A stretch of DNA of 41,843 nucleotides from a virus, in the IMG/VR virus record IMGVR_UViG_3300022751_000007, positions 1 to 41,843 of that record; one strand, given 5' to 3'. The number at the start of each line of letters is the position of its first letter. Position 1 is the stretch's first letter. Under the pieces are notes generated by a model that worked only from the letters and a program-made list of their open reading frames with translations, was not told the DNA's origin and searched no databases. Positions 1 through 41,843 of this stretch are shown in pieces. The translations under genes were made by a program, and so were the position numbers.

Positions 1-127
1 TCGGTATAATTAGGCGTTTGATACAGGTTAAAATTGCCGTCAAACCCTGCGTTAATATCCGTAGTGTCAATGAATCTAACAGGGTTGAGTTTTGATATCT
101 GTATCATTGTTTCAAATATAGTAAATT
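1..127. repeat. Terminal direct repeat, left copy (circular overlap)
   Basis: Bases 1-127 are identical to 41717-41843. An exact 127-base overlap equals a common assembler k-mer size, so this is most simply the overlap of a circular contig rather than a biological end repeat. It carries the start of the collar-domain tail gene and a TATATTTG box (113-120, minus). One copy should be dropped when the map is closed. Confidence 0.95.
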
Positions 128-137
128 AGTTTAAAAA

Positions 138-2174
138 TTAAGGCGCAACGGTCGGCTGTTTACCAGTCAATAATAACTTGACTTCTCTTTCGGTATTTCT
201 TGCTAAATCTACATCTAGCTCTAAAATATATCCTTGATAAACAAAACCATCCCATTCCCACTCTAAATAACCGAATGAATTTGCATCCATTTTACTCATA
301 AAAAGCATCGGTAATTTACATTGTAATGTAGCGACTACAGGCTGAAAATATAAACCATTTAACGAGGCTACAGGTATTGATTGAGATTGTTTAAGTTGAA
401 AGTTTGGCGCAATTCCTTGTCCGCTTCTTACAAATTCTAAATCTTTATTCTTTTCTGCAGAAGCAAATTCTATGTACCTACTTTTATACCAATAAAGCAT
501 TGATGATAAATAGCTTTCATGCCTTAATAAGTTTTCCTTTGGCGTTAATCTTAGGTTGTAGGCGGCTAAATTTGCTGCAGAACTCGACATTCCAGAAACA
601 CTAATATAACTTGCTGAGCCGCCTTTAATCGGATTCCAGTTGGCGCCATCGAATGAGCAATCAAACATAAACACATCGTTATCGCTTGACGTGTCGTTTG
701 TTTTTTTAATAAAGTCAACACGTAGTTTTTCTATTCCATATTGGTCCGCCCTGTATGGCGAAATCCAATCTTCTTTTCTTTGAACCCTAACAATAGGCAA
801 ATCCCATTCCTGTTTTGAGTTGTATTCGTATTGACCATCTGTATCGTCGGTGTTTCCGTCATTATAGCCAACAGAAACAGCATTAAACAAAGCCTCGTTC
901 CAAACACTAAACTCGCAAGCTTTAACGCCTGTCAACGTTTCAATTTTATATGGCCTAAAGAAAAAAGTTCTTTGCTCTAATCTTAAAATACCTGTATCAA
1001 ATCCCATTCCTGTCGATTCTAATGCATTACAGGCTTTAAAGAAGTCGGCTAAAGTAGTTTGAATTGCCGCATCTGCAAGCTCACGTATAGCGTTACCGCA
1101 AGTAATAATTAATCCATTCCATTGATTACGCAATAAGTAGCTGTCAACCGCTTGTTGCGGAACGATACGCCTTGCAATTCTTTTAAATAAATCTTCAATA
1201 CGAATGCCTTTGCAGTTTGATGGATCAGAAACCTGAGTATAAGAAACAGCTAATTGACCGTCGCTTGAAAATCTGGCCCAATTCGGACTACCTCCGCCAC
1301 TTCCATTTGATTTACTTACATATAAAAATAAACGATCATCCGTTGCTAAAGCTATATTGGCGTCTATTGTATAGTTAAATGGTTTGGTTAAATCCGAAGT
1401 AGTTAATAAAACATTTCCAAATGTATAAACAATTGCGCCCGACTGATTCCTTAATGAGAAAAAGAAATTCGTGCTTGTTGCTAATGGTTGCCTAAAAACA
1501 TTACCTAAAATGGTTCCTTTAATGTTTACGCTTAATGCTCGATTAGCTTTAGCAAACCAGTTTATTGATGTTCCAAAGTTTGGATCTTCCTCGTTTCCTG
1601 TATTTTGCATGGTTACATAGCCAGAATTAGTGTCATTATTCACTAAATCCATTGCGGCTATATAATCATTTGTTAAATTATCAACTTGAGCAGGCGTTAT
1701 AAAATCTGCTTTCTCATTAAACACAACGCCTGGAATACGAATATTAACAACATCTAATCCAGTTAAAGGATATTCATATTTGGTATCTTCCTTTGCTCTT
1801 AACGTAGCCGAAACACCCGATTCTAAAAGCATAACATTTGCCCGAATGCCCGTATCTTTGTATTGACTAAAATCTAAATCAGATGAAAAACGAGGTCTAT
1901 AAATAAATGTTGAATGTTCTAATTGTTCGCACTCAAAAAATACTTCCGCTTCGTAACCATCATTTATAAATGCCTGTTTAACGATATTATAGCCATCTAA
2001 AACAAAGCTAATAGGTAAGCTTAAAGTTCGCATTATGCCAGCCGTTTCAATATCCCTTGCAAACTTCCCTATCGTGTCTTTATCCCAATCTTCTGGAGCG
2101 GCGTAAAACTGCGTTCTAACATTTTTATATGTTAAGAAATATCTAAACTCATTTTCTGGTAATAAATTAGCCAT
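138..2174 (-). CDS. Tail tip / distal tail protein, putative (678 aa)
   Basis: A large, mostly beta-type protein without recognised catalytic motifs. It lies directly after the tape measure gene and, across the circular junction, directly before the collar-domain protein. In siphophages this slot holds distal-tail and tail-associated proteins that close the tube and anchor the fibres, so a tail-tip role is inferred from position. The ATG at 2174 (MANLLPENEF) is preferred to an in-frame TTG two codons upstream. A TATATTTG promoter-like box ends only three bases before this ATG. Confidence 0.55.
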   Translation of the reverse strand: MANLLPENEFRYFLTYKNVRTQFYAAPEDWDKDTIGKFARDIETAGIMRTLSLPISFVLDGYNIVKQAFINDGYEAEVFFECEQLEHSTFIYRPRFSSDLDFSQYKDTGIRANVMLLESGVSATLRAKEDTKYEYPLTGLDVVNIRIPGVVFNEKADFITPAQVDNLTNDYIAAMDLVNNDTNSGYVTMQNTGNEEDPNFGTSINWFAKANRALSVNIKGTILGNVFRQPLATSTNFFFSLRNQSGAIVYTFGNVLLTTSDLTKPFNYTIDANIALATDDRLFLYVSKSNGSGGGSPNWARFSSDGQLAVSYTQVSDPSNCKGIRIEDLFKRIARRIVPQQAVDSYLLRNQWNGLIITCGNAIRELADAAIQTTLADFFKACNALESTGMGFDTGILRLEQRTFFFRPYKIETLTGVKACEFSVWNEALFNAVSVGYNDGNTDDTDGQYEYNSKQEWDLPIVRVQRKEDWISPYRADQYGIEKLRVDFIKKTNDTSSDNDVFMFDCSFDGANWNPIKGGSASYISVSGMSSSAANLAAYNLRLTPKENLLRHESYLSSMLYWYKSRYIEFASAEKNKDLEFVRSGQGIAPNFQLKQSQSIPVASLNGLYFQPVVATLQCKLPMLFMSKMDANSFGYLEWEWDGFVYQGYILELDVDLARNTEREVKLLLTGKQPTVAP

Positions 2175-2177
2175 GCT

Positions 2178-2185
2178 CAAATATA
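2178..2185 (-). promoter_or_regulatory. Possible -7 box TATATTTG before the tail-tip gene
   Basis: The minus strand reads TATATTTG, matching the Bacteroidota TAnnTTTG element. No TTTG lies 19 bases upstream, but a TTTTAAT stretch does adjoin it, as at 16000 and 13895. The box is so close to the ATG that a transcript from it would be nearly leaderless, so chance occurrence is quite possible. Confidence 0.3.
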
Positions 2186-2254
2186 ATTAAAATCTACGGC
2201 CAAATTGTTTGCCTATGTGTTCTGATATTTTTCCAACGGTTGAGCGATTCCGAA

Positions 2255-5200
2255 TTATCCTTTTTCGGTTAAAATAGTGCTGTTTATTGATTGAGATTTG
2301 AATGCCTTAACCATCGCATCAGTACTTTTCCTTTGCTCTGCAACTAATAAAGATAAATCAATCGACGAACCACCCGAAGCAGTATTTAAATTTGGCTTAG
2401 CTAACATCCTTTTAAAATCTGGCCCCGAAATAATTTCGGTTCCTGCACTTACATTTGTTAATGTTGGTGTGCTTGGCGTTACCCACATCGAACCATTTGG
2501 CTCAATAACAAGCTCACTCATTCCGCCATCGCCAACCCAAGCCGAGCCAGAATAATTATCTCCTTTTGATTTACCGCCTTTGTAAGCTGGAATAGGTTGT
2601 GCTAATACTGTAGCTATTTGCAATGCCGCAGTAGCGGCTAAAATAGCATTTAATGGCAAACCTAAAAAACCTAATACACTTATGTTTTTTGAATAACCAA
2701 CAGCATAATTAATAATTATTGAAGCAATTGCAGCGGCCTTATCGGCTTTTGCTTGCCTTATCTTAGTTTGCCTTACTCGTTCATCAATTTCAGCTTGTTT
2801 AGCCTCTTGTCGTGCGTTAATTAAATTGATCTGATTGGCTTTATCTTCTTCGCTTGCAACGCTTTCGTTTACGTTTTCAATCTGGCGTTTAGTATTTTTA
2901 TCTAAAGCCTTACTTTCAGAATCTAAATCCTGTAATCTACTTTCAAAAGTTGAACTTGACAATCCTTTTAAGAAATCAAAAGCCTCTTTCGAGAAATCTA
3001 CTATCGAATCCCTAACTTGTTTTTGCTTTTCAAGTTCACGATCTAAATCGCTAATTCTTGCATCAGTACCTAACTTAGATAACCTGATTTTTAAAGCGGT
3101 TAAATCCCTTTGATCTTTAGCTAATTTTTTATCGTTTGAACTATCGAATTTGGCAAATTCTTTTTCGTTATCAATTACCTGCTGTAAAGCATCGATTTGA
3201 GTTTCTAAACTCTCTTTTGCCGCATCGTTTGAAATACGTAAGCTTTCTGCTTCGAATTGCTTTTGATTTATTAAACGATTCGCATAACTTTCAGTTAATT
3301 TTTGCTGAGCTTCAGAACGCCTGTTTTCAATATTTTCTAAAACCTCGTTTGTGCTTTCAAGTATTTTAGCATTTTTATTGTTTTCTAGATCAAGTTCACG
3401 CTGAGAATAAGACTTAATTAAATCTAATAAATCCTTTCCGGCACGTTCGTTTATTTTGTACTTTCTTTCGGCTGCATCGCTTTCGACTTTTTCATCTTCG
3501 GTGTTTTGCTCCGCTCTTGCTTGACCTACGTTTTTTCCTTGTTTAATCTTCTTAGCGGCATCCAATTCGTTTAAACGCTCACTTAGATTGACAAAGTTAT
3601 TCAATGCCGCTAATCGAGTATCTAAAGATTTTTGTTCGTCTTTTGCGATAGCATCTTGCGCATTTCGTTCGGCTTCAATTTCGGCACGCAAAGTATCGAT
3701 GTAAGAAGTGTCAATTTTTACTTTTTTATATTTAGGCTCTTTGAAGTCATTAGTTATAGAATCTATTAGATTACTTTGTCCAGCATACTTAATTAAAAAA
3801 TTAGCTTGCCCTTCCAATATTTTATCCTGTTCGTCCTGTATTTTTATGGCCGCCCCTGCTCTTTGTTGAGCAGGCTTAATAATATTATCGTTAATTAATT
3901 TATTGGTTGTTGCTGCAGAGTTGCCAAATGCCTTTCTTTGTGCGTCAGTTCTTCCAGCTTGAACTTGCGCTTGTCTATTTAATTGGTCAGATGTTTGGGC
4001 TGCAATCTCATTTTGCTTTGCATTATTTATCTTTTCTTTTTGAAAAGCGATATCGGAACGTTTAGATTCTATTTCTGCTAATTTATCCCTTACGGCCCTA
4101 GCTCTTGCATTTAAAAGAATTTCCTTAGTTAAATTTTTATAAGTTTCAGCCTCATTTCCGTTTAGAATAGATTGAGTAGTTGAGTTTTTAAATGAATCTG
4201 GATATTCTCTTTTTAATTCTTGCGCTGCTTTTACCCTTTCTCGCATTGAAAGCGTTACATCGGTAGCGGCCGCATAAAGTATTTTTAAACTCGTAACATC
4301 TTTTGCATAATTCTGAGATGTAGCCGCATTTACTTCGTTGTAAGCTCTTAGATTTTCTTTTAACTGAGATATCTTTGTTTTGAATATTTCTAATTGAGCT
4401 ACATAATTAATAATCGGTTCAACTGCAAAGCCTAGTAAGCCAGCCAATCCAACGCCAGGTAAAATGTTAGCAACAAAGCGTAATGCTGAAAATGCTTTTC
4501 CTGCTCCTGCGGTTACTTTATCGAATGCACTGCCATAATTACCGACATTTCGTTGCGCTCTACCCGTTGACTTTTCAAGCGTTAAAACTTGTTCGTTTAG
4601 GCTCGGTATTAATTTAGAAAGTCTTTGACCAAACCTTGATTCTCTTTCTGAGACATTTAAGCCATCGAAAACTGATTTTAAACGAATTAAAGCCGCTCGC
4701 CTCTGGTCTAAACTACCTTTTGCCGCATTAAGTTCTTTTGCTTGGTTTTTTAAAGCCAAAGCATTCGCCTGTAAATTTAGCTTTTCCTGAGCAGCCATTA
4801 AAGCAAGCTGTTTTCTGGATAAAGTATTATCGTTATTTGCTTTGGTATTTTGTTTTACCGCACCTGTTTCAGCGGTAATAGCATTTATTGTGTTTGCTTT
4901 TGCTATATTCTGAGGGCTGACGGTTGGTCCTGTTGTGGCAATTACTCCGTTTGGGCTTGAATTAATTAAATCTTGTTGAGTAGATGCAGAAATTATTTTA
5001 GCACGTTTTTCTAAAGCCGCTGTCCTTGCGTTTGCGGCTGCTGTTAACTTTTGCTCATTAGCTAGTTCTTTTGCCGCCCTTGCATCTGCTTTTGATTGCT
5101 CATTCGCTTTGAATGCCGAAAGTTTTTCCTCTGCCAATTGCCTTTGAGCAACTAATTTTAATCCGTTTTCGTTGGACTTATTTACAGCCTCTGTGTTTTT

Positions 5201-5368
5201 GTTAAAGTCAGATAAGCCTTTTGATTGAGAAAGAGTATCGTTTAGGATTTTTTTAGAAACAATAACATCTTGAAGCTTTTTGTTAAGGCTTTCAAGGTCT
5301 GTCTCTAAACTTTTTACCTGCTTATTTGCCGATACATCAACTATGTCACGTATTAACTGTTCGTTCAT
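2255..5368 (-). CDS. Tail tape measure protein (1037 aa)
   Basis: This is the second longest gene. It is rich in Ala, Lys, Glu, Gln and Asn with long coiled-coil stretches (about residues 1-290 and 330-860) and two hydrophobic blocks (about 295-330 and 880-935), the usual tape-measure make-up. Such proteins set tail length during assembly and are ejected with the DNA. At about 1.5 angstrom per residue, a family rule of thumb, it would specify a tail near 150 nm. The ATG at 5368 (MNEQLIRD) overlaps the upstream gene by 23 bases; an in-frame TTG three codons earlier is a weaker start. Confidence 0.9.
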   Translation of the reverse strand: MNEQLIRDIVDVSANKQVKSLETDLESLNKKLQDVIVSKKILNDTLSQSKGLSDFNKNTEAVNKSNENGLKLVAQRQLAEEKLSAFKANEQSKADARAAKELANEQKLTAAANARTAALEKRAKIISASTQQDLINSSPNGVIATTGPTVSPQNIAKANTINAITAETGAVKQNTKANNDNTLSRKQLALMAAQEKLNLQANALALKNQAKELNAAKGSLDQRRAALIRLKSVFDGLNVSERESRFGQRLSKLIPSLNEQVLTLEKSTGRAQRNVGNYGSAFDKVTAGAGKAFSALRFVANILPGVGLAGLLGFAVEPIINYVAQLEIFKTKISQLKENLRAYNEVNAATSQNYAKDVTSLKILYAAATDVTLSMRERVKAAQELKREYPDSFKNSTTQSILNGNEAETYKNLTKEILLNARARAVRDKLAEIESKRSDIAFQKEKINNAKQNEIAAQTSDQLNRQAQVQAGRTDAQRKAFGNSAATTNKLINDNIIKPAQQRAGAAIKIQDEQDKILEGQANFLIKYAGQSNLIDSITNDFKEPKYKKVKIDTSYIDTLRAEIEAERNAQDAIAKDEQKSLDTRLAALNNFVNLSERLNELDAAKKIKQGKNVGQARAEQNTEDEKVESDAAERKYKINERAGKDLLDLIKSYSQRELDLENNKNAKILESTNEVLENIENRRSEAQQKLTESYANRLINQKQFEAESLRISNDAAKESLETQIDALQQVIDNEKEFAKFDSSNDKKLAKDQRDLTALKIRLSKLGTDARISDLDRELEKQKQVRDSIVDFSKEAFDFLKGLSSSTFESRLQDLDSESKALDKNTKRQIENVNESVASEEDKANQINLINARQEAKQAEIDERVRQTKIRQAKADKAAAIASIIINYAVGYSKNISVLGFLGLPLNAILAATAALQIATVLAQPIPAYKGGKSKGDNYSGSAWVGDGGMSELVIEPNGSMWVTPSTPTLTNVSAGTEIISGPDFKRMLAKPNLNTASGGSSIDLSLLVAEQRKSTDAMVKAFKSQSINSTILTEKG

Positions 5369-5972
5369 TCTGCTCAATCTTTAGGTTAAACCTACTTAAG
5401 TAACCGATGTATTGCATGACCGTTGTTTCCTTTGGGTTGATCGCAAAACCTATCGATTCCGAAATATTAGCTAAATGTACGAAATAATCTTTTTCTGTGG
5501 CTTTCTCTGATTCGTTTTTATTCACGTCAGATAATTGACTTTTTAATTGATCTCTTTGAATGATTAATGACCTTGCAGATTTAACCGTCCTGTTTAAGTC
5601 TGAATAAAGCGTTTCATTTGTGAATTGATAACGAAATCCGAACGTTTTAAGCACGTTAATTGTCGGCTGGTAATCTTTAACGTCCGAAATATTTGAAAGC
5701 AACGTAACGCAATTCTGAATGATTTCCAGCTTATTTGAAATTACGCTTATATCCATTAGCAATTGAAGCATGCCTTTGCTTTTACTATCTCCAGATTCTT
5801 CGATGTATTCTAAAAAAATATCATCCCATATCTTTTGCAAATCAGCCGACTTATACCAAGCTTTATTTGGCCTGTTGTAAAGCATTTCTTTTTTGTCGTG
5901 GACAAGAACCTGAATGAAGTTATGTAAAGGTAAATCAGAGCATGATTTGTATGTTGAACGAGGTTTACGCAT
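5346..5972 (-). CDS. Putative tail assembly chaperone (208 aa)
   Basis: A soluble, helix-rich protein with no recognised motif. Its place immediately before, and overlapping, the tape measure gene is where siphophages encode the chaperones that hold the tape measure until the tube polymerises around it. The function is inferred from position only. I saw no obvious slippery site producing a longer G-T type product. It overlaps the preceding small membrane gene by eight bases (ATGCGTAA). Confidence 0.45.
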   Translation of the reverse strand: MRKPRSTYKSCSDLPLHNFIQVLVHDKKEMLYNRPNKAWYKSADLQKIWDDIFLEYIEESGDSKSKGMLQLLMDISVISNKLEIIQNCVTLLSNISDVKDYQPTINVLKTFGFRYQFTNETLYSDLNRTVKSARSLIIQRDQLKSQLSDVNKNESEKATEKDYFVHLANISESIGFAINPKETTVMQYIGYLSRFNLKIEQNERTVNT

Positions 5973-6219
5973 TAGACAATTGTTTAACTCTATTTTCTAA
6001 GAAAAATATTGATGTTCTTAAAAGTTTTGCGTGTCTTGAATTTACTTTACTTTCATCTAAGCAGATATGATAAAGTAGCTTCCTCGAACTTCTTAATCTT
6101 TCCTTAACCTGTTCGATAGTGAGTTTGTTAAATTGATAATCTCGATATTTCATAAAACCAAATAAACTAATTGCTATTAAAAATATGATTGCCAATAAAA
6201 TGACTATTAATGTATTCAT
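5965..6219 (-). CDS. Small membrane protein (84 aa)
   Basis: Residues 3-24 form one strong hydrophobic segment with little before it, followed by a basic, helical tail, so it is probably an N-in/C-out or signal-anchored protein. Not recognised. It starts three bases after the end of the 51-codon gene and overlaps the next gene by eight bases, so it is translated within the tail-gene operon. Confidence 0.6.
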   Translation of the reverse strand: MNTLIVILLAIIFLIAISLFGFMKYRDYQFNKLTIEQVKERLRSSRKLLYHICLDESKVNSRHAKLLRTSIFFLENRVKQLSNA

Positions 6220-6222
6220 AAT

Positions 6223-6378
6223 CTAATTTGCTAATATAAATTGATGTATTAAATTGAAATTAGCCATAGGATGCGGCTTTCCGAAAAAGGTTATATTAAA
6301 AGCTATTTCATTTTTTAACTTAATAACTCCCATCATATCGGTTGTTGTTTTCAGCGGCTTTAATCTCAAATTAACCAT
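6223..6378 (-). CDS. Small hypothetical protein (51 aa)
   Basis: A short ORF starting MVNLRLKPLK and ending FILAN. It fills the gap between its neighbours almost exactly: its ATG lies one base after the upstream stop and its stop three bases before the next ATG. This packing supports a real, translationally coupled gene. No domain is recognised; a single alpha-beta unit is likely. Confidence 0.6.
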   Translation of the reverse strand: MVNLRLKPLKTTTDMMGVIKLKNEIAFNITFFGKPHPMANFNLIHQFILAN

Positions 6379-6379
6379 A

Positions 6380-6829
6380 TTACGTAAATCTTAATCCCGT
6401 TTGCCTTGTTATGTATTCTCTAATCAAAGGCATTACGGTTGTGTCTAAATAAACTTTTCTATTATCTTTTGTTAAACCAAATATTTCTTTGCCATAATCA
6501 CGCTCTAATCGATCTGATTTAAAGTCTGTTGAGCCGAATATAATTGACTTTCCTGCTTTAACCTGAGCATAAAATCCTCTTTGAAATGCTCCTGTCAAAT
6601 ACAAATCGGGATTAAATAATCCAGGCAAAGGATTAATTCTGTTTTTATCTAAAGCGTATGCAGGCGATTGATAAGGCTTTAATTTTTCATTTTCCGAATC
6701 AATACCTTTTTGATATAGTTGGACCTTGTTTAACTTTACCATTTCATCCGAAGAGCTTTGAATAATAATCGGCACCTCCCTTTCGAGATTTACAGATTTC
6801 CATTTAGCAAGCATTTCGGGAATTGTCAT
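6380..6829 (-). CDS. Putative tail completion / virion morphogenesis protein (149 aa)
   Basis: The middle (NPDLYLTGAF) and the C-terminal stretch GKEIFGLTKDNRKVY followed by a helix recall the gp10 / Mu gpG type of tail-completion proteins, which end in a similar 'FGL.xxD' helix region. The resemblance is from memory of the family, not an alignment. The gene sits between tail tube and tape measure, later than the usual connector position, so a tail-assembly role is plausible but not certain. Confidence 0.4.
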   Translation of the reverse strand: MTIPEMLAKWKSVNLEREVPIIIQSSSDEMVKLNKVQLYQKGIDSENEKLKPYQSPAYALDKNRINPLPGLFNPDLYLTGAFQRGFYAQVKAGKSIIFGSTDFKSDRLERDYGKEIFGLTKDNRKVYLDTTVMPLIREYITRQTGLRFT

Positions 6830-6838
6830 GAAGTAAAG

Positions 6839-7210
6839 TTAACTATAATCTGGGTCAATATTTGACTGATTTAAAAATTCTACACGTCTCCTTATTTCGT
6901 CTTTAAATTCATCAGGCGTCATTGATAAAAAGTAATCCATTTCAATTTCTTCTTCTTGACCGTTTATTCCGATGTAAAAATTATTGTCTGACTTTCGTAT
7001 TGTAACCGTCAAATCTTTGCTTTCGGGTTTAACATTTTCTTCTGTTGCAATGCAGGCTTTAAGAAAATCAATAAGAACAACTATTTCTTTTTTATCCAAT
7101 TCCGCATATTCGCCCTCGAATAGACCGCCTATGTTTAATTCTAAGCCTTTATCTGATTTTTCAAATGTCATAGTATGACGGCAAGAGTTTTTTTTAAATT
7201 CTATTTTCAT
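6839..7210 (-). CDS. Hypothetical protein (123 aa)
   Basis: An acidic, soluble protein with alternating strands in the first 60 residues and a helical, charged C terminus (MTPDEFKDEI). Not recognised. Its start overlaps the end of the preceding 61-residue membrane-protein gene by 17 bases. The surrounding genes are tail genes, but nothing in the sequence shows that this one is structural. Confidence 0.6.
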   Translation of the reverse strand: MKIEFKKNSCRHTMTFEKSDKGLELNIGGLFEGEYAELDKKEIVVLIDFLKACIATEENVKPESKDLTVTIRKSDNNFYIGINGQEEEIEMDYFLSMTPDEFKDEIRRRVEFLNQSNIDPDYS

Positions 7211-7379
7211 AATTCTTAAGTTTTAAATCGTAAATAGCTCTTTGAAATTTTAATTCCTGATCAATTTCTTTTTGCTTTTTTTTGAATTTCTTTAGGTTTA
7301 TTTCTAAATAAATCAGGTTTGCGACATTTACTACGAATGCTACAGATGAAACGATAATTGAAATTACTTTTAAATCCAT
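7194..7379 (-). CDS. Small membrane protein with coiled coil (61 aa)
   Basis: A hydrophobic segment at residues 4-26 is followed by a Lys/Glu/Gln-rich helix (30-55) of coiled-coil character. Not recognised. Its gene overlaps both neighbours, by 10 bases upstream and 17 downstream. It is one of four small membrane proteins encoded between tail tube and tape measure. Confidence 0.55.
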   Translation of the reverse strand: MDLKVISIIVSSVAFVVNVANLIYLEINLKKFKKKQKEIDQELKFQRAIYDLKLKNYENRI

Positions 7380-7567
7380 CCTTTTACTCCTTCAATTGAT
7401 TTGATAATGTTTGAATTATTGTAATTAAAGTAAAAAATACCTTTTGCAACCTCGAAATACCAGACTTTAGAATTTCTGTTTATGCTATTTACAGAAAACA
7501 TAATTACAGACATTGCGCCCCTCTTATCTAAGAGTTTTTCAGTTTTCTTAAACTCTATCTTAATCAT
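7370..7567 (-). CDS. Hypothetical protein (65 aa)
   Basis: A small, basic, probably beta-rich protein (MIKIEFKKTEKLL) rich in aromatic residues. Not recognised. Its ATG overlaps the stop of the upstream 46-residue gene by eight bases, and its end overlaps the next start by 10 bases, a chain of overlaps that supports translation. Confidence 0.5.
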   Translation of the reverse strand: MIKIEFKKTEKLLDKRGAMSVIMFSVNSINRNSKVWYFEVAKGIFYFNYNNSNIIKSIEGVKGWI

Positions 7568-7700
7568 TATCTGGCTTATTAAAATGTATGTCGTTTTTGT
7601 GGCTAACTTTACTTCCTAAAGCTACACATCCCATTATTATAAAAGCCGACAGAGAGGCTAATACACCTATTAATGTGAATATTGTTTTTGCTGTTTCCAT
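7560..7700 (-). CDS. Small membrane protein (46 aa)
   Basis: An ORF starting METAKTIFTL with a hydrophobic segment at residues 6-30 that ends at a cysteine (IIMGC), then a polar tail. IIMGC is only loosely lipobox-like and a lipoprotein is not claimed. It ends in an eight-base overlap with the next gene (ATGATTAA) and begins two bases after the upstream stop. Confidence 0.5.
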   Translation of the reverse strand: METAKTIFTLIGVLASLSAFIIMGCVALGSKVSHKNDIHFNKPDND

Positions 7701-7702
7701 AT

Positions 7703-7894
7703 TTAAAATAATTTTTCGTTTTTATTACCTCTTGTGTCTAAGTAATAGCACAATAAGCAATACAATATCGTGCTAAGCTGAATTAAAATCATATATCCAG
7801 CACCTTCTGGCTTAGTCCATTGACTAGGGTTGTATACCTGAATCCATAATAAAGACAGGAACAGCCATTGTAATAAGTATTTTAATTTCTTCAT
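7703..7894 (-). CDS. Membrane protein, two hydrophobic segments (63 aa)
   Basis: It starts MKKLKYLLQW and has hydrophobic stretches near residues 7-19 and 33-50. A longer reading frame (ATG at 7981) exists, but that start would run through the terminator hairpin at 7911-7936 and overlap the 47-residue gene, so the ATG at 7894, directly after the hairpin, is chosen. Not recognised. Confidence 0.5.
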   Translation of the reverse strand: MKKLKYLLQWLFLSLLWIQVYNPSQWTKPEGAGYMILIQLSTILYCLLCYYLDTRGNKNEKLF

Positions 7895-7895
7895 A

Positions 7896-7936
7896 CACCA
7901 AAAATAATAAAGCCTATACAAATTAATGCATAGGCT
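7896..7936 (-). terminator. Rho-independent terminator after the head/tail-tube block
   Basis: The arms AGCCTATaCA (7911-7920) and TGcATAGGCT (7927-7936) pair with one mismatch around a six-base loop. On the minus strand the stem is followed by TTTATTATTTTT. It would end or thin transcripts from the capsid and tail-tube genes before the small-ORF and tape-measure genes. Confidence 0.65.
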
Positions 7937-7959
7937 CGGTAATGTTATTGTTACAATTA

Positions 7960-8103
7960 CTATTTTTTTGAATCTTCCCAAACTTTCACTAAGTCAATAC
8001 CTTTTAAATGAGGTAATTCTTTGTGAACTTTTAGAAAATCCTCTTTGCTCATTTTGGCAATATGAACCTTGTTCCATTTAATACCGTCTTTGGCCTTTGC
8101 CAT
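7960..8103 (-). CDS. Small hypothetical protein (47 aa)
   Basis: An ORF starting MAKAKDGIKW and ending VWEDSKK. It is basic and helical and not recognised. Its ATG overlaps the stop of the tail-tube gene (TAATG at 8101-8105), a coupling pattern used repeatedly in this genome, and a terminator follows 24 bases after its stop. It is likely made together with the tail tube protein. Confidence 0.6.
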   Translation of the reverse strand: MAKAKDGIKWNKVHIAKMSKEDFLKVHKELPHLKGIDLVKVWEDSKK

Positions 8104-9047
8104 TACGCTACAACGATTGGAGGTGCAATTTCGTAACCATCAACATCTGCCGCAACTAAAGCCGATACTCCTGCGCCTTTTACTGTGTATGGCTGACCAG
8201 ATGTATAGTTTGGCGAAGTTGTATCTAAAGTGAATGTAAATCCTTTAGAAGCTGGAGCAACAGCAACAGAAGTAATCGGAACAACTAATCCGTTTTTATT
8301 CAAAACTTCGTAAAGTGCTGCGTCCGCTAAATCCGCTGAATATTGATCGTAAAGATTAACACCAGCACAACCTGCTTTTGCCTGTAAAACGAATACGCCT
8401 GCCGTACGTGTACCAACTAACGAAAGATTGATATTCATTAAGCCTGTTATACTTAACATATCAGCTAAATTGCTTTCCACAAAAGCAATTCCCTCGTTAA
8501 TATAGGCCGCATCAAATACAACATTAAACGAATAGTTAGTTACTGTTGAATCGGTAGCAAAACGGAATGCTCTTGCATTAAAATTATCCAAAGGAATACC
8601 TTTTAATTCATCCGCTACACCTGTTCTTGTGCCAACTACTAATCCGGCTCCATCAACAATGATTAAGGCATAATTGCCGTTGTTGAACTTTCTTAATGCG
8701 TTAGAAACACAATTACCGCCTTTAACATAACGAGCTGTTAAGTTATATTTACCATCCCTAACAAAGAAAGCTGTTCCGCCAATTGTTTCAGAAACTGGTT
8801 CTTCTGTATTGTCAGTAACGGCTTCAATTGGAGGTAATGGATAAATACGGTCACTTGGGCTATCTTCTTGCGCAGCTAATTGCATGAATTGCAAAAAGTC
8901 TGCTTGACTTCCTAAAGCAGAAGATCGTACCACAAACGATAAAGGAACAAGAAAGCCATACCTCCAGTTCCTAACAATTACTGCGCAATCAGGGATGCCA
9001 GTGTTTCCCCCGCTTGTTGCGCAACTTGTTTGATTTAAAATACTCAT
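8103..9047 (-). CDS. Major tail tube protein, putative (314 aa)
   Basis: A beta-rich protein of typical size for a tube protein, placed after the connector genes and before the tape measure. Residues from about 255 to the end (starting TSVAVAPASK and rich in Thr, Gly and Val) look like an added C-terminal beta domain, as many siphophage tube proteins carry an Ig-like decoration. Sheath-type length or motifs are absent, arguing for a non-contractile tail. The assignment rests on order and composition. Confidence 0.65.
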   Translation of the reverse strand: MSILNQTSCATSGGNTGIPDCAVIVRNWRYGFLVPLSFVVRSSALGSQADFLQFMQLAAQEDSPSDRIYPLPPIEAVTDNTEEPVSETIGGTAFFVRDGKYNLTARYVKGGNCVSNALRKFNNGNYALIIVDGAGLVVGTRTGVADELKGIPLDNFNARAFRFATDSTVTNYSFNVVFDAAYINEGIAFVESNLADMLSITGLMNINLSLVGTRTAGVFVLQAKAGCAGVNLYDQYSADLADAALYEVLNKNGLVVPITSVAVAPASKGFTFTLDTTSPNYTSGQPYTVKGAGVSALVAADVDGYEIAPPIVVA

Positions 9048-9059
9048 AGTTTCTTTAAT

Positions 9060-9632
9060 TTATACCGCTGGTTTAGGGCAGTAGTTTAAATTGTAGTTTA
9101 ATTCTAAATTATTAATTTCAATAGCATCAACATAATCTCCAAATATATTCCCCTCTTTGCCAAATAAACCATCACGTCCCCAATAATAACGCTTGGTCAT
9201 TTCGTGGGGAATTGATTCAACACTTTGTATTCGAAATAAATCGCCCCTTAAAGCAATCTCATTCATTAACTCCATGTAAATCGGCATAAGTATTGGCTTC
9301 ATTGTTTCGGTTAACCTCTTAGCCGCTTTAAACGTCTTATCGGTTCCTGTAATAATCGCCAGGTTTAATCTAGCTTCTCCATACATTCCGACTTCAACTC
9401 CTCTACGCTCTTTAATGTCTAAAAAAAGACAAACAACAGGGTATTTAGTGTATCTCCAATCGGTTTCGCTTTTCTGCGTTAAGGTTTCAATTATTTCTAA
9501 TGGATGTCCGAACTCATAATGAACGCCTGTAATATTTGGATCTTTAATTTTAAGTTGAGCAGTTAGTTTCGCACTTACTTTCGAAACAATATCAGCAAAT
9601 TCATCTTCTAAGTAAATAGCCTGTAAACTCAT
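9060..9632 (-). CDS. Tail completion / terminator-type neck protein (190 aa)
   Basis: An alpha-beta protein with a KYPVVCLFLD strand and a long helix (KAAKRLTETMKPILM), lying between the connector gene and the tail tube gene. This is the slot of proteins that cap the tail tube and dock it to the head. It overlaps the upstream connector gene by four bases (ATGA). The function is inferred from gene order. Confidence 0.5.
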   Translation of the reverse strand: MSLQAIYLEDEFADIVSKVSAKLTAQLKIKDPNITGVHYEFGHPLEIIETLTQKSETDWRYTKYPVVCLFLDIKERRGVEVGMYGEARLNLAIITGTDKTFKAAKRLTETMKPILMPIYMELMNEIALRGDLFRIQSVESIPHEMTKRYYWGRDGLFGKEGNIFGDYVDAIEINNLELNYNLNYCPKPAV

Positions 9633-10138
9633 ATATTACCACCGTTAATGTTAAAATATATTTCGCTTACTCCGCATCCAGAATACCAAAATCTGTAACG
9701 TCTGAAATTAGGCCTTACCCATAAAGGATAAACGGACGGATCTAAGTCGAAAAACCTAGCCATTCTAGCCATATCATTCCATGAAGAAACTTGTTTGTCT
9801 ATACTGTTTGTAGGGTATGCGTTTTCAGCTTTTGGCTTTACCTCGGAAATACCCATGCTTTTAGTCGTTTCGTATCTTTTAAACCAATAATAAACGAATT
9901 TCGCAATCATCTGCTTTAAATCAGTTTCATCGCGTAGTTCAATCCATTTTTGATCTATTGGATCAGCAAGCAACCCGTCCGCAAACTCTTTTGCCAAATC
10001 TTTGCCCAGCAATAAGACAAGAAAATAAGGCTCGTACTTATCGATAAACTCTTGAACATTGCTGTTTTGATAAGGGTTTTCGGTCTGCGCTATGCTTATT
10101 TCAGCTTTAAATATTGCTGGGCTAATGATTGTTGGCAT
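9629..10138 (-). CDS. Head-tail connector protein (169 aa)
   Basis: A mostly helical protein (ISPAIFKAEI, FIDKYEPYFLVLLLG, MIAKFVYYWFKRYE) with an aromatic C terminus, directly downstream of the capsid genes. It resembles the gp6-type adaptors that bind the portal ring and appears in this position in other Bacteroidota phages. Residue-level family proof is lacking. Confidence 0.55.
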   Translation of the reverse strand: MPTIISPAIFKAEISIAQTENPYQNSNVQEFIDKYEPYFLVLLLGKDLAKEFADGLLADPIDQKWIELRDETDLKQMIAKFVYYWFKRYETTKSMGISEVKPKAENAYPTNSIDKQVSSWNDMARMARFFDLDPSVYPLWVRPNFRRYRFWYSGCGVSEIYFNINGGNI

Positions 10139-10161
10139 TGTTGATGCTTTTTAAAATTAAT

Positions 10162-10377
10162 TTAATCTTTTTTAGCCGCTTCCTTTTTAGGGGCTTCTTC
10201 AGTTGCCTTTCCGCTTTCAACAAGCTTAGCCGCAATTACCGAATGAGCAACGATTTCGCCACCTAAAGGGTATATTCCAGATAATAACTTAGTCGCGTAA
10301 ACCGTTACGTCGTCTTGAGGCAAAACCATACCCTCCTTGAGGGTTGGTCTTTTTGATTTTGAAAAATCTTGTGGCAT
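10162..10377 (-). CDS. Small protein following the capsid gene (71 aa)
   Basis: A short protein with a Pro/Lys N terminus and an Ala/Lys/Glu-rich C-terminal tail. It starts four bases after the capsid gene and must be expressed with it. Small genes here often encode decoration or head-completion proteins, but no motif supports a choice. Confidence 0.6.
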   Translation of the reverse strand: MPQDFSKSKRPTLKEGMVLPQDDVTVYATKLLSGIYPLGGEIVAHSVIAAKLVESGKATEEAPKKEAAKKD

Positions 10378-10381
10378 AAAA

Positions 10382-11707
10382 TTATGGTTTTAACAACGCT
10401 GCTTTTACAGTAGCGAATGAAGCTCTAACAAATGAACCGATATGATTAGTTGCAATCCAATCTTTAAAGAATGTTTCGATAATCATACGCATACGGTTAT
10501 TATCAAAATCAGAAGTTACAGAAGTTACAGCTGTACCGCCAGATGTTCCGATAGTTCCAGTTGTTACATCAATACCATAACCCAAACGGATTGTGATAGT
10601 TTCTTCTTCAATTTTAAATAAACCTGATTCTCCTAAAGTGAAAGTTCCAGGGGTTTGATAAGTTGATGTTACAACTCTGAAACCCATCATACGAACTACG
10701 CCGTCAGCATCCACAAAAGGAACTAACATATAGTAACGGTTTTCTGAATCTTTTTGAAGAACTAAACGCCATTTATCCTGAGGATGTAAAATTAACACAT
10801 CTGGAAAGAAGTTTAATGTTTCAATTTGAGCAGCAACAGCGCCAATAGCGTCGAAATCTGTAGGTGTTACGATTGTATCATCTAAAGAAGTACCAACATA
10901 AGAAGCCGCTTGAGCATTTAAGTCAGTAGTTAACAACGCAGAATAATCGCGTTGTAATTTATCACGCAATAAATCCTGGATAGCTTGCCATGCTTTAGGT
11001 CTCCATTTTGCAAACTCCTCTGTGATTACGGTTTTACCAGCAATCTTTTTGGCTTCAGCAAAGTTACGAACTAATGCAGTTGAAACTAAAGGCTTAACAG
11101 CGCCTTCAGCTACAATAGCAAAAGCACCTTCTTCAGTTCCTTCTTCTAGCCACGATGTGTATTGGTCAATGTTTGCAACAATTCTACGATCTGCAATATC
11201 GAAAATATACTGCTCGCCTCTACGCTTTTTTACAACACCATCTATTAATGAAACGCTTTCTATCATTTCTGCTGGATAGCTATTTTCATTGATTGTGTTG
11301 TCGGTAGTCATATTGGCAGCCGCACGAATGTTTAGAACAATTTCTTTTGTTCCGCCATTACCCTTATCGCGCATCATTAACTCTACATCAGACGCAGAAC
11401 CATCAGCTTTCGGAGACATTAACATATCAACCGCTTGTTTTAAAGCGTTTCTGTTAGCGTCTAAATCAGACCCTACTCGGATATTTTTAACTTTTTCCAA
11501 CTCGCCAGCAATGCTGTTTAAAGTTGTTTGGATTTTTTCCCCATCGTAACTTCTTAGCTGTTCGATGTTTAAACCCTCTAATGATTTTGCAATTAGCGCA
11601 TTTACACTGTCTGCATTTTGAAACCCTCGAGTTTCAATCTCACTTTTCGCTACTGATTTTACTTGTTCCAGCAACGCATCATGAGCAACTTTTTCTTCTG
11701 CTGTCAT
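10382..11707 (-). CDS. Major capsid protein, HK97 fold (441 aa)
   Basis: Residues 1 to about 115 are charged and helical, typical of the delta (scaffolding) domain that the prohead protease removes. The remainder has the HK97-type layout, with an N-arm and spine region near VSLIDGVVKKRRGEQY and an A-domain ending in FFKDWIATNHIGSFVRASF. It follows portal and protease genes in the canonical order and starts four bases after the protease stop. Confidence 0.85.
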   Translation of the reverse strand: MTAEEKVAHDALLEQVKSVAKSEIETRGFQNADSVNALIAKSLEGLNIEQLRSYDGEKIQTTLNSIAGELEKVKNIRVGSDLDANRNALKQAVDMLMSPKADGSASDVELMMRDKGNGGTKEIVLNIRAAANMTTDNTINENSYPAEMIESVSLIDGVVKKRRGEQYIFDIADRRIVANIDQYTSWLEEGTEEGAFAIVAEGAVKPLVSTALVRNFAEAKKIAGKTVITEEFAKWRPKAWQAIQDLLRDKLQRDYSALLTTDLNAQAASYVGTSLDDTIVTPTDFDAIGAVAAQIETLNFFPDVLILHPQDKWRLVLQKDSENRYYMLVPFVDADGVVRMMGFRVVTSTYQTPGTFTLGESGLFKIEEETITIRLGYGIDVTTGTIGTSGGTAVTSVTSDFDNNRMRMIIETFFKDWIATNHIGSFVRASFATVKAALLKP

Positions 11708-11711
11708 TTCT

Positions 11712-12467
11712 TTAAGCTTTTAGGTTTTCTAATAAATAATTAAAATTAATAGCATTCTTAGTCGGCTCAGTAATTTCGAGTGTTGTGTTGCGTTGCTCAA
11801 ACGGCTCTAAGTCAGTAAGTGATTTCAGTTGCGTAAAATATTGTCGTGCCTGTAATTGATCTTTACGCGGCAATGTTTTAATAAATGCTTCTATTTCGTC
11901 AAATAAACAATCTGCTTCGTCTTTGTTTCTGATTACATAAGTTCCTACTTCGCTGCCTATGGTAACAATTGAACCCTCAAATAAATCGATTTCTTTACAA
12001 AGTATGCAGTCGTTTTTTTCATCCCATTCGGTTTGTTGCCAAATATAATCAAAACCTGCCGAAAACTGATTTAATGTACCTGATCTAACCTGAGTTAAAA
12101 CGTGGTCAGCCCAGGGAACATTATCGAGGGGCTTAGTTCTAAATCTTAATCCGTAATCATCCTCTACTAATTCATCGAATTGACAAAGGGCTTCGTATTG
12201 CCTGTGTTGATTTAAAAACGTAAGCTTATAGTTTGCATTACTTAATGGTCCACGATCATTTATAGACTTTGAAGCGCATCCTCTAAGGAACATTTCTCCA
12301 TGCATATTGATTGCGCCCCAAACTAAAAGATAACCAGAAATTATTCTTTTATCTAAGTCGCTTGCAAAATCAGAAGTTAGCTCGCCTCTTTCATTTACAG
12401 CAACATTACTATAATTGATTGGTGCTGCTCTGCGTTTCAGTTCCTTTATTTTCTGATGTAGTGCCAT
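11712..12467 (-). CDS. Prohead protease, HK97/S78 family (251 aa)
   Basis: It matures the prohead by cleaving the capsid delta domain. The family pattern is visible: SGYLLVWG at residues 44-51, a histidine at 88 (LNQHRQ) and a serine at 136 in NQFSAGF, taken as the catalytic His and Ser. A C-terminal extension beyond about residue 185 is variable. The start overlaps the portal gene by 59 bases; no nearer start keeps the N-terminal strand. Confidence 0.85.
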   Translation of the reverse strand: MALHQKIKELKRRAAPINYSNVAVNERGELTSDFASDLDKRIISGYLLVWGAINMHGEMFLRGCASKSINDRGPLSNANYKLTFLNQHRQYEALCQFDELVEDDYGLRFRTKPLDNVPWADHVLTQVRSGTLNQFSAGFDYIWQQTEWDEKNDCILCKEIDLFEGSIVTIGSEVGTYVIRNKDEADCLFDEIEAFIKTLPRKDQLQARQYFTQLKSLTDLEPFEQRNTTLEITEPTKNAINFNYLLENLKA

Positions 12468-13866
12468 TTGATTTCAAATTTATAATATTTTTTACTAATA
12501 ATACTTCTTCTGGAGATAATTCGAATATTTTCTTTTCGTAAATTGATCCTGTTCCTTTATTCCCGTCAAAAGAAACAATCCAATCGTTTAATGTAGCTGT
12601 TCCGTTTTGCCACCTTTGAAGCCATGTTGAGCCATTCCTAAAATCAACTTCCGATTTCTCTTTTTTATTTTCTTGAAGCTCTGCAATATGGTCAAAATTT
12701 GGCTTAATATATCGCCTTTCGAATTTAAAATAACTCGTCCATGCTTGAGCATACTTTTCTGCCAAAGGCTGTATAACGTTTCCATAGAAAGCTTTCATGT
12801 CAGCATTTGCATTATTAAAAGTTGATTTATCTTTAGTTGGCTTTAAATGAGGTGGCACTTTAAGTACAGCGTAAATAGCTGAAGCATCCGCGTCTGTTTC
12901 CTCAAAAGGCTGTAGCTCTTGAATACTCATAGATGTTGATACGTATTCTACTGGAGCAGCCGAAACCCCAACTTGATTTTTACCTCTTGTTAATCCGTAC
13001 GTTTGTTGATAAATTTTTTGAGCTTCATCTTTTTCGCCAGGAGTTAAACTAACCAACCCGCTGGCATCTGATTTTTTACTTACTAAAAAACCTAATGCTC
13101 CGCGCTTAAGGTAAATCACGCCTCTGGCTTCATAAACTGGTATAAGATTTTTTATAGCTAATTGAGCGCCTGTTAATGGCGATCTGTATTTATCAATATC
13201 GTTACCATGAAGTAAATCAAAATGAATTAATGGTAATACTTTTTGAGTTTCTAAAGGCTTATCTTTTCCATCTTCTGAAATTTTATATCCATTTATAAAA
13301 TCTTTTAAGTCCGTAGCGGAATAGATATCAATATTTTTCTTTTTATCTATAGATACTTTCTGGCTTGCCAAGTTCCACCAAGTCAAAACGCTTGCGGCTT
13401 CGTCAGGCATAAACGACGGCTTGTTGAAATATTCAAAGTTAGCTCCAGTTAAATACTCATAACAAACCGCTTGCCATACAAACTGTTTAAACGACATTAA
13501 TGGGTTTGGCTTGCTAAATAATCTATTGAATGTAGGGTTATTATAATCTACTTCGTCGTTCCAATCCTTACATAATTGCCAATTAGCGTCAGCCACTCTA
13601 GTAGCTATCTCATTAATTGGAGCAAATATCTCGGGCAAGCAATAGAAAAGCGTTATAAAGTTCTGCTTTCCATAAGCACCGCCAAATAAGGAATCTAAAT
13701 CGTAACCGAATCTAGCTGGCTCTATTTCTGAATACTCCCAAGAATTGCCACCTCCTGGAATTTGGTTATTTTCATATTCTACAAATACCTTTTCTGGAAT
13801 ATTTGAAATCCCATAATCTCGTTTAGCGAGGTCTTTGCCCCATGAAAGCGGATTGTACCAACTCAT
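12409..13866 (-). CDS. Portal protein (485 aa)
   Basis: It forms the dodecameric ring through which DNA enters and leaves the head. Size, the sequence FNRLFSKPNPLMSFKQF, the central LTGANFEYFNKP strand region and the LQPFEETDAD/KVPPHL segment fit the HK97/SPP1 class portals. It lies between terminase and protease genes. The C terminus is disordered (Ser, Thr, Asn, Gln), as is common. Confidence 0.85.
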   Translation of the reverse strand: MSWYNPLSWGKDLAKRDYGISNIPEKVFVEYENNQIPGGGNSWEYSEIEPARFGYDLDSLFGGAYGKQNFITLFYCLPEIFAPINEIATRVADANWQLCKDWNDEVDYNNPTFNRLFSKPNPLMSFKQFVWQAVCYEYLTGANFEYFNKPSFMPDEAASVLTWWNLASQKVSIDKKKNIDIYSATDLKDFINGYKISEDGKDKPLETQKVLPLIHFDLLHGNDIDKYRSPLTGAQLAIKNLIPVYEARGVIYLKRGALGFLVSKKSDASGLVSLTPGEKDEAQKIYQQTYGLTRGKNQVGVSAAPVEYVSTSMSIQELQPFEETDADASAIYAVLKVPPHLKPTKDKSTFNNANADMKAFYGNVIQPLAEKYAQAWTSYFKFERRYIKPNFDHIAELQENKKEKSEVDFRNGSTWLQRWQNGTATLNDWIVSFDGNKGTGSIYEKKIFELSPEEVLLVKNIINLKSNGTTSENKGTETQSSTNQL

Positions 13867-13894
13867 TTACGAATATTTTTTAATGCAATAATAC

Positions 13895-13902
13895 CAAATA
13901 TA
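13895..13902 (-). promoter_or_regulatory. Possible -7 box TATATTTG before the portal gene
   Basis: The minus strand reads TATATTTG in the 38-base gap between large terminase and portal, 28 bases before the portal ATG. The preceding bases are TTTAATT, as at the boxes at 16000 and 2178, but no TTTG is found at the standard distance. It may be a late promoter needing a phage factor. Confidence 0.35.
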
Positions 13903-13904
13903 AA

Positions 13905-15437
13905 TTAAACTTTATTCATACCGAACAAATGAGGAAAATTTTGTTCAAAATAAGTAGCTGCCATTTCGCATAAATCGGGTGCATCATCGTGTTTATTTCC
14001 TTTACCAGCTTCTTGAATTTTGAGGTAGGAAGTTAAATTTCTTATAAACTTTGCATATTGTGGATATTCTTCCCAGTCATGCCTAAAAACAAAGTTATTA
14101 CGAATAAATGATGCTCTATTTAATATCCTTGACGGCTTTGATGTTCGGGGCCTTAACACTCTAAACTCTCCATCAAAGTTAATTCTATCTAATTCTTCAC
14201 GGATACGCTTTGCTGTTTCGATCCACCCTAATACACCCTCTATACCTACTGATCTGGATTTATTTCTTTTAATTAAGTTAACCATTTCAGGCTCGTTAAA
14301 ATCAGTTCCATCGGTGTTATAAAGCATTTCTGTTACGTAAATCTTACTGCCAACCAATTTAAAAGGCGCACCAGCAAAATCATCGCCACCTAAGTTGGCA
14401 GGATCAGCGCAAGTGTATGTAAAATCTGGATCCTTTAAAGCTTCTATTGAATCCATATCTGCAAATTCAAGTTCATCGATCGGAAATAATAACCCTGATT
14501 TTGGCTTAGGATTTTGCATATGCTGCCTTTGAAAAACAATATCGTTATGCTTTTCTAGTGCTTTTAATTCTTCAATGGTATGCTTTTGAGGGCAAAGGGC
14601 CGTTCCATCTTCTTTTATTGACGGCAAACTCAATACGTGCCATAATCCACCATCTAAGGCGTTACCCTGTTTGCGTATTAAATAACCACTTAAATCATCT
14701 TCATGCGTTCGTTGTTGAATTATTATTATCGGAGTGTTACGACTGTTAACACGATTTGAAATTGTGCTATCGTAACGTTCATTTACTTTATTTCTTAACG
14801 TTTCGGAATCAGCATCATCGGGCTTGTTTGGATCATCTATAATAATTGCGCCACCAAATTTTGATTTATTTTCTGACAAATCATCTAATTCAAGCCTTAA
14901 TTCTTCAAGTTCAGATATTTCATCATCACTTAATTCATCTTCGTCGACTAATCCAGCACCGAAGCCAGTTATTTGACCGCCTGTTGAGGTTGCGTAAACA
15001 CCTCCTGTTTGTTCTGTATACCATTTCTTTTTGGCTTTAGATGATTGCTTAAGCTTTACCGATGGGAATAATAACTGATATTCTTCGGATGTAACTAAGT
15101 CTTTTACGGCCTCCGAATTATCTAATGCCAAATCATCTGAATACGATAAATGAATAAATTTAGCTGATGGGTTTAAACAAAGTCCGTAAGCTATAAATGC
15201 TTTAACGGCTAATTCTGTTTTACCATAACGTGGTGCAATATTAATTATTAGCCTGGTTACTTCGCCTGATATGACTTTTCGAAGCTGTTCAGCGATCAAA
15301 TATAAATGTTCCCATTTGGCCCACTTTCTTTTATACTGCTTCTTGAAAAAATAACGCACAAAAAAAATAAAGTCGTCCTTACAATATACATGGGCGACTT
15401 TTAATTCTTTTATTTCTTCGACGGTTAAATCTGGCAT
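13905..15437 (-). CDS. terL: Terminase large subunit (510 aa)
   Basis: The packaging motor and headful nuclease. Walker A is APRYGKTE (residues 68-75), Walker B is AIIIDDP (197-203), and the RNase H-type nuclease carries D345 (TCADPA), E400 (VGIEG) and the D484/D485/D488 cluster (KHDDAPD). Between ITGFGAG and Walker B lies a long, very acidic insert (about 163-190, DEDELSDDEISELEEL), longer than I expect for the family. It starts directly after the small-subunit stop. Confidence 0.92.
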   Translation of the reverse strand: MPDLTVEEIKELKVAHVYCKDDFIFFVRYFFKKQYKRKWAKWEHLYLIAEQLRKVISGEVTRLIINIAPRYGKTELAVKAFIAYGLCLNPSAKFIHLSYSDDLALDNSEAVKDLVTSEEYQLLFPSVKLKQSSKAKKKWYTEQTGGVYATSTGGQITGFGAGLVDEDELSDDEISELEELRLELDDLSENKSKFGGAIIIDDPNKPDDADSETLRNKVNERYDSTISNRVNSRNTPIIIIQQRTHEDDLSGYLIRKQGNALDGGLWHVLSLPSIKEDGTALCPQKHTIEELKALEKHNDIVFQRQHMQNPKPKSGLLFPIDELEFADMDSIEALKDPDFTYTCADPANLGGDDFAGAPFKLVGSKIYVTEMLYNTDGTDFNEPEMVNLIKRNKSRSVGIEGVLGWIETAKRIREELDRINFDGEFRVLRPRTSKPSRILNRASFIRNNFVFRHDWEEYPQYAKFIRNLTSYLKIQEAGKGNKHDDAPDLCEMAATYFEQNFPHLFGMNKV

Positions 15438-15965
15438 TTAAAATTCTTTATCGAATGAATCTTTTATCTTTTTGGCTTCTTCTGGAGATGGCTCTACGTT
15501 AATATTCATATTCTTAATAATATTGTCCTTTTCGAACCATCCGAAGTGGCGACCGATTTTATCTAAGGCATTAAGCTTATCATTTAACTTAAATTCAACA
15601 GTTGTTTTGCTGCCTCCTTCAAATTCGGTAACTGTTTTTTTAACCGAGTTTAACGCTCTTGCTTTAGCCCTATCTATTTGCGAAAGGTCTTTTATTGAGT
15701 TATCATCAGATATGAAATCTTGAACATTACTAAAGGCATTTTCTTCTAATTCAGATAGCCATCGTTCTTTTGTAATTGAATGATTTTCGGCTGCTTTTAC
15801 TCTTAATGATTGGATATATTCTTGAACTTCTGGCTCTTGAAGTAAATTATAAGCAATTTGATCTGCTGTTTTTTTTGAATATCCAGAGTAACCTGCTGAT
15901 TCTCCGCCTTTTAACGTTTCAAACCACCTATCAGCAAACTTTTTCTTTTTCTCGGTTAACGCCAT
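15438..15965 (-). CDS. terS: Terminase small subunit (175 aa)
   Basis: It binds the packaging site and regulates the large subunit. The N-terminal helix-turn-helix region (KKKFADRWFETL, ESAGYSGYSKKTADQIAYNLLQEPEVQEYI) follows the Terminase_2 pattern, then comes an oligomerisation helix and an acidic tail. It is the first gene of the structural block and follows a promoter-like box. Confidence 0.85.
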   Translation of the reverse strand: MALTEKKKKFADRWFETLKGGESAGYSGYSKKTADQIAYNLLQEPEVQEYIQSLRVKAAENHSITKERWLSELEENAFSNVQDFISDDNSIKDLSQIDRAKARALNSVKKTVTEFEGGSKTTVEFKLNDKLNALDKIGRHFGWFEKDNIIKNMNINVEPSPEEAKKIKDSFDKEF

Positions 15966-15999
15966 TTAATTCTAAATATTTCTAAACCACATCTAAACC

Positions 16000-16007
16000 C
16001 AAATATA
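16000..16007 (-). promoter_or_regulatory. Candidate late promoter, TATATTTG box
   Basis: The minus strand reads TATATTTG 35 bases before the small-terminase ATG. At 19 bases upstream there is TTTA instead of TTTG, so only the -7 element is good. Its place at the junction between the resolvase gene and the packaging genes makes it the best late-promoter candidate. Confidence 0.45.
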
Positions 16008-16017
16008 CGAATTAAAA

Positions 16018-16347
16018 CTACTTTTCTAAACTTTCAATATTAAACCTGATAAACTCTTTACCTTTTTCAACTTTAATCTTCTTAACACTCATTTCGTAAA
16101 TACGACTATCATTGAATCCGTATTTCTTTTGAAGTATATCTAAGAATGGTTTTATAGAATTATCAATATCATTTCCCGAGTTACTCAATCCAAATTCAAA
16201 ACTTATTTTAAGCTCGCCTAAAGGAATAATTAATTTTGGCAATAGAAATAGGCATGATCGCTCAAATGATTTGTAAATAGGCGTTTTAAATCTGCGACCC
16301 TGGAACGCTTCGTTAACAGACATTGGTTTGATTTGTATCTCAGTCAT
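16018..16347 (-). CDS. RusA-like Holliday junction resolvase (109 aa)
   Basis: RusA-family enzymes cut branched DNA, here probably replication and recombination intermediates before packaging. The family core is visible: the N-terminal VNEAFQGRRFKT, the acidic pair D60/D62 in NDIDNSIKPFLDIL, and D80 in GFNDSRIYE, matching the three catalytic aspartates of RusA. It is the last gene before the packaging block, a common position for phage resolvases. Confidence 0.85.
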   Translation of the reverse strand: MTEIQIKPMSVNEAFQGRRFKTPIYKSFERSCLFLLPKLIIPLGELKISFEFGLSNSGNDIDNSIKPFLDILQKKYGFNDSRIYEMSVKKIKVEKGKEFIRFNIESLEK

Positions 16348-16390
16348 TCGTTCCCTTTTCTGTTTTATGTTCTTATTTGCATGGTTAATC

Positions 16391-16510
16391 CTATTTAATA
16401 AACTGTTTTTCTTCTTCTATTGAAATTGAATCTATGTTAACAGAATTACCATATCCATCCATGCATTTGTGAACGACAACATTATCGTTGTCAATAATTA
16501 CTTGAGCCAT
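16391..16510 (-). CDS. Small hypothetical protein (39 aa)
   Basis: An ORF starting MAQVIIDNDN. A GGAGG lies eight bases before the ATG, one of the few clear Shine-Dalgarno sequences in this genome, which supports translation. The protein is a short strand-turn-strand with an acidic helix. Not recognised. Confidence 0.45.
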   Translation of the reverse strand: MAQVIIDNDNVVVHKCMDGYGNSVNIDSISIEEEKQFIK

Positions 16511-16564
16511 TAAATTGCCTCCAAAATCGATATTATAAGTTTTAATAATCCTACTTTAAATTGT

Positions 16565-16753
16565 TTATAAATCTGTTAGGTTAGTTGTGTATTCGCTATG
16601 CTTTAATCCTTTCAAATAGTAGTTATTGTAGTAATCTCTTTCTTTATCGCCAATTACAATTTTATCTACTTCAAATTGAGAAAAAATATTAGAAATAACT
16701 CTGTAAATATTGATAAGCATATTTTCTATTGAATACTTCATTGTATTTTCCAT
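16565..16753 (-). CDS. Hypothetical protein (62 aa)
   Basis: A small protein with a helical N terminus (IENMLINIYRVISNIFSQF) and a Tyr/Asn-rich stretch (RDYYNNYY). Not recognised. It is part of the run of small minus-strand early genes between the promoter at 18094 and the packaging block. Confidence 0.45.
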   Translation of the reverse strand: MENTMKYSIENMLINIYRVISNIFSQFEVDKIVIGDKERDYYNNYYLKGLKHSEYTTNLTDL

Positions 16754-16774
16754 CTTATTTATTCCTTTAATAAA

Positions 16775-16981
16775 TTAAACTTTGTCTTTTAGCGAAAGTA
16801 TTTTATTTCTCTCATTGTAATAATCCGAATTCCATTGCCCTGATGTTTGCTTTAAGTTTGCGTGCGCCTCGTCAAGTTTTTGATTAGCGTATAGCTTCAT
16901 GGATTTAATACATAGCTCTACATTTATGTAATCTGGATTATCGCCTGTTACCTCTGAAAGTATTTCTTCTGCTGTTTTCAT
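16775..16981 (-). CDS. Hypothetical early protein (68 aa)
   Basis: It starts MKTAEEILSEV and has an amphipathic helix with MKLYANQKLDEAHANL. Proteins with this 'KTAEEIL...YANQKLDEA' pattern are familiar from Bacteroidota phages and prophages but have no known function. It overlaps the preceding paralog gene by four bases (ATGA). Confidence 0.6.
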   Translation of the reverse strand: MKTAEEILSEVTGDNPDYINVELCIKSMKLYANQKLDEAHANLKQTSGQWNSDYYNERNKILSLKDKV

Positions 16982-17343
16982 AGTAATCCCGATGTATTAA
17001 GTTCTTGGCCTGTATCAATATTAATTTTATTCTGAAAATCGTGTAAATATCCTCTTCTAACATTACCAGTCCAAAAAGTTTGATCTTCATTGTCAATTCT
17101 AATTTTATAATCTAATTCTTTTGAATACCAATAGGATTGACCAAAATAACAATCTTCATCCGTCTTCTCAAACCCACACTTCAAAAGTATTTCTTCGTTC
17201 AATTCGACTGGAGATTTAATAATTTCACCAATTGAAATAGCTACATATGGTTCTATAAAAGAAAACTCTTTCAATCCCCAGACAAAAGGCTTGTCATCAT
17301 AACCTATGAATATGTTTCCTACTCGAATTTCGTTTGCTTTCAT
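16978..17343 (-). CDS. Repeated-family protein, copy A (121 aa)
   Basis: One of three diverged paralogs in this genome. The shared frame is MKANEIRVGN at the start, EEILLKCGF in the middle, a central variable part, then LHDFQN and the end GQELNTSGLL. The ATG at 17343 is chosen because it matches the other copies and because the longer start would overlap the ribbon-helix-helix gene. The family is common in Bacteroidota phages; its function is unknown. Confidence 0.7.
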   Translation of the reverse strand: MKANEIRVGNIFIGYDDKPFVWGLKEFSFIEPYVAISIGEIIKSPVELNEEILLKCGFEKTDEDCYFGQSYWYSKELDYKIRIDNEDQTFWTGNVRRGYLHDFQNKINIDTGQELNTSGLL

Positions 17344-17365
17344 ACCTGTAAATTTACCTTTTAAT

Positions 17366-17524
17366 TCAATGCGGTTTTGTAACAATGTCGTCACGCACCA
17401 ATCCTTCGATATAAGCGGCTTGATTTGATTTTGAACGTATTATATCAATTACATCATTTGAAAGCCTTAAACTAAGCGGTTTCTTTGTTTCTGACTGTTT
17501 TGGTCTGCCTCGTTTGTTTTTCAT
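17366..17524 (-). CDS. Ribbon-helix-helix DNA-binding protein (52 aa)
   Basis: The sequence runs from MKNKRGRPKQ through a strand (PLSLRLS) and two helices (NDVIDIIRSKS, NQAAYIEGLVRDD). This is the Arc/CopG ribbon-helix-helix layout, with a basic AT-hook-like GRPK tail. Such dimers bind operators. Its target is unknown; the 12-base palindrome at the 18094 promoter, just upstream, is a candidate. Confidence 0.6.
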   Translation of the reverse strand: MKNKRGRPKQSETKKPLSLRLSNDVIDIIRSKSNQAAYIEGLVRDDIVTKPH

Positions 17525-17525
17525 T

Positions 17526-17852
17526 TTATTTGTAATGTGGGGTTAATAATTCTCCTGCGTCTCCCCTGAATCTAATTCTATTGAATGTAAATTCTCCTGT
17601 TTCGTTATCGTGAGAAATTACAATGTTTTCATCGTCGTATTTTACTAACATATTTTTATCGTTGGTAAAATAAAGTATGTTGGCTTTCACATCAATAATC
17701 TTCTTTAACCATGAACTAACATCCTGCTGAATAACTCCAGAATGAGGACACTTAACCAATCCATTATCATAAACCCAACCTGTAACACCGTCACAAAACC
17801 ATCCATTTTTAGGTTTTTCATTTTCAAAAGATACTTTTATGTAGTTTTCCAT
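17526..17852 (-). CDS. Hypothetical protein (108 aa)
   Basis: A beta-rich protein with a Trp/Gly-rich N-terminal half (GWFCDGVTGWVYDNG) containing CPHSG, and a C-terminal strand pair. The few Cys/His residues are too spaced for a confident zinc site. Not recognised. It begins three bases after the upstream gene's stop codon. Confidence 0.55.
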   Translation of the reverse strand: MENYIKVSFENEKPKNGWFCDGVTGWVYDNGLVKCPHSGVIQQDVSSWLKKIIDVKANILYFTNDKNMLVKYDDENIVISHDNETGEFTFNRIRFRGDAGELLTPHYK

Positions 17853-17855
17853 AAA

Positions 17856-18071
17856 TTAAAAATTAAATGCTTTTTGATAAAATTCTATTGATTTATTTTC
17901 GTAACGGTCTGAAATAATAGTCCATAAAGCAACTTCCTTTCTGTCTCCCATTTTAACTAATCTTTCAAGTTTTGATGTTTCTAAATCAGAAAACTTATTG
18001 AAAAGATTTGTATAATCTTTCTCTGTAATTTCTGATGCTAATTTGTAGATTTCTGCTGATGTAAGTACCAT
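17856..18071 (-). CDS. Hypothetical early protein (71 aa)
   Basis: A helical protein (SAEIYKLASEI, LERLVKMGDRKEVALWTII). Not recognised. It is the first gene behind a near-perfect Bacteroidota promoter (18094-18124), with a leader of about 17 bases. Confidence 0.6.
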   Translation of the reverse strand: MVLTSAEIYKLASEITEKDYTNLFNKFSDLETSKLERLVKMGDRKEVALWTIISDRYENKSIEFYQKAFNF

Positions 18072-18093
18072 AATATTTTCCGTTTTGCTTATT

Positions 18094-18124
18094 CAAATGT
18101 ACAACTAATTATTGTAATTACAAA
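18094..18124 (-). promoter_or_regulatory. Bacteroidota-type promoter
   Basis: On the minus strand TTTG (18124-18121), a 19-base spacer and TACATTTG (18101-18094) give a perfect match to the Bacteroidota consensus. The -33 box lies at the edge of a 12-base palindrome (18112-18123). It would start a second transcript inside the early block, covering the genes from 18071 downward. Confidence 0.7.
18112..18123. promoter_or_regulatory. Perfect palindrome at the -33 box, possible operator
   Basis: TTGTAATTACAA is a perfect 12-base palindrome overlapping the -33 element. A partner TTTGTAA at 18141-18147 also pairs with TTACAAA at 18118-18124. Ribbon-helix-helix and HTH dimers bind sites of this form. 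AT-rich DNA gives such palindromes by chance, so this is tentative. Confidence 0.35.
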
Positions 18125-18165
18125 TATTAATTAAATTTTCTTTGTAACAATTTAATTACTTCGTG

Positions 18166-18582
18166 TTACTTGGTTTCAAAATAAAATATTCCGCTAAATG
18201 GTTTGTCTGGAGTTATTCCAAATAAATCAGCCACAGTATTCATGTAAAAAATTCTTTTTTTAGTCGCTTCAACATTTGTTTTTTTAGGCAAATTAGAAAG
18301 TCTAATATGGAATGTTTTCATGTAATTACGGAACCCTTCAAGGTCATTACAACGCTTGTAGTGGTTAACTATTCTTATTGCTGGCATAAGGTTTTTAATA
18401 CAATCCACCTCTTTTAATCTAAGGTTATATTCTTCACGATTAGCGCAGTCTTTCATTATTGAATATCCAAAACGCTGCTTTGACAACATATGGTCAACCT
18501 GCCATTTATCATCTAACGGTTTGCCAGTGTAAGCGCATTTACCGTCAAACTTATTAAATACCGCCTGTCTATCTATTTTCAT
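18166..18582 (-). CDS. HNH endonuclease-like protein (138 aa)
   Basis: The N-terminal half has the HNH frame: CAYTGKPL (C16), then QVDHMLSK with D30/H31, then KNLMPAIRIVNHYKR with N64 and N73/H74. The second Cys pair of the zinc-binding subtype is absent. It may nick DNA during replication or packaging, or be a homing-type gene. It overlaps the upstream gene by 14 bases. Confidence 0.65.
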   Translation of the reverse strand: MKIDRQAVFNKFDGKCAYTGKPLDDKWQVDHMLSKQRFGYSIMKDCANREEYNLRLKEVDCIKNLMPAIRIVNHYKRCNDLEGFRNYMKTFHIRLSNLPKKTNVEATKKRIFYMNTVADLFGITPDKPFSGIFYFETK

Positions 18583-18850
18583 TACTTGGTTTCTTTTGGT
18601 TGATTAACTTAATTATTCCTTGATTGAATTTTACATCTACTGTATGCCTCATGTAATCTTTGTATTCTCCTTTATCGCTTTTAAAGAAATCCCTGGTCGT
18701 GACTAAAATGTGCTCTCTAAATTCCGATTTATTCAATTTGAACGTTTGTACTTCATGCGGAATACATTCTGTGCCGATTAAACTCCATATCGTGCCGTTA
18801 TTCGTAAATTGCGTTTGGATGTACGAGCCGTTAATGTCAATTAGTTTCAT
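18569..18850 (-). CDS. Hypothetical protein (93 aa)
   Basis: A beta-rich small protein (SYIQTQFTNNGTIWSLIGTE) with a basic C terminus. Not recognised. Overlaps of 14 bases on both sides place it firmly in the operon. Confidence 0.55.
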   Translation of the reverse strand: MKLIDINGSYIQTQFTNNGTIWSLIGTECIPHEVQTFKLNKSEFREHILVTTRDFFKSDKGEYKDYMRHTVDVKFNQGIIKLINQKKPSNENR

Positions 18851-19199
18851 CTTCCAGAGATTGTGTTAAAGCGAAAATATCCTTTCTAAGCTTATCATTT
18901 TCTTTTTCTAACTCAAAGTACATTTCTTTATTTTTTTTCAACTGAGAGCTTTGTTTTATGCATCTAGCGGTTAATCCGTCTAATATATCCATGCATCCTA
19001 ACAAGGTATCTATGCGTTTTTTGGATAATTCTATTTTCGGGCTATTCGGGTTTGATTTTCCAAATCTAATTAATTCGCTATTCATTTCAACAGAAATCCC
19101 TCGGACTATTGAAATAGCATTCTGGTAATTTTCAAATGACTCAAAAAACAAGTGCCACGCTTGAATTTGATTTTCGTAATGTTCTAAAAGGTATTTCAT
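18837..19199 (-). CDS. Hypothetical coiled-coil protein (120 aa)
   Basis: Almost entirely helical; residues 85-118 (KKNKEMYFELEKENDKLRKD) have heptad character, suggesting a dimer. Not recognised. It overlaps the upstream paralog gene by four bases (ATGA). Confidence 0.55.
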   Translation of the reverse strand: MKYLLEHYENQIQAWHLFFESFENYQNAISIVRGISVEMNSELIRFGKSNPNSPKIELSKKRIDTLLGCMDILDGLTARCIKQSSQLKKNKEMYFELEKENDKLRKDIFALTQSLEDETN

Positions 19200-19615
19200 A
19201 ACAATCCGGATGTATTAAGTTCTTCGTCTGTTAATGCGAAATATAGATTTTGAAGTTGGTGCAGATATTCAATACAAAATATTGTCCTGTATGCTGTGTA
19301 TTCTTCATAATGACTTTTAACTTTTATTTTGCCATCAATAAAGTCTACGTCTAACTTGCCGCCAAAATCCATACATAAGTCGCCCTCTGATTTACCATTA
19401 TAAAATTTGTAACCACACTTCAAAAGTATTTCTTCTGAAAGGGGTAATCCTGTTATTTGCCAAGCTAAATTGTTATCTTTTGAGGTTTTATTTGGATAAA
19501 CATGAATATGATCATCCAAACCGACACCCCCCAGCTCGTCTACAGTTAACAATGTTTTAGTTAAATTATCTATTAGAATATTTCCAATTCTAAGGTCAGT
19601 ATTTTTGATACTCAT
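19196..19615 (-). CDS. Repeated-family protein, copy B (139 aa)
   Basis: The second member of the three-copy family: start MSIKNTDLRIGN, middle EEILLKCGY, then YLHQLQNLYFAL and end EELNTSGLL, nearly the same C terminus as copy A. The ATG at 19615, two bases after the upstream stop, matches the family start; a longer frame begins at 19645 but overlaps the zinc-site gene. Function unknown. Confidence 0.7.
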   Translation of the reverse strand: MSIKNTDLRIGNILIDNLTKTLLTVDELGGVGLDDHIHVYPNKTSKDNNLAWQITGLPLSEEILLKCGYKFYNGKSEGDLCMDFGGKLDVDFIDGKIKVKSHYEEYTAYRTIFCIEYLHQLQNLYFALTDEELNTSGLL

Positions 19616-19617
19616 GA

Positions 19618-19806
19618 TTATAGTTTGTTTGTGTATTTTCCGCAATTACTACATTTATTATCTGAAAAAATGCCTCCATTTATATCTTTATAATAATCAC
19701 TATGAAAGCCTAAAAAGCATTTTGTATTATTTATCATTTTCTGTATCCTTGCTTTTCTTTGAATACTTTTTATTTTTTTCAAGTGCCATTCTATTGATTT
19801 TTCCAT
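19618..19806 (-). CDS. Small putative zinc-binding protein (62 aa)
   Basis: A basic helix (residues 5-25) precedes CFLGFHSDYY and a C-terminal CSNCGKYT. One Cys, one His and a CxxC pair could bind one zinc ion. Short proteins of the type 'CFxGFH ... CxxCG' recur in Bacteroidota and their phages without known function. Confidence 0.55.
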   Translation of the reverse strand: MEKSIEWHLKKIKSIQRKARIQKMINNTKCFLGFHSDYYKDINGGIFSDNKCSNCGKYTNKL

Positions 19807-19872
19807 ACATCTAAATTTAAATATTTATGTTTAATTCTTTTTTAAATATGAATTTTTAAATAAGGTTGTTAT

Positions 19873-20883
19873 CTAAAATAAATCGTTTGGCACTATCGCC
19901 GTATTTATTGTTTCGTTAATATTTTCGTGTTCAAAAGCGTAAAGGTTTTCGCCTCCTATTATTTCGTAGTACCTGTTTTTTTGCCAGTCGAAGAAAACCG
20001 ATGTTGCGCCTTTTTTGGATGTTCCTTTTGGTTTTGCTTTTAATATTTTAACAATCGCTTCGTTTTCTTGAAAAGGTGTTCCTGTTGATGGGTTTATAGT
20101 TAAATCTACTTTTCCGTTAATTCGGTTATGCTCTGGCCTCCAAACCCCCACAACATTAAACGCTCTACGCCCCCAAACTGCTCCGCCAGCAAAACTGTTT
20201 AATGTTGGTACTGCAGTACAATAAACATCTTGCCCAGTAATGTCTTTTAAAACGATTGGCGGTAGGTCTTTAGCGTGAGTTACGATATTGTTGTGCCAAT
20301 TATTAATTTTTGCTTCCTGTCTAACCTTTTTTAAAGCCCATGCTAGGTATTTATCCTCACGACCAGCGTATTTAACTAAATCTTCTTCTAAGTCGTTAAA
20401 AGGATCTAATGAAGTTGTATTAAGTTTAATTTTCAACTCTTTCTCTAAACTTTTCCAATATGCAAAGAAACTTTCGATATCGTGATCTGTTTCATCTCCA
20501 TCAATGGGGTAGAAAAATTCATCTAACCAATTCATTGCTTGGTAAATTTCTTTTTCAGTAGCCGAATAAGGGTTTGATTTAAAAAAAGGTTTTCTAAGTC
20601 TTTTTGATATTAACTCTGCGATTACATCATCCATATTTCCAATCTCTCCAGATAAAAAACCATGCTTCCATCCAAATTTTTCAGATTGGTTAAACATCAT
20701 TTCCATGTGAAACTCTGTTTTACCAGCTCCTGCAAAGCCTAAATAAAACGTGCTATATCCAGGTTTAAAGCTTAACAATTCATCTAAGGTTTTAAATCCC
20801 GTATCAACACCACGCTGTACGCCTGTCCCGTAATGATGCATTACGCTTTCGGTATAATCTGATATTCTCTTTTTAGCTTTCAT
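19873..20883 (-). CDS. RecA-fold replicative helicase, DnaB-like (336 aa)
   Basis: Walker A is GFAGAGKTE (residues 49-57); FLSGE (76-80) and NIVTHAKD (199-206) match the catalytic Glu and sensor positions of superfamily 4 helicases. The N-terminal DnaB domain is missing, so it resembles the reduced DnaB-like helicases of phages. Its ATG overlaps the stop of the replisome organizer gene (TAATG), so initiator and helicase are made together. The 66 bases behind the next upstream small gene hold only AT-rich sequence. Confidence 0.75.
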   Translation of the reverse strand: MKAKKRISDYTESVMHHYGTGVQRGVDTGFKTLDELLSFKPGYSTFYLGFAGAGKTEFHMEMMFNQSEKFGWKHGFLSGEIGNMDDVIAELISKRLRKPFFKSNPYSATEKEIYQAMNWLDEFFYPIDGDETDHDIESFFAYWKSLEKELKIKLNTTSLDPFNDLEEDLVKYAGREDKYLAWALKKVRQEAKINNWHNNIVTHAKDLPPIVLKDITGQDVYCTAVPTLNSFAGGAVWGRRAFNVVGVWRPEHNRINGKVDLTINPSTGTPFQENEAIVKILKAKPKGTSKKGATSVFFDWQKNRYYEIIGGENLYAFEHENINETINTAIVPNDLF

Positions 20884-21548
20884 TAACTGAATAGTTCTTT
20901 GTTTTGGCTTTGGTCAATTGCTTTGTTTAATTTTTGTTTAGGTTTATTGAAATCATTCTTAAACCATCTTTTTAATCTTAATGTGGTGTCCCATGTTTTT
21001 TCAGTTTCCTGTTTGAATTTTGTATTTGATTTGTTTGGTTCGGTCCAATAATCGCAAAACTCTCTTATCCCTTCCGCTCCATATAAATCAACAAAAGGAA
21101 TTAGTGATTGAGAAAACTTTAGTTTTCGTACATCTATACTATTATTATTTAATATACTCTTATCTACTCTACTCTTATCTGTATCGCTTTGTATTACAAT
21201 TGTATTAGATTTTGATACAATTGTATTTTTTTCTTTTAATTTTCTCCATCTTTCTTGAACGGCTAAACGTCTTTTTTCAGATAATTCTAGCACCTCTCCG
21301 TTTTGTTCGTCAAGGAATTTTATCCTTACGTGCCAATCATCAAAAGCGATAATCTTTTTATTTTTAAGAATAGTTAAATGCTCTTCGTCTATTTCAATTT
21401 CCGCATCTTCAACAGTCAAAAAACATTCTTTATTCCAGTATAAGCAACATAGCCTTATAAACCTTGCCTGAGTGACTTCAGGGCATTTCTGAATCTTTCC
21501 CATCATCCAGTCGGATATAACAAATTTAAACCAAGTTAATTTCTCCAT
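20883..21548 (-). CDS. Replication initiator / replisome organizer, DnaD-like (221 aa)
   Basis: Residues 1-100 have the winged-helix layout of phage replisome organizers (LTWFKFVISDWM, QARFIRLCCLYW, FDDWHVRIKFL). A low-complexity linker (about 108-138, SKSNTIV, DKSRVDKS) leads to a helical C-terminal domain with W160/W179 and RWFKND. It probably binds the origin and loads the helicase encoded next. The linker DNA carries direct repeats that may be the origin itself. Confidence 0.7.
   Translation of the reverse strand: MEKLTWFKFVISDWMMGKIQKCPEVTQARFIRLCCLYWNKECFLTVEDAEIEIDEEHLTILKNKKIIAFDDWHVRIKFLDEQNGEVLELSEKRRLAVQERWRKLKEKNTIVSKSNTIVIQSDTDKSRVDKSILNNNSIDVRKLKFSQSLIPFVDLYGAEGIREFCDYWTEPNKSNTKFKQETEKTWDTTLRLKRWFKNDFNKPKQKLNKAIDQSQNKELFS
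21155..21227. repeat. Iteron-like direct repeats inside the initiator gene (candidate origin)
   Basis: Two exact copies of TACTCTTATCT (21155-21165, 21170-21180; period 15) and two of ACAATTGTATT (21196-21206, 21217-21227; period 21) lie side by side. An AT-rich stretch (21138-21154) adjoins them. ATACAATTGTAT around the last copy is a perfect palindrome. Repeats in the linker of an initiator gene next to AT-rich DNA recall the lambda ori inside gene O. Confidence 0.5.
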
Positions 21549-21579
21549 TACAGTTTGTAAAAAGTATAAAGCCTAAAAA

Positions 21580-21753
21580 TTATTGGAAAGTAGACTTATC
21601 CACAAATGACTTTCCTAAAAAAGTAACCTGTTTAATTCTTCCATCTTTGATCCAGTTGTAAACCGTTTGCCTTTCAACTCCCTTTTGTTTCGCGAAAATT
21701 GCAACTGTGGCAAGGTTTGCAGGATTAATTTTATTTGATGTTGTTGTTTCCAT
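21580..21753 (-). CDS. Small helix-turn-helix protein, MerR/excisionase-like (57 aa)
   Basis: The sequence from METTTSNKIN contains LATVAIFAKQKGVERQTVYNWIKDGRI, the pattern of a MerR/AlpA-type helix-turn-helix with its 'vYnWIkdGri' end, followed by a short wing (VTFLGKSFVDKS). It is a likely small DNA-binding regulator or origin-binding factor, encoded directly upstream of the initiator. A DnaA box overlaps its 3' end. Confidence 0.65.
   Translation of the reverse strand: METTTSNKINPANLATVAIFAKQKGVERQTVYNWIKDGRIKQVTFLGKSFVDKSTFQ
21585..21615. promoter_or_regulatory. DnaA box inside an inverted repeat
   Basis: TTATCCACA (21596-21604) is the exact DnaA-box consensus. It is flanked by GGAAAGT (21585-21591) and ACTTTCC (21609-21615), a perfect 7-base inverted repeat. 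The site is 37 bases upstream of the initiator gene and about 1.1 kb from the gene for a DnaA DNA-binding domain. A role in origin recognition or in recruiting host DnaA is inferred. Confidence 0.5.
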
Positions 21754-21810
21754 TGATGTAAATATAGTAATTATTTGACAAAATGTATAATTTTTATTAT
21801 TTTATTTTAA

Positions 21811-21841
21811 GAAACTTGCTATTAAGTCACAAGCAAGTTTC
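21811..21841 (-). terminator. Strong hairpin behind paralog copy C
   Basis: GAAACTTGCT (21811-21820) and AGCAAGTTTC (21832-21841) form a perfect 10-base stem with an 11-base loop, 19 bases after the paralog stop. On the minus strand it is followed by TTAAAATAAAATAAT, T-poor for a classic terminator, so it may be a weak terminator or a processing/stability hairpin. The remainder of the gap to 21754 is AT-rich without a clear promoter. Confidence 0.4.
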
Positions 21842-21859
21842 CTATGTAGTAGCGGAGCA

Positions 21860-22204
21860 TTAGAATAGTTTTGATACATCTAATTCCTGCTCAGTATTGA
21901 AGAATACAATATTTTGAAGTTGGTGCAGGCTTTTGATATCTATAACTTTACCATTACTTTCGAATTGAAAATACTCATCATTAGTAATATAGCCAATTCT
22001 GAATAAAGCTAATTCGTAATCAAACCATTGATTCATTAAAACAAATCCACAATTCAAAAGTATTTTTTCTGTTATTTCTATTGGAAGTATAGCTAATAAA
22101 TCTTCTTTCGTATCTAATAAAGATAAATCACTACCTGTAATTTTAAAAAACTCTCCAGATTTATGCTTTAGTACGTTTCCTATTCTTAATTCGTTTGCTT
22201 TCAT
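21860..22204 (-). CDS. Repeated-family protein, copy C (114 aa)
   Basis: The third and most diverged copy: start MKANELRIGN, middle TEKILLNCGF, then LHQLQNIVFF and end EQELDVSKLF. It starts with an ATGA overlap to the 46-residue gene. Three copies retained at separate places in a 41.7-kb genome suggest related but non-redundant roles, which are unknown. Confidence 0.7.
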   Translation of the reverse strand: MKANELRIGNVLKHKSGEFFKITGSDLSLLDTKEDLLAILPIEITEKILLNCGFVLMNQWFDYELALFRIGYITNDEYFQFESNGKVIDIKSLHQLQNIVFFNTEQELDVSKLF

Positions 22205-22341
22205 AACTCCAAACTTAACTGCCCTGGTTTATACTTAATTAATTTCCATCTTGCTTTTAAAGCTTCTTGCGATAATATTCGGCTTACGTAATACTCTCGC
22301 TGATGTATTTGAGGTCTTGCACCTTTTTTAAAGTTTTCCAT
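22201..22341 (-). CDS. Small basic protein (46 aa)
   Basis: An ORF starting MENFKKGARP and ending QLSLEL, with a helix YYVSRILSQEALKARWKLI. Its ATG directly abuts the upstream HNH stop and its stop overlaps the next ATG (ATGA), which supports translation. The basic charge suggests nucleic-acid contact, but no family is recognised. Confidence 0.6.
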   Translation of the reverse strand: MENFKKGARPQIHQREYYVSRILSQEALKARWKLIKYKPGQLSLEL

Positions 22342-22719
22342 TTAAAATAAGTTAGTTTGATTTCTTTTTATATCTAAATTGTTCTTTCTGTTTTGAATAT
22401 GCCGAGGCATATCGTATTGAAGGTGGCATTTCTGGCATAACGCTTTTAATCTTTCGTCGCTAACTTCGTGATTCGTTTTATCATGATCTAAATGAGCAAT
22501 AGTTAAAACTATTTTAGTGCATTTTAAGCCATCTAAATCCCATGCTTCGCTTTCCATTCCTTCTGGCCAATAAACCCAATCATTAATATCTTTACCGTTT
22601 CTATGAATTAAAGAATAATTAGGAACTCCGCAAAACTCACATTTATTCTCAGCACGCTTTAATATCCTTTCCCTAATAATTTTCCAATCTTTAGGGTACT
22701 CTTTATAATTTATTGGCAT
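22342..22719 (-). CDS. HNH endonuclease (125 aa)
   Basis: The zinc-binding HNH frame is complete: C27xxC30 (CEFC), AHLDHD with H76/H79, an Asn in KTNH, and C95xxC98H99 (LCQKCH). Small HNH proteins of this kind act in phage DNA processing. Unlike many packaging-linked HNH genes, this one is in the replication block, just after the DnaA-domain gene. Confidence 0.8.
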   Translation of the reverse strand: MPINYKEYPKDWKIIRERILKRAENKCEFCGVPNYSLIHRNGKDINDWVYWPEGMESEAWDLDGLKCTKIVLTIAHLDHDKTNHEVSDERLKALCQKCHLQYDMPRHIQNRKNNLDIKRNQTNLF

Positions 22720-22724
22720 AATAT

Positions 22725-23081
22725 CTACGTATAATTAGTTAATTTAAGAACTTTTAATACGTCCTGAGTAAACACTTTATCTCTTCCGTTTAAATCGTCG
22801 AAAGTTCTTTGTGCGTAAATAATAGTTGAATGATCTCTGTTGAAAAGCTTGCCGATATTTACAAGTGTTGCCTCTGGATTATATTTTCGAATTAAACCAA
22901 TTGCTATCTGTCTGGCAACTACTATGGGCCGTTTTCTTGTTGGACTTACTAGCTGATCTTTTGTGACCTCTAAGGCCATGCAAACCGCTTGTATGATTTC
23001 GTGCTTATCAACAATTTTAATTTTGTTCTTAGAAAAGAACTGATCTTTTTCGCTTAATCCTGCGTATATGTATGGGGTCAT
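22725..23081 (-). CDS. Stand-alone DnaA domain IV protein (118 aa)
   Basis: Residues 25-115 match the C-terminal DNA-binding domain of DnaA: RKRPIVVARQIAIGLIRKY (49-67) as the first recognition region and IGKLFNRDHSTIIYA (76-90), the DnaA signature with D83, H84 and T86 that read the DnaA box. AAA+ and N-terminal domains are absent. It could bind DnaA boxes on the phage (one at 21596) or on the host origin, either guiding replication or blocking host DnaA. Confidence 0.85.
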   Translation of the reverse strand: MTPYIYAGLSEKDQFFSKNKIKIVDKHEIIQAVCMALEVTKDQLVSPTRKRPIVVARQIAIGLIRKYNPEATLVNIGKLFNRDHSTIIYAQRTFDDLNGRDKVFTQDVLKVLKLTNYT

Positions 23082-23083
23082 AA

Positions 23084-23290
23084 TTATTCCGATTCTATAA
23101 ATTGAATGATTTGACTTACTGTAGCTTTTGGATTGGCTTTAATGAATGCCTTAAGATCGTCCTTAAGAAGTTCTTTAGCGTCATTCATTAAATAGTCTAA
23201 ATTTAAAAAATGACTATCTTTGCTATAAACGAAATTTCCAAACTGATTAGGTATAAAACCATTTTCCTTTAAATATTGGTTGTTTGTCAT
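23084..23290 (-). CDS. Hypothetical protein (68 aa)
   Basis: A small helical protein ending LKAFIKANPKATVSQIIQFIESE. Not recognised. Its ATG overlaps the preceding stop (TAATG) and it ends just before the DnaA-domain gene, so the three are co-translated. Confidence 0.55.
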   Translation of the reverse strand: MTNNQYLKENGFIPNQFGNFVYSKDSHFLNLDYLMNDAKELLKDDLKAFIKANPKATVSQIIQFIESE

Positions 23291-23469
23291 TACGATGTTC
23301 TTTTAACTGTTACTTTTCCTTGACCTAATTTAATTTGCCAATTCCAATCTTGATATTCTATCTGGCGTTTTATCCTAGTTCTTGTGCTTTGCAATGTTTG
23401 ATAATCTGAGGGAGAAAATAGATTGCAATTTTCATCAACCTTCATGTTTTTAAGTGTTTTTGCTATCAT
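23290..23469 (-). CDS. Small basic protein (59 aa)
   Basis: An ORF starting MIAKTLKNMKVDEN with a basic C terminus (QIKLGQGKVTVKRTS). A TATATTTG box ends only four bases before this ATG, so either the mRNA is leaderless or translation begins at the next in-frame ATG (23445, 51 residues). Not recognised. It is the first gene after the terminator of the recombination genes. Confidence 0.5.
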   Translation of the reverse strand: MIAKTLKNMKVDENCNLFSPSDYQTLQSTRTRIKRQIEYQDWNWQIKLGQGKVTVKRTS

Positions 23470-23473
23470 GATT

Positions 23474-23481
23474 CAAATATA
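23474..23481 (-). promoter_or_regulatory. Candidate promoter, TATATTTG box
   Basis: The minus strand reads TATATTTG, with TTTA 19 bases upstream in place of TTTG. It lies between a strong terminator and the DnaA-domain operon, so a promoter is needed about here. A tandem repeat (23521-23540) sits just upstream. Confidence 0.45.
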
Positions 23482-23520
23482 TAAACATTAATTAATTTAT
23501 TAAACGTTTTATGGTAAAAT

Positions 23521-23540
23521 ATCCGTTACAATCCGTTACA
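23521..23540. repeat. Tandem 10-base repeat upstream of the promoter box
   Basis: ATCCGTTACA occurs twice in direct succession between the terminator and the promoter box at 23474. Two same-facing sites one helical turn apart suit a dimeric activator or repressor. The function is unknown. Confidence 0.5.
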
Positions 23541-23566
23541 AAACAAAAACGCCTCATAAAGAGGCG
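23533..23566 (-). terminator. Rho-independent terminator after the nuclease-motor gene
   Basis: CGCCTC (23550-23555), loop ATAAA and GAGGCG (23561-23566) form a perfect GC-rich stem. On the minus strand it is followed by TTTTTGTTTTGT. It ends the transcript that begins at the divergent promoter region. A second small hairpin (CCGATA/TATCGG, 23590-23612) precedes it. Confidence 0.85.
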
Positions 23567-23620
23567 AGATTGTAGAGTACATATTTAAACCGATAACATC
23601 AAGCAGTATCGGATCTGCTT

Positions 23621-25726
23621 TTATTTTTGAAAGTAATATCCTTGAAAGCGCACCGTATCTCTGTATTGAGGCGATTTCATTAAGCCATCCCCATTGCCAC
23701 GTAAATTCTCGGCTCCTGGCTCGTCTATCATAACTACAGAAGAAACTTGCTTATCTATCTTAAAACACACCTGTACAGCAAAATTAGCTTTACTGTTGCC
23801 GTTAATTACTGTTGTATCGGCTCTTTGTGTAGCGCAAACAATTCTTAGGCCTGTAGAACGCCCTTTTTGCAAAAGCATTTGTAGGTTTTCGTTTAAAGAT
23901 TTTAACTGTCCTACTTTTTCCATTTTAAGTTTTGGAGATGGAGGAATACCCATCATCATTTCGGCAGCTGATTGTTTATAAAAGCCTTTTTCAACCATTT
24001 CTTTAATATCTAATTGATTGCCTTTTCTTGCGGTCATGGCTGCATCCGTAAACTCGTCAAAGAAAACAACTTTACGGGCATTGCTTTTTGATTTTACCTT
24101 AGCGTTCATTTCTTCAACTAGATATTCTAATTCTTTCTCAATCTCTAAAATATCGTTGATAACTTTAAACTCATTTGCATAATCTGTAAATTCTTCTTTA
24201 GGGTCTAGGATTACAATATCTTTGATTCCTGCGGCTTTCATGTATTCAAGCATAGAAATAAGCTCAACCGACTTGCCGCTACCTGTACCGCCGCCAATTA
24301 AGCAATGAGGTGTTGATTGGTTGTTTAAATCCCAGGTAATTACATTGCCAAAATTATCCTCGCCTAAAGGAATTTTCTGATCAACAACCTTAGATTTATC
24401 CCAATGGAGAATGTCACTATTTTTAGATATGGTTTCTAAAGCCAAATAAGAGCTACCCTCATGCACAACTAAATCTTTTGCGATACGGATGTTTTCAACA
24501 TCCAAAGCGTTTGCAATATCTAATCTATGCGGAGTGATAGAAGATATTTTAACACCGCTTGAAACGGCTAAAAGGTATGTATTTGATGAATAACCCTCGA
24601 ACTCATGTTTAACTTCTACAATCTTACCAAAAGACCTTAAAGAGTGTTCTATTTTTTGTGCGTATGACATATTTTTATTACTTAAGTCGTATTGAATGAA
24701 TGATGATGCTGATTCTTTGAATTGTTTAATGATTGACGGATTGATTGTTGAAAGCGTTACGTCTCTTGTTTTTTTCAGACGTTTAGCAATTAATTCCTTT
24801 TTGTTTTCTGGCACGTTAAAATCTTCAATTTCTGCAATCATTGTTTTGCACCAGAAATCGTAAAGCTCTGATTTATCAACGTAGTTATCCGTTGTATTGA
24901 TTGTATAAACAAAATCTGGATCATTTACCGCCGTTAACATTGATTTTAAAGGCTCATAAAGTAAAGCCTCATAAAGCTTGCGAGTGTTTTTATTAACCTC
25001 TACAATGTATTTGTTAATTTGATTCGCACCACTTTTGTTTGCAGAGTATTTATTTTCTAAAAACCAGCACTCATTAACCTCTAAGCCTGTTTTTGCCTCG
25101 TAAACATTCACATAAGTAATTGCTTGCTGCCCTACGGTTAACCTTAAATCTTCTTCATCTGAATGGGAATTTTTAGACTTATGGTCAATCACAACAACTT
25201 TATCATTTTTGGTCTGAATAACTAAATCTATCTTAGCATGACAAGGCAAAGGCAAATCAACACCATTAACAGTTAAGTACTCATCGCAATAAATCTCAAC
25301 ATCTAAAATTTCTTTAATTTCATCCAGATAGGTTGTTGATTCTTTAAAGAAATTGTTGATTAATTGAGTAACTGTTTTGGTTGCTTTTAACTTGCATTCT
25401 TCTACGGTTGGTGTTGTTTTTTGTAGCTTCCATAAAGGTATTTTAAAATCCTCTATGTAATCAAATGCGAAAGTTAGTAAATCTGCTACGTCAAAAGCTT
25501 CTCCTTTTTGTCTCGCTTTAAAATACCTGTCTAAAGCATCATGATAAGCTGAACCAGCAACTGTTGTAGCAGATGATTTGCCGCGCTGACCGTAAATCTC
25601 TTGCATTTCAAAAGCTTTAGGGTTACGGGCAAATGTAGATAGCTTAGAATAACTCCAGCTATTTATAAGGAAGTTGCTTTGCAACTCCCTTAATTCGTTG
25701 TCTGATAAATCTTTGTATTTATGCAT
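23621..25726 (-). CDS. RecB-like nuclease fused to FtsK-type DNA translocase (701 aa)
   Basis: Residues 1 to about 260 form a PD-(D/E)XK nuclease of the RecB/Cas4 kind: H62 (GSAYHDAL), D167 (AKIDLVI), D181-x-K183 (VIDHKSK) and Q201/Y205 (QQAITY). Residues about 355-701 form an FtsK/SpoIIIE motor: alpha-domain strands, Walker A GGGTGSGKS (478-486), Walker B VVFFDE (553-558), LQKGRSTGLRIVCATQR (619-635) and NLRGNGDGLM (674-683). No gamma domain follows. It probably resects or processes DNA ends while translocating. Its ATG overlaps the stop of the annealing-protein gene (TAATG). Confidence 0.8.
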   Translation of the reverse strand: MHKYKDLSDNELRELQSNFLINSWSYSKLSTFARNPKAFEMQEIYGQRGKSSATTVAGSAYHDALDRYFKARQKGEAFDVADLLTFAFDYIEDFKIPLWKLQKTTPTVEECKLKATKTVTQLINNFFKESTTYLDEIKEILDVEIYCDEYLTVNGVDLPLPCHAKIDLVIQTKNDKVVVIDHKSKNSHSDEEDLRLTVGQQAITYVNVYEAKTGLEVNECWFLENKYSANKSGANQINKYIVEVNKNTRKLYEALLYEPLKSMLTAVNDPDFVYTINTTDNYVDKSELYDFWCKTMIAEIEDFNVPENKKELIAKRLKKTRDVTLSTINPSIIKQFKESASSFIQYDLSNKNMSYAQKIEHSLRSFGKIVEVKHEFEGYSSNTYLLAVSSGVKISSITPHRLDIANALDVENIRIAKDLVVHEGSSYLALETISKNSDILHWDKSKVVDQKIPLGEDNFGNVITWDLNNQSTPHCLIGGGTGSGKSVELISMLEYMKAAGIKDIVILDPKEEFTDYANEFKVINDILEIEKELEYLVEEMNAKVKSKSNARKVVFFDEFTDAAMTARKGNQLDIKEMVEKGFYKQSAAEMMMGIPPSPKLKMEKVGQLKSLNENLQMLLQKGRSTGLRIVCATQRADTTVINGNSKANFAVQVCFKIDKQVSSVVMIDEPGAENLRGNGDGLMKSPQYRDTVRFQGYYFQK

Positions 25727-26628
25727 TATGGCATTTGTTCTTCTGCGTTAAATAATCCTGGTTGTTTTTCGGTAATAATAGTTGCCGATGGAACTTTAAC
25801 CTCTGGCTTTTCTTCTTTTTGCTCAGGCTCTTTTTTCGCTTCGGCCTGTTTAGCTTTTAAATCCTCTTTCTTTTGTTCGGCTGTTTTTTCAGCTTTCTTA
25901 AAGATAATTTCTGGTGTTGTATCTCCATCTTTTAAAGCTTGACCTACACCAATAAGCGTAACTAAATCATCGTTTGTAAGCTGGCTTATTTGCGTTTTAC
26001 CTACAATTTTCAATACCGATTCTTCATCTTGCTCATAACCTTTTTTAAATGCAGTAAAAACCTGTTTAACCTTTTTAGCAAACTCTGATGCATCGCCAAT
26101 GATTTTTTGTTGTGAGGCTCTGTAAATCTTATCAGTTATAGCTTTAGGTATTACTGAAAATATAGCATTACGTAAAGCAATTGAATTTGCAGCGTTGCCC
26201 GTAACGATAATCATATCATCTTTCATTTTACCGCTGTTAGTCATAATAGAACGCTTAACAGTCACTTTAACGGCTACGTTCTTTTGTAAATCCCACGCAA
26301 TCGCTTCGCTTTCTACAAACTTTTCAGTTTGATTAATTACTTTAGCTTCGCCCCTGAAATTACCCCAGTTTTGCATGATTATCTTTGCAAGATGTACGGA
26401 CGGCCCTGTAATTGCTTTGCCGCCTCTTGGCACGCTATATCCGCAAGTCATTGCGGTTTCTACATCTATTGTAGCCATTGCAAGAGCATCGTTAACACAG
26501 CTTGTAATATCGCGTTTAAACATATGCGCTGTACTTACTTGAATATCGATTGAAGCTTTATCTCTCAATATTTGCATTTCAACACCCTCTAAAGGCATGA
26601 TTTGAATTTCTTCTGAATTGTTTTCCAT
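25726..26628 (-). CDS. Putative single-strand annealing recombinase (300 aa)
   Basis: Residues about 25-215 contain VPRGGKAITGPSVHLAKIIMQNWGNFRGEAKVI and the stretch GNAANSIALRNAIFSVIP, which I recall from a phage family treated as RecT/Erf-like annealing proteins. The C-terminal 80 residues are a disordered Lys/Glu/Pro tail. Annealing proteins are paired with an exonuclease; here the partner is the overlapping nuclease-motor gene. The exact superfamily is uncertain. Confidence 0.55.
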   Translation of the reverse strand: MENNSEEIQIMPLEGVEMQILRDKASIDIQVSTAHMFKRDITSCVNDALAMATIDVETAMTCGYSVPRGGKAITGPSVHLAKIIMQNWGNFRGEAKVINQTEKFVESEAIAWDLQKNVAVKVTVKRSIMTNSGKMKDDMIIVTGNAANSIALRNAIFSVIPKAITDKIYRASQQKIIGDASEFAKKVKQVFTAFKKGYEQDEESVLKIVGKTQISQLTNDDLVTLIGVGQALKDGDTTPEIIFKKAEKTAEQKKEDLKAKQAEAKKEPEQKEEKPEVKVPSATIITEKQPGLFNAEEQMP

Positions 26629-26837
26629 TATATTTTAGATTTTAATTTATTTCCAACATTTGCCATTTCTGGCTTAATTACTTCTACTAAAGATTCGTTA
26701 AGGGTAATTTTGAATTTCTGACCATCTTCTGTTTGAAATTCGATCTTAGTCATTGCCTCGAACATATCTAAGCATCTTCTTAGTTTGTGTAAATCGTTCT
26801 GTATTTCTAAACTCATATAAACAAAAAAGCCTTTCAT
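26628..26837 (-). CDS. Small hypothetical protein (69 aa)
   Basis: A helical protein (EIQNDLHKLRRCLDMFEAMTKI) followed by two strands. The internal ATG at 26816 (MSLEIQND) is an equally good start. Its stop overlaps the ATG of the annealing protein (TAATG). It may assist recombination, but this rests on position only. Confidence 0.5.
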   Translation of the reverse strand: MKGFFVYMSLEIQNDLHKLRRCLDMFEAMTKIEFQTEDGQKFKITLNESLVEVIKPEMANVGNKLKSKI

Positions 26838-27016
26838 AAAATCGGAATCTGCAACGTTTCCAATATTAATCCAGGCTGTTTAAATTTCTTAATCGCTGTT
26901 GCAGTAGCGTGATGTAAAAGTAAGGTGTATTTGTGGGAATGGGTAATAATTACTGTATTTTTGCTGTTACAATACAAAGAATTATTAAAATAAATACAAG
27001 CCAAAATATCCTGCAA
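26834..27016 (-). CDS. Doubtful small ORF (60 aa)
   Basis: An open frame from MQDILACIYF to LQIPIL that ends in an ATGA overlap with the next gene. It overlaps the 44-residue membrane gene by 67 bases, and only one of the two N-terminal parts is likely translated. Its C-terminal half fills space that is otherwise empty. No motif. Confidence 0.25.
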   Translation of the reverse strand: MQDILACIYFNNSLYCNSKNTVIITHSHKYTLLLHHATATAIKKFKQPGLILETLQIPIL

Positions 27017-27084
27017 AAGTTCTTAACCGTTAAGTCGTGGAATATTGACTTAGACTTGCATCGGTCTGGTTCGTGTTCTCTCAT
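26950..27084 (-). CDS. Small single-span membrane protein (44 aa)
   Basis: An ORF starting MREHEPDRCK with a strong hydrophobic segment (FWLVFILIILCIVTA) near its end and a basic, cytosolic-type N terminus. Its ATG overlaps the methyltransferase stop (TAATG), which favours it over the overlapping 60-residue frame. Function unknown. Confidence 0.5.
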   Translation of the reverse strand: MREHEPDRCKSKSIFHDLTVKNFCRIFWLVFILIILCIVTAKIQ

Positions 27085-27776
27085 TAGAATAGTGCTAATT
27101 GTGGTTTATGAGCTGGTTCGATTGTTTCTTCGTTTAAAATAAATTCGCTCCATTGCATAGCTATAGCTTCTGCAACTTTAGGATAAGTCTTAGACCTGTA
27201 TTCTTTCATTTTTGGGTCGTTCCACCCAATGACTTTTCCTTCTACAACAAGCCTAAACTGACCCGCATCATCTTGATTGCCCCATCTTTTTTTCCCCTGT
27301 ATAATTCTAGCAGGATAATGTGTTTTTGTTTTTAATAGCGGCAAGTTTTTAGTCCAAAGGCAAGTTTTTTTACTAGCGTCATCCCCAAATTCATAAGGCT
27401 GTATAATTTGATTAGGCTTTCTAATCGCAGAGCTCAAGCATCCTACAGGGTTTTCTATAGCCCAATGTTTTATATCGCAAGCCATGAGTTTTTTAACAAA
27501 ATCAATAGCATTTAATGTTTTCTGCTCTCTTTCTTTATTTTTTTTATTCCAATGAAGACCGCTAACTGTAAGATACGTACATTCTGGATGAAATATTGCA
27601 ACATCCCATTTTTTAGAGCTAATAGCATTAAATACATCGCCTTGTATATGCCACTCTGGATGTCCTCCTGAGCATGGCTTCAAATCACAAGAATAGGCTT
27701 CATGGCCTAGTTTTCTAAATTCTTTGCATATAGCTTGGCTTTCTTCGCATCCTATTAAAACTTTTAATACCCTCAT
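27084..27776 (-). CDS. Cytosine methyltransferase-like protein (230 aa)
   Basis: A Rossmann-type start (KVLIGCEESQAICKEF), then HPECTYL at 63-69 with C66 in the place of the catalytic Cys of C5-methyltransferases, and WAIENPVG (105-112) like the ENV motif. The canonical proline before the Cys is Glu here, and the protein is short, without an obvious target-recognition domain. Similar proteins are common in phages and are usually annotated as DNA methylases. It may modify phage DNA or act on a nucleotide. No restriction partner is present. Confidence 0.55.
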   Translation of the reverse strand: MRVLKVLIGCEESQAICKEFRKLGHEAYSCDLKPCSGGHPEWHIQGDVFNAISSKKWDVAIFHPECTYLTVSGLHWNKKNKEREQKTLNAIDFVKKLMACDIKHWAIENPVGCLSSAIRKPNQIIQPYEFGDDASKKTCLWTKNLPLLKTKTHYPARIIQGKKRWGNQDDAGQFRLVVEGKVIGWNDPKMKEYRSKTYPKVAEAIAMQWSEFILNEETIEPAHKPQLALF

Positions 27777-27856
27777 AACGTCATGCTGTTAAAGTTCAAC
27801 CATGCTACATACCCAAGCAATACAATTGCCAGGAGTTTTAAAAGGAGTTTAAGCAT
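27773..27856 (-). CDS. Membrane microprotein (27 aa)
   Basis: An ORF starting MLKLLLKLLAIVLLGYVAW, nearly one membrane span. It overlaps the upstream gene by eight bases and the methyltransferase start by four (ATGA), exactly filling the gap. The overlaps are the main evidence for translation. Confidence 0.4.
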   Translation of the reverse strand: MLKLLLKLLAIVLLGYVAWLNFNSMTL

Positions 27857-28067
27857 TTTTAATTAGTTCTTTTAATTGTTCGTAATCTTCAACCGTTAAG
27901 ATAGGGTAGGCTTCTGGATGGGTAGAGATAAAAATATAATTATTGCCAAATTTCACAATAGAATTTATATTTATCATTTCTGGATTCGAAACGAGCCATT
28001 TTCCTTCAATATCCATGAAGTTACCAGAATCGTAAGACCTGGGTGTAATTTCTATAAATCCTTTCAT
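27849..28067 (-). CDS. Hypothetical protein (72 aa)
   Basis: A small beta-rich protein (KGFIEITPRS, NSIVKFGNNYIFIST) with a C-terminal helix. Not recognised. It is the second gene of the leftward early operon, two bases behind the first. Confidence 0.55.
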   Translation of the reverse strand: MKGFIEITPRSYDSGNFMDIEGKWLVSNPEMININSIVKFGNNYIFISTHPEAYPILTVEDYEQLKELIKNA

Positions 28068-28069
28068 GA

Positions 28070-28390
28070 TTAAATTTTTCTATTTTGTTGTGGCGTTGTA
28101 TTTGCCTTGTGATCATTCGGATTCATTGCGTTGTAGAAATTCTGCGTAACGGAAAGCCAATTCTGATCTATATAAGCTTCGGTTCCCATATCCATTTCCT
28201 TTTCTATAATATTAGGGTCAATGCCTATTTTTCCGTTAGCCGATACAGAATAAATACTTAATGCGTTTTTCTCAACATATTTATCTAATTCAGAAATATG
28301 ATAAGTTTTAACTACTTCGCCTTTATCGTTAAAGTATTCGATAAAGTCTTTTGAATTTTGAGCCGTTGCTGTAAAATTGATTGTTGCCAT
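28070..28390 (-). CDS. First gene of the leftward early operon (106 aa)
   Basis: It starts MATINFTATAQNSKDFIEYF and has an Asn/Thr/Gln-rich tail. Not recognised. It lies about 18 bases behind the predicted start of a strong promoter, so it is probably among the first proteins made. Early first genes often encode host-takeover factors, but nothing specific is seen. Confidence 0.55.
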   Translation of the reverse strand: MATINFTATAQNSKDFIEYFNDKGEVVKTYHISELDKYVEKNALSIYSVSANGKIGIDPNIIEKEMDMGTEAYIDQNWLSVTQNFYNAMNPNDHKANTTPQQNRKI

Positions 28391-28413
28391 TTTTGTTTGT
28401 TTTAAATGTTAAG

Positions 28414-28444
28414 CAAATATACAGGTTGTTTTGGTAATTGCAAA
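28414..28444 (-). promoter_or_regulatory. Leftward early promoter
   Basis: On the minus strand TTTG (28444-28441), a 19-base spacer and TATATTTG (28421-28414) match the Bacteroidota consensus fully. It drives the 28390-to-23621 operon. It diverges from the rightward promoter, their -33 boxes 22 bases apart. Confidence 0.75.
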
Positions 28445-28470
28445 TTAAAAACGAAATAAAATTTAATTTG
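28441..28470. promoter_or_regulatory. Inverted repeat joining both -33 boxes, possible operator
   Basis: CAAATTAAA (28441-28449) and TTTAATTTG (28462-28470) are perfect inverted copies, 12 bases apart, each holding one -33 box. A dimeric protein bound here would control both operons. The ribbon-helix-helix gene transcribed rightward is an obvious candidate. Confidence 0.5.
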
Positions 28471-28497
28471 TTTTTATGTTATTTATTTATACCTTTG
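28467..28497 (+). promoter_or_regulatory. Rightward early promoter
   Basis: TTTG (28467-28470), a 19-base spacer and TACCTTTG (28490-28497). Transcription should start near 28503, essentially at the ATG of the first gene, so the message is probably leaderless or nearly so. Confidence 0.75.
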
Positions 28498-28500
28498 GAT

Positions 28501-28755
28501 ATGGAAAAGAAAAAAACATACACTATTAATGCCACGCCATCGGCTATGGCTTTATTCGATGATAGAGCCAAAAAGAATGGACGCTCAAGGTCTTCTCAAT
28601 TCGAGTTTGAATCTAAAAACGGAGAAATGCTAAATCAAGGCAGGGTTTTTACAGAAAGCGAAATACATTCCCTACAATCAGAAGTACACGCAATTACAGG
28701 CAACGGAAAAGTTATGCAATGTTTTAATGCTTTGTTAGGGGTATGTGCAGGTTAA
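28501..28755 (+). CDS. Ribbon-helix-helix regulator, putative (84 aa)
   Basis: The N terminus has a strand (KTYTINATP), a helix (SAMALFDDRAKKNG) and SRSSQFEFES, the Arc/CopG-like pattern with its 'GxSRS' turn. The remaining 45 residues are not recognised. The ATG at 28501 keeps the DNA-binding strand; a TTG-start extension to 28438 is rejected because it would run through the promoter. It probably autoregulates and represses the leftward operon. Confidence 0.55.
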   Translation: MEKKKTYTINATPSAMALFDDRAKKNGRSRSSQFEFESKNGEMLNQGRVFTESEIHSLQSEVHAITGNGKVMQCFNALLGVCAG

Positions 28756-28910
28756 CGCTAAATCAACGCCAAAACATCCTTAATGGCGAAAGAAAAGTTA
28801 AGGAGAAAGCTAATTACGCCTTGCATGAGCTATTATATTCATGCAGCGAAGTAGGAACGTATTTTAGCAAAAGAGGTTTAAGAACTAACAGGGGATTACA
28901 AATTAATTAA
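28743..28910 (+). CDS. Small basic protein (55 aa)
   Basis: An ORF starting MCRLTLNQRQ and ending RGLQIN, helical and strongly basic. It overlaps the end of the regulator gene by 13 bases and stops three bases before the next ATG, so it fits the operon. Not recognised. Confidence 0.5.
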   Translation: MCRLTLNQRQNILNGERKVKEKANYALHELLYSCSEVGTYFSKRGLRTNRGLQIN

Positions 28911-28913
28911 ATT

Positions 28914-29171
28914 ATGAATTATAAAATAATTGAAACGGGTTACGAGTTACCCGATGTTTTATTACATCGTGATCGTAATGATGACGGAGAAGAAATCGTT
29001 CAAATAAAAGCTATTGGTTTTTATGATGGAGCTGATAATATGTTTTGCATTGAGGACATTACTTTTAATAGCGAATGTTCAGCGCAAAGATTTATTAAGG
29101 ATTTTACATTAGAGTCTGCGGAATCTTGGTGTACAGATAATCAAATTAAATATTCAGAAAATCATAAATGA
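28914..29171 (+). CDS. Hypothetical protein (85 aa)
   Basis: An acidic protein (HRDRNDDGEEIVQIKAIGFYDG) with four cysteines without a zinc-type spacing. Not recognised. It ends in an ATGA overlap with the 41-residue gene. Confidence 0.55.
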   Translation: MNYKIIETGYELPDVLLHRDRNDDGEEIVQIKAIGFYDGADNMFCIEDITFNSECSAQRFIKDFTLESAESWCTDNQIKYSENHK

Positions 29172-29293
29172 CCACCCAACACGCCGCGCACCGCCTCGAG
29201 CAAGTTAGACTTATTTTAGGGCGCAAAATGCCAACCAAACAATTTAACAGGTTTAGTTTATTATTCACGTATTATAGAAATTTTGGAAGATGA
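29168..29293 (+). CDS. Small basic protein (41 aa)
   Basis: An ORF starting MTTQHAAHRLEQ, joined to both neighbours by ATGA overlaps. Its first 12 codons are far more GC-rich than the surrounding DNA (29171-29203), hinting at acquired sequence. Not recognised. Confidence 0.5.
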   Translation: MTTQHAAHRLEQVRLILGRKMPTKQFNRFSLLFTYYRNFGR

Positions 29294-29733
29294 CAAACGA
29301 ACAAGCAAAACAGCAAGCTATTAAAAGGGCTTATGGTGAAAGTTATGAGTTATGCAAATTATTTATTGATCAAAATGGGTGGTGCGTAATTTTTAAAGAC
29401 GCTGATGAAAATTTTAAAGGCATTGCAGGAAATCAAACCCACTTTAAAGAGAGTGAAATAGAGGGAGGGCAATGTTTACACAGTGTTCACGGAAAAGGAA
29501 TAAGTTTTAAGCCAAAATCATTAGGTGATTTGGATAGCAACAACGGTTGGATAAGGATTGAGCCTGATGGAAGTAATTTGCCTGATAAAAAAGTTGAGTG
29601 CTGGTTTAAGGATAAAAATCAAGAGACTCCAATTTGTGGTGTTTTTTTAAACGACAAAGAAAGTATTGCCTTTGTATTAGAAAACGCAACGCATTATCAG
29701 ATTATTGAAACTCCAAAAATTCCAGTTTATTAA
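29290..29733 (+). CDS. DUF551-like protein (147 aa)
   Basis: The C-terminal half runs NNGWIRIEPDGSNLPDKKVECWF ... THYQIIETPKIPV, the layout of DUF551 proteins common in phages ('GWI... LP ... V... THW...P'). The N-terminal half (QQAIKRAYGESYELC) is a helical region often found before it. Function unknown. It is the largest gene of the rightward operon. Confidence 0.6.
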   Translation: MTNEQAKQQAIKRAYGESYELCKLFIDQNGWCVIFKDADENFKGIAGNQTHFKESEIEGGQCLHSVHGKGISFKPKSLGDLDSNNGWIRIEPDGSNLPDKKVECWFKDKNQETPICGVFLNDKESIAFVLENATHYQIIETPKIPVY

Positions 29734-29749
29734 TTAAAAGTATTAAACC

Positions 29750-29851
29750 ATGAACAAATTAATTTTATTAATCATCGATCTATTTTATAAGCCTAATTAC
29801 AGGCATTACGGTAAATGGATTTTCCCAGTTAAAAACGATAAACTTAAATAA
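29750..29851 (+). CDS. Small hypothetical protein (33 aa)
   Basis: An ORF starting MNKLILLIIDLFYKPNY, with a hydrophobic N terminus too short for a clear membrane span and a basic tail. It ends one base before the next ATG, which supports it. Not recognised. Confidence 0.4.
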   Translation: MNKLILLIIDLFYKPNYRHYGKWIFPVKNDKLK

Positions 29852-29852
29852 C

Positions 29853-30049
29853 ATGATAACAATAGGAGAATTAAAAAAGCAATTAGCGAACTCCCAGATG
29901 AAATGGAAGTATTATTAGATTCACATCCAGAAGAAGGTATTTACGGAGCTTGCGAGCAAGTAAGAACCGAAAACATTAAGCCTGAGGATTCGGAAGGCTA
30001 TAAAGAAACAAAACGAATATTCTGCGTTTTATCAGATGAAATAGTTTAA
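29853..30049 (+). pseudogene. Frameshifted small gene, or programmed -1 frameshift (65 aa if shifted)
   Basis: The frame starting MITIGELKK ends at a TAG at 29916 after 21 codons. At AAAAAAG (29873-29879, in frame as A AAA AAG) a shift of -1 opens a coherent continuation, AISELPDEMEVLLDSHPEEG ... FCVLSDEIV, to 30049. This matches the common 'ELkxaixxLPDDmeV' small-protein family. A AAA AAG is the classic dnaX-type slippery site and AGGAG lies just before it. A lost A in the run, real or a sequencing error, explains it equally well. Confidence 0.6.
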
Positions 30050-30059
30050 ACAAAAAATC

Positions 30060-30257
30060 ATGAAAGACAAATTAACAATCAGCCAAAAGGAGATTTATTA
30101 CTGGGCTGATAAATTAAACTGCAAAGTAGATGCAATCAGAATTGCCAAAGCTATTGTAGGCAACAAAACAGCCGATGTAAAGGATTTTATCGAATCGCAT
30201 CGAGGTAAAGACGTAATTGTAAATGCGGACGTAATGTGGCTAAGTAAGGAGGGGTAA
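30060..30257 (+). CDS. DUF3606-like protein (65 aa)
   Basis: The pattern ISQKEIYYWADKLNCKVDAIRIAKAIVG followed by DVKDFIE matches the short DUF3606 family (an acidic/aromatic 'yWa..l....l..AI..VG...v..fl' helix pair). Function unknown; found in bacteria and phages. Confidence 0.6.
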   Translation: MKDKLTISQKEIYYWADKLNCKVDAIRIAKAIVGNKTADVKDFIESHRGKDVIVNADVMWLSKEG

Positions 30258-30258
30258 G

Positions 30259-30450
30259 ATGAAATCAGAAAAATTAGAAAATTCAACACAAGCAGAAGTT
30301 TTAGCGGTGTTGAAAGAAACAGAAAAAAAGCTACTACAAGCAACTCAAAATCTAGCTCATCCTGCGTATGGATTAAGTTCGTCAACTACTATCGCAATAG
30401 ACGAATTAAGGAATGAGCTTTTTGATTTCTTAGAAATCCCTGATAAGTAA
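30259..30450 (+). CDS. Last gene of the rightward operon (63 aa)
   Basis: A helical protein (TQAEVLAVLKETEKKLLQATQNLA) with a second helix at the C terminus. Not recognised. It begins one base after the preceding stop and is followed directly by a terminator. Confidence 0.55.
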   Translation: MKSEKLENSTQAEVLAVLKETEKKLLQATQNLAHPAYGLSSSTTIAIDELRNELFDFLEIPDK

Positions 30451-30454
30451 CAAA

Positions 30455-30482
30455 AAAACGCCAGGCAATCGCTTGGCGTTTT
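30455..30482. terminator. Bidirectional rho-independent terminator
   Basis: AAAACGCCA (30455-30463) and TGGCGTTTT (30474-30482) pair over nine bases. The run of seven As at 30452-30458 gives a T-tract for minus transcripts and TTTTC one for plus transcripts. It separates the convergent rightward operon and lysis operon. Confidence 0.85.
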
Positions 30483-30508
30483 CTGCTTAAAATAAGTTCC
30501 GACCCTAT

Positions 30509-30691
30509 TTATGCGTTTATATCCCAATCATCTGTAACATCTACCCATTGCTTTTTTAACAAAGCCTGAATAATTATTTCAACAATTTTGGATAAGAACA
30601 ATTTAATTATTGTTCCAAAAAATCCTTTAGCTTCTGATTTTAAAGAATCCTTTAAATCATCTGTAAGTAAATCAATTTTCCTACGTCTCAT
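30509..30691 (-). CDS. Small amphipathic protein of the lysis block (60 aa)
   Basis: A basic start (MRRRKIDLL), then a hydrophobic, partly amphipathic helix (GFFGTIIKLFLSKIVEIIIQALL) and an acidic Trp-containing tail. It is encoded last in the lysis operon and could be a holin-like, antiholin or membrane-destabilising protein. Not recognised. Confidence 0.5.
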   Translation of the reverse strand: MRRRKIDLLTDDLKDSLKSEAKGFFGTIIKLFLSKIVEIIIQALLKKQWVDVTDDWDINA

Positions 30692-30695
30692 ATAT

Positions 30696-30776
30696 TTATT
30701 TTGATATTAAAATCACAAACAAGTAAAATAGGCATATCGCAACGAAGCAAAGTCCTATGAATTTTTTAGCATCCAT
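30696..30776 (-). CDS. Membrane microprotein of the lysis block (26 aa)
   Basis: An ORF starting MDAKKFIGLCFVAICLFYLF, one membrane span. It overlaps the end of the 35-residue gene by 22 bases and stops four bases before the next ATG. Confidence 0.4.
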   Translation of the reverse strand: MDAKKFIGLCFVAICLFYLFVILISK

Positions 30777-30862
30777 GATACAAATTTAAGGAAATAGTAA
30801 ACGGCTATCGCCAATTCGATTGTAACAATAACAGCGACTATCTTCCAAAATCTGGCTTTCAT
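30755..30862 (-). CDS. Small membrane protein of the lysis block (35 aa)
   Basis: An ORF starting MKARFWKIVAVIVTIELAIA, with one span at residues 6-26 and a basic end. Its ATG overlaps the stop of the holin candidate (ATGA). It could be an antiholin or spanin-like partner; no lipobox is seen. Confidence 0.5.
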   Translation of the reverse strand: MKARFWKIVAVIVTIELAIAVYYFLKFVSWMLKNS

Positions 30863-31128
30863 TTTGAATCAGAATTTATATTTGTTGTTTCTGAATTTGT
30901 AATAATTGGGTTACTCGATAAGTTTGCTATTGTCTCATCCTTTTTCGATGTTCCAGTTGTAGATCCATAGTAATAACCAGTTGCTGCAGAACTCATTGCT
31001 ACAATCGCTATAATCACTTGTGGGTCTACTTTCTTTTCAATAATCAATATTGCAAAGAAATAAACGTATGCGCAAATTACAATAAGTAACGCTAATATTG
31101 GTTTTATGTTATCTGATAAAGCTTTCAT
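30859..31128 (-). CDS. Holin candidate (89 aa)
   Basis: Two hydrophobic segments (about residues 9-30 and 37-54, the second ending AATGYYYGSTTG) are followed by a polar, Ser/Asn/Thr-rich tail. Short proteins of this layout next to an endolysin gene are usually holins, which open the inner membrane on schedule. It overlaps the endolysin gene by four bases (ATGA). Confidence 0.65.
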   Translation of the reverse strand: MKALSDNIKPILALLIVICAYVYFFAILIIEKKVDPQVIIAIVAMSSAATGYYYGSTTGTSKKDETIANLSSNPIITNSETTNINSDSK

Positions 31129-31586
31129 GATAAGAATAATTTAGCTTCTCTTGCTCTACGCAAAGTTAATCCTTTAAGTTCAACCTTTTTGCCTTTAATA
31201 GTTCCTTTGTTCCAAACTCCAAACCAATACTCAATCGTTGCTTTATCTTTTATTCCAGCGTTTATTTTTTTGAATAAGGTTGATGAAGTTCCGCCTGGGC
31301 CTACATTGTAAATAAACGACGTAAGCGCATCAAATTGGCTTTGTGTAACATTTACTTTTAATCCAGATTTAACGGCAGGAACGTAACGAGATTGCAGTTT
31401 GTGATTAAGTAGTTCGGTTGCTCTTGCTTCATTAATTGGCTTATCGGTCATTTTAACAGCTACACCGTTTTCGTAGACAGTTGAACCATACCCAATCGTA
31501 GGAACGCCAACCGAATCTAAATACGGCTTACTCATAAACTTTTCTTCATTCTTAATGAAGTTAATTCCATTTATCGAAATGTTCAT
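31125..31586 (-). CDS. Endolysin, GH24 lysozyme (153 aa)
   Basis: It cleaves peptidoglycan to free progeny. The T4-lysozyme-like triad is spaced correctly: E15 (FIKNEEKF), D24 (YLDSVG) and T30 (PTIGYG). The later QFDALTSFIYNVG and a basic C terminus also fit GH24. No signal peptide or membrane anchor precedes it, so it needs the holin. It starts about nine bases behind the predicted transcription start. Confidence 0.9.
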   Translation of the reverse strand: MNISINGINFIKNEEKFMSKPYLDSVGVPTIGYGSTVYENGVAVKMTDKPINEARATELLNHKLQSRYVPAVKSGLKVNVTQSQFDALTSFIYNVGPGGTSSTLFKKINAGIKDKATIEYWFGVWNKGTIKGKKVELKGLTLRRAREAKLFLS

Positions 31587-31600
31587 TTAATAAAGTTAAA

Positions 31601-31631
31601 CAAAACTATCGTAAAAGCAAAAAAGCGCAAA
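31601..31631 (-). promoter_or_regulatory. Lysis operon promoter
   Basis: On the minus strand TTTG (31631-31628), a 19-base spacer and TAGTTTTG (31608-31601) form a complete Bacteroidota promoter just before the endolysin. The lysis genes can thus be switched separately from the structural block. Confidence 0.7.
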
Positions 31632-31677
31632 TCAAATCAATGACTACGCTTTAATCCGCTAAAGACTTAGCAGAACT

Positions 31678-32148
31678 TTAAACGGTTTCTTTTACAAATA
31701 GTGATTTGGCTTTCTCAGCTTCCGATTTGCTGCATTCGTGTATATCCATTAAGCAATCAACAACAGACATAAGACCTTCGAAATTATTCAATCCATCATG
31801 GCCACATCCTATGCCGAAAGCAAGTTCAATATCTGCGATTTCATTAATAGAATATCCTGTAGACTTTATTTGTTGTGCAATATCTTTTTGTTTTAACAAA
31901 TCATAATTTATATTATCTCTACCACACATACCCCACTTAAAAGGATTAAACCAAATTCCTGTGTTGTATTCTTCATTATCAGAAACTATACATCTATTCT
32001 CTTTATCATAATAAAGATTTACATTATTGTTAGCTGCCACAATATTACCTACAGCACACGCTTTGCATTCGGTGTACTCAAGAGTATCATTTTGAAACGC
32101 TTTAACTAAGATATTTACGGTTTTTTCGAATAGTTCTTTATTTTTCAT
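31678..32148 (-). CDS. Hypothetical protein (156 aa)
   Basis: Contains CKACAVGNIVAANNN, a Trp-rich middle (GIWFNPFKWGMCG) and GLMSVVDCLMDIHE near the end. Proteins with this 'KACAVGN...' and 'GL..V.D.L..IH' frame recur in Bacteroidota phages and plasmids; function unknown. Seven cysteines and two C-terminal-half histidines could bind metal. Confidence 0.6.
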   Translation of the reverse strand: MKNKELFEKTVNILVKAFQNDTLEYTECKACAVGNIVAANNNVNLYYDKENRCIVSDNEEYNTGIWFNPFKWGMCGRDNINYDLLKQKDIAQQIKSTGYSINEIADIELAFGIGCGHDGLNNFEGLMSVVDCLMDIHECSKSEAEKAKSLFVKETV

Positions 32149-32167
32149 TTTGCTAAGTTTTAATTAC

Positions 32168-32175
32168 CAAACTTA
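32168..32175 (-). promoter_or_regulatory. Possible -7 box before the 156-residue gene
   Basis: The minus strand reads TAAGTTTG 20 bases before the ATG at 32148. No good -33 box is present. A hairpin (GTCGCTA/TAGCGAC) begins 20 bases further upstream. Confidence 0.3.
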
Positions 32176-32194
32176 ATTGTCTGGCACCTAGAAA

Positions 32195-32218
32195 GTCGCT
32201 ACCCATCCGAATAGCGAC
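32195..32218 (-). terminator. Hairpin behind the RNA cluster, possible terminator
   Basis: GTCGCTA (32195-32201) and TAGCGAC (32212-32218) form a perfect seven-base stem. On the minus strand it is followed by TTTCTAGG, a weak T-tract. It may define the 3' end of the tRNA/tmRNA transcript. Confidence 0.4.
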
Positions 32219-32266
32219 CATTCCAAACAAACAAATTATCTACCTCTATAATAGATAATGAAATGG

Positions 32267-32376
32267 TATCAAGGACAGGATTCGAACCTGTATTGGTGTT
32301 CATACAATGTGGTGCGACCTCACGCATCCCAACCTGAGCAATTAACCCCGAGCGTCTACCATTCCGCCACCTTGAT
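32267..32376 (-). tRNA. tRNA-like gene with a giant variable region (Leu-type D arm)
   Basis: Acceptor halves ATCAAGG (32376-32370) and CCTTGAT (32274-32268) pair fully, discriminator A at 32267. The D arm GCGGAATGGTAGACGC is Leu-like and the T arm ACAGG-TTCGAAT-CCTGT is perfect. The segment CGGGG-TTAATTG-CTCAG can form an anticodon arm with one mismatch, giving anticodon AAT. About 43 bases then remain before the T arm, containing TTGG...CCAA and TGCG/CGCA pairs. A GAG reading further along (loop GTGAGGTC) is an alternative. At 110 bases it is unusually long, and may be a tRNA with an insertion. Confidence 0.5.
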
Positions 32377-32382
32377 AAATTT

Positions 32383-32634
32383 GCAGGGATATAGTTCCCT
32401 GCTGACTGTTTAAGCTACCGCTCTAAGCGATGGATTATACATTTGTACAACTTTGCCAGTTGAATTTAAAACAATACTCTGAATAACCTAATACGTAGCC
32501 TGTCAAAACCATGCTACCCCAGCAGAAAGGCGATCATTAATCAATCCTTTCTTATTTTAGTTGGTAATGTGGAGTAGGAGGGATTCGAACCCTCGTCCAA
32601 ACTAATTTCAATTAAACGTCAATGTAGTGTTTTG
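32383..32634 (-). ncRNA. ssrA: tmRNA, circularly permuted (two-piece) ssrA gene
   Basis: The acceptor piece comes first: GGACGAGGGTTCGAATCCC followed by TCCTACTCCA (to 32570), the typical tmRNA 3' end with a perfect T arm. About 50 bases later the coding piece starts GGGGTAGCATGGTTTTGAC (32520 down), the typical tmRNA 5' end. GGGGTAG pairs with CTACTCC over seven bases including a G3-U70 wobble, the alanine identity signal, and the discriminator is A. CAGGCTA (32502-32496) pairs with TAGTTTG (32604-32598) as helix P2. A reading frame GKVVQMYNPSLRAVA ends at a TAA (32412), followed by hairpin GCAGGGA/TCCCTGC (32383-32402). CCA is not encoded. The outer ends are approximate. Confidence 0.75.
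32524..32552 (-). other. Hairpin in the tmRNA intervening segment
   Basis: AGAAAGG (32524-32530) and CCTTTCT (32546-32552) form a perfect stem in the roughly 49 bases between the two tmRNA pieces. Permuted tmRNA precursors contain such a segment, which is cut out by tRNA-type processing of both ends. Confidence 0.55.
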
Positions 32635-32705
32635 TGGGAAAAATAGGAATCGAACCTATGCAGTTATGATTTACAGTCATTCTGAGTAACCCTGACCATT
32701 TTCCC
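32635..32705 (-). tRNA. tRNA-Tyr (GTA), short variable loop
   Basis: Acceptor GGGAAAA/TTTTCCC is perfect, the T arm is ATAGG-TTCGATT-CCTAT, and the anticodon loop CTGTAAA on an AATGA/TCATA stem (four of five pairs) gives GTA for tyrosine. The variable loop is only five bases (ACTGC), whereas bacterial tRNA-Tyr has a long variable arm. The D stem does not pair well. CCA is not encoded. It lies directly ahead of the tmRNA gene. Confidence 0.6.
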
Positions 32706-32708
32706 TTT

Positions 32709-32741
32709 TAAAAAGCGATTCTATCTCTCGACAGTATCGCT
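32709..32741 (-). terminator. Stem-loop with T-tract just upstream of tRNA-Tyr
   Basis: AGCGAT (32714-32719) pairs with ATCGCT (32736-32741), and inside it CTATC pairs with GACAG around loop TCTC, with one A-A bulge. On the minus strand TTTTT follows. It looks like a terminator, yet the tRNA begins four bases later, so it may be a leaky terminator or an RNA processing signal. Confidence 0.55.
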
Positions 32742-32889
32742 CACCTTCCAAATTTACGCCATACCTCATGCGTATTTTAAATCTCTTGTCGGGCTTCGTA
32801 ATTCAACCTTTCGAACCGAATCATTATTCCGCCCTAAAAAGTCCTATGATTCTAACCTCGCGGCATAGGCACCTTCCTTTTAGTGTACT
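32742..32889 (-). other. Non-coding structured stretch between exported protein and RNA cluster
   Basis: No gene fits here. Besides the two flanking stem-loops it holds GGGC/GCCC arms (32834-32831, 32794-32791) enclosing TGATTC/GAATTA, with apical GGTTCGAAAGG, which slightly resembles a T loop. It may be a decayed tRNA-like element or an uncharacterised small RNA. Confidence 0.35.
32834..32869 (-). terminator. Possible terminator behind the exported small protein
   Basis: CCTATG (32843-32848) and CATAGG (32864-32869) pair with a 15-base loop. On the minus strand ACTTTTTAG follows. The stem is short and the loop long, so it is a moderate candidate, 20 bases after the stop at 32890. Confidence 0.4.
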
Positions 32890-33120
32890 TTATTTTACGA
32901 ACTTCATAAACTTTCCGTTCGCGCCTGTTACCATTCCGTCGAATGCGTAACCTAATTTTTTATTTTTCTCGATTAAAGCCTTGCGAAATTTAACTTCTTT
33001 TGATTGATCTATGCTTGTTCCGTATTTCTCGTTACGGTAGCTTACACGCTCTAATTTAACCTCTAAAGCCGAAGCAGATAAACAGCCTAATAATAAGATT
33101 GATAATAATAACTTTTTCAT
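32890..33120 (-). CDS. Exported small protein (76 aa)
   Basis: The N terminus MKKLLLSILLLGCLSASAL is a clear signal peptide; cleavage after SASA is likely, and LLGC could also serve as a lipobox. The mature part is basic and soluble (EKYGTSIDQSKEVKFRKAL). With its own promoter and terminator-like hairpin it looks like a moron, an accessory gene expressed independently. Superinfection exclusion or envelope modification is possible but not shown. Confidence 0.65.
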   Translation of the reverse strand: MKKLLLSILLLGCLSASALEVKLERVSYRNEKYGTSIDQSKEVKFRKALIEKNKKLGYAFDGMVTGANGKFMKFVK

Positions 33121-33140
33121 TTTCTTTTCGTTTGTTGAAT

Positions 33141-33170
33141 CAAAGATAATGCGTTTTTATAAATTGTCAA
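33141..33170 (-). promoter_or_regulatory. Promoter of the exported protein and RNA cluster
   Basis: On the minus strand TTG (33170-33168), a 19-base spacer and TATCTTTG (33148-33141). The expected start is about 15 bases before the ATG. It is the nearest promoter upstream of the tRNA/tmRNA genes. Confidence 0.7.
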
Positions 33171-33191
33171 GTCACAATGTTGTTACGTTTG

Positions 33192-34421
33192 TTAAAAAGC
33201 TCCTACACCTTTAAATTTACTTGATAAATCTGAGTTAACAACTTCTTCCTTTGTATTCTTGTAGATATTCTGTCCGCTAACAATAAGCTTAGTCACATTC
33301 TTATCAAATTGCCCAAACACCATATTATTGCCGTTGATAACATTGTAATCCCTTGTTGGTTTTCCGCCCTCTTGACCTACTAAAGTAGCTCCTAAGTTGT
33401 TATAGTATTCCACCTTGCCAAAAGTATTGTATAAAGTTAGTAATTCCCCAGCCCAATCGGTTGTTTTATTTAAGTTTAAAGAAGTGTTATTATAAACTTT
33501 TGCGTCCGCTGGCTCTGCACCTCTATCAATAAAGTCGTTAGGAAATTGTAATTCAATCAGTCCGTATTTATCGCCATCTAAACCAATGTTGTTGTAAACC
33601 TCGACTATTCTTCTCTCTCCGATACTATGAAGCCAAATACGGGCTATATAACCCTGGTAATTCGATGCTTTATTATCGTGAATCTTACCTGTTGCTTTAA
33701 GGTAAAACATTCCGTTATCTTCATTATTCTGCTTATTAATGTTTTCAAAAGTATTGCCGAAAATATCAAAGTCAAAACCATTACCTAGGTAAACCATGAA
33801 CTTAGAGCCGAGATTATTTTTAATTGTGTTATTAGAGAAAACAAACCCTTTTAAAACACCATCATGCACCCCTTTTGATCTTACATTCCCGTCTGAATGA
33901 AAAGGTCTACCGCCACCATCAAAAGTAAATCCGTTAATTTTAAGTTTATCGATAAACGTTCCCTCGACACCATTATAAACTACTTTATCTGCTCCAACAC
34001 AATTAACCTGATAACCACTAATGTTCTTTGTGCTTAAACCATTATAAGAAACATTTACAGACTTGTCATGAATATTTATAGCATAACCTGCATTCGCAAC
34101 CTGAATACCACTTAAATCGACGCTAACGTTCTTTAAATTTGAATGGTCAGCGCCTTTACCATAAATGCCCGCCTTAACCTTAAAACTCTGTCCTTCTACG
34201 TCAGATAATTTACAGAAGTCATCATAACTAATCTCTTTAACTCCATTAGTAGGAGGGGCAATGATTATGGGCGGTTTAATGGAATTTGCTAAATCATGAG
34301 CCTTTTGGTAGGCTAGTTGTCTTGTAGCAACAGTATCCGAACCTACTATATCTATTTCTATTCCGTCAACATATTTGTAGTGAGCTGTTTTGCTTGCAAT
34401 TGCAGGCGCTTTGTTTGCCAT
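33192..34421 (-). CDS. Parallel beta-helix protein, receptor-binding or depolymerase type (409 aa)
   Basis: From about residue 110 on, short strands with Asn/Gly turns repeat every 20-25 residues (FSNNTIKNN, IFGNTFENI, KIHDNKASN, EVYNNIG, KVYNNTS, EYYNNLG), the signature of right-handed beta-helices in tailspikes and polysaccharide lyases. The first 60 residues may attach it to the virion. No catalytic residues can be assigned. It lies between two intergenic gaps, after the terminator at 34463. Confidence 0.65.
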   Translation of the reverse strand: MANKAPAIASKTAHYKYVDGIEIDIVGSDTVATRQLAYQKAHDLANSIKPPIIIAPPTNGVKEISYDDFCKLSDVEGQSFKVKAGIYGKGADHSNLKNVSVDLSGIQVANAGYAINIHDKSVNVSYNGLSTKNISGYQVNCVGADKVVYNGVEGTFIDKLKINGFTFDGGGRPFHSDGNVRSKGVHDGVLKGFVFSNNTIKNNLGSKFMVYLGNGFDFDIFGNTFENINKQNNEDNGMFYLKATGKIHDNKASNYQGYIARIWLHSIGERRIVEVYNNIGLDGDKYGLIELQFPNDFIDRGAEPADAKVYNNTSLNLNKTTDWAGELLTLYNTFGKVEYYNNLGATLVGQEGGKPTRDYNVINGNNMVFGQFDKNVTKLIVSGQNIYKNTKEEVVNSDLSSKFKGVGAF

Positions 34422-34462
34422 GATTAATTGATTTATTTATGTAAATGTATAACTATATTCTC

Positions 34463-34498
34463 ATAAAAAAATAAAGGGCTAATCTTAACGAATAGCCC
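34463..34498 (-). terminator. Rho-independent terminator ending the tail operon
   Basis: GGGCTA (34476-34481) and TAGCCC (34493-34498) form the stem. On the minus strand TTTATTTTTTTAT follows. It stops transcripts that cross the tail and fibre genes. The rest of the 34422-34552 gap is AT-rich, with a one-mismatch -7 box (34442-34449). Confidence 0.85.
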
Positions 34499-34552
34499 CT
34501 AACCCTATGAAAACAAAAACATTATATATATAACGAAAAATTGACATAAATA

Positions 34553-34837
34553 TTATCTACCGCTTCGAACCTCTAAAGCTTTTATCCTTTGTTCAAGTAA
34601 TGACTGATTCATTTTTAGTGCATTTATTTCAAGCCCTATAGCCTCCCATCGCAAGTCATTTTTCTTTGTGTTCTCGACTTGCGTATCTCTTATTTCTTGT
34701 ACCCTATCGGTTAAGAAACCTAAATTGCTCTGAAGTGTAATAGCGAATATTACAATAGTAACCAAGCCAACGCATAGCTTAATGACGTCAGATAATTTAA
34801 AAGTAGCGTCGTTCCAGTTCATCTTTATTGCGGTCAT
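34553..34837 (-). CDS. Membrane-anchored coiled-coil protein (94 aa)
   Basis: One membrane segment (about residues 18-40, DVIKLCVGLVTIVIFAITL) precedes a coiled coil (45-92). Small proteins of this layout sit near lysis or fibre genes in many Bacteroidota phages. A role as holin accessory or spanin-like protein is possible. The 70 bases before it show no promoter. Confidence 0.6.
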   Translation of the reverse strand: MTAIKMNWNDATFKLSDVIKLCVGLVTIVIFAITLQSNLGFLTDRVQEIRDTQVENTKKNDLRWEAIGLEINALKMNQSLLEQRIKALEVRSGR

Positions 34838-34907
34838 TGGATTTTAAATTTTTGGTTATTAATACATATCAACAACAGTGCCCAATAGTAAATGTTTTTT
34901 CTATAGA

Positions 34908-35279
34908 CTAATATTTAAAGTAATCATTCTCAATTCTTTTAAAGTGTTTTTCTATAAGGGCATATATTGCTATACAAAACACATTTATACTTAAAACTAA
35001 TATGTGATCTGTGATTCCTATGAATGCAGCACACCAAATTATACTTCTTATTATAGCCGACCATAGACATAAATTTAAATATTTAGGGTCGCTTTTGTGA
35101 GGTTTAATAGTATGAGGATATATTAATGCGAATAAAGGGGCAACACATACAAAAACATAGCTTAACATGGTACAGGCCAATAATGATTTAGAAACCCAAA
35201 TAGGACATGTATCTATGTTGCTGATTATTAGTATTACTGCGGTAAACCAAAGCCAATAAATGATAAATATATTCCTCAT
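34908..35279 (-). CDS. Multi-span membrane protein (123 aa)
   Basis: About four hydrophobic segments (near residues 4-22, 33-52, 70-90 and 93-112) with a basic C terminus. The ATG at 35279 (MRNIFIIYWLW), 11 bases after the upstream stop, is chosen over an ATG at 35330 inside that gene. Not recognised; superinfection exclusion or lysis timing would suit such a protein. Confidence 0.55.
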   Translation of the reverse strand: MRNIFIIYWLWFTAVILIISNIDTCPIWVSKSLLACTMLSYVFVCVAPLFALIYPHTIKPHKSDPKYLNLCLWSAIIRSIIWCAAFIGITDHILVLSINVFCIAIYALIEKHFKRIENDYFKY

Positions 35280-35290
35280 ACTGTTAGCGG

Positions 35291-35518
35291 CTAGATAAAA
35301 GGAACAAATATACAATTCTTGCCAACACATTCATACCTTCCTTGAGGTGTATCATCAGGGCAATTGCACCCATCCCCTTCTTTAGCCACATATCCTGTCT
35401 TTAGGCTTAACGCCTTATTGCTAGGGTGACATGCAATCTTCTTAGTAATCTTAATGTGCGTTACCTTAAATTCGTTACCCTCAAAATAACCTTTTGTTTC
35501 TAGTATTGCTTTTTTCAT
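35291..35518 (-). CDS. Small cysteine-containing protein (75 aa)
   Basis: A strand-rich N-terminal half is followed by a compact C-terminal part with CNCPDD and ECVGKNC, five cysteines in all with the one near residue 29. It could bind metal or form disulfides. No signal peptide. Not recognised. Confidence 0.55.
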   Translation of the reverse strand: MKKAILETKGYFEGNEFKVTHIKITKKIACHPSNKALSLKTGYVAKEGDGCNCPDDTPQGRYECVGKNCIFVPFI

Positions 35519-35546
35519 ACTCTAATTTTTAATGTATAAGTTTATC

Positions 35547-35554
35547 CAAATATA
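35547..35554 (-). promoter_or_regulatory. Possible -7 box TATATTTG
   Basis: The minus strand reads TATATTTG 28 bases before the ATG at 35518. No TTTG stands at the usual distance upstream. It could supply the three small genes down to 34553. Confidence 0.35.
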
Positions 35555-35567
35555 AAATTTTAAATTG

Positions 35568-36068
35568 TTATTTCTCGGTAACTATGATATCTAAGTTAGC
35601 GCCAGTTACGTTTGTGTAAGTAGGAAGTAAGCCTAAAACCTCATTTCTGTTGGTTACATTAACTGTAAATCCAGTCGCAGATATTGTTGTTATCTTAACT
35701 GTTTGGGTATTTGAGCCGTTAATAATGTTCGCCTGAATGTTTGGAGTAGCTGAGAAAGCAGGACTAAAAGTACCAACTAAATTGCCACTAGCATTTGTTG
35801 TTCCAGAAACAGTTATTTGTCTTTTACCGTTAGAAACAGGGAAATTAAATAATCTTATCCATCTTCCGTTTCCTGTTTGTAAGTCTGGCTTAATTACCCC
35901 AGCCGCTTCGTCGTGAGCCGCTGTAGAACTGGCATCATATTGCCATAACATCATTGTTCCGACGCCTTTTACGGTATCTCCCATCATTCCCATGAACTCC
36001 CCATCCCCAGGAATCCTGTCGTAGAGATCCTGCTTGACCTCTACCGCATTGTAAACCCTTGCTGACAT
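35568..36068 (-). CDS. Tail fibre-associated beta protein (166 aa)
   Basis: Residues 80-166 form a beta domain (ITVSGTTNASGNLVGTFSPA, NIQANIINGSN, FTVNVTNRNE) of the kind found at fibre tips, possibly lectin-like. Residues 1-75 resemble fibre or base attachment regions. It follows the big fibre gene and may be a fibre tip or chaperone. No enzymatic motif. Confidence 0.5.
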   Translation of the reverse strand: MSARVYNAVEVKQDLYDRIPGDGEFMGMMGDTVKGVGTMMLWQYDASSTAAHDEAAGVIKPDLQTGNGRWIRLFNFPVSNGKRQITVSGTTNASGNLVGTFSPAFSATPNIQANIINGSNTQTVKITTISATGFTVNVTNRNEVLGLLPTYTNVTGANLDIIVTEK

Positions 36069-36104
36069 TGTTTAAAATTTAAATTGTGAATATTAATTGA
36101 TTAT

Positions 36105-39100
36105 TTATTTAAATACTTTTACTTTAAATGTAGCTGCCGCTGGATCTAAAGTTGTTACAGGGTTGTTGTTGTCGAATTTAACAGTAACCGTGTTTGTTGC
36201 GCTAACATAAGCCATGAACGAGTAGTTGCCCGTAACGGCTAATGTAGCGGCATCAATTCCTAAACTTACAACATCCCCTACCGCTGCGCCTGTAACGGTT
36301 ATTGTTAATGAATTTGTTGTATTTGAAGTGGTACTTGGGAAATTTAAAGATGCGGATCCTGTTAATTGATATCCTAGTGCGCCAGAACCCGTAGGAAACG
36401 TAGCATTTGTAGCTGCTGTGGTTGTAAGTGTTAATGCGTTTGCTCCAGATGTAATCAACGAGCTACCCTGAACTAGAGTTAAGGTAGCTGAAGTAGTAGG
36501 AGCTGTTATAGTTACTTTATTTATACTTGATGCTGTAGCTACTCCTAAAGTTGGCGTAACCAATGTTGGACTTGTTGCCAAAACATTACTTCCTGTCCCT
36601 GTATTAGCTACGCTAACCAAGTTTTTAGAAGCATCCGTTTGAATTGATTGAGAAGCGGTTAAATTAGGGATGTTGATCGACTGTCCTGTTTCTCCAATAA
36701 ACCATTTACCATTTTGGTCTACATCTAAAACATACTTTCCGTTTGTTTCATTGTAAATGTAATAATGACCGTCTAAGTCAGACCCAAAATTATACTCCTT
36801 GCCATTTGTGGCTGTGTTTTTTATTCTTATCCCTGCAGCATTAGAGGATGTTAATCGAGCAACGCCATTTGATGCGCCACCATCAATATCTAAAGGGTAA
36901 GTTGGCGAACCAGTACCTATACCTAAATTTGTTCCGTCGTCAAAAATTCTGCTATTTGCTATTGATGTTGATGATGATGCTTTTGGTAGATAATTGGTTG
37001 TTAATCCTGATATTCCGCCGCCACCTCCCGTCGAATAGTAAGTAGGCGAAACAAGTTTAAATAATTTAGAAGTGTTGTCATGTACTAAAATACTATCTGT
37101 TCCAGCTGTTCCTGTTAGCAATTTAGAAGATGATATACCCCCAGAATTTGTAATTCTAAATATCGTTCCGTTTGTATTAATACCGTTTAGCAAATCGCCT
37201 GTTCCGTTATTTATAATATCTAAAGTTTGGCCTGTTCCGCTTGATGTTTCAAGTCTTGCAGCTTTACCTGTTGAAGATACTGAACTTACCGATATTCCGG
37301 ATGTCGATTGAGATAATAAACCTACACCCGTTGTTGAAGTAGTCGCAATAGACGTATTCGCGCCAGTAGCAGTATTGTTTATCGTTCCGTTTGAATCTCT
37401 TTTAGGAATAGTATTTGCACCACCCGAAGTTGAACTGTTAAGCGTAACTACTGGTGTTGTTGTAGGGCTTGAAACAGATATATCTGTATTTGCAGATGAA
37501 ACATTTGTGACTGTTCCCGAACCGCTAGAAGTTCCTGTTTTTAAAGTTCCATCAGAAGCCACGAAAACAGGTCTGTCGCCTACACCCGTTAATGTATTTA
37601 CGGAAATATCTCCGCCTTTAAATTGGTACTTGGCAGTAGTTCCGTCGGGAGTTATTGAACCAAAATAAACAGGCTGTACCCCTGCAGGCTGAATAGAAAG
37701 TGGTACCGCTTGCGTATTATAATAATCCCTTGCCTGAACCACTCCCACGCCAACATCAGAACCAAAATTTATGCCTGAATTATTTGCCAATGTTATAGAG
37801 CTTACAGTTCCTTCTACCGTAATAGGGTATGGTATTTTATTGTCTGCATTTTTAATAACGTTTGTAGATGTTGGATTTAAAGAACCCGATGCCTTGTCGT
37901 TTGTAACGCTTTCGCCTTTATTATAATTGTTTAAAACAAAATTTACTCCAGCGTTTATATCTATTGCATTAGTAACATAACTGGGTAAGTAATTATCAAT
38001 TTCTAATTGGGTATTATTGCGCATATAAACACCAGTACCAACTGTGTTGCCTCCTGTTGTTAAACTACCAATTTTTACACCGCTATCGTTACCCAAACCC
38101 TCTGTAAAAAATACAGCTGCTTGCGTGGCTCCAAAAACTCCAAGCTGCGCAATATTAATATATGATAGTTTTCCGTCACCGCTTCTCACAAATCCATAAT
38201 TAGGACTATTAATTATAGCACTTTGGATATTTACTAATCCAATTACATTACCAGGTTTAGATGAAAATTCCAAACCATGATCTGCATTTGATATACTTAA
38301 ACTGTTAATATTAATATTTGTAAGGGGAAGTTGTGCATCAAAATAAACACCGTAAGTTGTTTTTGGAATTGCAACCCACGAATTACTAACTTCGGGCGGT
38401 GCTTGGTTAGACGTGAAACTTCCTATATATATACTTGCCGTATAAGTATCTACCTCACCTGCTTTTATTATTAGATTTTCAGCACCTTGACCGTATGCCG
38501 AAGCCGTTACAACATTTATATCTTGGCTTTTTAAAGTCAATCCATGATAACCAAAACAAAGTCGTACGTTATCAATATAAACCCCTTTACCTCTCTCTTC
38601 CAAAAAAGCGTGAACAGGATCGGTAGGATTCCTTACTAATACTGATATGTTTTTATATACCCTATTTCTTCCCCACTCTAAATCAATACCCAATCTGTAG
38701 GAATTAGTAAAGCCTTCTTGCGATAATCCTGAATAATAAGCATCGGTAACATCTTTTCCTACATCAATACCTAAATCATTCATGTATAAATCGTTTGTAG
38801 GTTGCAATATTCTCCAAGTACCTTGCAAAATTGTTCCTCTTTGTAAGTGTTGTAAATCCTGCGCAAAGGATGGCATCGAAACACCCTCAAAAGTTACATT
38901 ATCAAGTTTACGCCCCGATATTGGCCCCATCCAAGGCACATAGGTTTTAGCAGAGAAAACAATCTTAACGTCTTTGTAATTATTAGCACTTAATATCTGC
39001 CATATAGCACTTCCATGATTTAAACTATCTGTTGACGACCACCCCGTGAAAGTATCGGTGTAGTCATCCGCATAGTAAACTTTTTGAATTTTGTTAGCCT

Positions 39101-39797
39101 TATTGCTTAATCCTCCTATTACAGCGTTTACATTTGGGTATTTAGTAGCAGAAGCAGTTAGGTCTGTGGATAAATTAGCTAGTGTTTGGTATGTACTTGC
39201 TGCTGTGGATGCTGATAAAGCATTAACTATCCTTGAATCGCTACCCTCCACAACCGTTCCCGCTGATGTTCCAAAGTTTTTATTGAATCCTGTGTTCTTT
39301 GAAAATATCGGTTCATACAAAGCATCTGTGGAAGGTTTTATAACGCTAAATGCAGTTAATGTTTTAGCGTAAGCAGGAACCGTTGGATCGGTTTCAGTTG
39401 TAATAAATGCAGGAACGCCAGTAATTTTTGAATAAGCCAAAGTGTTTATCCAGGTAGGGTTGTTGTAGGTTGATGCGAGCAATGGATAAAACGCGTTGTA
39501 ATCAGCTGATAAAGCAACCACATCGCCCGTACGACCAAATACGCTACTTACCGCGCCGCTACCACCTCCGCTAAATTGCGATCTAGGAACCTTTTTAAAA
39601 ATACCATTATCGATGGTAACTACACTATCTGTAGTCGAGCCTAAAGCCAAAAAAGGAAACTGAACATTTGAACCTCTTAAAACTATTTTACCTGTATTTG
39701 AATTGCCAATACGGATATCTGGATAATTCAATTGGTAGGTTTGAGCCGAAGCAAAGCCGCTTATTGCGAGTAAAAGTATGGTTATTAATCTTTTCAT
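36105..39797 (-). CDS. Large tail fibre with N-terminal signal peptide (1230 aa)
   Basis: Residues 1-18 (MKRLITILLLAISGFASA, then QT) are a textbook Sec signal peptide. Next come fibre repeats (SSVFGRTGDVVALSADYNAF), a beta-helix section (about 240-640), Ser/Thr/Gly-rich fibre (730-900), a segment GIGTGSPTYPLDIDGG often seen before fibre C-terminal domains, and a C-terminal beta domain. It probably binds the host surface. The signal peptide is unexpected for a virion part assembled in the cytoplasm. Its ATG overlaps the preceding stop (TAATG). Confidence 0.75.
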   Translation of the reverse strand: MKRLITILLLAISGFASAQTYQLNYPDIRIGNSNTGKIVLRGSNVQFPFLALGSTTDSVVTIDNGIFKKVPRSQFSGGGSGAVSSVFGRTGDVVALSADYNAFYPLLASTYNNPTWINTLAYSKITGVPAFITTETDPTVPAYAKTLTAFSVIKPSTDALYEPIFSKNTGFNKNFGTSAGTVVEGSDSRIVNALSASTAASTYQTLANLSTDLTASATKYPNVNAVIGGLSNKANKIQKVYYADDYTDTFTGWSSTDSLNHGSAIWQILSANNYKDVKIVFSAKTYVPWMGPISGRKLDNVTFEGVSMPSFAQDLQHLQRGTILQGTWRILQPTNDLYMNDLGIDVGKDVTDAYYSGLSQEGFTNSYRLGIDLEWGRNRVYKNISVLVRNPTDPVHAFLEERGKGVYIDNVRLCFGYHGLTLKSQDINVVTASAYGQGAENLIIKAGEVDTYTASIYIGSFTSNQAPPEVSNSWVAIPKTTYGVYFDAQLPLTNININSLSISNADHGLEFSSKPGNVIGLVNIQSAIINSPNYGFVRSGDGKLSYINIAQLGVFGATQAAVFFTEGLGNDSGVKIGSLTTGGNTVGTGVYMRNNTQLEIDNYLPSYVTNAIDINAGVNFVLNNYNKGESVTNDKASGSLNPTSTNVIKNADNKIPYPITVEGTVSSITLANNSGINFGSDVGVGVVQARDYYNTQAVPLSIQPAGVQPVYFGSITPDGTTAKYQFKGGDISVNTLTGVGDRPVFVASDGTLKTGTSSGSGTVTNVSSANTDISVSSPTTTPVVTLNSSTSGGANTIPKRDSNGTINNTATGANTSIATTSTTGVGLLSQSTSGISVSSVSSTGKAARLETSSGTGQTLDIINNGTGDLLNGINTNGTIFRITNSGGISSSKLLTGTAGTDSILVHDNTSKLFKLVSPTYYSTGGGGGISGLTTNYLPKASSSTSIANSRIFDDGTNLGIGTGSPTYPLDIDGGASNGVARLTSSNAAGIRIKNTATNGKEYNFGSDLDGHYYIYNETNGKYVLDVDQNGKWFIGETGQSINIPNLTASQSIQTDASKNLVSVANTGTGSNVLATSPTLVTPTLGVATASSINKVTITAPTTSATLTLVQGSSLITSGANALTLTTTAATNATFPTGSGALGYQLTGSASLNFPSTTSNTTNSLTITVTGAAVGDVVSLGIDAATLAVTGNYSFMAYVSATNTVTVKFDNNNPVTTLDPAAATFKVKVFK

Positions 39798-40207
39798 TAT
39801 ATGAATATTATTTTTATCGTATCAGTTGGCGAAACTCCAAATCCGCCCATTATCATACCGTTTTCATCATAACTTATCGCTTGAAATCCACCTAATCCAT
39901 TTATATAAACTGTATAATTTGCGTTTGCTGGTATTCCTGTTTCTAAGCTCAAATCTAAATTTCCAGAACCATCAACATCAGAACCTAATTTATTTATGAT
40001 TTTTTTAGTTAAACCCCCAGCTAATCCGATTTGATACATTACCTCTCCCAAATCTGGAATATCTCTGGGGTCGGTAAAGTTGTTCGGCTGATTGTATTTA
40101 AATTTACCGTAATTAATAGATACATCTTCTGGATTAGCTGCATCGCCAAGAGGGTGGCAAATTTCCTCTACCTTTAATTCTCTTAGTATTTCGTCTCTGT
40201 TTGCCAT
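39797..40207 (-). CDS. Tail protein between collar and fibre genes (136 aa)
   Basis: It starts MANRDEILRELKVEEICHPLGD; the middle has a coil-like stretch with LTKKIINKLG and the C-terminal half is beta (YTVYINGLGGFQAIS). TAATG overlaps on both sides tie it to the collar-domain gene and the fibre gene, so it is probably a fibre adaptor. The earlier in-frame start at 40234 lies inside the upstream gene and is rejected. Confidence 0.55.
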   Translation of the reverse strand: MANRDEILRELKVEEICHPLGDAANPEDVSINYGKFKYNQPNNFTDPRDIPDLGEVMYQIGLAGGLTKKIINKLGSDVDGSGNLDLSLETGIPANANYTVYINGLGGFQAISYDENGMIMGGFGVSPTDTIKIIFI

Positions 40208-41823
40208 TAGTTTATTTTTATAACGTAAACACAAACTCTAGATAAAGGATTGTTTGCCAGTGGTGTTCCATCTCCTAAGTTAGCGGATTTACCTAAGTTG
40301 GCTGGTCCTGAGCCTTTTCTTAATTCATAGGCGAATGCGCCATTATTACTGCCTGCTCTTGCTACCGAACTATTTGCATCGGGAAGATCGCCAGGGCTTG
40401 TGTTTACCGTTGGCGATAATGTAGCTATTCCCTCCGCTGGCAAATTAGTTTTAGCGATAAGTAAAGTTGCGCTACCTGTTGGCGTTCCGATTGTTATCGG
40501 GTCTGCTCCATCCCATCCGATAGGCAAACGTCCTGACATATCTTGCGTTCCATTTGTTCCTGCTAAACACCAATCAGCCCAATCAGTATTTGCTAAACCT
40601 AATCCTGTTGCTAGGTTAAAAGCTAAAGCCAAATCTCCTGCTGTTAACTCCTCGAAAAACATCTTAGCTCCTTTGCCTACTGGTGGAGCTGGCGTTCCGC
40701 TTCCGATATTTATTGGCGGTTCGTCGACCTGTTTCCATAAAGCATACATTAGATTATAGTTTAATCCTGCGCCTGTAAGGTAAACATCTTGCGTAGATGT
40801 AAAAGGCCAGTCAACTTCTAAAACATTTTCAGGCTGGTTAATATTGGCATTAGCCATTATTTCATTGCCGCCTGGAGTTGTCCCGATATTTAAAATATAA
40901 TTTGCGCCTGTTTTATAGATAAGCAAGTGCTCTAAAAACGATAAGTTTTTAAATACGCCCGAAATCGTTTGATTTCCAGAACCGCTTGAAAATGGAGTTA
41001 CTTTTTGCACTGGCGTAAATGTTACGCCCGAATTTACGGGCTGTGTTACAAATTTACTAAAATTATTATCTTTTGGCTGAATATCTACAGTTGCTCCTAA
41101 AAGGTCGTAAAATTCTGGTTGTATTACCTCAAATTCTGCATCTGCAATAGGTTGATATAATATTCCATTATAGCTGACTTGATCGCATTGCTGTATTTGG
41201 TTTACTTTATCTAAAGCCCATCGAGCAACTCCACGTTGACCACCAACAACAAAAGTAAATTGACTATATGCAACCGAAAACAATTGAGTAAGGTTTTGTT
41301 TTTGATCGTTGTAAACCTCTCTATCATTCTTTGGCTTATACCCTCTTATTTCAGATTCTATTCTAAATTCAAACTCAATTCCTGTATCAAATACGGTAGA
41401 GTAATTATTTTCTGAATTTTTATATTTTAAAAGTATAGTTTTTGTCTGATCGATTTGAACGCAAATTGGCTCGGAAATAAAGTCATCAAAGTATAATTGG
41501 TATTTACCAACAGGGCAAGCCGAAAATTGATACTGAAGCTCGTAAATGGTTAATGTTGGAAAGTTGCTAAGAACCAAAGTTGATGCGGCCCAATTAATTG
41601 TATCGATTAATTTATTATCAATATCACGAATTTCTACATTAGATGGAGCAATATCAGCAACAACTTGTAGTTTAAGCGTGTCACTTTGCGCCCACTTTTG
41701 CAAATAACATTTAGGGTCGGTATAATTAGGCGTTTGATACAGGTTAAAATTGCCGTCAAACCCTGCGTTAATATCCGTAGTGTCAATGAATCTAACAGGG
41801 TTGAGTTTTGATATCTGTATCAT
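40207..41823 (-). CDS. Tail protein with C-terminal collar domain (538 aa)
   Basis: Residues from about 385 match the phage tail collar/microcystin-dependent type: WCLAGTNGTQDMSGRLPIGW (the 'DGtngtpDlrgrf..G' motif) and the end NNPLSRVCVYVIKI. The first 380 residues are beta-rich and probably anchor it to the tail tip. Collar-domain proteins take part in receptor binding. Upstream, across the genome junction, lies the tail-tip gene. Confidence 0.7.
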   Translation of the reverse strand: MIQISKLNPVRFIDTTDINAGFDGNFNLYQTPNYTDPKCYLQKWAQSDTLKLQVVADIAPSNVEIRDIDNKLIDTINWAASTLVLSNFPTLTIYELQYQFSACPVGKYQLYFDDFISEPICVQIDQTKTILLKYKNSENNYSTVFDTGIEFEFRIESEIRGYKPKNDREVYNDQKQNLTQLFSVAYSQFTFVVGGQRGVARWALDKVNQIQQCDQVSYNGILYQPIADAEFEVIQPEFYDLLGATVDIQPKDNNFSKFVTQPVNSGVTFTPVQKVTPFSSGSGNQTISGVFKNLSFLEHLLIYKTGANYILNIGTTPGGNEIMANANINQPENVLEVDWPFTSTQDVYLTGAGLNYNLMYALWKQVDEPPINIGSGTPAPPVGKGAKMFFEELTAGDLALAFNLATGLGLANTDWADWCLAGTNGTQDMSGRLPIGWDGADPITIGTPTGSATLLIAKTNLPAEGIATLSPTVNTSPGDLPDANSSVARAGSNNGAFAYELRKGSGPANLGKSANLGDGTPLANNPLSRVCVYVIKIN

Positions 41824-41843
41824 TGTTTCAAATATAGTAAATT
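41717..41843. repeat. Terminal direct repeat, right copy (circular overlap)
   Basis: Identical to bases 1-127. Joining the ends leaves the tail-tip gene (stop at 138) directly followed on the minus strand by the collar-domain gene (ATG at 41823), with a normal 14-base gap, which confirms circular continuity. Confidence 0.95.
41829..41836 (-). promoter_or_regulatory. Possible -7 box TATATTTG before the collar-domain gene
   Basis: The minus strand reads TATATTTG five bases before the ATG (same as 113-120 in the left copy). Without a -33 box and so close to the start codon, it is either a leaderless start or a chance match. Confidence 0.25.

Follow-up and report, generated by a model that had tools for sequence, protein, structure and literature searches.

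Exonucleases of the Lambda Red, RecET and YqaJ-RecT type are stand-alone enzymes that need no ATP, and the combination of an exonuclease with an annealing protein is a classic phage module. RecB-type nucleases degrade the strands that are fed to them. Motors of the FtsK alpha/beta type are hexameric rings through which duplex DNA is pumped, and the gamma domain is the part that orients FtsK. HerA-NurA consists of two proteins, with NurA as a dimer seated on hexameric HerA, and the fold of NurA is RNase H-like. In archaea and Deinococcus, this pair of ring motor and nuclease resects DNA breaks to 3′ single strands (PMC9960219). In DndH, a restriction-type nuclease and a HerA/FtsK motor are held in one chain, in some cases with an FtsK alpha domain (PMC10853773). 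The association of a nuclease with a HerA/FtsK motor is a known theme, with separate partners in HerA-NurA and a fusion in DndH, the latter in defence.

The window (the whole stretch of DNA analyzed) is a 41.8-kb virus record with genes for terminase, portal, head protease and endolysin. In it, a nuclease and an FtsK-type motor are encoded in a single chain, directly after a putative annealing-protein gene (Table 1).

Table 1. Position of the fusion gene, its parts and its neighbors in the window
Feature	Position	Strand	Evidence
Nuclease-motor fusion gene, 701 residues (codons)	23621..25726	-	ORF open and unbroken; kept in 67 further loci
Residues 1-325, PD-(D/E)XK nuclease (RecB/AdnA/Dna2/Cas4-like)	24752..25726	-	Pfam, alignment, fold model
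Residues 325-352, flexible linker from nuclease to motor	24671..24754	-	pLDDT <50 at 325-349
Residues 353-701, FtsK alpha and beta motor, without gamma	23624..24670	-	Pfam, 2iuu match, fold model
Walker A, residues 478-486, with K485	24269..24295	-	translation and alignment
Walker B, residues 553-558, with D557 and E558	24053..24070	-	translation and alignment
Codons 340-361, the gene's peak of synonymous constraint and mRNA openness	24644..24709	-	codon scan, mRNA folding
Met353 codon, proposed internal start of a 349-residue motor-only protein	24668..24670	-	conservation, codon constraint, mRNA openness
Upstream partner gene, 300 residues, PHROG 3657, putative single-strand annealing protein	25726..26628	-	context
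Terminator-like hairpin and T run just past the fusion gene	23540..23566	-	consensus match only

The fusion and its overlapping partner gene

In Pfam, the first half of the protein matches PDDEXK_1 (residues 23-215, 5.2e-13, above the curated cut-off) and the second half FtsK_alpha (residues 350-418, 2.9e-6) and FtsK_SpoIIIE (residues 450-635, 9.3e-8), both above cut-off. From sequence alone, residues 356-697 match P. aeruginosa FtsK (2iuu; 3.7e-20). The nuclease core motifs H, D, DxK and QxxxY are present together with the nuclease fold (PF12705 kind), as are the alpha and beta FtsK domains with Walker A and B. The open reading frame and these matches bear out the first-pass annotation, which had described one 701-residue protein joining a nuclease to an FtsK motor. 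All the nuclease and motor residues that it named (H62, D167, D181-x-K183, Q201xxxY205 and K485) are found, and so are the motor motifs (GGGTGSGKS in Walker A, VVFFDE in Walker B at 553-558, and NLRGNGDG). No Pfam match to the C-terminal gamma DNA-reading domain occurs in the fusion, and the chain stops with the motor.

The AlphaFold model, a check suggested with that annotation, was computed for a single chain with 37 relatives as input and has a mean pLDDT of 86.5. Both halves fold confidently, and the linker is disordered at residues 325-349 (pLDDT <50). The pTM is only 0.48 because the nuclease and motor domains have no fixed mutual arrangement. The best fold match of the motor is FtsK (3.9e-22), with DNA-bound FtsK among the matches, including a structure stalled at a DNA end. 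For the nuclease half, the matches are Dna2 (6.1e-10), the Cas4-like ACE1 (2.1e-8) and AdnA (6.9e-8). In a viral structure library, a relative of 400 residues (A0A8S5RDL0) is annotated as a PD-(D/E)XK nuclease.

The stop codon of the partner gene overlaps the start codon of the fusion (TAATG), as had been pointed out; the annealing function then given to the partner is taken here from context, since no Pfam model matches it, PHROG 3657 has no function assigned, and there is no decisive fold match. Searches with Pfam, PHROG, profiles and folds returned no recognizable annealing family or fold for it. Relatives of this partner adjoin RecE exonuclease genes in Mycobacterium phage Sparky and Gordonia phage Twister6, and its context points to an annealing protein. 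When the partner families are compared profile to profile, even RecT and Bet are linked at just 35%; the comparison is thus too insensitive to speak for or against a common origin of the window's partner.

Several other genes of the window lie in the early and replication regions. A stand-alone protein with the DnaA C-terminal DNA-binding domain is encoded at 22725-23081 (minus strand; Bac_DnaA_C in Pfam, 2.1e-19). Three look-alike small proteins, spread across the early region at 16978-17394, 19196-19645 and 21860-22204 (minus strand), are probably three members of PHROG 10066. Near the lysis region, a phage-borne tRNA-Tyr (gta) occurs at 32634-32705 (minus strand).

A conserved fusion in a fixed place beside exchangeable annealing proteins

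The fusion is no local accident. It occurs in 67 further loci (49 from IMG/VR and 18 from GTDB contigs), or 68 with the window. These are loci and not independent lineages, since certain loci stem from one phage or from near-identical ones (identical fusions are found in L041/L068, L044/L076 and L034/L061, for example). The loci were retrieved with the nuclease half alone as query, and the motor is joined to the nuclease in every locus with an open reading frame reaching that far. In the GTDB genome contigs, a three-sequence query retrieved none and a deeper alignment gave the 18 loci. The hosts are nearly all Bacteroidota, with cultured carriers in Chitinophaga, Flavihumibacter, Paraflavitalea, Chryseobacterium, Tenacibaculum, Pedobacter and Wenyingzhuangia; the lone outlier, a short contig of a Sedimentibacter assembly, is probably misbinned. 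Among the plasmid matches listed, all are without the nuclease domain and none covers 80% of the fusion.

Pairwise identity averages 56% in the nuclease half and 60% in the motor half, and the active sites are intact and invariant. H62, E144, D167, D181, K183, Q201, N225, K226 and K485 are present in all 50 fusions compared (the window and 49 relatives), Y205 in 49 of 50, and D557/E558 in 49 of 49. Two genome loci fall outside a simple Walker A pattern, with a normal GxxxxGKS still there. Three copies are incomplete: L038 ends at a contig end, L054 is cut short, and in L009 the frame is broken once, close to Walker B (near 3804), the remainder lying in another frame, from either a sequencing error or a natural loss. 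The top motor matches in the phage collection (H1, H2 and H5) were set aside as ordinary chromosomal FtsK contigs and not phage fusions. Three records deposited as bacteriophage (L055, L056 and L057; MT838987, MT836718 and MT837656) resemble pieces of bacterial chromosomes, with chromosomal FtsK and housekeeping genes.

The upstream genes were sorted by Pfam, PHROGs and all-against-all BLAST, the members from genome loci being placed through BLAST clusters. Over the 68 loci, the partner is a Sak4-like ATPase (16), a protein of PHROG 3657, the window's own kind (13), RecT (9), a member of an unclassified family with L005 as its type (9), ERF (6), Rad52-like (5), Bet (3), PHROG 15333 (3), the RecT-like PHROG 561 (2) or the singleton of L037 (1). 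Recognized annealing or recombinase families (Sak4-like, RecT, ERF, Rad52-like, Bet and PHROG 561) stand upstream in 41/68, other conserved families in 26/68, and none in one locus (L043). In a few loci (L033 and L046), an extra gene sits between partner and fusion; in L033 (5477-6004), it is, by eye, an HNH-type endonuclease-like gene that separates the fusion precisely from the gene for the annealing protein. Families of unnamed function in the annealing slot are seen at L005 3457-4197, L026 3350-4057 (PHROG 15333) and L037 5186-6001. The partners of PHROG 3657, PHROG 15333 and the L005 and L037 kinds are candidate new annealing proteins, and these four families are candidates for Bacteroidota genome engineering. 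Downstream from the fusion, the direct neighbor is an SSB-like gene (by eye) in the Tenacibaculum locus (L068, 10076-10486) and a DnaQ-like exonuclease (PHROG 192) in L001 (6343-7107) and L002 (8141-8890).

Along the fusion tree, the partner type switches at least 29 times, an approximate count from a short tree search with 18 of 61 inner branches weak. Because the upstream annealing families vary in this way, the fusion appears to fill the exonuclease slot of a module of the Lambda Red/RecET type. Unrelated annealing proteins set repeatedly before the same enzyme are the pattern expected of the exonuclease of such a module, and the arrangement that defines it, a nuclease gene adjoining an annealing-protein gene, is found in 41 of the 68 loci. 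No second recombination exonuclease appears among the best 25 of the 54 families of the window. It is, therefore, likely that the fusion acts as the exonuclease in a recombination module of the phage, with a double-strand DNA motor of its own to drive the nuclease.

In this module, the FtsK alpha/beta part would form a ring at the end of a phage DNA and pump the duplex toward the tethered RecB-like nuclease domains. Those domains would digest one strand during this ATP-driven resection, the 5′ strand by analogy. The annealing protein from the adjoining, overlapping gene would take over the exposed single strand, coat it and pair it with its complement. Overall, such a machine would resemble HerA-NurA or RecBCD feeding a partner of the RecT/Red-beta type.

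The fusion of a nuclease to a motor would also suit the processive digestion of host chromosomal DNA, and FtsK-type motors are fast along chromosomes; the place beside annealing genes would then reflect early-operon organization only. However, the neighbors are specifically annealing proteins, from many unrelated families and at nearly every locus. Several copies are, moreover, probably in prophages, since they are located on long contigs from the genomes of cultured Bacteroidota, and destruction of host DNA is less expected there. Such a role is quite unlikely. The first-pass annotation had coupled end processing to a double-strand DNA translocase in a machine for either recombination or degradation of host DNA. 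The recombination module is favored by the conservation of the fusion, by its intact active sites and by its swapped partners, and the adjacency to annealing genes nearly everywhere leaves the degradation option with less support.

A phage-borne defense enzyme against rival phages or plasmids, as proposed for DndH, is a very improbable role. Nucleases are indeed fused with or linked to HerA/FtsK motors in DndH and related systems (PMC10853773), and PADLOC gives weak matches to the SspH, mad8 and HerA models. These matches are, however, confined to the motor. Neither the DndFGH operon context nor any other defense partner adjoins the fusion, and annealing and replication genes are found there instead.

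The open mRNA site at Met353

Third codon positions were scanned in 55 fusion genes less than 80% identical, against the codon usage of each gene and conditioned on the first two bases. The most constrained stretch of nine codons starts at codon 342 (mean z 3.64, with a permutation 95% limit of 2.85, reached in 0/5000 permutations) and the second most constrained adjoins it; the constrained region extends up to and beyond Met353. A second codon test left out the serine bias, since lineages tend to keep their class of serine codon. The conserved Met353 had been noticed before testing; the codon scan nonetheless spanned the entire gene. The methionine marks a boundary, with the disordered linker before it and the FtsK alpha domain after it.

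ATG is present at Met353 in 67 of the 68 loci, and the exception (L065) has an ATG two codons upstream. The mRNA is there the least structured in the gene (mean -1.3 kcal/mol; the true start has -3.2 and the gene's other internal Met codons have -7.2). It is also more open than synonymous shuffles keeping the protein and the codon usage (z 5.9, the largest among the columns tested), and the A content downstream from it is the highest of the gene. The signal is present separately in the genome loci and in the IMG/VR loci. The open mRNA site at Met353 is under selection.

This pattern fits an internal translation start and strongly suggests one, which would probably yield, besides the fusion, a predicted 349-residue motor-only protein. 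An in-frame internal start gives in McrB-S a motor-only form able to make rings (PMC3874153), and Cas11 is a precedent for internal-start products (PMC11899642). The first-pass annotation had counted two separate products as a refutation of the single fusion protein. This may hold in part, with the predicted motor-only product standing beside the fusion and not replacing it.

Synonymous constraint does not itself name its cause, pausing between domains is a known idea, and no ribosome-binding motif was identified at Met353. The site could then serve in translational pausing or mRNA processing, or be an RNA element of another kind, with the full-length fusion alone being made. The near-invariant ATG, with its displaced counterpart in L065, speaks against these explanations, as do an mRNA more open than at the true start or in synonymous shuffles and the peak of A content downstream; we regard them as possible, on the doubtful side. 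A frameshift signal at the domain junction, considered on reading the codons, was dropped: a slippery heptamer is not seen there, and the open A-rich ATG explains the pattern better. No other copies of the motif at codons 346-349 occur in the 18 loci where it was matched, each having it once, and this single copy per locus indicates that it is not a Chi-like repeated site.

With an internal start, the motor-only form would lower the share of nuclease-bearing subunits in the ring. The fusion and the predicted short form might then co-assemble as mixed rings with few nucleases per ring, a resection engine shared by about ten kinds of partners; we hold this tentatively, at slightly under an even chance. 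The predicted internal start makes the composition of the ring directly testable.

Comparison with known systems

If the proposed role is right, the fusion adds another route to the single strands used in recombination, with a nuclease pulled along by a pump for double-strand DNA, and differs both from a passive exonuclease and from a helicase-nuclease. Since one conserved engine stands beside about ten kinds of partners, several without a known role, the loci offer a natural test of whether an exonuclease and its annealing protein need to be matched. A motor-towed exonuclease in an annealing module, indifferent to its partner and conserved in phages of Bacteroidota, was not found in the open-access papers covered. 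The different design claimed in the first-pass annotation finds partial support; the concept is not private to phages, as HerA-NurA and DndH show.

As in Lambda Red, RecET and YqaJ-RecT, where an exonuclease gene adjoins a gene for a single-strand annealing protein, the nuclease gene stands, in 41 of the 68 loci, next to a gene of a recognized annealing or recombinase family, but the probable exonuclease is here joined to a DNA motor instead of being motor-free. With RecBCD, AddAB and AdnAB, the fusion shares a RecB/AdnA-type nuclease domain physically tied to an ATP motor; in those enzymes an SF1 helicase unwinds the DNA, whereas the fusion has an FtsK-type double-strand pump. DndH differs by its many extra domains, its defense operon, its occurrence in cellular genomes and the lack of a link to annealing proteins. 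The likeness to McrB-L/McrB-S lies in the in-frame internal start giving a motor-only form, which is predicted only in the fusion; the McrB motor, a GTP-dependent AAA+ restriction motor, is unrelated.

In HerA-NurA, likewise, a motor of the HerA/FtsK superfamily, there a ring, is coupled to a nuclease. The fusion has neither a HerA-type motor nor a NurA-type nuclease: it is one chain with an FtsK-type alpha/beta motor and a PD-(D/E)XK nuclease, and it occurs in phages beside annealing proteins. Mixed rings, for which the chances appear not quite balanced, would give from one gene the layout with few nucleases per ring that HerA-NurA obtains from two. The fusion is best read as a one-chain analogue of HerA-NurA.
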